Origin: Toxoplasma gondii ME49
Lineage: Eukaryota > Apicomplexa > Conoidasida > Eucoccidiorida > Sarcocystidae
DNA length: 64,000 bases
Assembly: GCF_000006565.2 (NCBI RefSeq)
Contig: NC_031477.1
Location: forward strand, 388,669 to 452,668
Direction: 5' to 3'
Shown here one piece after another: positions 1 through 64,000 of the stretch (within the stretch, counting starts at the first letter, position 1; the number at the start of each line of letters is the position of its first letter). A program made the translations under genes and the position numbers. Under the pieces are notes generated by a model that saw nothing but the letters and a program-made list of their open reading frames with translations, was not told where the DNA came from and ran no database searches.

Positions 1-3000
1 TTTCTCGCCTTCTGTCGGGCTGTCAGGCCGTAGCGGAGCTCGTCGCGAGGCCTTCCTGGGTGGATCTGGGGGGACAAGTTTCTCTCTGGAGGCTGCAGGC
101 GAGGTGCCGAACGAGGAGGAAAGCGTACACACCGGGCGGTTCGACGAGAGACACGAGAAACAAGAAGTCTCCGGAGAGACGAAGGGCTCTCTGCTGCCTC
201 ACAGAGACGAGGAAAGTGCCGAGAAAGCCGCGGCAGAGAGATGGTGTGCCTGGGCTATGCGGCGGCTCGTCGAGGAATTCTGGGTGTACGTACACCTGCA
301 CAAGTACCGCGTTGTGATCATCGACGACGGCAGCCACGTAGGCCATCTGGCGTCAGCGAAAGGCGTGGATTTGCTCAGTTCCTTCGTCAAAAATAACTCT
401 TGGTACGTGAAACGCAAACGTATTCGCTCGAATCTCTGGACCTTTGTGTCTCTTTGCCTTGGAGGCGTTCCCAGGAAAATTCGCATCTCCACGCTACGCA
501 GACCGTTCACCTTAGTGGACAGAGAGTCGCAAGGGGAGGAAGTGCCGACCCAGCTGGCTTCTGCTGGTCGAGTCTGTTCTCGGAAACGTCTCTTGCTCTC
601 TATCTCTGTGTGTGTGTGTCTCTCTCTCTCGACCTCATTCTTGTTCCCTCACTTGCTTGGTCGTGCGTTTGTTCTCTCTTTCGATCTCTCTGTTGATCTG
701 CTTGTTCGCTCCTGTGTTCTCCCCGTTGTCCTCTCTCTTGTCCTCTCTGTTGACCTCTCTGTTGACCTCTCTCTTGTCCTCTCTGTTGACCTCTCTCTTG
801 TCCTCTCTCTTGTCCTCTCTGTTGTCCTCTCTGTTGACCTCTCTGTTGACCTCCTTCTCTTCCTCTACATACAGTTGCTCTGCGCTGTGTCAGCTGGCGA
901 CTGTCTCTGCGGCGACCCTCTGGTCCCGGCTTCTTCTCAGTCTCCTTTCGACGGACGGCCTGTCCTTCCTGTGTCTCTTTCAGAGATCTGATTCCTTTTT
1001 CTTCTTCACCTCTCCACCTTTTTTCCCCACGGCTTTTCCTGCTTGCCCATGTCTGTGTCTCTCCTTTGTCGCCGCCTCTCGAGCTCGTCTCTGTTCTTCC
1101 GCTCTCCCTTTTGGGGAAGGAGTGGGGACGCGGCCTTCGCTGTCGAAATCCTCTGTGTTGAGCGTCGACTACTCTCGGTCTCTCTCTCTGCGTTCAGTCC
1201 GTCGTGTACGGCCATTCTCCCGCGTCGCGTGCGAACCTGGGTGACTCTGTCGAGTTTTCCGCCGCCTCACCTGCTTCTCTCTGCGGCGACTCCTGTCTCC
1301 TGCGCCCCTGCGCGCGCAGCCAGTCCGGCATGCCGGGCGTCTCCAGAATCCGCGACGGAGACGCCTGCGGTCGACGCGCGTTCCCGTCACGAGGCGAGCA
1401 AGTCGTGGACTAAGCGGAAGGCCGCGGAGAGGTCTAGGAAGGAGGAAACGCCCGTCGTCGCCTCGGTGTCTTCCTCTACGAGGAGCGGCTTGGCTGCTCA
1501 CGCTGCGCTGTTTTTTTCGCCGCAACGCAGACTTCTCTTCTCACCTCTTCTCTCGGCTGAGGTTCTGTCGCTCTCCAACACATGGGGCGTTTCCGAAAGC
1601 CTTCGCCTGCGACATGCAGTGGGGCGTAGGGTGCTGCGAAAGCAAACGAAGGAAGCAACGGACAGGGAAGAGTCCGTCGACGCAAGGAGAAGCTGCGAAG
1701 GTGGAGAGCCTCGTGTCCTCGAGAAGTCGGAGCAAGGTGAACTCGCTGAACTCGCACTGCGCGCGTCGCCTCGCACCTCCTTTCTCTCTCCGACTTCGGC
1801 TGCGGATCCGCGAGGCGCAAGCGAAACTGGTTTGCGCGGGCGACAGCGAAGGACCTTCGACAGGGGTGGCGAGAGAGAGAAGAGCGGAGACACATCCGGA
1901 GAAGAAGGCGAAGACCTCGTCTACCACGTAGAAGAAAATGGACAACTTGCTGGATTCCTTTTCACAACGCAGGTCATTCTTGATCAGGTGAAAAAACCTT
2001 TTCAACTGCTTCCTGCTGTGGGGAAAGAACGCGTTTTGGATCTCGACACAGATGTAGAGCCACAGATACAGAGACATATATATATATATATATATAAATA
2101 TACAAATATATAGCCGTCGACGTGTGTGTGTGTACGTGCGTATGGCCATCGACAGAGAACCGTGAGCGTTTGTGCAGGAAAACGCGTTTTAAGGTTGAAG
2201 ACCTCGAAGGTAGATTGCATGCACGTTGCTCTCTGAATTTTCAAGGAGGCGCGCGGGTCCTGTGTCCACAGGGCGTTTCCTTCGACTCTTTCCGGAACGC
2301 GGGAAGCCACCGGAGTGTCGTGGACGGTCGGTCGCCTGCTCTGCTTCTTCTCGACGAAGAAATTCCTCTCTCTGAAGGCGACTTGGTTTCCTTGCGCGTC
2401 CGCCGCGTTCTGTCTGCGGTACCTGCAAGTGAACATGGAGACGAAGGCGCCGCTCGGTCGGCCGCAGCGCAGATCGAGGCGACAGGGAGAGAATCAAGGG
2501 AGACAGCGGAGACAGCAGGAGCAAGACAGACCTCTGGCGATCTAGCAGGGGAAGAGGCAGATAACGCGGGAGGCAAGGAAGGGGAGGGATCCTCTGTCGA
2601 GAGAAACGAAGAAAGAGGGGAAAGCGTCGAGGCCGGAAAGCAGCCAGGTGCAGAGCGAGCATCCGAATCGCATTCTTCTCAGTCTCGTGTCGCAAGCCAA
2701 CGCACTGCAGCTCCCTCCTCTTCTCTTAGTCTCTCTCCTTCTCCTTCTCTTTCTTCTTCTCCTTCTTTGTCGTCTCTTTCTTCTTCTTTCGGGGAGAGAA
2801 GAGATCTCCTTCGCCCGCTGCCGCGTATCCCTGCACCACCGGCGGCCTTCGCGTCTCTGCGCTTGTCGTACGAAGTATCAGGATTTGTGCTCCGAGGCTC
2901 GGAGTCTGTGTCGAGTTCTGCAGCTGGTCCTCCGGGACCTGCGGCTGCAGAGAGTTCGCTGCAGAGCTCGGGGCTCGTCGCTGAGGTCGACGAGCGTCTC

Positions 3001-3783
3001 CAGAGCAGCAGCGGGCAGGCGCGGGTCTTCTTCCGGGTGTCTGCGACTCTCAGGTGTCTCCACACAAAGCTGTCGGCTGCAGATGCGGCTCTCTCTGCCG
3101 CTGGCCAGTCCGGTGTCTTTCATGTCGCGCCAGAGGAGCTCACTCTCCCCGACGCCGCAGGGCGGTCCAGACGCGTCTCTGCGAGGCGCAGAGAAGGGGT
3201 CAGTGACCCGCTGCGATCTCCGTTTTCTCTTGCTTCGTCTGCCTTCGCCTCCGCGGGTGTCTCTTCGGCTTCTGCGCGGTCTACGGAGGCGGCAGGGGCA
3301 ACAGCAAATGTGGGGAGAAGCGCTGGGAAGAGACGAAGGAGAGAGGAGCAGAGCGTTGGTCCTGCGGAGAGATGCCAGAATCAAAAGAGTGGAGTGAAGC
3401 AGCAGAAGAGCGGAGTGAAGCAGCAGAAGAGCGGAGAGAAGCAGCAGAAGAGCGGAGAGAAGCAAGAGAGTTTCGTGGCGGTTTCGCGGGGACAGGTTGC
3501 GGGCGCAAGAGAGAGAGGAGCGAAGGTGCATGCAAACGCGCGGGAGAGAATGCAGAGGGGTCGACGCGTGAGTGGCGAAGAGGGAGAAAAGACTTCTCGG
3601 AAGATCTGTCGAGTTGCGAAACGAAGATTTGTCTCAGGAGAGAAGAGAACAAAAGACGAGAGGGAAGCGAAGATGCGTCAAGAGAAGACTGGAAACTCTG
3701 TGGCAGCTGTGCAGAAGGCGAGTCGACGGACGAGTGAGCCGACGAGACGCCGCACCGCGTGTCGACGGTTTCTTCAGCTTTGA
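1..3783 (+). CDS. 3' part of unrecognised multi-exon protein (5' partial)
   Basis: I do not recognise this protein. The reading frame is open from base 2 with no ATG before base 257, so the gene probably begins upstream of the window. The first exon contains a hydrophobic-aromatic stretch (EEFWVYVHLHKYRVVIIDD, about 274-330) and probably ends near 405 before GTGAAA. A second coding segment seems to lie within about 1320-1987, ending ILDQ before a GTGAAA donor. The last exon begins after an AG at 2177 or 2193; 2193 (TTTTAAG|GTTGAAG) keeps phase with a 1987 donor. It runs to TGA at 3781-3783. That exon has a conserved-looking start (VEDLEGRLHARCSLNF), then long Ser/Arg/Glu-rich tracts and a tandem KSGVKQQ/KSGEKQQ repeat. 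The C-terminus is very basic. The middle exons and splice sites are not resolved; the gene call rests on long in-phase open frames and the conserved-looking islands. Confidence 0.5.
725..853 (+). repeat. 12-nt pyrimidine minisatellite in an intron
   Basis: About ten imperfect tandem units alternating CTCTCTGTTGAC and CTCTCTTGTC-type sequence lie in the probable first intron. They are strongly C/T on the + strand. The reading frame stays open through them (LSVDLSVDLSLVLS-type), but the composition and repeat structure look intronic rather than coding. Confidence 0.75.
2076..2112. repeat. (TA)n microsatellite
   Basis: An alternating TA run directly downstream of the putative GTGAAA donor at 1988, inside the intron before the last exon of the first gene. 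Confidence 0.9.
3385..3468 (+). repeat. four tandem 21-nt coding repeats (KSGVKQQ / KSGEKQQ)
   Basis: Four near-identical 21-nt units encode KSGVKQQ twice and then KSGEKQQ-type units twice in the last exon of the first gene. Because the unit length is a multiple of three, copy-number change would not shift the frame. The flanking protein is low-complexity and basic. Confidence 0.9.
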
Positions 3784-6700
3784 AGTCGAGAAAGGGTGAG
3801 CGCAGTCTTAGAAACGGAGGAAATTCCTCGTTTTCCGTTCGACGACATGCGGCTCATGAGGGGGGAGTTGTGTGGGCGTCTCGACAGAGGTGGAGAATGG
3901 CTTCAGATGGAAGGAAAGACGCTGGAAGTCGAGGAGGGAGGCGCGAGATGGGTCCGAGAAACGGCTGTAGAGAAGGGAGACACGGTGTGTACACCCCGGA
4001 GTGACGCGAAGTCAGGAGAGAGTGCGAGGACAGAGACGCATGTCTGCAGAAAGCAAGGGTGAGACTGAGACGAACGCAAGCAGAGCATTCAGGGCGTTGT
4101 TACAGTGGCCATATCGGTAGCTCGTCTGGACGTATACAGCAGAAACAGGTGGACGCTGTGAACAAAGGACGAACCGAAATGGGGTGAAAGAGAGGACGGC
4201 ACACTGTGGCCTCTCGGCAGAGATGCAAATAACGCAGGGGAAGCTCCCGTGTCGAGGAGAGCGCCAAGGTAACCGGAGGGAGGAGAGAGAAATGCAGTGC
4301 AGAGATCCCAGAAAACAGTGTTGTTAAGAACTCACAACGAAGCAGAGAAGAGGAAGACTTTCGCGTCAGGGTAGAACCACTTGTTTTTTGCAAGACAACT
4401 CAACCGGGAAGTGTTTTGAAGAAAACAGGGCAACGAAAAAGAGTTCTCCGCTTCAAGTGGTGGTGTGAAGGCCCAGTTCTTTGTCATTTAGGAGAACGGA
4501 GACTGAGAAAACGCGCTTGTCCTTCTTCCCGATCTGTTTCCTCCTTTCGATTTCTCACCTTGTTCTTGTCGCCGCTCTTCCGCTGCCGCTGAAAGTCGTT
4601 TTGACGGAGCGTCTCTCCCGATCTCCGCTCTGAGCCTTTTCCTGGGGTTCGCTGTTCGCTACATAACCGCGAAACGTGTTAGCAGACTCAACGACGGCTC
4701 TCCGTTTGCGGCGGATGATCCGTTCGTAGGTTCTGCTTAAGATGAGCGTTTTCTACTTGGTTTTTCGTTCCTGGCGTGCTCTTTAGAGCTGTGTGTTCGT
4801 CCGCTTTCAATTGGGGTCCACTGTAGCTCTGCCGTGGCGTCTTTTGTTCGTTCGTTCCTTGTGTCGTTGTGCTTGTCGTCTTGGAGAGGAACGCCGCGTT
4901 GTCGCCTCGCTTGAGGTTTTTACGGACGTCACACAGTCCGAGTAGGACCGGTGAGACTCTGGAAGAGTCGAGTGTCACTCGAACACACTGCTCGTCGCGC
5001 AGCCAACGGACGCCACAATGAAGACCGAGAATCAACCTAGAGGCACAGATGTGCATAATTAACACTTGGATGGCTTGTCCGTACTTTGATTCCTCAGTTC
5101 AGGTGAAGAGGTCCTCTGTATACAAGTTGTACCGTTACGAAAAGTCGCTTGTTAAAGGCGCGCCCGACGCCAGCACTCAGCTTCAGTTAGTTCTACACTT
5201 CGCTCGCATCTGCGGCCAGCCCAGGAAAAGCGGTAGACAGACACGGGAAATGGAGCATGAAATGGTGAGGAAGGTGGCGGGGGGGAGAACCGAGAAAGAG
5301 CGAAGGGACGCGATTTTCAGGAGAGAAGGAACTCGATTAAAGAGAACCGTTTTCTGTCTGAAGGAAACACCTTTGTGAGGAGAGAACGCTCCCCGCATCA
5401 TGGCACACGTGCAAGGCGATCGAAATTCTCAAGGGAGGACTCTCCTGTTCACATGTGACATGCACAACGTCTGTTGCTTCTGTTTCGAGGGGGATTTCCG
5501 CTAACTACGGCAAAGGTGAAAGTGGCCATCCTCGAGGCATCGGTTTTTCGGTGGATATGAGAGCAAGAATCACCGGATTTCAATCCGACTAACGGAGCCG
5601 TTTTTAACGGGTGTGCCCGAAGAATTACGGGGGAGTCGAATTTGTTTTTCCCAGTTTGGCCGCAGAAAACTGAGACGCAAGGTCTGGCTCTTTCGGCGGC
5701 ACTGTACACTTCACCGATTCTTACCTGAATAGAGGCTAGCCCGCAAAAGTCTGTTTACGGCCAAGGAAAGCCACGAAACTACAAGCGGTCTGCGGAGTCT
5801 CGGATGTGCCCATACAGTTCGTTTACCATCGCTTCAAAGCAAAAACCCAGTCTTGTTGCTCAACAAGGGAAATCTGCACGAGCACTTGATACGAACGACT
5901 AGAGTTGGAAGCTCCCGACGTAGGAGAAATTGATTCGACTTGCAGTGCTGGACCGATCCTCGTATGGCAGCCACATGATGGGGTGTTGCTTAGGCATGCG
6001 TGAGGGACATAACGGAACCGGGAGAATCGCGCGAAGCCTTCAATCAGCAGAAAACGAGCCGCCTCGCCTTTGCCAACCTGTCTGCTTCTCCCTGTTTTTC
6101 ACACTGGAGCAACGATCAAAAGCTCTTCTCGCTTTCCAGTGTTAACTTACAGAAGGCTTACTTGCCCAGGCACCGGTGTCGGTGGTAGGTAGACCGTCGT
6201 CTTTGTTTTTGTACATGCCAGTTTATTGGTTCTTCTCTCGTTTTTTTATCCCACAAACTGTCGCCATGCCAGCCGATGACTGAGAGGGGAACCTCCGGGA
6301 GCAAAGAACGCTCAGACATGCCTGCAGGCTTTTTGTTTCTTCCCCTGATGCGGTGTGTCTACTTTGCCTCCACGTAAGTTCTGATTAGAGGCGCCCGCGG
6401 ATGTGTGTGTGTTCCTTTGTCGACACCGACGGTTTTGCCCGCAGAATCAGTACCGGAGCCTATATCGTACACAAGATCTCCTTGTGGGCCAGTCCGCACA
6501 CTAAAAGACAGTGACTGTGTGTGGGAGACCTTCACGCGTTCCCAGTTTGGATCCCGTAGCAGGTTTCGCAAGCCGGACTGTGTTTACAGCGCCCGTAAGA
6601 ATAACATCCTATTGGTCACGCATGTGTGTCATACTCGAGAGAAACGCAGTAGAGTGAAATCCGGATGTGGTTCGCGCTGCTCATAAGAGCATGCGGTAGC

Positions 6701-7133
6701 TCAACTGTTCCGCGTGGGTCTCTGTTAGTACTGCCACCGCGACTAAACTTTCGCAAACAACCGGACAATGCATTCAGTAGCTAAGGGAAGCCGGCGTTAG
6801 CCTTGCCGATGGCAGTGTTTTTCCGAGTGACGCTGCAAGTGTACGTTTCAAACAGCAGTAGTTCATCCCGGTATGTTTAGTGGAAAACTGCTCGTTTTTT
6901 TCAAGTCAGATCCTCGAAGAGTGGTCGACTCAACGTGTCTCTGAAACCTAGTGAGTGATAGCTAACAGTCTCAGTTGGCGGGAATCGGTTTTCAAGGGTC
7001 GGGTCGAGAGAACTCATTTTTCTGGCATTAGTGCCCCGAGAGTTATTTAGTTATTTACATCGATAGTTGTGTAGCTGTAAGTCGTTCTCTTACCTCGACT
7101 GTGTAGTTTTATCGGCTGCGAAAAAAATTCAGT
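3784..7133. other. intergenic region, no gene seen
   Basis: This stretch should hold the 3' UTR of the first gene and the promoter and 5' UTR of the secreted-protein gene. Open frames are short, lack conserved motifs and mostly lack plausible ATG context. Composition is less GC-rich than the coding exons. A tRNA-like A-box at about 4110 has no matching B-box. No other feature could be supported. Confidence 0.6.
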
Positions 7134-8156
7134 ATGAGGGCCGCATCGATAGGGTGGCGGGCGGTGTGTACGAAGAGGAAGGGTGTTCTGCTTTTCACCG
7201 CGGTTGTGTCTATCGTTGGAGAGATCAGTATCTCCAAAATACCCAGTGTCTCAGGCTGGGACCAGGAACAGGGTGTCAATCCCAATGGCGGATTCAACGG
7301 CAATGCTTATACGTACGCTCTGCCTGAGAATCGAGGTAACCGGCCTGCGTACGCGGTCAGTGCGCCGGAAGGTGACAGCAACGAATCATCTGACGAAGAA
7401 TCCTTGAAGAACTCTAAGTTAGGTCCATATAAAAGACCTGCTAAGCATTTTTTCGACAGAATCCGCGGACGCGATTATTACAGACCTCTGCTTGACAGGG
7501 GAAGCCGCCTGGGACTTCGCGAGCACGGGAAAGGAGAGAGTCCACATCATGGCACCTTTCATAAAATCCCGGTGAACTGGGACTTGAACTTTGAACATTC
7601 TCCCGACGAAGCTTCGGAGGTTGAGTCCGCTGTGGACAGCCTCCTCCGTGAATACCGGGAAATGGGGAGACGCGAAGCAGAGCTCATAAGTCTGTCTCCC
7701 GGGGGACACGACAGGTCTAGCAGCCGCAGCAGTCTTGCTCGCCTCGCAATAACTGCAGGTCTGATATCCGCAATTGGAGGGGGAATGCTGCTTACTTTTC
7801 CTGTGGTAGCCAAGGCTCTTGCCGTCGCGGCCGCTGTCGGAGGAGTGGGATCAACTATGTGGGGAGTGAAGCAAGTCATGAGGGGCGGGAATTCCTCGAA
7901 ATCGACTGAACCGCAGCCTGGTGGAGACATAAACTCTGAGTTTGCTGCAGAAGTATTTGCGACCGAGATAGAGAAGGCAAGACACTCTCTGGAAGGAGGA
8001 CGTGAACAACAAAAATCATCGTCAAAATCCGACGGAACAAAGAGCACCCAGACTCAAAGACGCAGGCGGCACAGCCGCAGCCGGAAACATGTGAAACAAA
8101 AGGAGAATGAGGAACTGGATAAGCAGACTGCCTTCGGCACCTCACTTGATGACTGA
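7134..8156 (+). CDS. secreted/membrane protein, dense-granule-like, single exon
   Basis: A 340-residue protein starting at ATG 7134 with no intron. A basic N-terminus is followed by a hydrophobic segment (residues about 17-30) that fits a signal peptide or anchor. An acidic, Ser-rich linker (NESSDEESLKNSK) follows, then an Arg-rich stretch (KRPAKHFFDRIRGRDYYR). A long Gly/Ala-rich hydrophobic segment at about 201-247 probably spans a membrane. The tail is hydrophilic and carries a polybasic patch (RRRRHSRSRKH). Signal peptide, one internal hydrophobic helix, charged disordered flanks and no intron are typical of coccidian dense-granule (GRA) proteins. I do not recognise it as a named GRA, so export and location are inference. 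A short RPLLD resembles but does not match the RRLxx processing motif. The gene is isolated, with about 3 kb of apparently non-coding DNA on each side. Confidence 0.7.
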   Translation: MRAASIGWRAVCTKRKGVLLFTAVVSIVGEISISKIPSVSGWDQEQGVNPNGGFNGNAYTYALPENRGNRPAYAVSAPEGDSNESSDEESLKNSKLGPYKRPAKHFFDRIRGRDYYRPLLDRGSRLGLREHGKGESPHHGTFHKIPVNWDLNFEHSPDEASEVESAVDSLLREYREMGRREAELISLSPGGHDRSSSRSSLARLAITAGLISAIGGGMLLTFPVVAKALAVAAAVGGVGSTMWGVKQVMRGGNSSKSTEPQPGGDINSEFAAEVFATEIEKARHSLEGGREQQKSSSKSDGTKSTQTQRRRRHSRSRKHVKQKENEELDKQTAFGTSLDD

Positions 8157-11100
8157 TTGATCGAGATACAACTCGGGAGGCCATTCCGTTCCTGAGAGTC
8201 GAGCTGGATCGTGTGATGTATATTATGCTGATGGATTCACTCGTAGCGTTCCCCGTCAACTTTTGAACAGATGTCGCCAGGGTGACTAGGAACCAACGCG
8301 GAAGTCAAACCCAACCATCGGATATTCGCCGAGACTATCAACCCTCAGAAGCAGAAGATACTGCAACCGTCTGGTCTGTTCAGAAGTGTGTTGAAACAAC
8401 AAAATACCGTAAAACAATTGCCAGAAGCCGCACGTGATGTCCAAGACTGTTCGGCTTCAACCGTGCATCCTGATGTTCCGGCTGACCAAAACGGTACTCT
8501 TGTATCATCACCGTGTTTACTTTAGATGCACCAGTGCCCTCCTGGTCCAGAGCGTGTGTTCAGCCCCTCTACATGAAGAATCCCTTCTCTGGGAGACACT
8601 GAATGTGGCTTTCTGAATATAGCGTTATTCGACGTCTGGTACTGCTGGATGTCTTCTTGCTCAAGTAACTTGTGGGTGGAGCACAGTTTCGTGGTTGAGT
8701 AGAGCGAGCTGACAGACTGAATGTTTTTCACCGGAGGGCAGAGCGCGGAGACTTTGACAATCGTGAGCGACGTCGCGAGTAGAACAGAAATTGGAGAATC
8801 ATTGGTAGCAGCCAGTGTGTTCAGTTCGTCTTGGACTTCCGTATACCAGGACGCAAAGCAATTCTTCCTACAATGCTCGTATGACTACTTTTTCCATTCG
8901 GGACGCCGGGGTAGTTTCGTGCTACGATAAAGGTTTGATGCCATCCTTTTCGAATGCTTAAACGACGCTGCGTACGAGCACGTCTGCTTTAATACATAGT
9001 CGGAAATCGTTTCCTCAGGAAGTGCATCAGAGATTCGAACTTTGATTCTCCGAGTAGTGAAAAGTCAACAGCTGACTTCTGTACGCATGGCACCCTTCTC
9101 GTGTCTGCGACTAACAAATGCATCGAGTTTGCCGACGGCGTTTTTCTGCAGTCGATGAAAGGTCTGGTGTTCACCAAAACTCTATCACCATATTCGTGCA
9201 GAGCGACCTTCGAGAGCCAGTCTTTGATTCTAGAGAAGGTTTGCATCTCTATCTTCGTTATCCAGTTTGAGCATATCACCTCGTTGAACACGAGGCGCTT
9301 CTGCGCACTATAATAGGGGTGGCTGGTACACAAGTTTAAACGTTAGCCAAGGAGGCATAAAGTTCTGGGGAATCGACCTCCGTCACAGGTAATCCTGTTC
9401 ATAACTCTTTGCGATATGGATACCGGCAGGGAGCGAGCTGTTTAAAGCGTCAGTCAAGTACGTCTGAAAAAAAAAACTCTGCAAAATTCGGTAGTCGCTG
9501 ACACGATGAGTGTGCCATGAGTGCGGGACTCCGCTGTTGACTCTTGTTGTCTCTTACAGGCAAATCAGCTTTGGTGGAGGAATTCCCGTGCATTGCTTTG
9601 ATCATGCTTTTCTAGTGTGTGATGGACAATGCCTGTTATGATGAGTAAGCACAGAGCGCCTGTCGGCAAACACAAGCGGCCAGATGCGCCATTCCGCCTA
9701 TCGAGTTGAGCTCCAAAAGTTTAGGAGACAGCCGAGCTGCTCAGAACTTTCAAGAAAAAAATTTAAACCAAAACAGGTTCATTTACATCAGTCCACAACA
9801 ACGGACAGCCTGTTCTCGTTCCGCAAAGCCTTCGTTCTTAACGAAGTTCATTCTCCTCATGTCTTCCTTCGATGTGAAGACCGCAGTCAAGAAGAAAACC
9901 GTGTCGAAATGATTTTCCTGGTTGGCGTCATTCGGATTCTTCGCGCGTTTTGCTCTATCAAACAATCAAGTGGCTTTTCCGACAAAGGGAATACAAGTGA
10001 GACGGGAGAAGGGAACCAGCAAGGAGGAAGACAGCGGGAAAAACCAGGAACAAAGACATGAGAAACACGTTTTTTCTGCGCAAGCCCACTGTTTCAATCT
10101 CCATCTCCATGTTCCGGTTTGTAAAGCCTGTAGGAGGCAGCCATGCGGTAGGAACTGGTGAAGAAGATGAAGCAGGGCGACAGGGAGAAAGAGGAACAGC
10201 CGCAGCAATGATGAAGTGGCAGCGCAGTCTCTGAACTTCTAACTAGGAGGACACCCCGTATGCACGAATCAAGTTCTGTGGTTTTTTCCTCAAGTTTATC
10301 TCACACAGTCCTTTCCACCACTGCACGCCAAAAAGAAAGCTTTCTTTCAACCTCGATTGCCTCTGCTTCTCCTCTCTTCACTCTGTTTCCCCTCCCGCGT
10401 CTTTCCCCCACTTCCACTCGGTCTAATTTACACTCATTCTTCGTCCCTACATCCCAATTTCCTGGTACCACAGCTGGCTACATTCCAGCAAACAACTAGA
10501 ACAAAGAATTGCGTAGTGCCGAAATATGCCAGCCGTCGTCTTGAGCAATCGCGTGCAACGACGCCACGTTCACGAAAAACAAACATTTTATTTGCATCGG
10601 GTCCATCCAAAACGGTGGAAAATACCCTCGTCGGCTATGACCAGGTTGCGCAGCATTAGTATCCACCCAAAAGGCACATTCAGCCCTTCGAAATGGCGGC
10701 TCTGACAGCAATCGTGCTTCGAGTGTGTGAGGCTTTGACGGCTGCTCAGCCATGGATAAAAGCGTGATTCATTTAAGTCACTAGAGCAGGAAACAATTTC
10801 TTCAAACTCTCTTTGAAAAACCTGTTGCGAGCAAAGCTCGACTGTGTCGCTCGCATATCCGACCATACGCGTTCTTTGAGCAACACTAGAAATATACGAT
10901 TGCACAAGGCTTCTGACTGCTGCCAGACGCTTTGTCTCTCTGTGGAGTTGGATCCCGCTTGTTTCCGAGTACGAACCTGCTCGTGGTTTTCTGTGGTCCC
11001 CTTTTCTGGCAACCTCTCGGTACCCTGTTGTCGAACAAACGCTGCGTTCCACCCTTAGGCGCGGCTCCTAGCGTCAGTGTCAGGCTCAGGTGAAAGATCT

Positions 11101-11307
11101 CCTCCGGCGTTCGTGTTGCTGGCTGTTACGGTAATCAAACAGACCGGCAGGTGCTGTGGCGCGCCCCCTGTACGAAGACTAGTAGAGTGCTTTCGCGAAG
11201 CTGGGCAACTCCTGCGCAAGAGGTAGCGGGAATTACGCGGATAGTTTTTATTCGACTGAAGCGTCATGACAAAAGTAAACGGTATCTCCCTTTTGAAGTG
11301 GGTTTCG
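8157..11307. other. intergenic region between tail-to-tail genes
   Basis: Downstream of both the + strand secreted-protein gene and the - strand transporter, so it should contain both 3' UTRs. Only short open frames without recognisable protein features are present. A pyrimidine-rich patch lies at about 10360-10430. Nothing else could be supported. Confidence 0.55.
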
Positions 11308-13200
11308 TTACCGATCTGCAACTTTGCCAGACATTTTGCCTGTCGCAGGGTCACTCCGTAGATCGGCCTGTGGTTGTTCCTTCGCGCGTTCTGCGTCCTT
11401 TCGCTTGAAAGCGGAAAACGCGGCGGAACCTGAGAGAGTGAGCAGCACTCCCGCAAGCGCTTGCGGACTCGCCTTTTCGCGTAGAACGATAAAACCTAGA
11501 CATGTCTGCACGCAAGCTTTGACGTAACCCAGAATGTTGAAAGTGAGCGGGGAGGTAAGGCCCACGATCCAGAACGACGAGAGGGTCAGAAAGAGAGCTG
11601 CGACACCTGCCACGGCAACAGAAACAGAAAAGCAAGGCGCCAGGGACTGAAAAGAAGACAGCGACAAAAAGGCGAACTTCGGCCTTCAGACGAGCCGTGA
11701 GCACTACCGCAACACTGCTGAAAGATGCACAACGTCCCGCAGGAGGAAACAAGCCCCTTTTCACGTTTGAGGGTGCGTCTTGTGTAGCGAAATTCGCGAG
11801 TCGACGTGAGAGTTCTGGTGTCTACTCTCCTCACGCGTAACGACTCGAATGATCCCTCTGTTTCTTCCCGTTTCCTTTCCCCCTCCCAGTGCAGACAAAG
11901 GAAACTGCGTGCTGCACCTGCAGATGCCTTTGTGCAGATAGAGGTGTCTCTACCGTCCTTCGAAGTGTGCATCGAGTCTGTCAACAACCCTTCAACTCTG
12001 TCGCACCGTCCATGCAAGGCGCTCCTCTAGCGGCTTTTACGCGTTCTTTATCCAGCGCATGCGTGAGCGGGGCATGCTTTCTTTTCACTGCTTACCTGAA
12101 GCCACTATGAGTAGGAAAATCCAGAAAGGACTCTGGAAGAAGCCACGGTGTCCGTGTGCGACGAGAGCCTCCAGTGACCCGGCAACATCGGATCGCGCAG
12201 GCGACAAACTGCTCTCCGATGCACTGTTCAGTGCTGCCAATGACGGCAGCGCATGTTTGTTCTCCGCCTCTGAGAAAAAGAAGCGAGTGAGGTCGGCACA
12301 TTCGCCCGTGACCCAGATGAGCGGGGGAAACAGAAACGCGGCGTTCACCATGTTGTAGAACATGACGGCGGCGTGGGCGCCGCCCAAGTTGTCGAGAGTC
12401 TTCCGGATGTGAACCGTGTACACAGCTTGAAACAAAGAAGAGACAGCGCCCGTGAACGCCCCCGCGAGGGACAGAGTGGAGGCGTCCAGAGACCCGACCA
12501 GAAAGCCTAGGCAGACGACACCGCAGGAGAGGGCAGCCTCGAGGGAAACGCGGATGTCGAGAATAAGCCTTTGCAGGACCATGTTGAAGAGGAGAGTGAG
12601 TGACCTCGCCACCTGGTAGGTCGATACCTGCACGTGTTTCAGGCAGGTGTTGGAGAAGCCGACCATGCAGACGAAGGCGAGGGAGAGCGGCAGCACTCGG
12701 TACAGAGTCCGCGCGTCTGCGGAGGTCGGAGGGAAGAAAGTCGAGAGACTCGCAGCCGCTGGACTTCTCAGAGAAGATGTGAGCGTGCGGCGGAGAAAGA
12801 GACTCGGCTGACGCGCGAGGCAGCGGGACGATGCCGGCGCTTCCGGCCTCGTCTCAGTCGCAGAACGACTTGCGCGCCCCACTGCAGACAGCAGCAGGTA
12901 TGCGGCAACGCCCACGACTTCCTGTAGCCATGAGAGAGTCAAGGGAAAGGGAAACAAGTCCGAGAGAAGCCGGCGGTTCAGGAAAACGGTGGCGAGTGAC
13001 GCGGCGGTGTAGACGACGCAAGCGCCGACGCACGTGAAAGTTTTCGGGGTGATCTGGGGGAAAAGCGGCGGCCAGAATCTCCAGGAAACGCGACTCGAAC
13101 GCATGCTGGACGGACACTTTGCCTCCGACCGGCAGTTTGACGCCGCAGAAGCAGAAGACGAGACCCCCCCGTCTTCGCGAACTGAGACGTGGCGCCTCAT
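11308..13200 (-). CDS. nucleotide-sugar transporter, GDP-fucose transporter (SLC35C1) type
   Basis: A two-exon gene read on the minus strand: exon 1 13200-12096 (ATG at 13200) and exon 2 11606-11308. The GTAAGC donor is after 12096, the acceptor is a CAG before 11606, and the join is phase 1. The product is 467 residues with about ten hydrophobic helices of the drug/metabolite transporter fold. Matches to SLC35C1 include VVYTAASLATVFLNRRLL, FSNTCLKHVQVSTYQVARSL (human [20 protein letters not shown]), VMFYNMVNAAFLFPPL and SPLTFNILGYVKACVQT (human SPLTHNVSGTAKACAQT). The expected role is import of GDP-fucose into the Golgi or ER lumen in exchange for GMP, supplying protein fucosylation. T. gondii is known to have such a transporter. 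An Arg/Ser-rich loop of about 60 residues between the second and third helices is extra. The usual C-terminal GTAK nucleotide motif reads GYVK. Substrate is inferred from family similarity. Confidence 0.88.
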
Positions 13201-16200
13201 CGCTGTCGCGACGATGAGTTAAAGGAAAGAGAAACCGGTACGAAAACCGGTGTGCAGGTCTCGAGGAAGACACTCTCTTCAAGCGAAACACTCTCGTTAC
13301 ACCACGACAGACTTCAGGTCACAGCCGTTCTTATTTAGATGCAAGGTACGCGGGTGCCCCGATGGCATACGCCCCCGGGATGTCAAGAAAAACTGCCTCA
13401 GAGTTGCAAACAGAGCAGACCTGACCAGAAAAGGGAAGGTGTGATGATGATGCTGCTTGAAAAAACACGAAAATGCGGAAAAAGAGTCGGTGTGTTGAGT
13501 CTGCGTCCAGTGTAAACTCTTTCCTAGCGCCGCTTCATCGCGCCTGCATTGGGAGAGAGTAGGAAAGCGTGGCGAACTGTGCCCTAAGAGAAAGACCTCA
13601 GGGATGGCAAGAAGACAAGAGGCTGCCGAATCCTTTTCGCAGTCTTGTTACCTCTGATTCCAGACGAGCTCACGCTCTTCGAAATTTTTTTCTCGACCTG
13701 TGAAACGCGTACTTGTGCTTCGTGCGTCGAGACCGACGCGACCCTGCCTTACCTCAGCCTACAGCTTCTCCAGGCGCATGCGCGTGCACATCTGGAAAGG
13801 GGTCGCCAGCGGCGCCTTCACTGCCACATTCGCCACGGAAAAGTCTCTTAAAATGAAACCATGAGGGAAGAGAAACTGTACGCTGCAGGCCTTGGAAACC
13901 TCTTCATCACTGAAGACACGACAAGCGGTTTTAACGATTACAACGCCGCCCTGTGCTACAGACGTGCGCCGTATTGAGTACTGGTGGCTCCTCGATTGTG
14001 GCCGCGTGAATATTGATGAAAGGGAAGCTCATAATGCCGTTTGGTTTGCAGAACCGAGAAAAGATGTTCTTTTCAGTTTGAGTAAAGAGCTGCCACAACA
14101 GGGAAGGAAACCACTGTCTTTCGACCCACAGATATAGCGAGGGACTTGATTACATCAGAAAAACGCTGCTGGCCATGGAACTGCATTTCGACAGCAAGAC
14201 ATAGTAAAACGTACTACCTCAGAGCATAAGAAACTTTCCTATGCATGCAGCTCGAATGTTTCTGTACGATGCACGCAGATCAGTTTCAAAGATCCTCATC
14301 ATCCTGACACAAGGACGGCGGTTCCTTTACGGCGTGCAATACTTCAAGACTAGATTGGCCGATATAGACAACATGAAAGATAAATCAGATTCGCCATGAG
14401 GACAAGCTCCCTATACCCTGTACAACATGACGCTTCCTGATGAAGCAGTGCATTTGCAAAGCAACGTTAAGCGAACTGTTGGCATCGAATTTTGACTAAA
14501 CTGCGTGACGATTCGTTCTCCAGAGCTTCGCTTCTACGTCGAGTTTTGAACCCCAGAAAAACCTAAGACTATCGCAGAGGAGTGTGTCACTGTGTCTTGA
14601 AGCAGTCCTGAAAACGAAACCAAACGTGCCAGCTCTGATTTAAATGTACTGCTTTGAAAATTCCCGCAGGAACAAGCACATGTCGGCGAGCGCCGGTCTT
14701 CGCCTGGGACCAACGACAGAACCCCTGCTCTCTCACGCGTGGTTGAACACGGCCAGAGTGAAATTGGACCATCCACAACGCAAATCGTTGCACTAGGGGA
14801 TCTTCAAATGGAGAACATAATCGGAAATACATTGATATTACTCTCCGAGGCAGAGGAAGCGTCAGAGGATGCTTGCGGAACTCGTCTCGCCAATGGAAGT
14901 TTTGTAAACCAACTTCCGCCTGGACTAAGCACTCCCCTTCTTTGACGCACGTTCTTTATTGAAATATGCTTGATCTCAAAGGAACACTGCAAGCGTGTGC
15001 GTTCTTGACACTGGAGGGTAGGGCGGAGCAAGGGTGAGCGACATGCACAAAGTTTGCGCTGGTCGGATCAATCACAGAGACCGCTCAGAGAAATCAGCTA
15101 GGTTTCGGAGCACCGAACAGGTACCCAGGTCGCGAGAAAGACGGGAGGCAGTTTAAGTGGCCGCGAAGTTGGTCCTCCTGTTCGTCGCACCAAGGGTTTT
15201 CACTTTGGTGCTCTGAAAGTGTTATTACTTTGAAGGCGAACCACATAAAACAGACAACTCAGGAACAGGCAGAGTGACACAGCCAAAAAAGAGGACAGTC
15301 AAAAAAATGTGCCCAGTCCATACACGCATTACCTTACTACTGGTGCCGTATTGCGCCTTTTTGCTCGCAATCATTCTCCGCTTTTCTCTTGCTCGGTCGA
15401 CCCCCTGGACAGCCTCAGTTTGTATTTCGTTTGTGTCCCCTCGGTGATTCTCTCTCCCGAGGACCCTCAATCGATCTGCCAGAATCGGGATGCCTCCTGG
15501 ACACGAGCGAGACTCGCTGGCGTCTCGATGTCTGCGGGACGCCCTTGTGACTTTGGTATGATTAAAGCGGAGAAGAGGCAATAAGACGTTGGATCGTCCG
15601 TAAAATGCTGGATCTAAGGTATACAATGGTAAATTTGAAGTGGAACTCTCCCTTACTTCGCCGGTAGTGGCACCCTCTGTCCCAAACGCAGAAATCCGTG
15701 ATCGACTACGTCAAAGCTGAATCCCAACGAGGTATGCGAAGGTTTCCACGGACGTTTTGTTCTTGTAAGCCGTTCCCAGTTAAGAGATTCTGCGCGATTG
15801 GCACCATCTGCCATAAATGCAGAGAACTTCTTGGTTCGCTTCAACTGCTGACTACGGCTGTGGTCACTGGGTGCCTTTCTCTCGCAGAACGCTCAAGTTT
15901 TGAGGGGGTTGCTTTTGTGCAGCAAGAAACAAGACAGTCAGTTGCAGGCCTGTTCGGCGTTAGTCTCGTTCTCAAAAGCATCCTCATAAAAATCCATTAG
16001 CGGGGCACGGGAGAGTCACGAACAAAGCCGCTTGAGATGAAAAGGACAACGCACATTTTCAGACGCGTCATGCTGTGCCATGCAGCGCGAAGTACTTGCC
16101 TAGGAGTGTGCGAGGGGACCTTTCGTGTCCATTGTTTTGTCGCAAATCAGGTTTATGAACATCCGCTGTGTCCAACCATGACGTTCAAATTTAGCTCAGA

Positions 16201-17322
16201 ATAATGGCGGGGCTATCAGTTAAAATTAGTTACTCTTGCCATTATGACACGTTTACGTTTCAGTGTTACATCAGTTCCGTGGCATCTTCCAAATACCAAA
16301 ATCCTGCGTCCCCAGTTCTTTGGCATCACGGTTTCGACAAAGCACTCCGTGTATCTCTTGAGCGTATTCCGGACACTCCTACTCTAATCCGATAACTAAA
16401 GACATTCAAGATCTAAAACCAGTATTTCACCTCGCAGTATAGGCTCGAAAAAAGAGAGGAACACCATATCAAACTTTTTTGCGGGGACGTTTTCTGAAAT
16501 GATACGCGGTATGTAAACGTCAAGCGGCCGGTGTGAAAAATCTTCAACAGGTACGCCAACAGCTGTTGATGTGCGCCGTCAGCCGCAATCCCACGGACGC
16601 TACGCTGTGACTTGGCAGTAGCGTTCTGAAGCAAATGTTATATTCGGAATACTCTGAAGCCCAACGCTTGAAAATAATCTCTGGTTCTCATGGGAAGCTC
16701 TCGTGTAAAGTTGTGGTCGCTGCCAGCGAACAAGGCGACGTTCACAAGAAATGCGTGCCTTGCGGTGGATCTACAGGTGCAGATAAAAAGAAAACTACAA
16801 AATGCAGGACAGCAATAACAAGTAGTAAGCAACAGTCTTGACCAGGTAAAAAACAAGAGAGGGCAAGGAATCGTTCCAGGGTAATGGAGCAAACTCGTCA
16901 TTCAGTTCCAAGATAACGCATTGCATGCCATTTGAGGAAAAGTCTCGAATTGTGTAGGAACGCGACTTGAGTGAGGCGGCAGAAAAAATATCGCCCCCGG
17001 ATTTTCCACTGAGAGTGAAATGCTCTGGTTGTTGCTTACTCTTCACGCTTCACGCAAGAGAAAAGTACAGCTTCTGCGCAAGACGGCCCTTGTCAGTTGG
17101 CCAATCTTGTTTCGATTGGCAGAATGCATGCCCGTGGTGAGTCCAGTTCATAGAAAGCGCGCGCGGGTTTTACGCTACTAACACTAGGAGGTTTCCCCGC
17201 ATCTTTGTTCCTTGTTTGGTCTGCCCGTTTCCTTGTTTGTTCTCTTTCTTTTTTGCATTGAGAGAGGGGGAGACGAATCAAAAGGTCGTACGCCTCTCGA
17301 ACCCGGCGCGAGGAGAGACTGC
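13201..17322. other. intergenic region (divergent promoters), no gene seen
   Basis: Lies between the start of the minus-strand transporter and the start of the plus-strand TFIIIC-like gene, so it must hold both promoters. All open frames are short and unconvincing. Composition is more AT-rich than the exons, especially 14100-14500 and 16100-16900. A diverged direct repeat around a GGCACC..CTG motif at about 15668 and 15799 is too weak to classify. Confidence 0.5.
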
Positions 17323-18507
17323 ATGCGGGGGCCGGAGCGAAGGAAAGAAACCGATGCTGCCTCGCAGCAGGCACGGCGTAGCACAGCGCCTCTAGGAGGA
17401 ACAACGGACAGAAATGACTGGCAAGGGTGGACTAGTGAAGGCGTTGAAGTCATGAGTAGCTCCGGAGTTCGGCGAGAGGTTGAGAGTCGCCCAGAGCACT
17501 GGTGCGACGGGTCGCGACGCCAACCAGCGGTCAAGCACCTCCGCACAGAAGACGTGGAAGTTGTCGACAAAAAGGGGGAGGCTGAGACTGTCTTTAGGGG
17601 AGACAGATCAGAAGAAGACGAAGAAAGTGACGGTGACGATCCCGTAGTATCCGCCGAGCTCGTTCTCCTCAATTTTCCGGAGTTGGCCAACACCCGGTTC
17701 TTCGCATCCTCTCAAGAGAGTCCAGCCATCGTTACCCCCCAGAGTCTGTCATCTGTTTGCGCTCCTGCAGCCTCTCTTTCTTCATGTCCCACCGCGCAAT
17801 CCAGCTGCTCATCCGACGATGTGAACGGTCCGTCAGATTTCTCCCCCCGATCTGCTTCTTCCACGCGTCCTACCGAGGCGGAGCCTCCACCTCGAAAAGC
17901 CTGTGGGTCTGAAACTGCCGATCGCGATGCTCCAGCAGACGTCTGTTGTGCCGCTGTCTCGGCGGCGGCCGCTGTGCGGTCTCTCGGAAATTCCCTGCGA
18001 TCTGATAAGGAACAGGGAGAAAAAACTCAACGGAAGAATGAGTACGCGTCGCCTGGTGCGGACAGTCAGTCTGTCGGCGCATCTGTGACTTCTTCATCAG
18101 GTGCGTGTGCGGTACAGCTTCGCGGCTTGACAACTGCGCAGCCGCTAGCATTGGTCGGCGACTGTTTTTCCTTCGTGGGCCGCCAAGTTCGAGATCCTCT
18201 GGAAACAGTCGTTTTGCTGCGGAAGGCAGACAGTAGAAAGATTGCGGCTGGACCACAGCGGCTGTCCGTTGCGGAGTCTCGACCGCCCGTTTTGCCCGAA
18301 AATGTTTGCAGCAGCGGTGAGGCGGGGAACGGAAGTAGTCCTTGCACCGGAAAGACCGAGAGTTTCACGGACCGCGGAACGAGGAAGAGAGGGAAAGAGG
18401 GAAACGATGAGATAGATGTTGTGGCGGGACTGGTCGGCCGATCTATTGACTTCATCGTCGACATTCAGGCAGCCGCGGGCCTTGCTGCAGTAGAACGAAG
18501 CAGCTGA
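17323..18507 (+). CDS. putative TFIIIC tau55/GTF3C6-like protein
   Basis: A single-exon protein of 394 residues from ATG 17323; a later ATG at 17452 is possible. Most of it is Ser/Glu/Arg-rich and probably disordered. Two short ordered-looking segments match the TFIIIC subunit 6 beta-barrel in order. One is an acidic run followed by AELVLLNFPEL at about 111-121 (human GTF3C6: acidic run, then QLVLVELSG). The other is VGDCFSFVG at about 278-286 followed by DPLETVVLLRK (human VDSCVFAGEYEDTLGTCVIFEE). If correct, it would be part of the RNA polymerase III factor that binds A and B boxes of tRNA genes. The two halves are about 150 residues apart instead of about 20, so a Ser-rich insert would sit in a barrel loop. 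The function is inferred from this pattern only; a profile search would be decisive. Confidence 0.55.
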   Translation: MRGPERRKETDAASQQARRSTAPLGGTTDRNDWQGWTSEGVEVMSSSGVRREVESRPEHWCDGSRRQPAVKHLRTEDVEVVDKKGEAETVFRGDRSEEDEESDGDDPVVSAELVLLNFPELANTRFFASSQESPAIVTPQSLSSVCAPAASLSSCPTAQSSCSSDDVNGPSDFSPRSASSTRPTEAEPPPRKACGSETADRDAPADVCCAAVSAAAAVRSLGNSLRSDKEQGEKTQRKNEYASPGADSQSVGASVTSSSGACAVQLRGLTTAQPLALVGDCFSFVGRQVRDPLETVVLLRKADSRKIAAGPQRLSVAESRPPVLPENVCSSGEAGNGSSPCTGKTESFTDRGTRKRGKEGNDEIDVVAGLVGRSIDFIVDIQAAAGLAAVERSS

Positions 18508-21500
18508 AATGGGGATTTTTGCTCGGTGCTTCTTTGTCAGCACTCTACACAAATGAATTCTACTGTTTCTGTTTCCCACGAGAAATTAGCTTGTTCTTTT
18601 TTTCCAGCAAAGCGGCTGCCGCTAGAAGACGAAGTAGCGGAGCTTGCGATGATGCCATTCAGCACAGGTAGTGGCTGTACTATTACCGGTGTGTGTTGGA
18701 TGCTCTTGTTTTGACACAGGGAGTTTTAGTGTCTTAATATCGCGGCTTCTTTCCGCCTCAAACAAGTTTATTTTCAGTTTGTCGTTCGCATGGTTATTAC
18801 TCACTCCCGTCATTTGGACATGTGCGTAACGAAAATGAGCACGTTGACTTTCAGCTTTTCGAAACGAAGTGCGCATGGGTGTTAGACTTGAAATCTTTGT
18901 CTGGTCCAAGACATTCATGCGGCCTCTGGAGACTTGGAAAACTTGAGGCCTTTGTCGAAGGCGCCCTTCGTGAGGAGCTGCACGGTGGAAGTACAGGGTT
19001 TGCGCCTAAACGTCAATTAGTCTGTTCAGAGACGTCAACACTGAACTGATGGTGGATCCAGGGTGTACTGTTCCCCTTGCCCAGAATATCGACCTATAAC
19101 GAAGAGAAGGAACTGTTCTAATATCTGTCCTGACAAAGGAATTGTTCGTTTTCGCCACGACCCGCCTTGTGCACCTCTGCTCAGGCCTCATCGTACTCCT
19201 CACATCTAGAAACCAGAAGCTATGAATCGAGGAGGCACTGTCTAGAAAGCTTTATGGCAATCAATAGAGAGGAATCAGATTCCATTATTCATAACGGCCA
19301 GTGTGCGAAACTACTGACGTGTGCCTCGTGGCAAAACGCCCACTGTAAAATCCAAGAACTTCGTGCGCTGGAACAATGAAGTGGAAAGTGAGCAGGTAAA
19401 CTCAATTGTGCAAGAACTCCTCTGACAAGAGACAGGGTGCGCCCACCCGTGTACCACGAGAAACGAGAGATGAATGTGCTCCGTAGAGAGAGATAACTCA
19501 TGACATCTGTAATCCGTCGCACGAGTGTGCTACAAGAACGCCCAAAAGAAGCAACGGGCATTTCCAACCTTGTCTCTGGGCAGCGCGTTTATCTGGTTGC
19601 CAATTATGTCTCGTTTCGTCTACGAAGTTTTGCAAGTCTACGTCGACCAAAAGTCTGCCACGAGACAGGAACGCATAACAACTTGATCGTGCCATTCGTT
19701 TGTTGCCGCTGTCCAAGAAGGCAACAAACGGTTTCAGACGGCCATTGGAGGGTTCCGAACCTTCCTTCTATCTGACACTGCGTCCGGCCAACCAGCCGCA
19801 CACCTTGCAGAGAATGTGTGTTCCATGGAAAATAGGTACCAACTCGTTTCAATTTCAATTTGGCGTGGGTTAAGCTTGCCCCGTCGCAAACCGGTCAAAC
19901 AGAAAGCTGCGGAATTCTTCACAGCGTAACTGCCGTTGCGCTCCCTGAAAAGCGTGAGGATCTTTTTGACTTCCTTGCTCGCGTCGATTCTCTTCCTGTC
20001 CATACCTACTCAGGGGATGGTATCAAACATATACAGCGGCTCTTTTCTTTGTCGCTCCAGACTCTCTCGTTTGAATTACTCACGTCGAGGAAGGCAGGCG
20101 CGGGCTGTTCAGACTACACGCGAGTTGCGTCGTGTATATTGTGCCGGCGCTCAAGCACTTGTGTGAGCGACTCATCGCAATTTTTGTGGTAAGACGGCCT
20201 CACAGAGGTCGCCCCGCTTCGACAATTTGCTAGATTTGGTGTTGTGTGTGGATTTTTGACTTCGAAGAAAGAATTCCTCACCACAAAGGTCGCGTTTTTG
20301 GTCGCTGCAAACACAGCTTGGTGGTCAGTCACTGTCGCTGTACACCGAACGCAGCCGACGGCTACTGGGAGACGCCGCGATTCGTTTTCACCGTTTTGAC
20401 TACCAGTTTATTCACGGAGTTCGCTTACTCTTTTGGCAGAGTCTGGTGGAGCCTGATTAAACACATAGAGCAAGGCAGCTTAGGGTTTCGCGGGTTTGCT
20501 TCCTTCCTTTGTTTCCGTCCGCAGAGGCACCGTGAGGCTGCGTGGCGTGCATTTCGCTCTGCCCTCGGCGGAGAACCTCACAGAAGCGGCTTTGTACTGG
20601 CGCTCGCGCGGTTAGCTCCACGAGGAGAGGTCGCTGGAATTGACTTTTTGTAAAGAATTGTTTACCTTTCGCCTTTAGACAACTTCGGGAAGGAGCCGCG
20701 CGGCGTCCTGATTTAGTAAAGGAGCCACGCAGAAAGGTTCTCGTCCCAGCACGGGCGCGAAGCAGTTGAGTGGTCTCCGGACCTCACACACGAGGGAGAA
20801 CACTCCCTCGACGGCTGCGTTGTTTGTTTGGGTGCGGTTCTTTGTTTTGCCCTCTTTTGTGAGATTTTCTCTCTCCAACTTGCAGGAGAGCGAGTAATGT
20901 GCGGCGTTAGCGCCTTTTGTCGTAGAAAATGGAAGAAACCCATGATAATGCCATTTTGAGAGTGCCGTAGCCCACCCGCATTCCGTGTATTTCCCGTCGG
21001 GTCCGTGTCTCTCGGGAAGCCTTCGTAGAATCTTGTTTTTCGTCTCTCGCTGACTCTGCCCTTTTCAAATGAAATTTTTTGTGGTTTCCAAGCGGGGAGA
21101 CTGGGATCCGTTGTCGAAGGGCTCGATGGTCCGGCGAAGGTCTGTGCAGTTTTCTGGGCGCTGAAACGATGCGCCTTTTTCCGCAAACCTGGCGCTCTGC
21201 AGCAGAGGGAAGTCTGAGGAGCTGACCGGCGCACGAATTTCCGGCTGGTCAGCACGCCGCCGCGCGAAGAATTTCTCGCGTTTCTGTGCATTTTTTTCTA
21301 TCCTTTCTTCCGCGCCCTATCGGCGGTTCTGCTTGCACCTTGTGTCTAGGAATGCACTCTGTCTTTTTGCGCCCGGCAACTGGGGGTGAATTTTTTCTCG
21401 CGTTCTCCCCTTCCAGTCTCTCGCAGACCTTTGCTCCCCTTGTCACTATCCTTTGTGTTGTGAGTCTTTCCCCGTCCGTACCGCCAAGCTTCAGCCGTTG

Positions 21501-23051
21501 TTTTCCGCGTTTCGTCGCCGAGTCCGGCTTCTCCGGTCTTGCGCAGCCGTACGAGGAACCCAGTTTTCGTGGATTTTTTAATGCCTTTTTGTGCCCCAGT
21601 GCGGAACAACACAGAACCTTTTACAAGCGCAAATCTCTCTCGGGTTCCGAACTTCGAGCTCACTCTCCCTCCTTTCTCTCTGTTGAAGAAGGCACGCGAA
21701 GCGCCAGCAGCTGCGCCGTCGATTTATGTATCCGGTGCCGCGTTTCCCCGACAACGATTTAGATGCTGAGTTCTGTTGTGTCTTGTTTAGAGAAATCTTT
21801 CGAGTTTCTGGAAGTCCAGTGGTTCCGAAGGACCGACGCGTTGAGCATTTTCGGTGGCTTCCTAAATTCGTTCCGGGTCGTCCCCAGTGTCTTCTTTTTC
21901 CCCACTCGGTTTCCTTTGCAGAACAGCGGGGCCGGGGCGCAGAGCCCTTCGCTTTTAGACAAAAAGAACAAACGGTAGAAGCCCTCTGATGGAAGCTCTA
22001 CGGCCTCGCTGTCTTGTTACGTGGTAACTCGCGTTCCTTGGTTGCCAGCGCTGTGGGTAGCCGGCAAAGCAGACCGTGTCGCCTTTCTACGAACTGAATG
22101 AGCCCAGGCTTCTGTAACGGTTTTCGATGAACAGACGTCGAAGAGCTCGCTCCTTTTCGTGTGCACCAGAGTGCTTACACAAGACTTAGACGCCCGTGTC
22201 TCAGTTGTCTCGGAGAGAGAGCGGCTGCAAGAGAATTCGAGAGTTATTTTTCTTTCTCACAGGTTCGCGGTTTCGAAGGGGACCGGTGACTGCCGCAACC
22301 CAAGCTTCAGGAACCCGGAGAAAGGAAATTCCAACAGGTTCTCACACAGTCTGAGGATCCGAACTCTCCAGATTATCTGACCTGTTACTCTCCACTTCGA
22401 GTCCTTTCACAGTTTCTCGACGGCATGCCGCCTGTCCAGTCTTTCTTCGCGTCTGGCATCTCTTGGTGGCGACAAGTCGAGGATCTCTAATAACGGCCGT
22501 CGGGATTAGCTTAGATGTGAGCTTTCCCCGTCTTCAGTCTCGCGCCTTCTGCCTCGCATCTCGTGCTGTGACGCAGGCCGGGGGCTCTGGTCGACCTGGG
22601 AGGTGAAACTGTATCGGTCTGTCATCGGTGTCGCTGTTCTGCTCGTTTCTGCTCTCTCTCTGAACACACAGGCGCGTGCCGCCCTCAGCTTCGCGCCTGT
22701 ATCCTTTTGCCTGGTGTCTGCCGAGACCGGTCGGAACTGAGCGCATTTGTCGCGTCTCTTCGTTTTCTCCTCTTCTTCGTCTTGATCTCTCCCTGCGTGT
22801 CTGTCCGTCTCGACATGTGCGTAGACGCGGCGTTCAGTCTGTGTTGGCCTGCCCTCTCTTTTCCGAGATTCCGCTGTGAGCACGGTCCCGTCGGTGTGTA
22901 GTGATCGCCGCCTAGACCCGCAGGTCATGGCGATGCATCGAGGGCCGTAGGAGCGTCTGTCCTCGCTGTATGTGTTTCTCCTCGCCGATTCCAGAGCGGT
23001 CTTGCGCTCTCGTGGCGCCTCCCTCGCAGCCGCAGAATCCGCAATCTGACG
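18508..23051. other. intergenic region upstream of the channel gene
   Basis: About 4.5 kb without a supported gene. A 192-codon ATG frame on the minus strand (21291-20713) and a 135-codon plus frame without any ATG (20246-20653) carry no recognisable features. The last kilobase is GC- and pyrimidine-rich and probably forms the promoter and 5' UTR of the channel gene. Confidence 0.5.
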
Positions 23052-26000
23052 ATGGAAGGCCGCGAGACATCTGCGGGAAGGCCTCTCTCTTCTCGCCTGC
23101 TTCAGCTCGCGCGCGAAGCTGACGAGGCAGAAGCAGCGGGTCGCCTGGACCTGACCTCGCCCCTCTGCGCCGCTGCCTCTCCCGACAGCCTATGTGGATC
23201 CGACAGTCGCCTCCTGCAAGCCGCCGGCGAAGGAGACGCGGCCGGGCCTCCCGCTTCTTCAGGGACTGTCTCCCCGCGCTCTCGGGCGCTTGGGAACCCG
23301 ATTCCCTTCGGAGACAGACAGCATGCGCGACGCCTCACCTCCCTCCCGTATCGACGGACCTCCTCTGCTTGTTTGATTCCTCTCCTTTCGTCTTCTGCGG
23401 AGGGCCGGACGCCGTGGAGAGGCGAAGAGACCCCAGAGGCCAGGGGTCTCGTGTCTGTTTCCGCCCACGCATCTGGAGCCCAGACTCGGGCGCGCGAGTC
23501 CCGCGTCTCGTCCGTCGCCTCCGATTGCGAAGAGGGTGAAGTGTCTCCTCTCTTCTCGCGGCGGGAGAGGCCCCGGCAAGAGACCGTCGCGTTGCCGCCG
23601 CTCCCTCGGTCTTCCGTGGCGCATGCAGGCCTCGCCGCAGACTCAGGGAAGAGCCTCCACTTCAGAGAAGCGGAAGTCGTTGCGGCGTTAGCGCCCGCGT
23701 CCTTCGCGCGGACCTTGTCTCGCCTGCGAACCCGCGGCAGAACTCGCGAGGGCGAGGAGACAGGCGCAGTGCTGGAACGAGAAGTCCCCAACGAAGACGG
23801 TCCAGAGTGCGCGCCCGTCGCAGCCACCCCCTGTGTCCCCGAGAAAGAGCGAGAAAAAGAGAGGGGGAGAGAGAGACGGTTGGTGGAGGGTAGCACAGAA
23901 GAAGGTCGGCGAGGAGCGGACGCAGGTTTCCTTGGTCCGAGTGGAGAGCGAGAATGGCGAGAGGTCTCGTTAGAGGACGAGTCTGCGCAGCCGATGGTTT
24001 CGTTTGCACCAGGCCAGAACCGAATGCGTCATCTCCGGTACCAGCGTTCCTCTTCTTGGGAACCGAGCACAGCTGCTGCGTTTGGGTCTCAACCACCCAC
24101 GGGGACCGGCGCGAACCGCGCGCCGCTGCGGGCGGGCCTCGCCCGCGCGGGTCTCCAAGGCCCCTCGCCGCCGGCCCAGAACGGCGCGGCGAACTCGCGA
24201 AGTGGGGGCCCGGCTCACTGGGGGGCGGTCCCGAACGCATGCAGTTCCTTCGCGACGGGGTCGTCTCCGGCGTCTGCTGCGGGAGCAGTCGCAGTCCCTG
24301 ACCTCGCTGCGTCGGTCGCACTGCAGCACCAGATGGTCCGACTGGCTGAAGAGCTGCTGTACTCGCCGGAGGAGAGTTTCCACTCGGGTCCCGTGCAGCG
24401 AGGCGCGCATCCGTCGTCGAGTGCGTACCCTCCCGCCTCCTTCACCTTCCATGAACAGCAGCAGTCGCTGTTCCACCTGGACAAAACGCGCGTTCCCGTC
24501 CTCGCAAGTTCGGGTTCCAACGCCGACAGCCTCGGGCCTTGGGAGGCCCTCTCGCCCAACGGGCCCGCGCGCTTCGGCGGGACTGTGACCCCTGGAAGTC
24601 TGCTCGGTGGGCCAGGGTACCCCACGCGCGGCTCCGAGGGAACCTTCGACTTCGACGCCCCCCGCAGAGACTCCACCGGCTTCTGGGCCTTCACTGGCGT
24701 GTGGGCAGACCAAGACGCCGCAGCGGCAGAGTTCAAGAAAATCGCCGCAGCACGAGGCGGGGTGAGGCGGACCTTCGTGAGGGATCCTGGTGGCGCGGGG
24801 AGAGAGCGAAACAGAGAGACAGGAGAGACACAGAGGAGTCAGGGCAGAGAGCGAAACAGAGAGAGAAATTTTTGAGAGGAAGAGAGAACTATATGAAGAG
24901 GGGGGAAAGAGGACTAAGGGGAGGGAGAGAGAGAGATGGAGAAAAAGCAAGAGAGGAAGGAACGCAAAAAGAGGAAGAGACTGAGAAGCGGAGATGAGCC
25001 TTGTCTACTACACTCTTCACTTGCAACCGATGGCGACTTCTCTTCTGTGTGTCTGCAGAATGGTTTGATGACCCTCCACGCATTTCGTCTCTTGGTGACG
25101 ATCTTTGTCATTTTGGATGTCCTGAAGTTCGGGGCTTCGACCTACTTCCCTCCGTCGAACTACGTAGGCGCGTTTCCACAGGTGTTTACGCAGCTCGCGT
25201 CTTTCGAGTGCAGCAGTACACTCGGCGAATGAGAATACCACTCGTATGTCGTCCTTTTCGTCTCGACACAGATCGGTGCAGACGTGAGTCCGAGTTGAAT
25301 TTGCATGGAAATCTGCATGCTCACACTTCGTGCCTTTGTCCGTTTCGCTTACTTTCACTTCACTTCGATTTTCTTCTAGGCCTCCCCCGTGCATCCGTTG
25401 GCTCGCTGCTTTTGCTGCACCTTTCGCTCTCTCCGCAGACCGCCTTCTTGGTGTTCTTGTTCCTCAATTTGGGCGTGTGGCTGTTCTTTCTGGCGGAGGC
25501 CGCGCTGAAGATTCGACTTCTCGGTTTTCGGAGATACATGAATTCGCTCTTCACGTTCTTCGACGGATTCCTCCTGCTGATCCAGTCGGCGGCTCTTGCA
25601 GTCCGATTCGCGATCGTCCTCGATCCAGACGGAGTTGGAAAACCTGTTTTCGACCCCGGTTCGGTCGAGCGAGACGACTCAATCGTCAACGAGTTCATGC
25701 AAAGCCGCATCCACGTCGCCCTCCTGGTGAGAAAATAAAACGTACAAAAACTCGAGGGTGAACATGTATATGAACATATACGTGTTAAGGTGTGGGCTGT
25801 GTGTGTTTCCATTTCTATCTATACGTTTATTTTTGTTTCAATATTTGGAGGTATTCATGTAGCCATATAGGTACTCCATTTGGAGAGCCGTAGGAAGAGG
25901 CGTCTGTGTAGAAGACGAAAGCTTCGAGTGGAAGTCGAGAAGAACACGAGAACAACAGCTAGCAAGAGAGGGGCCTTTGTATCACTTTTGACTCATGTGG

Positions 26001-29000
26001 CTCGTACAAAATCAAACTGAAATATTCGCTATAACTACTGGTCAATGGATGCGTTTGAACGTCGCTTCAGCATTGCTGAGCTGCGCTGCGTGCAACTTCG
26101 TTTTTCGGCGCGTGGTAAATTCTCTTCTTCGCATCGGTCGATCGATGCTTCCAGGCTCTGTGGGATTCAGAGGAGAAAAGTTTGTGATTTTGTGTCGGCT
26201 TTTTCTGTCCTGAGAGTCGAGAGCAGTCTCTAAATCGAGCGGGTACCGCCCACGCTGCTTTTACGACGTCATCTTCAGAGATGACGCCGCCTTCGCCCCC
26301 CCCCCCGTGATTTTTTTCTTGTGAACCTTCTTTCTTTTCTGCCGCTGCTTCACAGACTCTGGACACGATTCAACTTTGCCGCGTCTACCGCCTCACCTTC
26401 TCGTGCCGGGAGCTTTTTCTTCTCACAAAAAGTAAGCGCGGGTTGCCTCTCTACGGTGTCTCGACACCTCATGCATGCGTTTGGAGCCCAGCTGTATGTA
26501 CACCTGGAGCACTCTCTTCCGCTGCCTTGCCGGAACGCGTGTTCGTTATCGGGGAAATGCGTTTTCCCTCGGCAGATGCCAGTCCGAGTTGGCGTATGGA
26601 GGAGTCATGGGGACTTTTTTTTTGTTTTATTTTTCCTGTGTCTCACCTCACCCGGAAGTCCAGTTCCGGTTTCCGTGTTCGCTCTCAGAGTCAGAGGCGG
26701 AAGATCGACAGTCGCCACGTTCAAGTTCTTGACGTCCTGGTTGTGTGGTTTATCTTTTTCGCAGGCATTCTGCACAGTCTGCGGTCTCTGCAGTGGACGG
26801 CGTTGTTCGTCTTTTGCGTGATTTACACTTGCGCTATCTTCTGCACATGGACATTCTATGTAAGGTCTCCCGGTCGAACAGCGACGAGCGTGGATTTCGC
26901 TGTCCACGTGGAAGAAAAGTAGAGATATCTCGGCATGCATGTCAGAGAAGCCAAGATGAGTTTGTATACATGCAGAAGAGTATCTGAAGATATATATGTG
27001 TGTGTGCATGATAAATATCTAAAATGTGGCTGCACACATGGAACAAGGATTTCTGTATGCTTCTGTGGATCTGTAGAATAAACATTCATCAAGATGTCTG
27101 TGTACGCATGCGCGTACGCAGATCTAAAAAGTAGGATGACAAGAGGGTGGCTGTTCAGATGGCATGTCTGTCTGTGTGTGTGTTTGCCGGAGTTCCGGTT
27201 GATCCTCTTGTGGTTTCGGCGACTAGTCACGTTTGAACAGTGGCGCATTTCTGCGAGCGTCTTTCTTCTCTGTATCTGGACTCTTTGGAAGATGAGTTGA
27301 AGAGTCAGCTGAAATTTTCAGTGTAAGCCGTAAACGAGGAGTAGCACGTTCAAGGGTGCTGTGTCTTTGCTGTAGCTGTTTTTCTGCATGCGTTGATTTC
27401 TCGCTGTTCGCAGGATGCAGACGACGCTGAGATGAGTCTCCTCTGGGGCAACTTGATTCTGTCGATGTTCACACTCTTCACAGTTCTCACCCTGGAAGGT
27501 AGGTTGCTGTACTGCAGATTTTTCCTTGTAGCATGGAGTTTCATTTCACACTCTCTCTAAACACAGAAGATGCTGAGATCTCTACACTTACATGTCCGAA
27601 ACGCTTTCGCGGAACAGAGGAAACAACAGTCGGAGCGCCTCGACGGGGTCACCCCCAGAGATACTTGGCCGCGTAAGACAGTGAACGTGTGGGGTGTCGA
27701 TATCCAGCTACAACAAGGTTAGTCCACTTGAATAAGAAGCATCGAGTCGAGGCAAGGCAGAAACGGGCAACGCGCGAAGGAAAAGAGATTTCTTAGAGAG
27801 GATGTAGACGAGGGTATTCCGAAAAATCAGCAAGTGATTGGACAGCCTATGTGTGTGGGGGGGAGGGGAGGGGAAGCCGAGATGGGGAGCGATCTTTGGG
27901 GAGTCTCGCATGCGTGTCACTTAAGAGAGACAACGGAGTTTCGTGCGTTCGTGGGGGAAGACAGAATTCAAGAAGCCATCCATGATACAGGTAGTCTCTC
28001 GAATTTTTTCATCGTCCTATTTTCTCTCCATATATCTAGAGACGCATTCTTTATATATGTATGCATGTATATAATATATATATATATATATATATGTATA
28101 TATGTGGTAGCAGGTGGATGTTTACAGATGTGTGTGTGTTTTTGTGTGTTGTTTCCCCTTAGGATGGAATGGAGTAGCCAATTCAACCGCAGAGAAGCAT
28201 CCTTTCAGTCGCATCTTCTTCGTCTGTTTTATTTGCTTTACTACGCTGACTCTCTTGAACATCGTTACTGGTAAGGGCGAGTTCGATGTCGTTTTTGTGG
28301 CTTCTTACACAATGAGTTTCCTCCGCTTGCACCTTTTTTTCGCTCTGTCACTGTGTGGAGAACGGACCGCATGCATGCGGGGAATGGGCGAACTCACAGG
28401 CGACAAAAAAAAAGACGAAGGAACCCCCCCCCCTTATCATTTGTATATATCTTTCCGATGTATCACATATATAAATACATATGTATACATATTCATATAT
28501 ATATATATATATATGTATATACAAGGTGAAAACATGTCCAGTGTCGCTTTTTGTGTTTCTCTCTGGTGTTGTCTGTCTTCGACTCTTCGACTGTCCGTTT
28601 TCTCCCACGGTGCCCCCCCCCCTCCATCCGTCAGTGGTCGCGGTGTTTTTTTGCAGGAATCATTTTGGATGCGTACGTGGACATGTCGAGTCGCCTCGCG
28701 GCGGAGGCGAGTTACCACGAGCACTTGGAGAAGGACGCGCGCAACGAGGATTTGTTGACGAAGGCGTTTCAGCAGACTGAGTTTCTGTTTTCGTTGCCTG
28801 CGAGTGCGGCTGCGACTTCCGGCTTCCGGAACTGGACGAGTCTCTCCCGCAGCTCAGGCGAGGGGAACAAGTTGTCTCTGGACTCCGGAGGGCCGAAGAA
28901 AGTGCCGGAGGCGGGGAGTTCTGACCGCGAGAAGGGTGAGGAACGGCGAAGCCAGGCGTTTGCGCGAGCGAGCACAGGGACCTTCTTCAGTCCTGCGCAT

Positions 29001-31142
29001 GCAGAGCCGGACCGCGAGGCCTCAGCAGCCTCTGCCTTCTTCGTAGAGGGAGACCGGACTTTCCAGACGGTCGGTCAGTGTGGGTCGTCTGCAGGCAGAG
29101 GCGCGAAGCTCGAGAGGAAAACCACGGGTCTCACTAGCGAGTGTTCCACGACCGCCCGGCCGCCCACAGAGGGCAACGACGGCAGCAACGCGGGAAGCGG
29201 CGAAGGTGCAGAAAAGGGAGAAAAGACAGACAAGTGCGATAGAGACGAGAAAGGCGAGAGGGGAGAAGATCGCGGGTGTGCGCCGAGGAAGGCTCAGGAG
29301 ACTTGTGGGGTGGAAAAGGGAGGAGGTGACGGAGACGGACAAGGACCAGGGTCGTTGGAGGAGACAGAGGACGAGGAGAGACGACGAGAACGCCGAAGCA
29401 CCCTCGACGGCGACAGCAGCGGAGACGCTCACGAAGACTCGCAGGCCTGGAACGAAAAGGACCGGAAGCCGAAGCAGTCCGGCGCCGCGAGGTTCCTCAG
29501 AAGGGTCCAGGCCAGTGGCATCTTCCACCTGGGACGCAAAGTCCCACACGTCGAAGAAGAGAAAAAGGACGAACGAAAAGTCGTCGCCTGCCTCAACCTC
29601 GCCAACCTGCATCCCCTCGACATCCTGCAACACCCTGCAATCCTCGACGCCCTCGAGGTAAAATGACACGCAGTTCGCGCGCAGTCTTCTCTGCGAGGCT
29701 TTGCAACTGCATGCGGTTCCGGAAGTGCATGCGTGGAAGGTGCCAGGGCTCCCCTGCATCCACCGCGTAGTCTCCGACACATCTGAGCATTCATTTTCGC
29801 ATCCTGACGAGTCCGCGAACCACCTTTTGTCTGGCAAATGTGCATTCCTACATGCATGCACATATATATATATATATACATATATGTATATACATACATG
29901 TGTATATATGTGTATATCTTTTCTGAATAGTGTGTGAAGGTAGATTAGTGTACGTGGAGGGTAGAGAGATGTGCGGATAAGACGGGGAGAAGTTGGATTG
30001 GGGGTATGATTGGCAAACCGTTTCTCTGCGTTCGCTCCCTCGGGGGTATGATCTGTGCGCTTCATTGCATGCGGTTTGTGGGCTTTCTTTTGTATGTTTG
30101 CGTGACGTTCTGCACAGAAAGCAGGCATTCCGCTCTTCCAGGCGTTCGATGTTCTCAATCTCTACTACACTCGCGGGGTCGAGTTCATCACTGGTAAGCG
30201 AGGAAGTTGGGGGCCTCAGCCGGTGACAAGAGAAGAACAACCCTGTCTTCAGACAGCTGTTTGTGGGGGGACTGCATGCGTCGGAAAACTCAAATGTGTG
30301 AGACGTCAGAGACGAAGGGGAGACCCGGAGGAGTGACGACGAGGTCTGCAATCCACCGACGAGTTTTTTCGAGTTTTTGCTCTCGAGCGTTGCACCATGA
30401 GCATCTGCATGTGCAGAGAAGTCCAGTGAGGTTGATGGGTTGTCTGTGTCCCCAAACTGTAGTCATGTATTCAGTGACTTGGATTCGAGTTATACAGTTT
30501 TGTATATCGGATCATTTAGGCAGAGGCACTATTTACCTAACAGTGTGGTAATTACAGTATCCTCATCCAAGTGCATGCGCAAAGAACGGAGGAACTGCAT
30601 GCGGTCTTTGTTGATCACTTCCTCTCTCCTCCCCAAACCCCTTCAACTTACGTTTGGTCCTCTGCTCATGCGCAGCGCGTCCCTACAAGTGTGTGGTGTA
30701 GACGGCACAGCGTAGGAAAGGTTCAAGCTCTAGAAAGGAACGTCCCTGTTCCTCTCGCGCGCGCTTCGTCAGTTCCCAGTGAACTCTAAGTCTCTTGCGT
30801 CTTGGTGTCGTTTGCATGCGTGGTTTCCCCTCTTTCGCAGTGAAGGAGTTTGCGGAGTCCTGTGGACGAGTGTGCGGGACATCGACGGGTCGGCAACTGC
30901 TGCAGATGCAAATTGATCTCCACCAGAAACTGAATCGCGTAGAGAAGCGGGTGCGGAGACTCACCAGGGCTCTCGTTCAGCAGCAACAGCTCGTCCTTCT
31001 GCAGCAGCAGCAGCTCCTCAGTGCAAGTACACCCGGTGGGGTGTACAGACCCTCGCTGTCTTTCGCCAGCGGGGCTGGCGCGACGAGGGCGCCTCTCTCG
31101 GGGGCTTGCCCGTCCTCTTCTTCGGCCTACATCGCTGCCTAA
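23052..31142 (+). CDS. single-domain 6-TM voltage-gated-type cation channel (BacNav/EukCat-like)
   Basis: My exon model is 23052-24776, 25059-25181, 25439-25726, 26356-26431, 26765-26859, 27414-27498, 28163-28270, 28657-29657, 30118-30193 and 30841-31142. All phases join and give about 1292 residues. A disordered N-terminus of about 575 residues precedes one six-helix domain. S1 is in exon 2 (FRLLVTIFVILDVLKFG), S2-S3 in exon 3 (FFLAEAALKIRLLGFRRY), S4 in exon 4 (LCRVYRLTFSCREL) and S5 in exon 5. Exon 6 carries the pore helix, and the filter T-L-E-G-W-N-G is completed across the exon 6/7 junction. S6 ends NIVTGIILDAYVDM. The TxExW filter is that of Cav repeats and bacterial Nav channels, so Ca2+ and/or Na+ conduction is likely. 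The C-terminus has a degenerate EF-hand-like segment (FDVLNLYYTRGVEFITVKEF), then a Gln-rich coiled coil. The second exon could instead end at 25163. Most introns carry (TA)n tracts. Confidence 0.85.
28051..28104. repeat. (TA)n microsatellite in channel intron 6
   Basis: An alternating TA run with TATG interruptions, shortly before the acceptor of the S6 exon. Confidence 0.9.
28468..28523. repeat. (TA)n microsatellite in channel intron 7
   Basis: A TA-rich run preceded by short poly-A and poly-C tracts (about 28405-28435) in the intron between the S6 exon and the long C-terminal exon. Confidence 0.9.
29861..29918. repeat. (TA)n microsatellite in channel intron 8
   Basis: A TA/TG alternating run following a CATGCATGCA palindrome in the intron after the long C-terminal exon. 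Confidence 0.9.
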
Positions 31143-34100
31143 GTCTATCGAGACAGTCCGGAAAGAGAAGGTGTTTGCTGCTCAAGTCGTGGAGAAAAAG
31201 GACTCCATGGAGCACACGTAGAAAACAGAGAGGTGTAATATCACATCTAGAAAGAAGGTGTACGGTCAAACGTAGAACGCTGCTGTGTCATTCCTTTTAG
31301 ACTTCACACATGGTGAAGAGTTGCAGTGGTGTACGCTGAGGATACAGTGAAATTCGTTTTAATCAGGAGATCAGTGAGCGTCTGTGTGGGGACGCGAAGG
31401 CGGCCTTGGGGACACAGCGCCGGGAGTTCTAGAGCCGTTTTTTTTGAGAGACGAGTTTCGATGCTGCGGGAAAGTCAACGAGCGCAGCTCGTTGCAGCGT
31501 CATCGGGTTGCCTGAGTTCCACTCTGGGCGGAGTGGAGAACGGGGGGCAGCCGCGAGAGCGGAAGAGACGAAAACGATGTATTCGTACACATCTTGAATG
31601 TATTTTAAACAAGGGAAGAGGAGACCAAGAGAAGGCGACAGAATCAGGGTGACATCGATAGGTTTCCAAGCAGGGCGACGGCGTTCTCTTACAGAATGAC
31701 GGAGGGGAGTTGGGAGGTTGAGGGAATGGGCCTGTTATCTCTCTCGCTTCTCTCGAGTTGTCTGTCCAGCACAGGTCTGTGTGGGTTTTTTTATTAACTA
31801 GCAGGAAATACAGATGCGTTGCGACCGTTGCGGTTCTGTTCGACAGTGCACAGCTTTCTCTAACTCCTCAAACTCGTTTCCTTGCTTTGTCAGTCACTGC
31901 CTAGAAAGAGTGGAAGACTACCAGTTTGACTCACACGTTCGTGGACGCCTGTCCGGAAACAGGGTCAAGGTGATTCGTAGCTGTACGTGGAAGTGCATGC
32001 GCCGTGGTGTCTCTCGTGTCTGTTTCAGTCACCCGGTCTCGTTCGATATGGGGGTGGAGCGATAAGGAGAGGAAAACAGACTTTGTCGACATCTCAAGGA
32101 GGGTGGGGGGAGGAGACAGAAAGATAGCGAGGAAAAGCGTGCGACGCCAGAGATGTCCGAGACACGAAGGAGACGTCGCCCGCAACTAAAGAAATGTGGG
32201 TGTCTAAGGTGTTTAGAGAGTTATTTTTTTCAGTTCCAAGGCTCCCATCTGTCTCCCTCTCAAAGTGGTGAGCAGCTGTCTGCGGTGAAAAAAAGTCTAT
32301 AGAGTGTCCTGTATAGAGACGCCAGCAATCTAGTATTCGATTTAGATTCGGTCACCAGCGTTCCGGGACGGAGTCTCGCCGCGTCCCGCGACCGCGTGTT
32401 CAGTAGGGAAAGCATCAAAGATGTTTGGGGCAACAAACTGTTCGCGAGGCCGAGCTTCCACAAGTTTGTTTCTGCGCATGAGATTCCTCTGAGTCGACTA
32501 GCGACTTGACTTCACTTAATCGTCGCTGACTAGGCTAGGTTTCGGAAAAATAGAGCCATTCGTCCCACCGCGGCTCACGGGTTCGGAGCGGCGATTGAGG
32601 AAACGACGCTTCCCGAGCACTTCTTGCCCAAGGTGGGCAAGATCCCAAATGGTAATTGCACAAGTTGCGGAATTGTGCGTGCGGCGCAACTTTTTTTTCT
32701 CCAGCTTGTAGACGGGGAAAGTCCTTTTCGTACTGAAGACTCTTCCGTCGAAAGATTCGTACAACACGGCTGCAAGTGTCGATGTTCCGTGGCATCGCGC
32801 AGCTCGTCCAATTCATGCTAGTCTGTACATGGCGGTGTTGTGGCCCTAAGTTTCGGCTGTTTGTTGCCCTCGCGATTCGTGCGAGTCTAGGGTGTAGAGG
32901 CGAACGTGCTTGTGTCAACGAAAAGTGTCGGACTGTGTGTTAATTTCCGTATCCGGAAGGTCGGGAACGGTGAAGTTCCCAGGGTGTTTTTGTATACGGC
33001 CGTTCGTGAAGTGTTGTTTTCGGCACGGCAGTCAGAACGGAAAGTCGAGGGACGAGATTCCACAACTAGACACTTGTTTCGCGAGGCATTCGAAGCAGGC
33101 TGTGTGCAGATGCTCCCTCGCCGTTTGAAATGGTGCTTCACAAAATTTGTTTGCAATCACTGAAGTTTTTCGGACAGAAGCTGTAATGCAGGGACGTGAC
33201 GTTCTAGACTTCCGTGTTACGCTGACGCTACTGAATGTTCTTCCCCAGAGAACACTCCTGCCTCAGCGAACCCCAGTCTGCAGGGCGTCGTTCATCAATA
33301 CACTGTGGTGCTCTTCAAAAATATAGATGTGTCTGCGTTCAGTGTGAAGGAGCTCACTGAGTCGCCCGCCACCCTTCAGCTCGGTTGTGTCCGGAGAACA
33401 GAACTATGGTGCGTTGATTCTGTCTCAGCCGGGTGTCATCCTGAACTAGGTGATTCGAGAGGTGCAGGCAGGTGGAAAACCAGCGTGGGGGAAGGTGTAC
33501 CTCGTGGGAGAGTCAGAAACCGCTGTTATGGCGTTGTTTGTTTACGGCAGTTGATACAAAGCTTGGAGGCAGCGACACCGTGGCGACTTTGGTGACTACT
33601 GACACGCACCGGGTTCTGTGGTGTGCTCAGAAACGGGACTTTTCGAAGTTTAAGCGGGGTTCGTTTTACTGGGGTTCTCTTTTTTCGTGAGACTTCTTGT
33701 GCCCGAAAGGGTGGGATCACGAGGCCCTGGCTTCTCCTCGTTGACTGTCTGGCATTCGTGGCGTGCAGTGGCATTCGTACAAGCCCCCAAAGTCGTCGTG
33801 GGAGGAATTCTGGGAATTCTTCGCTCTCGTGCAGGATTCCTCTCGCCTGTGATCAAAGAGAGTACTTTGAACAGCTGTTTCTCTTTGTTCTACCGGGCTA
33901 CAGTTGTCTAGACTCGCCAAATTTGTCCACGTTTCCCCCCATGTTGTTGCCTGGAATCGATGGTGTAAAAGCCGCTTGTGTTGTGGGCTATCGGGGTCTC
34001 TATCCATTTTTCGTGCTATCCGCAAATGAAAGCTTCGTATTCGATGCTAGAATGTGTCGACATTTTTTCGAAGTTTCATAGTTTCTCGAGGTTCAGTGTG

Positions 34101-37100
34101 TCATGAATGCCCTCAAATGTTAAAACGTGTCTCCGCCTTCCTTCTAAAGTGTGAGTTACCGTACTTTCTATGAGTTCTTGCCCTTCGGTACTAGGGCAGG
34201 AGTTACAAGACGAGCTGCAGTGAAAATCGGGATATCATTAGATCCAAAATGAAAAAATGGTTGCGAGTTCTGATACTTATCGCTGCTATCATGCAGTATG
34301 CGCCATAACAGGGGGAGGCGATGAAAGTAAAGGTAACAGAAATGTAAACGCAGCTCCTTCGAGGTAACCAACTCGAATACCCAGGAACCAGACGGGTCCT
34401 CGGGACGCAGCTGCGAACGTGAAAAATTCGATAAGTTGTAGGTCATGTCCTTGAGGCGGGAGCTCGAGTGAACAGTCGAGTCATTGCTATTCGAAAGTTT
34501 AAGCAGTTCCCATAGTTCATTACGAGAATTTGTAAGATAGCGTCGAGATGCAAGTGCGGAGACTTTTGTAACCAGTCAACACCGATTCGCCGCGATGCCA
34601 GGCAGAGTCGCTGGAAGTCATGGGCATCAGGGCACTGATCTCTGTATGAGTATGCTAGATGACAACCCTGCAACAATTGAGTGAAGTGTTGCAGGTGGTC
34701 TGCGCACTCTGCGGAAATTACTTATTTCGTCTTCGTAGTTTGACGAAGTTCATGGCAATGGCAAAAAGGTGCGGTGTCAGTGGCTGCGAGAAGGTGAGAA
34801 ACGGGAAGCGCCCTGGTGCCATTTTCTCTTGATGTGTGTTTTCAGTGTTTCGTTCGATTTTCCATTCGAGCGCGCGAATTGAAAATACACCATTAACACA
34901 TGGCGTATGCATCCAATGCGGTTTAACATGCTGCTGCGTTGTGGCTCTAAGCTCAGCATTATGCACTCTGAAAGTTGAAGAGTTGAGCAAGGCAGATTTA
35001 AAAGCAGTTAGTCGTCGGTTGAATGGGTTCGCCGTGTCCCGCCACTTCCCGGAAAAAGCACGGCCTTGGACTGTTGCATGAACAAGACGAGACACAACCT
35101 GGAAACAAGAGTAACTATATACAGCACGGGCAGGCAGCAGTAAATGAGATGCAGGTTATTCGTTGTAAGAAACTTAGAATTGCCTACCGACGGCGTCCAC
35201 TTTTCTTGGCGGAAAGGCAAACGTGCCTCGACAAGCTTCATATAACATCTATGTCAGGTGCGCATATGCAGCTGTATACGATTAATTTAGATTTACCTTC
35301 TCTCGATTTGAACTTTGGTCGCCCTCTGATGGTTGGCTACGAAATGGTGCACAATCGTCTTCAGCGCGGGTGACCACCGAGAGTGTCGACATCCTCTATT
35401 ATAGCCTGCAGTCGCGTGTCAAAGTAGTACTCATTTTTAACAAATAGTGAGACTGCGACGGCAAATAGTCCTGCCAATCATAACGCAGATGAGTTATCTC
35501 CACGCGCAGATCTCGATCCTGGATCATCTGTACACGGCCAACATCTACTTGTAACGTAGTAATTGCCATGCATGGTATAATCATGACCTTCATGTTCTTA
35601 AGCATTGATTATCGTCGACAGCCCTGCTGGCTTACAAAATAGCGGCATGATCCTGCTGTTGCCATGCCATAACGAACTGGAAACACAACGTCGGCGGAAT
35701 TCGGGTATAATTTTTGACAGACATTTAAAAGCAGACTCATACGCTGCTGTGCGATGGATTAGGCTCCCCCCACCTCAGCCACAGTGGCTTCCGAAAGACA
35801 TCTTTCAACTCAGCCAAGAGTATCGTAGACGAGTTGATTAATACTGCACGTTTTCCTGTCTCTGTTCAGAGCCACGAAAATCCCCCTCCGCCCGCTCGTA
35901 CCGCGACACACACGAGACGATGCGAAAGCTGTTGGTCTACAGGTCGACCAAAATCGGTTGCCCTGCTGACACCCAAGCGTCTGTGAAGGGATAGGAATAG
36001 AGAACACGTCCGCGACCGTAACCCTCAGTGGACAAAAATGGCAAAAACCACGTCGACCAAGCTTAATGTCAGTCAGAAATCACCACCTGTGTAGGTAGTT
36101 GTGTGCAGACACATGCTGGCCTGCTGATCTTTCAGGAGCATATCAAACGTGTTAACCTTGTGTTTTCGTGAAAGTTCACCGACGACGTTTTCACACCTGA
36201 AAAGACTGAAGCGGCCTCCAAACACATTGCAGCGTCGAATGCGCTTTTGCTTTCAGAGAAAGAGGAACCGGCAAAGTGCTCATGGCACACCCTGCGTAAC
36301 GGGCATTTGCTATTCAGTCTGTTGGTAAGCGATTACACACGCGTCAGACGAAAGAGTATACAAATGGAGCACTGCTTGAAGGCATCTGCGTACAAGTTTT
36401 CAAAAGCCTGAAAGTCACCCTCTTGCAGAAGTATCCTGCTGAGTTTGCCTAGTTTGCGAATGAGGGGACGACGAACGGGAGCCTGTGACACACAGACCTC
36501 AAAGAGGGCGCCTGGATGGATCGACAAGGAACAAAAGGCTTCAGGCTACTTCAGCGGGCACGCTTTCAATGAAAAGACTCAGTCGGAGGCTCCAACGTTG
36601 GCGTGCACATGCTAAACAGCGAGTGGGAAGGAACGAGTTTCGGCTGTACAGCGGTGACAGACGATGTATGTGTAGTTTGCGCTAACCCCAGATCCGCATG
36701 AGTATGCCATCACGGACAAAACACATGAACTGGTGCTGTTCGCTGAGACGAAACATGTTAATCGAGGGTAAGGAATTATCCGCTAGACATTCTTGCACTT
36801 CAGAGTGGTAGTGTGTTGCCGCCTGGCAAGAAAGGCTGCTAGGCGAGAACCGACAGGAACGATATAAAACCCAGCAGAACGCAGGGCAGTTTCAATATTG
36901 AGTTGAAGGTGGAAATGAAAGCTAATGAACGGATCTGTCCATAAGACATCGATGAAACGTTCTACACGCGCACAGGTCCGCCCACTTCTCCTGTAGTCGG
37001 CAAGCGATACGATGCAAATAACCCGTCAACGCCAACGACCCTCTCTGGAACGGCAACTGAAAGAAAGACTTGCGTCTTTTCGAAAACCTATTGCTCTACG

Positions 37101-38788
37101 AAATTCAACAAGCTGAGGAAGAAGTATCCCGCTACCGAAAAAGTCGAACAGAAACTCAGTAAACCTGGACAACAACGTTTCCTCCGTAGATGCGCATACG
37201 CATGTGGCTACTGTCACTCAGGGCAAGTGGTGTATTATATTGAATTACATAAGAAAGAACCAACAGCGAAAACGGCCTTCTGGGAAATTGAACAATATCA
37301 GGTTGGTCTTCTAAAAATAAGTCAAAAGCTGTTTCTTCCGGGGAAGAATGGCTCTTATCTGAACGGGGGCTGACAGTTTGCACCGCATCGACTCTCTGTA
37401 TATTGACATCGTCGCCTTGGAGATCGTCAGAAGGGCATGAAAATTCGACGTAATTGCTTCCTTCTGGTCATATAATACCCATTCAACAAGATCTATGCTC
37501 GACTACACAGCGTGACCCTGGCGTAATTCCTCCCTGAAACTCCGGGTAACAAGCGAGCAGTCTACACGCGTCGCTGCCACTGTGTACATGCGTTTCCTGC
37601 AAACCTCTTGTACAATCTCTGTAAGTCTCGATGCGCACGTGTGCCTGTGATATTCATCAGCTGACAAGAGGGGAGACATTGTGCTCTGCAAAACGCACAC
37701 GCTGCGCTCTAGGACGGCAGCACACAAAGCAAAAGACGAACCTCTGACTGGACTGTGTGCTCTGCTCGCCCCTGCCCCTCTCTGCCTGACTGGCTTTCAC
37801 CATCTGGAATCCTACTCGACCGCAAAATATCCGGCTGTGTTCGTCGCCGGTTCCTGTTTCGCGTACTGTCTGAGTGTGCGGCCATTCGTGCTTTGAGTGA
37901 CGTCCCCTGCAGTGACTGTCAGTAAAACACGCAAGCGCCAGTGGACACTACGTTTTCGGGGGTCGCTTGCGAAAGCCTCCGTTTTGCCGCGGTACCTTTG
38001 GAGCATTAAACGTCTTGTTGTAAAAGACTGAAACTACTGGATTCGCCGTTACTGACCCCAAGCTCCACTAGCAGCTGGCACGAGCGAACCGCCGCATGTA
38101 AACTTGTTTCGTCCGCGCACGCTGCATGTGCAAAAAATTGTGTGTAACAGAACTGGTGACTTCGATGTGACTACTGCTTTGCCGCTCCCGCCCGTTTCCA
38201 TTCCCTCGCTTTTCTCTTTGGACAAAACTGCTTCCAGGAGTTGTTTCCCACTATATTTTCTGACGTTCCGTGCGGCCAAGCCGACAACGCTGAGATACAC
38301 GTTGGCGTCGAGAGCGCAACGACTGAAGGCGCCATGCCATTTCTGTGTCTACCAAACGGAACGGCACGCTCTGCTCGAAGTTTGCAGTCTGCCTTTTCTC
38401 GTAAAACAAAAGGTCTGGTCTTTCTCCCGCACGCGACAATCTGGTGAATCGGCCGTTGGTGGCGGCCGCACCGAATCACATCTTTGTGTCGATGCCGTTT
38501 CTCTGCCGGTGTTTCTGACTGCAAGAAAAACTTTGAATGTGCATGCTAGGCGCAAATCCCGCTTTTCCCTGACAGTTCCTGGGAGACGGGGAAGGAGTAG
38601 ACGTTTCACACCCTGAGACACTGCTGCGAAGGCGAAATCGAGCGATAGCGCGTTAAATTGCGGGACAGAAACCCCGAGTTTTTGACGGCTCGCGCTCCGT
38701 GTCCGATATCGCTGCCGTTTAGGTCTGTACCAACGGCCCTCTACGCTCGTTAAAGAAGTATTCTGCTCCCGTGCTCGTCCTTGCAAAA
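31143..38788. other. intergenic region, no gene seen
   Basis: A gap of 7.6 kb between the stop codon of the channel gene and the start of DDB1. The first part should be channel 3' UTR and the last part the DDB1 promoter. The longest plus-strand open frames (for example 33623-34081) have no conserved motif, no plausible splice partner and no signal or membrane pattern. Composition around 34000-37500 is close to 45% GC, lower than the exons. I see no RNA gene or mobile element here. Confidence 0.5.
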
Positions 38789-41700
38789 ATGGGAACGGGA
38801 ACGGCTCCGCCCGGGCCGTCCTCGTCAAATTCGACCCTTTGTTACTTCGTCACTTCTCAGCAGCCGGGGTGCGCACGATGCAGCATCTCGCTCCGCTTTC
38901 GGTGTCCGTACACCCGAACCTTGGTGATTGCGCGGCCACACAGCCTGGTGTTTGTCCATCCACAATCGTCAGAATGCGGCCATTCTGCCGGCGCACCGGC
39001 AGGTGACTTTCGGCAGACCACCCTCCTGGAAGAGCGCGATGTAGACATGGAAGAAAATGATGGACGTGACGGATCTGCTTCACTGGCCGGTAGTCCTGCG
39101 CCTGACCGGCGCCCACGGCGAAGGAGCGAAGATGTGCCGGAGGAAAGTCGATCGGCGCAAGACTTTTCAGCGTCCTGGACTTCTGGTGAAACGTTCAACC
39201 CCATCACTCTGCCCCTGTATGCCGACGTCTTTTGCATGGCCGCCTTTCCTCGGGTTTCGCGGATCTCCCGCTCCGACTCGAGCGTCTGCCGAGTGAATGG
39301 CGGGGGCTCGAAGGCGAGCGCAGAATCAGCCGAACTCGAGGACCTTCTCGTTCTGACCGATCGACAGATTCTTCTACTTCTACGCTACGACGAAGAGAAG
39401 CAGACTGTCGTGACAGTCGAAAGCATCGACCTCAAGGTACGCTAAGAAGCCCTTTCCGGACCACTCACTCCGAAATGTGTTGCGCAAACAGGACTCCTCC
39501 GTCGATAAGGGAGGCAGATGAGTGTGCCCGAGTGGTAACGTTGTGCAGCTGTTTGCCTCTCGTTTTGTCTGTGGTGATGTTCTTCCGCCGATCTCTTCTT
39601 ATGTACCGCTGTGCGGTCGCCTTCGCGGTGCGGTCCTCGCATCCGTCCAGGCGGGCTTCCCGCCTCCGTTTTTCGAGGTGTTCTTTCCTTTCTGCGCCCT
39701 CGCCCCGCTCAGACCGGCCGGTGCCTCCCGCTGCGCGTGACTCTGTTCCTCCGTCTCCTCGTCCGCTCGTCCGCTGTTTCCGAGTCTCTCCACTTCGCAA
39801 CCGCCTGCACTTTTTCGCGGGCTCTCTTGTCCTTGTTTGCAGGAGGTCAGCACGCGGTTTGTGGACGGCGGTCCCTTGATGGCGGTGTGTCCGACCACGC
39901 GGTGCATTGTGGTGTATCAGTATGAGTCGCTTCTCCAGTACCTGCCCTTCGGCCCAGAAGCGAGTTCTTCCCTGTCTCCTGCTCGAAACCATGAAGCGGG
40001 TTCGTCCCTGTTTTCCGGTGTCCGTCTCTTTCGGCTGGACGAGCAGAACGTTTTGGATATCTGTTTCCTTCCTCCTCCGGAGGTCTGCGGCCCCGCGAAG
40101 AGTTCCGCAGCAGAAGGCGCGGAGCCCAGCGCGGGCAGTTCCTCGGCGCTGGCGCTCTGGGTGATCCGAGGGAACCACGGCTTCCACGGTGTCGCCTCCG
40201 GCGCGAGTTGTCCGCCTCCCCTTGAGAGAGAGAGCGAACGAGAAGCCGGTGCAACGCTCACTGTCCAGTCTGCACATCTCTGCGTGCTGTATGAAACTGT
40301 CGAAGGCCAGGTTTCTGCAGCGCCTGGCAGCTTCCATCGCTTCCAGAGATTCATCCGAACAGTGCGCCTGCCTCTGGACGATCTCCTCTTTCCCCCGAGG
40401 AGCGCGGCTCCTCATCTCTGGACGTCTCCGTACCTGCTCCATCCTCTCCGAGTCAAGAGCTGCAGTTCTCGCCTCTTTGCTCCGGCCTTCGCGCCCCGCG
40501 CCGCCTCCGAGGTCGGCCGCTCGAGACGTCAAGGAGAACGTGTCTCCGAAGGCGGAGACGCCGAAGGGCTCGCACCGTGTCTCCTCGTTCTCGGCGCAGA
40601 GGAAATCCTCTATCTGCGGTTCCCCCACTGCGCCTCGTTACCCAGCGTTCTGCTGTCGGATCTCTCTTCCCTCTCCCTCACGTTCGACGGATCGATTCCG
40701 GGTCCCCTCGTTCTGCGTCACCGGGGGCTGCCCTCTGGCCTCCAGGAGATCGTCGCCGTCGAGCAAGTCCGGGAGGTTGATGCGGAGGCCGCGGAAGTCA
40801 AGCACAGAAAGGTTTTCCTTCTAGGCGATGTCTCTGGTCAAATATACATGCTCATGCTGTTCGAAAACTCGCGGCCGAGGCCGCAAATGGAAATCGAGCA
40901 ACGCCTCACAGGAGCCAGTGAGTGGCGTTTATAGGGTGGGAGAGCGCCGCAGCGAAGAGAAGACGCGCTCTCGGGAGGGAGGCGTTTACGGCGCGCGAGA
41001 AGAAACCAGATGCTCTCGAGGCCTGGTAGGGCGCGAAAGGCAACGACAAAAAGTCGCTGTCGGAGACTTCTCGCTTTGTCTGTTTCGCGTGCCTAGACTG
41101 CATGCACACGGACCAGGTGTCAGTACAGGGCGCCGAGTGGTCGGGTGGAGACGCGAGGGTGATCGCTTCTTCACGACTCCCTTTTTTCGTTTCTGTGGGG
41201 TGTCTGTGTTTTTCAGGCTCCAGAGAATCGCCTCGGCCCTCTGGCGAGGAGGCGTCTGGGAGAGCGGCACGCATGTGTGTCGAGTGGCTCGGCCAAGCCT
41301 CTGAGCCGACGGGTTTATCTTACTTGGGGAATGGAATCCTCTTTGTCGCTTCCGCAACTTCCGACTCGCTTCTCCTGCGCATTCTGGACGTCGGACGCTC
41401 CGTCGAGGGCCTTCAGCGCCTCTTCTCCGAGAACGCCGCGAGACGTTTGGAAGCCGACGCTCATCTCTCTCTCGAGCAACCCCCACACGCACAGAAGGGC
41501 CGCGAAGAAGGTGCAGAAGGACATGCAGGAAACCATGCAGGAAAAGACACGGAGCACAACTGGGAGAGGTGCGAAGAACGAAGTGAAGAGGACGGTGATG
41601 CACTGGGTCGTAATAATTCAAGAAACGCTGTGCGAGACCTGGGAGCAGAAGGAACTCTCCAGCTCGCGCAGAGAAAGGCACGAAGGCGCGACATGGAAGA

Positions 41701-44700
41701 GCGACCGTCTGAGTCAGCCAAGGGAATGGATGTCTCAGGCAGACTTCAGCTTCTTCAAGTTTTTCCTAATCTCGGACCAATTGTCGATTGCTGTCTCGCC
41801 GAAGTCGAAGGTCTCGATCAACGCCTGGTGAGCATATGTGTTTTACTTTTGCCAAGAAGGTTGTTTGGCTTCTCTTGCGACATTCTTTCTCTTTTGAGGC
41901 GTTTGAAAGTCTCCTCGCTTTCTCGACAGGCGCCATCTTCGTTTTCCTCGCACTCGGACTTACCACACGCTCACAGGGACTTTGACTTCCAGGTCTTCCG
42001 TTCTTTCTTCTTGTGTCTCCTGCGTCTGCTCTCTTCGCTTTCCTTTCTTCTGTTCGTCTGTCGCACTCTCTTCTGGTGTTTGCTGGTTCCGTTTTTTTTT
42101 CTGCGTCTCCACTTTCCGGCGCTGTCCTGAGTGGTCTCGACGTGCGAAGGAAGTCTGCACTCGTGGGCAGTCAACCGATGCCTTTCTCCCTCTCGCGTTT
42201 TTCACTTGTCTCGTCACATGTTTCACCTTGATTTAGTGCGTTGTTGTTTCATTCTGTTTTATATTCTTTCACTTTTTGCCTTGGCTCCGTCCCTCTTTCC
42301 CTCAATCCTCTTCGTTTGAGACTTTTTTCGTACGAGACTTTTTTCACTGCTCATCTGTCTCGAGCCGACACCTTCGCTTCGTCCCCTTCAGTCACATGTC
42401 CGAGTGCTCAGTGGACGAGAGTTGCTTTCCGGAGCAGACTGCGCGTTCCTGCTCTCTCGTGCGTTTCTCGTTCATGTCGAAGGGCAGGGGAGGGGGTCCG
42501 TATGTGTAGGGTGGAGACAGCTTCGTTGTGTCTCCGTGACTGCTGAGTGGCTTGCTCCTGTCTCCTCGTTTTCTCAGCTGATTGTTGCATGCGGTCACGG
42601 ACGCAGCACCTCTCTGCGTTTCATTCGAAGTGGACTCGCCCTGCATGCCTCGTGTGCGAGTGTGGCGCTGCATGCGCCCGTTCACCGCCTCTGGACTCTC
42701 GACTTGTCGCCTTACGCCATCGCTGCGTCAGCCACGGGCATGCGCATCTCGGGAAGGCGGAGCCACACCCGCGGAGAGTTCTCGAAGACGCGCGCGGACG
42801 CGCTGCTGGCTCGAGGTCCAATCGCCGTTCTGGCCTTCCCCCACGAGACGCGCGTCCTCGCCTGGACCCTGAAGCCGCGCGGCGACCGCTCAAACCCAAA
42901 AGGTGGAGAACGAAGAAACAGGAAAGAGAGCGAAGGAGAAGGAGGGAGGGCGAGAGACAGAAAGAAAAGAAGAGGAAAGAGGAAAGAGAAAAAGGAGGGG
43001 AGAAGAGCCGAGGAGAGAGAGAAAGAAAAGAAGAGGCGAGCGAGACAGAAAAAGAGAGGAAGAGGAAAGAAAGCCAGAAAGAGAAAACGAGAACGAAGGG
43101 TAAGGGAAAACGGTGGGGAGAGGAAGATAGAATTCCTAAAGAAGTTAAGAGGAACACAGTTGAGGAACTCATTACTCTCGATGGAGTAGCAGCGAGTGAG
43201 GGAGAAGGAAGGATACGAAATCCGTGCGCCTGTGCATCCCGTATTCCTTTTTCTTCTTTTTTCTTGCGTCGTCGGAAGCGCGTTCGTCTGGGGCAACGCC
43301 TCGTCATTGGAATCCAGAGCACTTTCAAAGTCTTCGCTGGATCTAACGCCGCCTGCAGTTTATGAATGCAGTCTGTCCTCCGCATTCGCTGTCCCACGAA
43401 CAGAAGAGTCTCCTTTTGTCTCTGCTGAGACTTTGTCTCGGGTTTCATCTGAGTTGGGATGATACGAGTTTTCGTGCAACTACTTTGATACGCAAACCTT
43501 TAATTTGTGGTTGAGTGTAGGTTGACACGACTGTTTTTTCTCAATAAGTGACTGTTTTGATATTGGATTTTCGCATTTATTCACTTCTTTCGGAGCACCC
43601 GGTGAAAATCCACGCCCTCCTTGTCTCTGTTCAGGCGTGCATCGACCTTAAAATTTTGTTCTTTTCGTTGCACTCAGCCGCGGACATTTCTTCGATGGAC
43701 GTGGAGATGGAAGAACATGGCGGCGTCTCGTCGCGCGGGCGCTTCGAAAGGCGCCGGGGGAGAGAAGAAGGAGAGCCAGACTCGGAAGGCTCCGAGGCGG
43801 TGTTGGACGAGATCTGCGAACCGCTGCTCTCCTCCGAGTTTCATGAACAAAACGATTCCTTGAAAGAATCTAGCTTCGGTTTCAAGCGCGACGAAACGAC
43901 CATCTTGGCGACAGCCCTGCGACTGCCTGGAGGATGGCGACGCAGGACTGTCGAAAAAAAAGACCTCGTGGCTCACCCAGCTGCATGCGCCGAGACAACG
44001 TGTGCATGCTCCCTAGGCCTTGTCCAGGTGAGACACAGAGTGGAAGAAGAGACCAGTCGCCTAGTGAAGGAGAGAACAGGAAGACCTTGAAACCGTCGAC
44101 GCAAGAGTGCATGAGAAGTCCGTTTCGTCTGAAGAGACGCGCATCGAATTCGCGAGTCGGTAAACTCCTCGTTTAAACTGATGGTCTCACAGGTGCATGA
44201 TGGCGAACGCCTAGATCGTAGCAGTGGAGACTCCGTCGTGGTCAGGCGGGGAAAAGGCAGAATACAGGAAACTGGGCGAATCTGGGTTTTGGTGTGTACT
44301 TGAGAGGCGCATGCATGCATTTTTCTGTGTCAAGGCTTCAAAGATGCCTCGTTTCTGTCGGGAAGCGATCAGAAAGGTCTTCTTTTTGGATCTAGGTTGT
44401 CACTCGAATCAGCGAGGGAGGAGACAGTTCACAAGCGAGTATGAGCATTCCGACAAAAGTCGAAGTGAATACTTCTGGATGCAGTTCCACTTATATACAC
44501 TGTGTGTGTGTCCGTGCGTGCATGCGTTTGCGTTCGTCGGAGTGGGCGTTGGCAGATGCACAAAGAGACGCTTGTTTTGAGCTGTACCTCTTCCCCTTCG
44601 CTCTCCTCAACCTTGCGTCCACTTCGTTTCTTGTCCTTCTCCACACTGTGTTCTTCCCTTCCACTTTAGCGCGTTGCCGTTTTCTCTTTTTTTCTCCAGG

Positions 44701-47700
44701 TCCTGCCGTCGGCTGTCCGTGTGGTCGACCCAGTCTCGCTGTCGCTTCTCAAAGAGTTTCCACTTTTTTCCGGATTCTCACCCGCCCTCCCTTCCTCGCA
44801 AAAGATTCACTTCGCTGCCCTCGTGGCTTCCCCGTGCAGCGGCGCTCGCGGAGGCTCAGGCGATTCGCTGGCGCTCGCGCTTTCTGACGGGTCCGTTGCA
44901 TGCCTCGAATTGCTGGGGAACCTGCATGCAGAGGCGTTGCCAGACGCCTCCAAGCTCCGGCGAGAAGAGCGCGAACAAGTTCGGGAAACCCCCACAAGTC
45001 TTTCTGAGGCAGCCGCCGGGGAAGAGCCGGACTGTGGCGCAGGAGTTCATTTGCGGATGTTGAATGTGAAGAAAGTTTGTGACGAAATTGCAGCGTTCCA
45101 CGCCGTGGGCCTCAGCGCTCTCGCGCTCGTGTCTGAAAGTCGAGAAGAAAATGAAGAAACAGAGACATTGCTGAGCTGCGAAGGAGACGAAGGCCTCGCT
45201 GCAGTCGGCGACTTTGACCTGGGGAAAGTTCGCCTTCTCGCTCTGCCTTCCCTGCTCGAACTCGCGAGCTTCGACGCCTACGGAGGTCAGTGGCTTGCAT
45301 GAGACGAACACAGAATTTTGCGTTGTAGGCGATGTCCGGGTGTCGAAGCAGGCGCCAAAAGAGATGCGTGCAAGTGCTCGAGAATCTCGTTCCCCGGGTA
45401 TGCCGAGAGGAGAACGTGTGACGTCAATCTAGACATGTTTTCACACCGAAGTGAACTGCGGTTCAGATGTGATCGGTCTCTGCCGGATTCTTTTGAGTGT
45501 CTGTAGGCGCGATGCGAGCTGTCGCATGCCGAATCATTCCAAAAATATGTTTTTTGGCATGCGCCGACCTGGGTGGCTTCATGATGAAGAGGAAAGGAGC
45601 GTGGAAAATCGACGAGGAGATGAAGACCTAGAGGTTTCCTTCTGCGTCTGTGCTCCGCTCTCTCTCCCGATGCATGCCTAGTCTTTCCACGTCTTGGTGA
45701 CCATCGCTCTCGTTTCTTTCTCCCATGGTCTGCTGCTCTCGGGTCTCGTCACCTGAGAAAGATTCCACCTCGGTCCTTCGCTGTCCGTTGTTCTCTGCGC
45801 TTCGCAGACGAACTTGGAGTTAGGATCACCTCCCTTCTTCTCTGCACACTGGAGAATACGTCCTGGGTGCTGGCAGGCCTCAGCGATGGCCGCCTCGTCT
45901 CACACGCTCTCGAAGTCTCTCGAAGACCACTGTCTCCGCCGTCGCATTCTCCGCGGTTTTCTGTGCGCCTCTCACACCGGAAAGTCGTCCACATGGGCAG
46001 CGAACCCCTGCGTCTCTCGCCTCTCGTGGAGAAGAGAGATATGTTGCGCATGCAGCAGAGGCAAAGGCGGCGTGCATGCGCGAGGAACGACGCGGCTGCG
46101 ACGGCGAGGGACGAGACCGGAAACTGCAAGGGGGAAAAGGAGGCTTGTCTCTGCTGGAGCGTGAGGAAACTGGAAGACCGACATCTCGCCGGCGTCTTCT
46201 GCAGCGGCAACCGCCCGGCTCTGTTGCATGCAACGAAAGCGGGTGGGTGCATGCATGCACGCACACGCCTCGTTTTTCGACTGAAAAGGGAAAGGGGGGG
46301 CTGGGTCGAAACCGACTTGATGAGTTTCCTGCGTCGTTGCATGCGATTTCCATCCGACGTCGCGCGGGACTTTTGAAGGCGAGAAGACGCGCAGATCCCA
46401 GGAACGCCTTTGACTTGCGTTTTCGGCAACAGATTTCACGAAAACACCCTGCGGAGATTTCCTTGTTGGATGTTCTTCGTTTCTGTCTCATCGCAATCTT
46501 CCCTCTCACCTCTGTCGCTCCTGCCTAGTCTCATCACTGTGCATCTCTTTCCTCTCCTCCCCCTTTTCTCTCTCTTTTTCTCCCTCTTTCTCGGTATGTC
46601 TTCCTGTCTGTATATATACATCACTGTGTCTGTTGGTGTCTCTCCACCTGCCTCTCTGTCTCGCTCTCTGTAGTCGTATCTCTCGATGTCTGTATGCGTG
46701 TCTCTACACATTTCTCTGCGGGTCCCTCAGTCCTCTGTCTGGCGCCTTTTGTCGCGTTTCGTCTCTTCAGGTCAACTCCAGGTGAAAGCTGTGCCTTCCA
46801 GTGGCGTCGGTGCTCTCGGCGAATTCTCCTCACCCTTCACGGACCCTGAGGTCGGAGTTATCTGGACGTACATCCCTCCTGGTCACCCTGCTTCTTCTTC
46901 TTCCTCATCCTCTTCTTATTCATCCTCTTCTTCTTCCTCATCCTCTTCTTCTTCATCCTCTTCTTCTTCATCATCCGCTTCTTCTTCTTCCTCTTCTTCT
47001 TCATCATCCGCTTCTTCTTCTTCCTCTTCTTCATCCTCGTCTTCTTCATCCTCGTCTTCTTCATCCTCTTCTTTCTCTTCGTCCTCTTGTTCGGAGATGG
47101 AGATTCAAAGAGAAGACAAGGCCGCGCCATGCGCCCATTTGCTTGTGGGGGTTCGAGAGCGAGCGCAGCGGTTGCAGTTGCGCGGCTTGCCGATTGGGAG
47201 GACCGTCGATGCACTCTGCGTCTTGCCTGCGCAAAACCTGATTGTCTTAGCTTGTCCCCGAGAGGTGGTGAAGCCCGTAAGCCGTCGCAAGAGAGAAGAA
47301 AGAGAGCGGGGAGAGAAGAAAGAGAGGGGAGAGAAGAAAGAGAGCGGGGAGAGAAGAAAGAGAGCGGGGAGAGAAGGAGACGAAGGAAAGCAGGCAGAGA
47401 CGGATAAAGACGTGTTCGTTTCGAGCGCGCGCGAAGAAGGAAGGAAAGAAAGCACATACTCTAGGGCCGCTCACCAGAGGACGTAGACTGGCAGGAAACA
47501 GAACACACACGGACGAGAGAAGGACCCAGCTGAACAAAGAAGACATCAAAGTCACGGCGCCCACAGTCCCAAGCAGATTTCGAGGACCACGAGCAAGAGA
47601 AATGAAAAAAAAGGGGGAGAAATGGAGGAGGAAAGACAGAAAGACAGAAAGACGGAAAGACGCGCGCGACATGGAGAAGAGGACGAAGATCACGTTTATG

Positions 47701-48181
47701 AGGCTGGAGAGAGGAGAGAGAGAGAGAGAACGGCTGCGTTTTTGTTTTCAGGACGGTGTGGTGTTGCCTTCGTGTCTCCTCTTCGTCGACCCCCTGACTT
47801 GCGTGGTAGAAGGCTGTTACATCATTCCTTCTCCGAACCATATCGCCGCGTCTCTCTGCGTCACTGCCTTCAACTCTGCTCACCCGGCGCTATCGAGCAA
47901 TGCCGCGAAGAGTCGCAGCAGCAAAGGAGAAGCCCGACAAAAGAGGGGAGCGGACGAGCGACAGGAGAGACGAGAGGGACAGGTGTCTCTTCTCTGCGTG
48001 GGAACTGCGGAGGTCATGGCCAGCGACTCAGAGCCCAAAGAGGGCCTCATCATTCTCCTCGATGTCCGCAGAGGAGTAAGGCGCGAAAACAACTTCTCCG
48101 CCGTCACACTTTTGTCGATCTTCGTACTCCCCAACCAACAAAGGAGCCTTCGCACATGCCTCATGTGTTTATGGATATGTA

Positions 48182-48212
<31 letters not shown>

Positions 48213-51200
48213 GTAAAGATATATGTATATATGCATATATGTATATATATATGTATATGTATATGAGCATGTAAACCTGTATTTAGAGAAGTGTTTTTGA
48301 GACGATCGTGACTCTCCGTTCACCCCCCCACCACCAGAAAAGTATACACATACTTACATATATATATATATATATATAAATGTCTACGTCTGTACTTGTA
48401 TGTGTGTATGTGAATCTTTGCGTAGAGAAAGACACGTTTGATTGTCCTTTTACAGGGGAAAGAAGTGTGTTTCCTTGCTTGAGAGTGAGCCTGCTTGCGC
48501 GTTTCTTTTTTTTTTCGGCTTCGCATTCAGGGCGAGAAGATCTGGGGTGGAGACTCTGACTCTTCTGTCGCTTTTCTGTTGTTTCCAGACTGACGGACGC
48601 CTCGTCGTCCAACTTGCAGCACACATCCACGAACTGAGAAGCGGCGTTCAGCAGCTACGTCCCTTTCAAGGTTTGCTGCTGGCTGCATGCAACCATCGCG
48701 TGAGTGCATGCGCTTCCTAGTTCAACCCAGGGGGAACATCCGGGAAATCAGCGAGGCCTCTCTCCTGATTTAAAAGTATCTAAAACGGAATCAACTCAGA
48801 GTTCTTTTGACAGTTGTTCGGCAAAAAGCATGTCAACGCCTAGAATGCTCACAACTGATCAATTGTTCAAGCATTCGCGTGTAAAGAAACGGCTCACATA
48901 GAATTTGAAGCATCTCCTTCATACGAGGAGAAATGTTCCTGTTGAAGGATCGTTTCACTGGAAACAAAATGAATATGCGAATAGACTTCAGTTTCAAAGG
49001 CATCGGTATTGATGTTTCGTTATACTCACAAACAACATGTTTTGGACGGAATCACTTTGTGCACCGTCCTTTCAACAGAGACTGCGTAAATTAATCGAGT
49101 TCCCTCTAGCGTGATAGGCGGTGTGTACAAGTCTTGAAGACATTCCCCGTGGTGTTGCTGATCGGCGATTACCAGCGTTTCTAATTTTACATCGAAAAAA
49201 CGCAGGAGACTGAAGAAAAAGACAACCCATAATTAGCGAAATTGGAATTTGAAATTTAATGTAGATTTCTTTGTATTTGTCCTCCTTTTGCTCAACAAGT
49301 GTTAAACCTGAATTATTCATGCCAATGTTTTTTGTAGCCTGAATTCAAAATATTTAATGCATAAAATGTATATACATAAATTATATTATGATTTCGTGAA
49401 AAATAAATTAATTTTACAACTCAAAGTGATAGTAAATTTTTAGGATAATTGCATTCGTTTGAAAATCTCATTATTCCATTATATTTAAAATCGAAGAATT
49501 ACTTTGTAATAATTGCTACTTTTCAAATTTTCCATTCAATATAAAACCTAGTTCTGGTGAAACTATATTCTTTTTAAAAACACAAGTTAAAGTCATATAA
49601 GTGATTGCGCCTCATGCTCGAGACCTCGATTCGCCGTTTGACGTCGCGACGTTTCTTCCTTTTTCGCGGAAACCTGGAAACACATATACGTGTATATGTG
49701 GATATTTGGACATAGATATATACCGATGTGTGAATGTATACATATATCTGCATATATATATATATATGCTGACATGGTTATCGTGGTGTGTAGATTTTTA
49801 TGCAGACATAAATATAAAAATATATGATATTTATATATATATATATATAGATAGATATAGATATATCTGTGTGAACGTTTATTTAGGTGTAAACGCGTTG
49901 ATGGAAAAATCAGAAGACTTGTGTGTGTCCGGTTCCGTAAATCCTCTCGCACATGTTGCAGGTGCGTCTCTTTGGCCTACGACGAGAGTTGGAGGGGGCA
50001 GCGGGTCTGGAAGCGGAGATGGAAGGAGACAGTCCTCAAGCCTCTGAGGTGCATGCAGGAGACAGAGGGCGTTCGAGCGCGGGAAGGAGACAGGGCGCGC
50101 GCGCGAGAGACAGAACGGAGGAGAAGGGGAGAGAACTCTGCGAGATGCTCAAGGCCCGTCTCGAACTTGTCTGCAGTCACTCCTCAAACGCCTTTGTTTC
50201 CAGCATGGACACATGGTAAATTCAAAGAAAGACAGCAAAATGCACTGCATTGCAACACCCTACGACGCTAAGTCTACTCCGAATCCGCTGTCTTCCAGGG
50301 CGAAGGAGAAAAATCACGAAGGTCGCGTTCCTTCGCTGTGCTCCGGAAAAAAAACAGTCAGCCGGAGGGAGAGGGAAACCAGTGAACGAAGGAGAGGCAC
50401 TGAAGAAAAAAGAAAAAAAGCAATGCAGACCCAACGTATCCTTCAAATGCTACTGTAGGTTCAAGCGTACTCGATTCAAGCATGCATATATATGTGTGTA
50501 CATATATATATATATATATATGCATGTATAACTTCTGCAGCTGTCTGTGTCCGTGAATTGACGGGTGAGATGCAAGATATGAAGAGGGACAAGAAAACTG
50601 ACACGTAGGAGTGAAGAAGCTGAGTTTCGGCTTCTCTCCCTTTCTCTTTGCCTCTCTCTGTGTCGCGTCCCCGATAGATCAGAAGGCGTCGTCTTTTTCG
50701 CTGTTTTTTTCTAATTTCAATGGAATTTTTGTTTTTTTCAGGCATGACGAGATCGTGTGCCTCGGGGACATGGTCGCTTCGGCGGTGCTTTTGCGTTTCT
50801 CGCCGAAAGACAATGCGTTCAAAGAGATCGCCCGCGACACAAACGCATGCTGGACCCTGTCAGTCGCTCGACCCTACACCGCATCAGAGAAAAAGCATTC
50901 CAGTTACTGTTTCTGTCTCTCTTGTTCTGTCCGTTGTTTACTCTTTTGATCTCTCTCGTGTTCGCTCGCGTTTTTCTTCTCTGGACTCGGGAGGACGCCT
51001 GAGTGAGTCGAGGACGCGAAACGTTTCTCGTCCCTGCATGCGCGCTTTCATTTGCGTCGCGGCGAGGCGTCCGCAGAAGAGGCAGAGAGGACTGTCTTTC
51101 GTCTCTCTCCTAGGCGTTTAACCTCTGTAGCAGTTGAAGCTACGGTTCGTGAAGCTGTGAACGTTTTTCTGCTTGCTTCGGAGGGCGCCTGATGCGCCAC

Positions 51201-53367
51201 ACAGATGCCGTGTCTCCGTCTCTTCGAAATGTCTCTCGCGGAAGCGACGGTGGAAGACAAACTCTGAGAGTCCGAGAAGCGTTTTTTTTTCTGGCAGGAA
51301 CAGCAGTCCACTGGGGAGTCGGTGTACAGAAGAAGAATGCGGTCGCTTGTAGCTTGCTTTGATTAAAGTCCGGTTCAGAAGAACAGGAAACGCATCGCGT
51401 CCAGAACTTGTCTCCAGAGAGTGTCTGATCAGAAGGCGTGCTGCGGCTGAACTGCATGCGAGACTGTTCGGGTGACTCGACTGGTTTTTTCCGCTTGTAC
51501 GACAGGTCTCTCCGCATTGCGTTTCCAGCTGTGCAGTCTCTGTTTTTTTTTCGATTGGCGTCTCCAGTTCTGGCCGTCGGGCCGTTTCTTCTTCTCCTTT
51601 CTCATGGTTCTCCGAACTTCTGACACTGAGTCTGGCCGCAGCTCGAGCGTGGACGATGACCTCGGCTGCTGAGTCTGGTGCTGCTTCTCGACATCTGCCA
51701 ATGCACAGATACGTTCCTCTTCTTCTTTCTCTGCAGAGCTGTCTCCTGTCTGTCTCCGAATTTGCACTACTTGGCCGACGCCGACCGGAACATATGGCTG
51801 CTGGAAAGGGCGTCTCTGCTTGGATCCGAAGGCCGGAGAGAAGAAGGCGTCCCCTCCACTCGTCCTAACTTCCCCGCAGAAACTGTTGAAGAGTGCAGCA
51901 TCTGCCATCAGGCACCAGCCGCGGGGGGATGCCTCTGCAGTGGCGTTTGCGTGAGGATGTCTGGCGTCTCGTACATCCACGTCGGAGTGTCGATCAACAA
52001 GTTCATTTCCTTTCCGACTCACCAGCACCGCACATCCGCGCTCGTCTCGCCGGCGTCCAGAGCGGAGGCCAGCCGGAGCGACAGCCGCCAGGCGGACGCA
52101 GATCCGCGCTCTGAGGCGCATGCAGAGCAGAACGGCGAGAAGGGTGGAGAGAGGACGAGGAAGAGGGGGCGGACAGCGCCGGCGGGGGGGACAGGAAGGC
52201 GCGGAAGAGGCGCAGAGGAGACAAACGAGCTGCTCGGACGAAGAGGGAGGAGAGGCATGGAGACGGAGCTGAGCAAAGTTGTCGTCGGAGAGAACTCAAA
52301 ACTGTGGGCAAGCTCAGAAGGCGCCATTGGACATCTCCTGCAAATTCCAGACGAACAGACCTTCGCGCGCCTCGCCGTCCTTCAAGACGCCGTCACCAAA
52401 GTCACGAAATCGATCGGGAGTAAGCGGCCAGTGTGAGCCCACCGGGAACCACCGCGACAGGAGGGAAAGGGAGAAAAGAAGAGAACAGTTGCAGCAGAGA
52501 GAGACAGAGAGAAGACGCGAGAGAGAGAAGCCGCGAGAGAGAGAGAAGCCGCGAGTCGGAACAACTCGCGTAGGCTGACCCCGAGTCCGCAGTGAGCTCG
52601 ACAGATAGAAGGAAGGGGACAAGCTCTTTTGCACAGCCAGCAGTTGGATTCTCGCAGCCGCAGTCTTGTCGGCATTTTTTCTGCGGGTGTGTGCAAGACT
52701 GTCTAGCGCATTGCTGCTTTGTTAATCTGCAGAGCTCAGCGCAGTAGCCTTCCACAGCGTGAAAGTGGGTACGGCCACAGTCCCCAGCAAAGGTTTTATC
52801 GACGGAGACATTCTGGAAAGGTTTCTCGAGTTCCCGCCGTCGGTCCAGAGATCTGTCTACGAGATGGCGCAACTGTGAGTCGAGCAACAGCAAGTTGGCG
52901 GATTCGTTTCCTCCTTTCTCTGTCTTTTTCTGCCTCTTGCCTCTTCCTCTTCTCGCTTTCCGCCGTGGGCGTCCTTCTCGTCGTCTTCTCGTTCTTCTCC
53001 GTCTCCGCTTCTCTTCGTTCTGTTCTTCCTTGTTTGCCTCTGTCCACGGCAGTCTTCCTTTCCGGTTCTCCGTCGCTTATTCTGCGTTCCTTCTGGTCTC
53101 TGCTCCCGCTCTTCTTCTTCGAGCGCTCCTTTCTTCTCGCTTCAGTCGCGACCCTCCCCCTCCCCTGCGACCTCTGCTGCACTGCCGTCGCCTTTTTCCG
53201 TCCGTCACGGCGGCGGTTCAGTCTCCACCTGTACGTCATCGTTTCCTTTTGTCTTTTTGCCTCTCTTTCTTCTCTGGCTCCTCAGCAACGGCCGGATTGC
53301 ACACTTGACGCTGCCTCCGCTCGAGAAAGTCGTACAGGAAATCGAGGAACTGCAGAGGCGGCACTGA
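38789..53367 (+). CDS. DDB1: DDB1, damaged-DNA-binding protein 1 / CRL4 adaptor
   Basis: Fifteen exons: 38789-39436, 39843-40917, 41217-41827, 42578-42902, 43678-44027, 44700-45285, 45808-46242, 46771-47276, 47752-48075, 48589-48699, 49962-50215, 50742-50858, 51737-52419, 52733-52874 and 53286-53367. They total 6249 nt, 2082 residues, and every phase closes. The human protein is 1140 residues. DDB1 blocks occur in order: YFVTSQQPG at the N-terminus; VFLLGDVSGQIYMLML; LSYLGNGILFVAS; FPNLGPIVDCCL; VLPSAVRVVDP; LLFVDPLTCVVEG; FKEIARDTNACW; and KGFIDGDILERFLEF with the final helices. It should form three beta-propellers that tether substrate receptors to cullin 4, in ubiquitination, DNA repair and cell-cycle control. 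Extra length is Ser-, Glu- or Arg-rich inserts between blades, including poly-Ser. ATG 38789 is chosen because DDB1 similarity starts there. Exons 4 and 5 are the least certain: an alternative phase-0 pair (donor 43100, acceptor 43635) would add a Lys/Arg-rich block. Confidence 0.93.
42900..43110 (+). repeat. purine-only low-complexity tract, intron 4 or basic coding insert
   Basis: About 200 bases of almost pure A/G. In frame it would encode a Lys/Arg/Glu-rich block. In the preferred model it is the 5' end of intron 4 of DDB1 (donor GTGGAG at 42903). With the GTAAGG donor at 43100 it would be translated. Confidence 0.7.
46893..47087 (+). repeat. coding TCT/TCA/TCC microsatellite (poly-Ser) in DDB1
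   Basis: About 65 serine codons, broken by a few Ala, Tyr and Phe codons, in DDB1 exon 8 (residues about 1384-1450). The tract sits between segments that align to consecutive propeller strands, so it is probably a long disordered surface loop. The triplet repeat is likely length-polymorphic. Confidence 0.9.
47280..47400 (+). repeat. GAGAGAAGAAAGAGAGCGGG tandem repeat in DDB1 intron 8
   Basis: Several imperfect units of roughly 20 nt, purine-rich, starting directly after the GTAAGC donor at 47277. The frame remains open through it, but DDB1 similarity stops at the donor. Confidence 0.75.
48180..48262. repeat. (TA)n microsatellite in DDB1 intron 9
   Basis: A TATATG/TATATA run of about 80 bases. 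A second shorter (TA)n tract lies at 48356-48381 in the same intron. Confidence 0.9.
48900..49605. other. organelle-like DNA insert inside DDB1 intron 10
   Basis: Composition changes abruptly inside the intron spanning 48700-49961. About 48900-49200 is moderate in GC and contains an antisense small-subunit rRNA signature. About 49230-49600 is close to 80% A+T with no repeat structure, unlike the surrounding introns, and resembles apicoplast DNA in composition. Nuclear copies of mitochondrial and plastid DNA are known to be common in T. gondii. Insert borders are estimates. Stop codons in all frames argue against a functional gene. The link to a particular organelle is inference. Confidence 0.65.
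49109..49192 (-). pseudogene. nuclear copy of organellar SSU rRNA 3'-domain fragment
   Basis: The plus strand reads GGCGGTGTGTACAAG, then after 26 bases GCTGATCGGCGATTACCAGCG. These are the reverse complement of the universal 3' minor domain of 16S-type rRNA (E. coli, antisense: GGCGGTGTGTACAAG and TCTGATCCACGATTACTAGCG), with the same spacing. The rRNA sense strand is therefore minus. The usual CCCGTCA after the CCGC core is CTATCA here, so it is not nuclear 18S and is more diverged than a plastid gene should be. A mitochondrial rRNA fragment is the likeliest source, since apicomplexan mitochondrial rRNAs are fragmented. Lying in an intron and among AT-rich debris, it is presumed non-functional. 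Confidence 0.7.
49680..49867. repeat. (TA)n-rich tract in DDB1 intron 10
   Basis: Interrupted ATATAC, TATATG and GATATA runs between the organelle-like insert and the acceptor at 49961. Confidence 0.85.
50485..50530. repeat. (TA)n microsatellite in DDB1 intron 11
   Basis: A TA run flanked on both sides by GCATGC/TGCATG-type hexamers. Confidence 0.9.
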
Positions 53368-54446
53368 GAGGACGTTTCGCCTTTCTCTCGACAGACACTA
53401 AGTCCGAGAGCTTCCTTTTGTCGTCTGCAGTCGCTGCCCAACTAACACTGAAACAGCTCCACTCGGAATTTCTTCAACGGAAAATGGAGACGCCTGACAC
53501 CTGCAACAGCCTGAAACTACGAATGTCTACAAATGGAGATACATACGCATATATACATATAAACATATACATATAAACATATACATATATATGTATATGA
53601 TGTGTGTATGCGTATGCCCAAGCGTATGTATGAGTGTGTGCAGTTAAAGGCCTGTAAGCGTATAGAGGTACTGAGTAGGCATGTGCATGTGCTTAGCTAT
53701 ATCCTTGTGTGTGTGTGTGATTTGGGGGAGGGGGCGCAAGGAAAAGAGTCTTTCTCCGCGGATTTGGGGACCGAAATCCTGGGGTTTTCGGGGATGCGTG
53801 GAATGCTGGAGACCGGCGAAACCTTGTATCGTGGTTCGTTGCTGGGGAAGTGGAACTGGTGGGTGCCTGAAACGTCAAACATCGACGAAAAGGAGATGGG
53901 TCTCCGCGCGCGTCTATGAGGAGGCACAAAGATGGGAGAAATAAACGAAATAAGGACATGACGAGTGACGAGCGAAGAGGTGCAGAGGCGTTGAGAGAGA
54001 GACCGATGTTAATCGATTTTCTTCCACGCGAAAACACCCTTCTCGCTGTTTCGGACGAGGGAGACAGCCTGCTGAGACACAACTGCTTGCGGCCGCCACC
54101 GCTGTTCTCAGGCGTCACTCGCCTCCCCACACCCTCAAAAGCGCCGCGAAAACTCTAGGGAGCTGCATGCGCAGAGCAAGCGGCAAAGAAGGAAAAGCAG
54201 CGAAGGAGAAAACTGGACAGAAAGACAATCTACACGGCAAACACGCAAAGTCTGCTTGTCTACACTTCAGTAGAAAAAACAAAGCTGATGACACACACAC
54301 CCAGGCCAGTAATTTTAACCTATGGAAGTGCATTTCGAGTCACGATCTTCAAATTCTGTATATCTATATCTATATATATACTTTTATCCATACATTGATC
54401 TATAATATATATAGTTTTAATGTGTATACGCGTATATATACATAAA

Positions 54447-54491
<45 letters not shown>

Positions 54492-55469
54492 ATACGTACA
54501 CGCTAGTTAGGTTTGATGTTGTGCGAAGAAGGAATGTCAGTGACCTTGATATTCTTGGTTTGAGTGAATAGGTTATGTTCAGTTAATTCTTTTTCTACAA
54601 AGTGCAGCATTTTTTCTTTGCTCTGTTAGCACGATGTCAAGTGCAAGGAGGAGAGTGCTTGCGTACAAAAATGCTTGGAGAGATAAGGCGCATGAGGAGT
54701 GCGCCTCTGTAAGGATCTGTCTTCACTGAGTGTCGGGGCAACCGCCGGGCGCGGGAGTGACGCGCTTTCGAGGTTTTTCTCAGAAAAAAATGAAAACTCT
54801 CTGGGATGGTCTTTCGAAGCCTTTTTCACCGAAGAGAGGTACACATAGCGTCGCTTCTCCTCAAGGAAGGCGCGTCCGCTGGCTTCTGATGTGAGTGGAG
54901 ACAGTTGCATCTCGGGTGTTCTGTGGCTTCGAGTGGAGACGCGAACCGCTCCGTGGACGTTTTTCCTCCTCTTTCCCGGATGCTTGCTTAGACTGAAGCG
55001 GAGACTTCCCCGTCGAAGAAATCGACTCTTTGAAATGCCAACAGTCAACAATCCGAGCAGGCGCGAAAAAGTAGTTTGTTTCTGATGGGGAACGCGACAA
55101 AAGGGAGAGATGGTCAGAGGCACCTGCGTGGAAAGGAGAGATTTCACCAGAGGAAAAGTGAGGGGGAAGTCGCAAGTGAAGAGTGACAGGACGGCCCACC
55201 GCACCTTCGGCTTCCTCGCCTCTCCGGATTTCTCTGCTTCTCGATAGTTCCCGTTTCTCTTCTGTTCATAGCTCCGTTGAGTCACCGAAAAAAGCACAAT
55301 CTTTCTCTTCCATACCCTCTCCTTTTCTTTCTTCTTTCTTCTGCCTTTTCTTTCCTCTTCCACTCGTTCCTTCTCGCGCGGACTCCATCACTCCTTTTGT
55401 CCGCGCTGCTCCAGTCCCCCCTTCTTTCCTTCGCCATCTTCTGCTCCTTCGTTCTCCGTCTGCTCTCCT
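53368..55469. other. convergent 3' region of DDB1 and the ABM-like gene
   Basis: Downstream of both neighbouring genes. It contains several TA/CATATA runs (53541-53605) and a long AT-rich tract. Open frames on either strand (for example 55363-54626 minus, which has only a GTG start) show no conserved features and are more likely UTR. Confidence 0.55.
54357..54488. repeat. long (TA)n microsatellite in 3' intergenic DNA
   Basis: The longest TA tract in the window, with a final run of roughly 45 uninterrupted alternating bases. It lies between two converging genes. Confidence 0.9.
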
Positions 55470-56255
55470 TCACTGAATGATCCGAACAAGCGAATCATCC
55501 ACGACGATCTCGTACTCTGCCTTCTCCGCTTCCACGCACATCGCCGCTACATCGCTCGCGTCTCTGGCGCGTTCTTTCTCGCGCTCGCTCGCGTCTCCGA
55601 ACCACTGTCGCAGCTGAATGTAGTCTGGCGGGTGCGGCGCTCCTTCTCTGCCCCTCTGCTCGGTCTCTGCGCCTTCTTCGCGGCCTCCCGACGGGCGTCC
55701 CTTCGTTCTTTCCTCCGCCGCGCGCGGAGCAGAAGCGTCTCCCAAGACGCCGCGTCTCTCCGTCGCTCGAGGTCCCGGAGAGACGAAAGGGAAGACCTGA
55801 GGCTGCTGCGGAGAGAGACGGTAAATCTGCGTCCACGAGTATCCCGGCAAACGCTGCACCGCACGAGCTCCCCTGTTCCACTCTTGCTCGAATGCCTTGC
55901 GCGCTTGCCTCCACTCTTGGACCTTCTCCTCGCTCCCTACTGAAGAAGAAGAAGGAGAAGAAGACGAAGGAGGAGAAGAAGAAGGAGAAGAAGAAGAGGA
56001 AGAGGAAGGCGCAGAAGAAGAGAGGGACGGAGTGTGGGGAAGAGTGTAGAAGGTGACGTGGACGTTTCGGTTTAAATCTCCTTCAGCAAGGCGTCTTTGT
56101 CGTTCTGCCTTTCCTACGAAGTAGCCGGCGACTGCGCCAAGAACAACGAAAGTTGCATTCTTCGTAAAGAGAGAAGAGTTCGCGTAGCCGTGACGCAGAG
56201 CCTCGAACCGCTGCCGAAGCAGGTACGGGAGGTCTCCAAGCGAAGACGCCGGCAT
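55470..56255 (-). CDS. single-pass membrane protein with ABM-like domain
   Basis: A 261-residue protein with ATG at 56255. A CTGTAG immediately upstream on the minus strand, after a pyrimidine tract, looks like a splice acceptor, so the 5' UTR or an upstream coding exon may be spliced. One helix near the N-terminus (ATFVVLGAVAGYFVGKAERQ, about 34-53) could anchor it in a membrane; mitochondria are plausible but unproven. After a Ser/Pro-rich linker, the order of elements recalls antibiotic-biosynthesis-monooxygenase (dimeric alpha/beta barrel) domains. These are a strand (HVTFYTLP), a long helix with WRQARKAFEQEW, the PGYSWTQIYRL turn-strand, FPFVS, IQLRQWF, and a final YEIVVDDSL strand. ABM domains bind haem or small metabolites in many proteins. 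A charged insert of about 50 residues interrupts it. Function is unknown. Confidence 0.75.
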   Translation of the reverse strand: MPASSLGDLPYLLRQRFEALRHGYANSSLFTKNATFVVLGAVAGYFVGKAERQRRLAEGDLNRNVHVTFYTLPHTPSLSSSAPSSSSSSSPSSSPPSSSSPSSSSVGSEEKVQEWRQARKAFEQEWNRGARAVQRLPGYSWTQIYRLSPQQPQVFPFVSPGPRATERRGVLGDASAPRAAEERTKGRPSGGREEGAETEQRGREGAPHPPDYIQLRQWFGDASEREKERARDASDVAAMCVEAEKAEYEIVVDDSLVRIIQ

Positions 56256-58709
56256 AGCTACAGAGAAGGGGACGCAAAACGGGGAAGTCAGAATACCCCG
56301 CAGAGACGAGAAAAGCGAGGGAAAAAAGGAGAAAAAAAGGAGAAAAGAGAGAGAAGAGAGAAAAGAGAGAGAAGAGAGAGAAGAAAAGCTAGGGAGAAGG
56401 AGGAGAAGGAAACGTGGAACGTCGAAAGAAAGAAGGAAGGCGCAAATGCAGGGACTGGAAGACGAAAAACACTTGAAGGCTGGCAGATCACGAGTCTTGC
56501 ATAGACAAACGAAAGATGAGAAATGAGAGAAGAGATAACAGCTGGAGGAAAAGGCACAAAGAAGTGGAGGGACAGACGCCAGTGAGATTAAGAGTTGAAT
56601 CTTGAATCAGAAGCAGGGCCGGAGACAGAGAAACAGGGTCCTATTTGCCTTAACAAACACTACAAGCCGCAATCTTCTCCTTCTCCTGTCCTCCCTCTTG
56701 TTTTCGCTTTTGTTCTCTCGCCTTTTCTCCCGAGGTGTAATTTGACAGAAAGCATCGCAAGCCGTTCGTCCGAGAGTCTTGACACTCTGCGGGGAGTCGA
56801 GGCGCTCGCGGGAAGTCGACGAAACCGAAGCGTTTCCCCGATGAAAACTGGGGAGAAGATGGAACAGAGAAGGCCAGTTCTTCTTCTCTTTGATTTCTTC
56901 TCTTCTTCTTTTCTTCTCTTTAAGTCGTGGTATTCCTTTTGTTGCTCGTCTTCCTCGCTTCAAGTCTGCTTCGCTTCTTCAGTCTTTCATTGCCCGCGTC
57001 GTCGAAGAACTTGGAAACTCCGCGAGGGCCGTGGAGAAGAGGAGAGAGAGGGGAAGAGATGCATTTCTCGAATGCCTTGTCTTCTGTTGTGTCCTCTTTT
57101 TCTCGGGCAAGCCCCCCGGCGTTTTCTCGCGTTTCCACCGGAGGAGTCTCGGCTCGGAGAAGGCAGCTGGGAACGTTTCGGCGAAGGTGAGAGTGCACTC
57201 GGAGGGGAAGAAAACGCGCACAAACGGAGCCTAGAGCCTTCAGACCTTCTGCATTTTCTTCCTTCTCTGCTGTTCGCCTTGCGCGGCTTTTTTCGCCTTT
57301 TCTCTTTCCGTTCACGGGCCATGAGAGAAGAGACTTCCTCAACTGCATGCGCAGAGACAGCGTCCGCGAAGAGCGCGCCTGGGTACATCACCGCCAGTGT
57401 CTTGTTCTTGCGCGCGCCGTCACTCCTGTGTGTGTCTCTCGCTCTCGCTTTGCGAAATCTTCTCAGAATTCAGCTTTCGACGCAACTGCCTCCTCGTCCC
57501 CAGAGACTGTGTCTCGCTGCGCCGTCCGCTGCTCGCTTCCTCGCGTCGATTCTGCAAGGAGACACCGTCGGAGACACACGCGGCGAAGAATCGCTTCGGC
57601 ACAGAGAGCAAAAAAGACGCCGAGCAGTCGCGGAAAGAGTGGACCTGAGAGAAGGCGAACTGAGGAGAAGAACTTGGAAAGTCGCAGACAAAACAAATGT
57701 GAAGACGCAGAGGCCGCGCCTTGCTGTCACAGGGGAGACTTTGTCCGTCGGTCAACAAGAAGGGGGCTCTCTGCCGCGCGCGCCGGACTCGCGTTCGTCT
57801 CAGGCGAACGTGTGACCGTCTTCGCTTTTCTTCATGTTTCAAGGATCTCTCTCTTGTCCTTGCTTTGCTTGTCTCATGATTTTTCTCGTCGACTCGCATT
57901 CGACTGTCTCGACCTCCTCGGATAAAAGAGAGTGACCCTTCCCTACACCTCTCCCCGCGGACTCAAGAAGCGTCTCCGTCCGACTCTTGTTCTCTCCTCC
58001 ACCTTTCTTCTCTTCTCCATCTATCTTCTCTTCTCCATCTATCTTCTTCTTCATCTTTCTGCCTCTCCATCTTTTTTTGCTCGATCTCTCGCGCCTTCAA
58101 ATCTTCTCCTTAGCCTCCTCTCTTCTTCCTCTTCTCCTCGGTCTTCGCTCTCTTCTCTTGTCGCACTCTTGTCCTCTCTCCTTTCGTCTTTCGATCTCTC
58201 TTCTTCTCCACACCCGTCTTCTTCTCGCGTCTCCTGTCTGGCCCTCCTTCTCGCCTCGCTGGCTCGCAAGGCCAACGGCGACTGCGTGTAAAGCCTCCTG
58301 GAGGAGAACCGGGATGGCGAATTCGTAAATACAGGAGGAAAGAGAGAGGAAGAAAGAGTAAAAAAGAGAGAAGACGAGAGAGAGACACGAGAGGGAGAAA
58401 GGGGGAGAGAAGAGGAAAGAAAGACAGGACAGAGGGAGACGGAGAAACGGGAAGCCTCTACACTGGGGAGGCATGTGCGGACAAAGACTTTGTTCAAAGA
58501 AAAGGTGCAGAGACGAGAGCAAGGAAAAACCAAGAGAGATGGATAAAAAGACAGAGGAAGCTTCGTTGCCTTCTTGCGCTGCAGAGGAGGGACTTGAGGA
58601 AGGAACGCTTTTTCTCTGAAGTCATCAGAACCCCCGCCTTTTTCTATTCTTCGTCCTTTGGTTTGGCTCGGCCATCGTCTTGTCAGACGGCTCTGTTTTT
58701 TCTTTGATC
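56256..58709. other. divergent promoter/5' UTR region
   Basis: Separates the minus-strand ABM-like gene from the plus-strand multipass gene, so it holds both promoters. It carries a purine tract (56290-56420) and a pyrimidine tract (57990-58240), probably 5' UTR or intron of each gene. A long plus frame (56595-57815) starts with TTG, has no domain-like region and alternates hydrophobic and basic low complexity, so I do not call it a gene. Confidence 0.5.
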
Positions 58710-61700
58710 ATGGCGTTAATTTCTGCCTCGGATTTGCCTGCTCGACTCATGCCGGGGCGCGCCGTGTGTCAGTCGTTGTTGTATTCTCTCCCGCGCCTAT
58801 CGCTGTCGAGCGGGCAGCGCCAGTCTTTTTCTCTCTCTTCTTCCTCGCTTTCGTCTTCTGCATCGCCTCCATCTTCGTTTCCCCCTCCGGATCCTTATCT
58901 TTCTTCTTCTCGTCTTTCTTCTTCTGTTTCTCCTTCGCTTTCTTCCTCTTCAGCTCCGATGTCGCCTCCTGTCCCCTGCTGTTCTCGGTCCTCCCCGTCG
59001 AAAGGCGAGGCTCGGATTTTTGCTGTCTCTCCGCGACGAAGACTGCGATCCCTTTCGTTTCTGTCTTTTGTGTTTCTTTCTCTCTTTTTCTTTTCAACTT
59101 CTTTCGCTCCAACCTTGGCAGCTGCGGCCTTGTCTGGCCGCGGCGCCCGTACAAAACCTCCGCGAGAGGACGCCGCACTCGACCTCTCTGTTCCGCTCTC
59201 GCGGTGGATCGAGGAAGTCGCTGCCAGAGCGTCGGAAGGGAGGAGACTGCATGCGGTCGACAGGGACAGAGAAACGTCTTACGCCGGTGAGGAAGCAAGC
59301 GAGGAAAAAGTTCGTTCTCCGCCGCGAGTTTCTCTCTCAGCTCCTTCGGAGCAACGCCCTCATTCGTTGAAGACCGACGCCGTCGTAGCACACCCCTCTC
59401 TCTCGCCTTCATGGTCCTGCCTCCCCGATGCAGCCTGTCCTTCTTCTTCTGCTCCTTCGTCTTCGGATTCTCCTTTGGATGCTCTGCTCCCCTCTTCAGA
59501 GAGCCTCGCCTTGGTCGCCCCCCCCGAGCTGCCTCCACCTGTTGTGAACATTGACCCTGACCGTCGCGTGTCTTCTCTCCATCTTTTTCCTGAATCCTTC
59601 ACCAAGGATAAGGATCCGAATGTCTCTCCTCCTTCTCCTCCTTCTCCTCCTTCTGCTCCTCCTTCTTCTCCTGTGTCTCCGTGGACGGCGTTTCTTCAGA
59701 GACACTGCGGGGTGGAGAGAGGGAAGCGCGGACCGAGGAGCGAGAAGTCTTTTTTCTCGGAGTTTTGGGAGACAGCCGCGGTGCCCGCGCTGACTCTGTC
59801 GAAGAACTGGTTCTCTTCCGTCTTCAAACATCTGCGAGAGAAAAGCCATGTCGTCGCACTGCTCTCGGCGATCACTCGGGTGTACGTACACCAGCAGAGT
59901 GAGGCGCTGAGGTCGGCGTTCGCAGACACCGAGGTCACGACAGAACCGCGCATGTCTGAAGGACGCGAAATCCCTTCCGCGTCTTCCTCAACTGTCTCTC
60001 GCTCGTCCCAGTTGCTGCCCTGCTTCTCGGAGCCGTTCGCCTGTCGCCGCCCTGTGCCTTGGTCACTCGTCGGTGCCATTGCGCGTTACTTTCTCGTCTC
60101 CCTTTTCTCCTTTTTGTTGCTCTTGCTGCTTCCTTTTCTGCTGCTGCGTCTCGTCCGGCCCCTGCTGTCCGCCGCGCTGCCTGCGGAGTCCAGCGAAGAG
60201 GCCTGCTTCTCCATGTTGTCTTCGAGTACACCTTCCTCGCCTTGCTTCCACGCTCCATCGCTGCTCTTCCCAGTCTCACCTGTGCACTCAGACGCCTCCA
60301 GTGTATCTGACGGGTCGCCAGCTTCTCGCGTGTCTGCTGCCTCTTCTCACTACGCCCGCCTGCTTCTCAGATGTCCCTCCACGCTCTCTTCCGCTTCTTC
60401 GGCGCAAACCGCCGCCAGCAAGTCTCTCCTCTTCCTTGCCCTCGTCGGGATCTTCGCTGCGCTCTTCACTGTCAGCTCTTGGGCTGTTTCTGACCAGATC
60501 GACGCGTCGCTCTGCGCCATCGCGCAAGCAGTGGATGCCTTCGGCCGCGAGGCTGCAGAGAGCGCGTTCTCTCCCCAGACGAAAGCGCACGCAGCACATG
60601 AGCAGAAGCCGACGGAGTTGGCTCTCCGAAACCTAAGGACGCAGGCGCGAACAGATGCGAGAGAAGAAGGAGAAGAAGGGGAAGAAGGGAGAAAAGAAGA
60701 GGAAGAAGGGAGAAAAGAAGAGGAAGAAGGGAGAAAAGAAGGGGAAGAAGGGAGAAAAGAGACGGTCGAACAAGCTTTTCTGGAAGGTAAGGGAGGAGCG
60801 GAGACACGACTTCCGAGAACAAGCGAAGGAGAAGAGAACGCAGAGGCCTCCCGAGAGTTTGCAGGAATCGCTGGATTGAGTCGACAACTCGACGCGCTTG
60901 CACTCGCATGGGCCTCAGCTGCGTCCGCGTACTCAGAGTTCTTTTCCGACAACGACGACACCCGCTCGCTGGCTGGTGGAAGAGACGGCGTAGGCAGCAG
61001 GCGAGGAATACGCTCGTTTCATGGCGAAGAGCGAAGCGTGCAGACGTCGCAAGCCGCAACCGAGAGCAGCCAAGAGACAGGAAATGGCGGAGGCGAAGAG
61101 GATTCCAAAGAGCAAAGAAAGAGAGAAGCGCGAGAGAGACGACGCTGGCGCCTCCCCTGGAGGGAGGACGGCGAGAACGAAACGCGACGGGGAAAGGAGA
61201 GACTCCCTTCGTTCGGTGTGAGTGAAGAAGCGAATCGGAGACAGAATGGGATGGGAGAGACGCGTTTCGAGTCCGAGGAGATTCTTCGCGGTCTGAGCTC
61301 CGCCGTGGAACTCGCAGTGGAACTCGAGACGCGCTGGGCATCTCGTCAGCGTCTCCTCTCTCTGGACTGTGTGCCTGCAAGGAACGACGAAAGAGAGGCT
61401 TGCTCCGGCCTCTTGTCTGGAGGCAAGAGTCCGAACAGAAAAGGCTTCTGGGCAACGAAATGGCGCCGCTGCCTCGGCCGCCTCCGGACGCTCTGCGCCT
61501 CGGCGTGGACCTGTTTCCGGTCGAGCTACCATGAACGCGCGAAGACACTACAGACACCGGAGGAATGCTTTTCGGCGGGCACTGAATCGCGAGAGCAGAG
61601 TCTGAGAGATGCCCGAGAAAGGGGGGAGAAGGGCAGTCTCGTGGAGCCAGTTGCTTCGGAAGCCTTCTCCTCCAAACCACGCGTGAGGCGTTGCAGCTTG

Positions 61701-64000
61701 CGGCCGCATGCGCCGAGCGAAAGTCCGCAGGAGTCGGGCAGAGTCCGAGAGCGAGGAGACCTCTGTGAGACCTGGAGGCGACCTCGAGAGACTGTGGGGT
61801 CTTTTTCGCGAGAGGCAGAGGCGCGGAGCAAGCTGGAGAACGCACTCGACGCGAGTCGTTCGCTGGTCAGTCTGCTGCGGGATTCGCGAGGCTTGGGTCC
61901 GGCGTCTCCAGCCGAGCTAAAAGAAGACGAAAAAGTCGAAAGCGACAGACGCATCACTGACAGAGAAGGCCGCATGCTCCGCCACCGCGGCGTGCTGCGG
62001 TGTACAGACGCCGGCCGCCGCCGCCGGCTCGCGACCTTCTCGCGCCAGCTTCTGGTGTACGTACAGGAGGAGGAGCGGGCGCTGAGAGCGTTCGTGGAGA
62101 CGCAGTTTTCTCCTGCAGGACGAGCAGAGGCAACTGCAGCAATTGCCACCGCCCAAGAAAGACTGACAGTCGGCATCGCGGCTGTTGAACTTCCTCTTTT
62201 GTGGAGGCATCTGGAGTGGACTCTCTCGCAGTTCCACGCCGTCGTCACGGGGCTGCTGCGCCTCTCGAGACTCGCTTTCTTCCTCGGCACTCTCTGCGCC
62301 GCTCTCCTCGCGTTCGTCATCGTCGCCATCTTTCTCTGGCGCAAGGCCCAACCCTTCCGCGCATCCGAGGGCGCGAGAGACACTTCGGTGGGCACTGAGA
62401 CGAGGGGACAGTGGAGACACGCGCGAGAATGGGGTGTAGCTACACCCGGGGCGACCGACGGAGCTGGGGAATAAGCGAGGAGGTGACGTTGTAGTCGCTG
62501 TTTCACTTGTGAATCATATCTTGGATTTCCGTTTACCTGGCTATGGCAACCTCTGCAGGCGCCTACACAGAGAACACGACAGTGGAGACAGCGAGCGGGA
62601 AGGGAGCTGCGTCGGAGAACTGGGGAGATGGTCTTGCATGTCGCGTTTTCCCTGTCGCTTCCTTGTCGCTTTTTGAGTCCTGCATTTTGTGTTTTCCGTG
62701 TCTCTGCGTGCAGACTCGAGAAGCCTTCCTCTTGTCATTCCTCCCCATCTTCTTCCAGTTTGCAGGGTGCTGCTGCGCCCTCGCAGTCAGCCTCCTCTTG
62801 CTCTCCTCGGCGGTGTCTCTCGACTTCGTTCTCCTCCAACTTCCAGACGAAGCTGTCACGGAGTCGCAGACGCCTTCAGCCTGGATCAAAACCCCACAGG
62901 TAGATACTCGACAGAATAAATAACTACAGAAATGCATATGTGTGTACAAACATACGTATACATGTAAATATACGCGTACGCATTAACCAAGTAACAGAGA
63001 TATACAAATATATATATATATATATATGCTATTCAAGCAAATCGAGGATATACATATTACTGTATCAGTGCGACACGAGCATGTGAATGCGTCTCATGAC
63101 GCTTTAGGTGCTAAGTCATCTAATTTGACAAGAGAAAACACGGAGACGAGTACATACCAGAGTCGATGCGAGAGGAGACCCTGCGCTCACGTAGCTGTTT
63201 CCACCTGGTCACATAGCGCGGTGTGTGTGTGGGCATTTGTGGCGCTCACAAGTAACGCTGTTGTGCCTTCTCCCTTTGATGTTTTTTCCTCTCAGGGATT
63301 GTCTAGTCTCCTCGCGTTCGTACCTAACGCAGCTCCGCTATCGCCAGCTCTGTTTCGTGAGTCTCTGTCGCATTGTCTTTGGCTTCCCGTCGAGTCTCTG
63401 GAGCCTGCACCCGTTTCTTTCCTTCTGGCGGAGCGCCAGAAACTCCGAGACTTGGTCTACCAGGCTCTGCCGGCCTCGATTCGCACTATATTCGGAGAAA
63501 ACCTGGAAGAAGCGACCCAAGTCGCGTTCGCAGACTGGTGGCAGCGCGCAGACGAGAACGGAGGCGGCTCTGTTCCGCCAGGAAGAAGTAGGAGAGAGGA
63601 GGAAGAGCGAGAAACAGCAACCAGAAGAGAGGCAGATGATGGAGAAAGAAGGACAAGGAGCTCTGGCGCGTTTGCCAACGGCGACATGCAAGGTCCCGAT
63701 GACCGAGACGCGGTGTCTTTCCTGGACAGAGGAGAGAACGCAGATCTGATCTCAGGAGTGTTTTCGGCTGCGGCTTGGCAAGGCGAACAGCTGGCGCGCT
63801 CGATCGAGATCAACAAAGAGCCGCGAAACAGCGCGACAAGGCGGACAGACTTCTTCGCGCCATGGCGCACGCTTCCTCTGGGAGTTGTCTCCAAATTCGC
63901 GAACGTTTTGGATCGCGCTGCCTCCAGTTTGACGAAGCATTTGAAGGAAGAAGTTGTCATTCGGGGCGAAGGCCACAGCGGCGGGGTGCGAAGGCGCAGG
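58710..64000 (+). CDS. large multipass membrane protein, prominin-like topology (3' partial)
   Basis: Exons: 58710-62387, 62714-62899 and 63296 to the window end; all joins are phase 0, giving 1523 residues with no stop reached. ATG 58959 is an alternative start: it follows TTTCTTCCTCTTCAG, an acceptor-like sequence, and would put the hydrophobic leader (SLSFLSFVFLSLFFFSTSF) at a normal signal-peptide position. Then come TM1 (about 452-485, RYFLVSLFSFLLLLLLPFLL), TM2 (about 572-593, SLLFLALVGIFAALFTVSSW) and a loop of about 590 residues. TM3 follows (about 1182-1209, LAFFLGTLCAALLAFVIVAI), then TM4 in exon 2 (QFAGCCCALAVSLLLL) and a second large loop. Signal peptide, paired helices and two large outer loops match the five-TM layout of prominins, which organise membrane protrusions. 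Sequence identity to prominins is not obvious, so this is an inference from topology. The loops carry Glu/Arg-rich repeats. The donor at 62388 (GTGGGC) is weak. Confidence 0.75.
60659..60765 (+). repeat. 21-nt coding repeat (EEGRKEE)n in outer loop of the multipass protein
   Basis: Tandem units of GAAGAAGGGAGAAAAGAAGAG type encode EEGRKEE repeats at residues about 650-685, shortly after TM2. Purine-only on the + strand; the unit length preserves the frame. Confidence 0.9.
63008..63028. repeat. (TA)n microsatellite in intron
   Basis: A short TA run in the intron between the TM4 exon and the second loop exon. Confidence 0.85.

Follow-up and report, generated by a model that had tools for sequence, protein, structure and literature searches.

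The 64,000-nucleotide stretch of the Toxoplasma gondii ME49 genome analysed here (the window) contains a ten-exon gene that probably encodes a single-domain cation-channel subunit. Judged from its sequence, this subunit is likely to contribute a Ca2+-selective pore within a four-subunit channel. The idea of single-domain channels in Toxoplasma was already proposed in 2011, when Prole and Taylor suggested that homologues in T. gondii and Babesia bovis act as tetramers of individual subunits (PMC3194816). What is new here is a sister gene on contig C3 of the same genome, with shared introns and a shared C-terminal domain. No functional study attributable to the window gene was found in the literature searched.

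Gene model and channel domain

The ten exons (Table 1) splice in frame into a coding sequence of 3,864 nt, which gives a protein of 1,287 amino acids followed by a stop codon, and all nine introns are bordered by GT...AG. At exon 2 a second in-frame donor is present at 25164 (GTAGGC) beside the donor used, 25182 (GTGTTT). If the former were used, six residues would be lost between S1 and S2.

The spliced product has one match to the Pfam family Ion_trans, at residues 578-841 (E 1.8e-21; its score of 76.9 bits compares with a cut-off of 25). The hydropathy profile makes S1, S2, S3, S5, the P-helix and S6 visible; S4 is inconspicuous. The selectivity filter is TLEGWNG, with T-L-E-G-W at residues 790-794, and an intron interrupts the Gly codon of this motif. 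At S4 gating positions 1-4 the residues are Asp, Gln, Arg and Arg, which is two of the four usual charges. Exon 3 retains the Phe/Glu and Asp of the charge-transfer centre. A coiled coil at the C-terminus is a weak reading, since the same heptad periodicity is reached by shuffled sequences (111 of 2,000 shuffles for the window gene and 551 of 2,000 for the C3 sister) and is not significant.

The whole window was searched for a second channel domain using a profile of five channel domains, with filters off, against stop-to-stop frames of at least 25 residues in all six reading frames. At E <= 1 the only frames matched were those holding exons of this gene, so the search gave no further channel domain over the 23 kb upstream or the 32 kb downstream. 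The preliminary description had read the ten exons as encoding exactly one S1-S6 domain with a T-L-E-G-W filter, in place of the four-domain Cav architecture, and each of these points agrees with the gene model, the single Ion_trans match and the profile search.

Table 1. Exons and conserved motif of the channel gene (positions in the window)
Feature	Position	Strand	Content and basis
Exon 1	23052..24761	+	Start codon, the first in-frame Met past the upstream stop (frame 22905-24875), and 570-residue N-terminus preceding S1, of low complexity by eye
Exon 2	25059..25181	+	S1; splicing, hydropathy
Exon 3	25439..25726	+	S2 (FFLAEAALKI) and S3 (TFFDGFLL); splicing, PDB match, hydropathy
Exon 4	26356..26431	+	S4, TLDTIQLCRVYRLTFSCR; gapless S4 alignment with a bacterial channel and the C3 sister
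Exon 5	26765..26859	+	End of S4-S5, S5; splicing, hydropathy
Exon 6	27414..27498	+	Pore helix and first half of filter: TLE at 27489-27497, then base 1 of the Gly codon
Exon 7	28163..28270	+	Second half of filter (G-W-N-G, 28163-28173) and most of S6; splicing
Exon 8	28657..29657	+	End of S6 (IILDAY) and long variable cytoplasmic linker
HPLDIL motif	29610-29627, near the end of exon 8	+	Common to the window gene and the C3 sister
Exon 9	30118..30193	+	Start of the conserved C-terminal domain (KAGIPLFQAFDVLNLYYTRGVEFIT)
Exon 10	30841..31142	+	Remainder of the conserved C-terminal domain (VKEFAESCGRVCG...), Gln-rich helix, stop at 31140

A search of the whole genome for the family returned ten places. 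The window gene, with a domain interrupted by introns, is absent from this list. By eye, the locus L005 of the same genome resembles a two-pore channel, L006 a K+ channel, and L007 and L008 are polycystin-like; at C11:3037645 there is an S4 with several arginines. On viral contigs, 18 stretches fitted a pattern and none of them codes for a relative.

A sister gene on contig C3

The sister gene encodes 1,150 amino acids, with its S1 exon starting at residue 421 and the Ion_trans domain at about 431-677. Its homology to the window gene is confirmed at three levels: the channel domain, the unannotated C-terminal domain that the two have in common, and intron positions. A two-sequence comparison gives 30% over 137 amino acids (E 9e-18). 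Of the nine introns, eight fall at matching or neighbouring positions, four of these exactly, and the sister has a 76-nt exon where the window gene has exon 9. Two other candidate paralogues, C13:1694609 (E 0.026, with two stops) and C9:1547013 (E 0.115), look like chance matches in their context.

The two genes differ in filter, S4 and N-terminus. The window gene has TLEGW in the filter, a depleted S4 and the longer N-terminus, whereas the sister has TMTNW and a full S4. Within the sister's filter, TMTNWDV, the usual acid site is Thr, and Asp is present only at position 6. By sequence, the two genes are a pair with complementary parts.

A protein that may be related to this pair has been studied in Neospora caninum. 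CACNAP (NCLIV_005460) is reported to be a plasma-membrane protein of 1,069 amino acids, with one Ion_trans domain at 403-651, six helices and a long N-terminus (PMC12075863). Knock-out parasites are reported to respond minimally to 1.8 mM Ca2+, to egress more slowly and to be less motile, and the T. gondii relative reported for it, with a similarity of 39.83%, is TGME49_222060, in which voltage-sensor-like charges were noted (PMC12075863). The layout of CACNAP agrees with that of the C3 sister (domain 403-651 of 1,069 amino acids versus about 431-677 of 1,150). From its layout and chromosome number, the C3 sister may be TGME49_222060 and the counterpart of CACNAP. However, CACNAP might match another gene, because 39.83% seems low for direct counterparts. 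The window gene, with its domain at 578-841 of 1,287, would be the sister of a CACNAP-type gene.

Does the window gene form a channel by itself or with its sister? A homotetramer is not to be assumed, given a paralogue whose features complement those of the window gene. It is conceivable, if somewhat doubtful, that the two genes form an obligate heterotetramer in which the window gene would provide the Glu ring, and with it Ca2+ selectivity, and the sister the voltage sensor that opens the pore. Such a division would account for the need for a CACNAP-type protein in Ca2+ influx even though it lacks the usual filter acid. The presence of Asp at position 6 of the sister's filter slightly weakens this reading.

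Relationship to known channels

Among solved structures, the pore of the window gene is nearest to those of bacterial single-domain channels, as measured by single-domain score. The best PDB match is the bacterial channel 6yz2 (E 3.9e-15). A profile made from both sisters gives 73.6 bits for the single domain of 5hvx, and the highest-scoring individual repeat of human Cav3.1 (6kzp) reaches 48.7 bits; when whole chains are scored, human Cav3.1 comes first with 80.7 bits. The BacNav-type pore recognised in the preliminary description is thus upheld, the best single-domain PDB matches being bacterial single-domain channels.

As in CavMr and the BacNavs, there is a single domain, with the best single-domain pore score, and TLEGW equals positions 1-5 of the seven in the CavMr filter, TLEGWVD, in which the Gly is reported to decide Ca2+ selectivity (PMC7041947). 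Position 7 is Asp in CavMr and Gly in the window gene; a CavMr D7M mutant, with one acidic residue, is reported to be still Ca2+-selective (PMC7041947). A Gly after the acidic site has been described as a mark of Ca2+-selective one-domain channels (PMC10120453), and this order of residues is present in TLEGW. Unlike CavMr and the BacNavs, the window gene has two of the four S4 charges, very long cytoplasmic tails and introns, one of which lies in a filter codon. RxxRxxRxxR and TLESW are carried by all 54 bacterial loci that could be read, out of 80 (26 were missed by the pattern), in a biased set made up of the best 80 of 574 relatives and chosen partly by S4 and filter words.

The EukCatA, EukCatB and EukCatC channels are also eukaryotic and BacNav-type, with one S1-S6 domain per protein, and alveolates are among their reported hosts (PMC10120453). 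The single domain and BacNav-like pore of the window gene would suit a homotetrameric, voltage-gated Na+/Ca2+ channel of this type, which was the reading first put forward. However, the S4 of EukCats is reported to carry four conserved positive charges (PMC8002053), against two here, which makes a voltage-gated, EukCat-like channel a weak reading. In addition, the reported filters TLDAWAD (A) and TGESWSE (B) differ from TLEGWNG (PMC8002053), Pfam lists no EF-hand in the window gene, and there is a sister with complementary traits. At the C-terminus, a coiled coil is a feature of EukCatA and an EF-hand one of EukCatB. We consider a EukCat-type channel unlikely.

A divergent CatSper-type heterotetramer of the flagellated microgametes, with accessory subunits, is improbable. 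CatSper1-4 resemble this family in being single-domain subunits, possibly of several kinds here, with more than one kind in a genome. The PDB matches include CatSper3 (7.4e-11), and a Gly follows the acidic filter residue as it does in CatSper3 and CatSper4. Filter position 3, however, is Asp in CatSper1-4 (TxDxW) and is Glu in the window gene and Thr in the C3 sister. CatSper has four genes, whereas two were found here, and the Neospora CACNAP acts in tachyzoites. The CATSPERB and CATSPERD families (beta and delta accessory subunits) had no match in the genome, where no control matched either.

Slightly less probable again is that the gene represents a repeat split off from a four-domain Cav, or a wrongly annotated piece of such a channel. 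The filter TLEGW is also present in repeat I of an apparent four-repeat Cav of the same superfamily on contig C8, and human Cav3.1 and Cav3.2 are reported to have it in their repeat I (PMC7041947). The four C8 repeats, however, share a single locus, spread over two open frames with no introns within the repeats, while the introns and the C-terminal domain of the window gene match those of the C3 sister, and the profile search revealed no other channel exon in the window. The trees, which sample 8 of the 80 bacterial loci retrieved and, from human Cav3.1, three repeats out of four (without repeat I), bear on this question in two ways. Without the CatSper pores three groups appear, and the seven four-domain repeats in the tree, with the C8 Cav among those separated, cluster together apart from the window gene (94.2/86). 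With the CatSper pores there is little support at the deep nodes, and the pair is placed, weakly (75/15), beside repeats II and IV of the genome's own Cav. None of the ten constraints was excluded by AU tests, and p was 0.06 to 0.38 in the six that grouped the window gene with one Cav repeat. The clustering of the repeats without it speaks against the gene being one repeat of a four-domain channel, although the AU tests do not exclude this. Least probable is an intact yet non-conducting or regulatory subunit: a modulatory role would fit the depleted S4 and the long tails, but the reading frame runs unbroken through a complete pore helix, acidic filter and S6.

Implications for Ca2+ entry

In the four-subunit channel that we favour, the subunits would gather around one pore, where a ring of Glu residues would select Ca2+. 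The depleted S4 would sense voltage poorly, and a channel with two gating charges might stay open constitutively, respond to a ligand or be silent. The C-terminal domain may aid assembly or regulation. By analogy with CACNAP, the channel is likely to sit in the plasma membrane of the parasite and to admit Ca2+ for motility and egress. A tetramer of separate subunits, as suggested at the outset, appears likely, and a link to Ca2+ entry is plausible.

Nifedipine is reported to block about 80% of Toxoplasma Ca2+ influx (PMC8216714). TRPPL-2, the one plasma-membrane channel that has been characterised, is reported to be nifedipine-insensitive and to account for about half of uptake (PMC9799330). 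The molecules of Toxoplasma Ca2+ entry are only partly known, and the pair described here offers two candidate loci. If the two proteins co-assemble, the filter and the voltage sensor would be split between two genes, and the Apicomplexa would join the story of eukaryotic single-domain channels. Such a channel, if it exists, would be a parasite-evolved, two-subunit counterpart of the four-subunit division seen in CatSper.

Results and discussion

A single-domain gene and a four-repeat locus in one genome

The ten exons of the window gene, the channel gene under study in Toxoplasma gondii ME49, splice to a CDS of 3,864 nt (1,287 residues). GT-AG borders at nine of nine introns and a single Pfam Ion_trans match (residues 578-841, E 1.8e-21) bear out the preliminary description, which had read the exons as encoding exactly one S1-S6 domain with a T-L-E-G-W filter. 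The filter is T790-L-E-G-W794, then N-G, and an intron interrupts its Gly codon. It had also been proposed that the layout is single-domain and not four-domain, and this is upheld within the window: when a five-domain profile was run over six frames with filters off, the only window-frame matches at E <= 1 were exon frames of this gene, and no other channel domain was found.

A family search of the whole genome (65.3 Mb, 1,959 contigs) matched ten places; the window gene, whose domain is split by introns, was not among them. Four of the ten lie in two long frames on contig C8, with the filters TLEGW, TGESW, TNEGW and TGEDW. These repeats look like a normal four-domain Cav, and both frames likely belong to one gene. 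With no second domain found in the window and four repeats on C8, the window gene thus encodes a single-domain channel, and a four-repeat one exists elsewhere in the genome. The C8 locus speaks against the available part of Prole and Taylor 2011 (PMC3194816), where the homologues of T. gondii are said to lack a four-domain layout; two adjacent XP records in that source may be the halves of the C8 Cav.

Features located in the window and in the genome (G000); we take contigs C3, C8 and C11 to be chromosomes II, VIIa and IX of T. gondii ME49
Feature	Location	Strand	Basis
Four Ion_trans repeats (L001-L004), two long frames	G000:C8:1504819-1512599		Whole-genome family search
Second single-domain channel gene (C3 sister; L019/L024/L025)	G000:C3:795843-803819	minus	Predicted model
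Conserved C-terminal domain (HPLxIL ... Q-A-[FY]-D ... IT-V ... TxRQL)	window:29610-30990 and C3 counterpart	plus (window)	
Ion_trans match L018, S4-like RMLRLIRLVRLIRVAK, 389-residue open frame	G000:C11:3037645-3038049		
Triose-phosphate-translocator family membrane transporter exon	window:12085-13218	minus	Pfam TPT E 1e-9
349-residue frame, signal-like N-terminus and one more hydrophobic stretch	window:7107-8156	plus	By eye
Weak match, RSE1/DDB1/CPSF1 first beta-propeller	window:41030-42130	plus	Pfam E 0.001, below cut-off

L018 was noted as another channel gene, and L007 and L008 as channel-like exons adjoining membrane segments, polycystin-like by eye. The 349-residue frame has no Pfam match at E 0.01 and looks like a secreted parasite protein.

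Voltage sensor and filter

In a gapless alignment, S4 of the window gene is LDTIQLCRVYR, against LRTFRIFRVMR in the bacterial channel and ARLLRVLRFIR in the C3 sister. Its charge-transfer site, which in voltage sensors comprises Phe/Glu in S2 and Asp in S3, is retained. Voltage sensing is likely reduced because the first two S4 gating positions are Asp and Gln, with Arg at the next two; for EukCats, in contrast, the available text of PMC8002053 describes four S4 charges.

TLEGWNG has an acidic residue followed by Gly. According to the available text of PMC7041947, CavMr is a Ca2+-selective bacterial channel with the filter TLEGWVD, in which Gly at position 4 determines selectivity and a mutant with one acidic residue only stays selective. 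In one-domain channels, Gly after the acidic site is likewise described as accompanying Ca2+ selectivity (PMC10120453, in part). TLEGW is common to CavMr and the window gene, but VD follows in the former and NG in the latter. On these grounds the TLEGWNG filter predicts a Ca2+ channel.

A sister gene on C3

The C3 sister was first met as an Ion_trans match in the family search and then read in context. Its ten predicted exons, with GT-AG borders throughout, encode 1,150 residues with one Ion_trans domain (Pfam, E 4.2e-24). Its S4 charges are complete; its filter, TMTNWDV, has Thr and no acid at the selectivity site (position 3), and Asp at position 6. The two proteins share 30% identity over 137 residues (two-sequence BLASTP, E 9e-18) and 70 of 243 aligned residues in S1-S6. 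Four of the nine introns of the window gene, including that in the filter codon, match exactly in column and phase, three more lie within 3 columns and one within 9; phase is equal in all eight, and each gene has one private intron.

Channel-domain probes from either gene failed to retrieve the other, and only C-terminal probes did so (41% at E 0.001, 34% at E 6.4e-6). Pfam lists no domain for this common C-terminal region, which by eye resembles a helix-loop-helix that lacks the residues usual for Ca2+ binding. Probes from both genes, with the best candidates scored exon by exon such that a diverged copy could escape, found no third family member. Two weak matches were read in context and rejected.

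Nearest relatives

Among the best 60 of 95 PDB sequences at E <= 1, bacterial single-domain channels head the matches of the window gene (6yz2, recorded only as 'ion transport protein', which we take to be NavMs; E 3.9e-15), followed by Cav1.2 (2.6e-13) and CatSper3 (7.4e-11). The proposed likeness to bacterial channels thus stands by single-domain score, a profile built from the window gene and the C3 sister giving 73.6 bits on the one domain of 5hvx, but not by whole-chain score, where human Cav3.1 is first (6kzp, 80.7 bits, E 1.3e-21; best single repeat 48.7 bits).

In the main tree (S4-S6, 135 columns, 18 sequences, LG+G4) the window gene clusters with the C3 sister (93.9/96), and nine bacterial channels form another cluster (96.1/89). 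Seven four-domain repeats cluster apart from the window gene (94.2/86), but AU tests reject none of ten constraints at 0.05, the lowest value (0.0595) being for the window gene alone with Cav repeat III. Placement inside a four-domain channel is thus disfavoured at most. In a wider tree including CatSper pores, deep nodes are poorly supported; the pair branches off at 92.1/63 and adjoins repeats II and IV of the C8 Cav (75/15).

Conclusions

The available part of Prole and Taylor 2011 (PMC3194816) counts four Cav homologues in T. gondii, among them XP_002370025 with six helices, and proposes for T. gondii and B. bovis a channel class in which separate subunits form tetramers. XP_002370025 may be the window gene or the C3 sister, and the novelty of a single-domain tetramer is limited by this proposal. 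The accessible text of PMC12075863 describes CACNAP of Neospora caninum (NCLIV_005460) as a plasma membrane protein of 1,069 residues with six helices and a domain at 403-651, whose knock-out hardly responds to 1.8 mM Ca2+, egresses more slowly and is less motile. It gives TGME49_222060, with charged regions resembling voltage sensors, as the closest T. gondii relative (39.83% similarity). The layout of CACNAP and these charges fit the C3 sister, and neither fits the window gene (1,287 residues, domain at 578-841, S4 depleted). Judging from layout, the C3 sister is possibly TGME49_222060, though the similarity given for CACNAP and TGME49_222060 seems low for counterparts. A literature search found no paper naming both EukCat and Toxoplasma. 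Among the matches listed for EukCat, CatSper, CACNAP and T. gondii cation channels or Ca2+ entry, with few subscription papers, no functional study was attributable to the window gene.

The two genes have lost complementary parts, sensor charges in one and the filter acid in the other. Co-assembly is the simplest reading of these losses, though as a prediction from sequence it is doubtful. The window gene probably encodes the Ca2+-selective pore subunit in a two-gene family of single-domain channels from coccidians, the other member of which would be the CACNAP-type gene.
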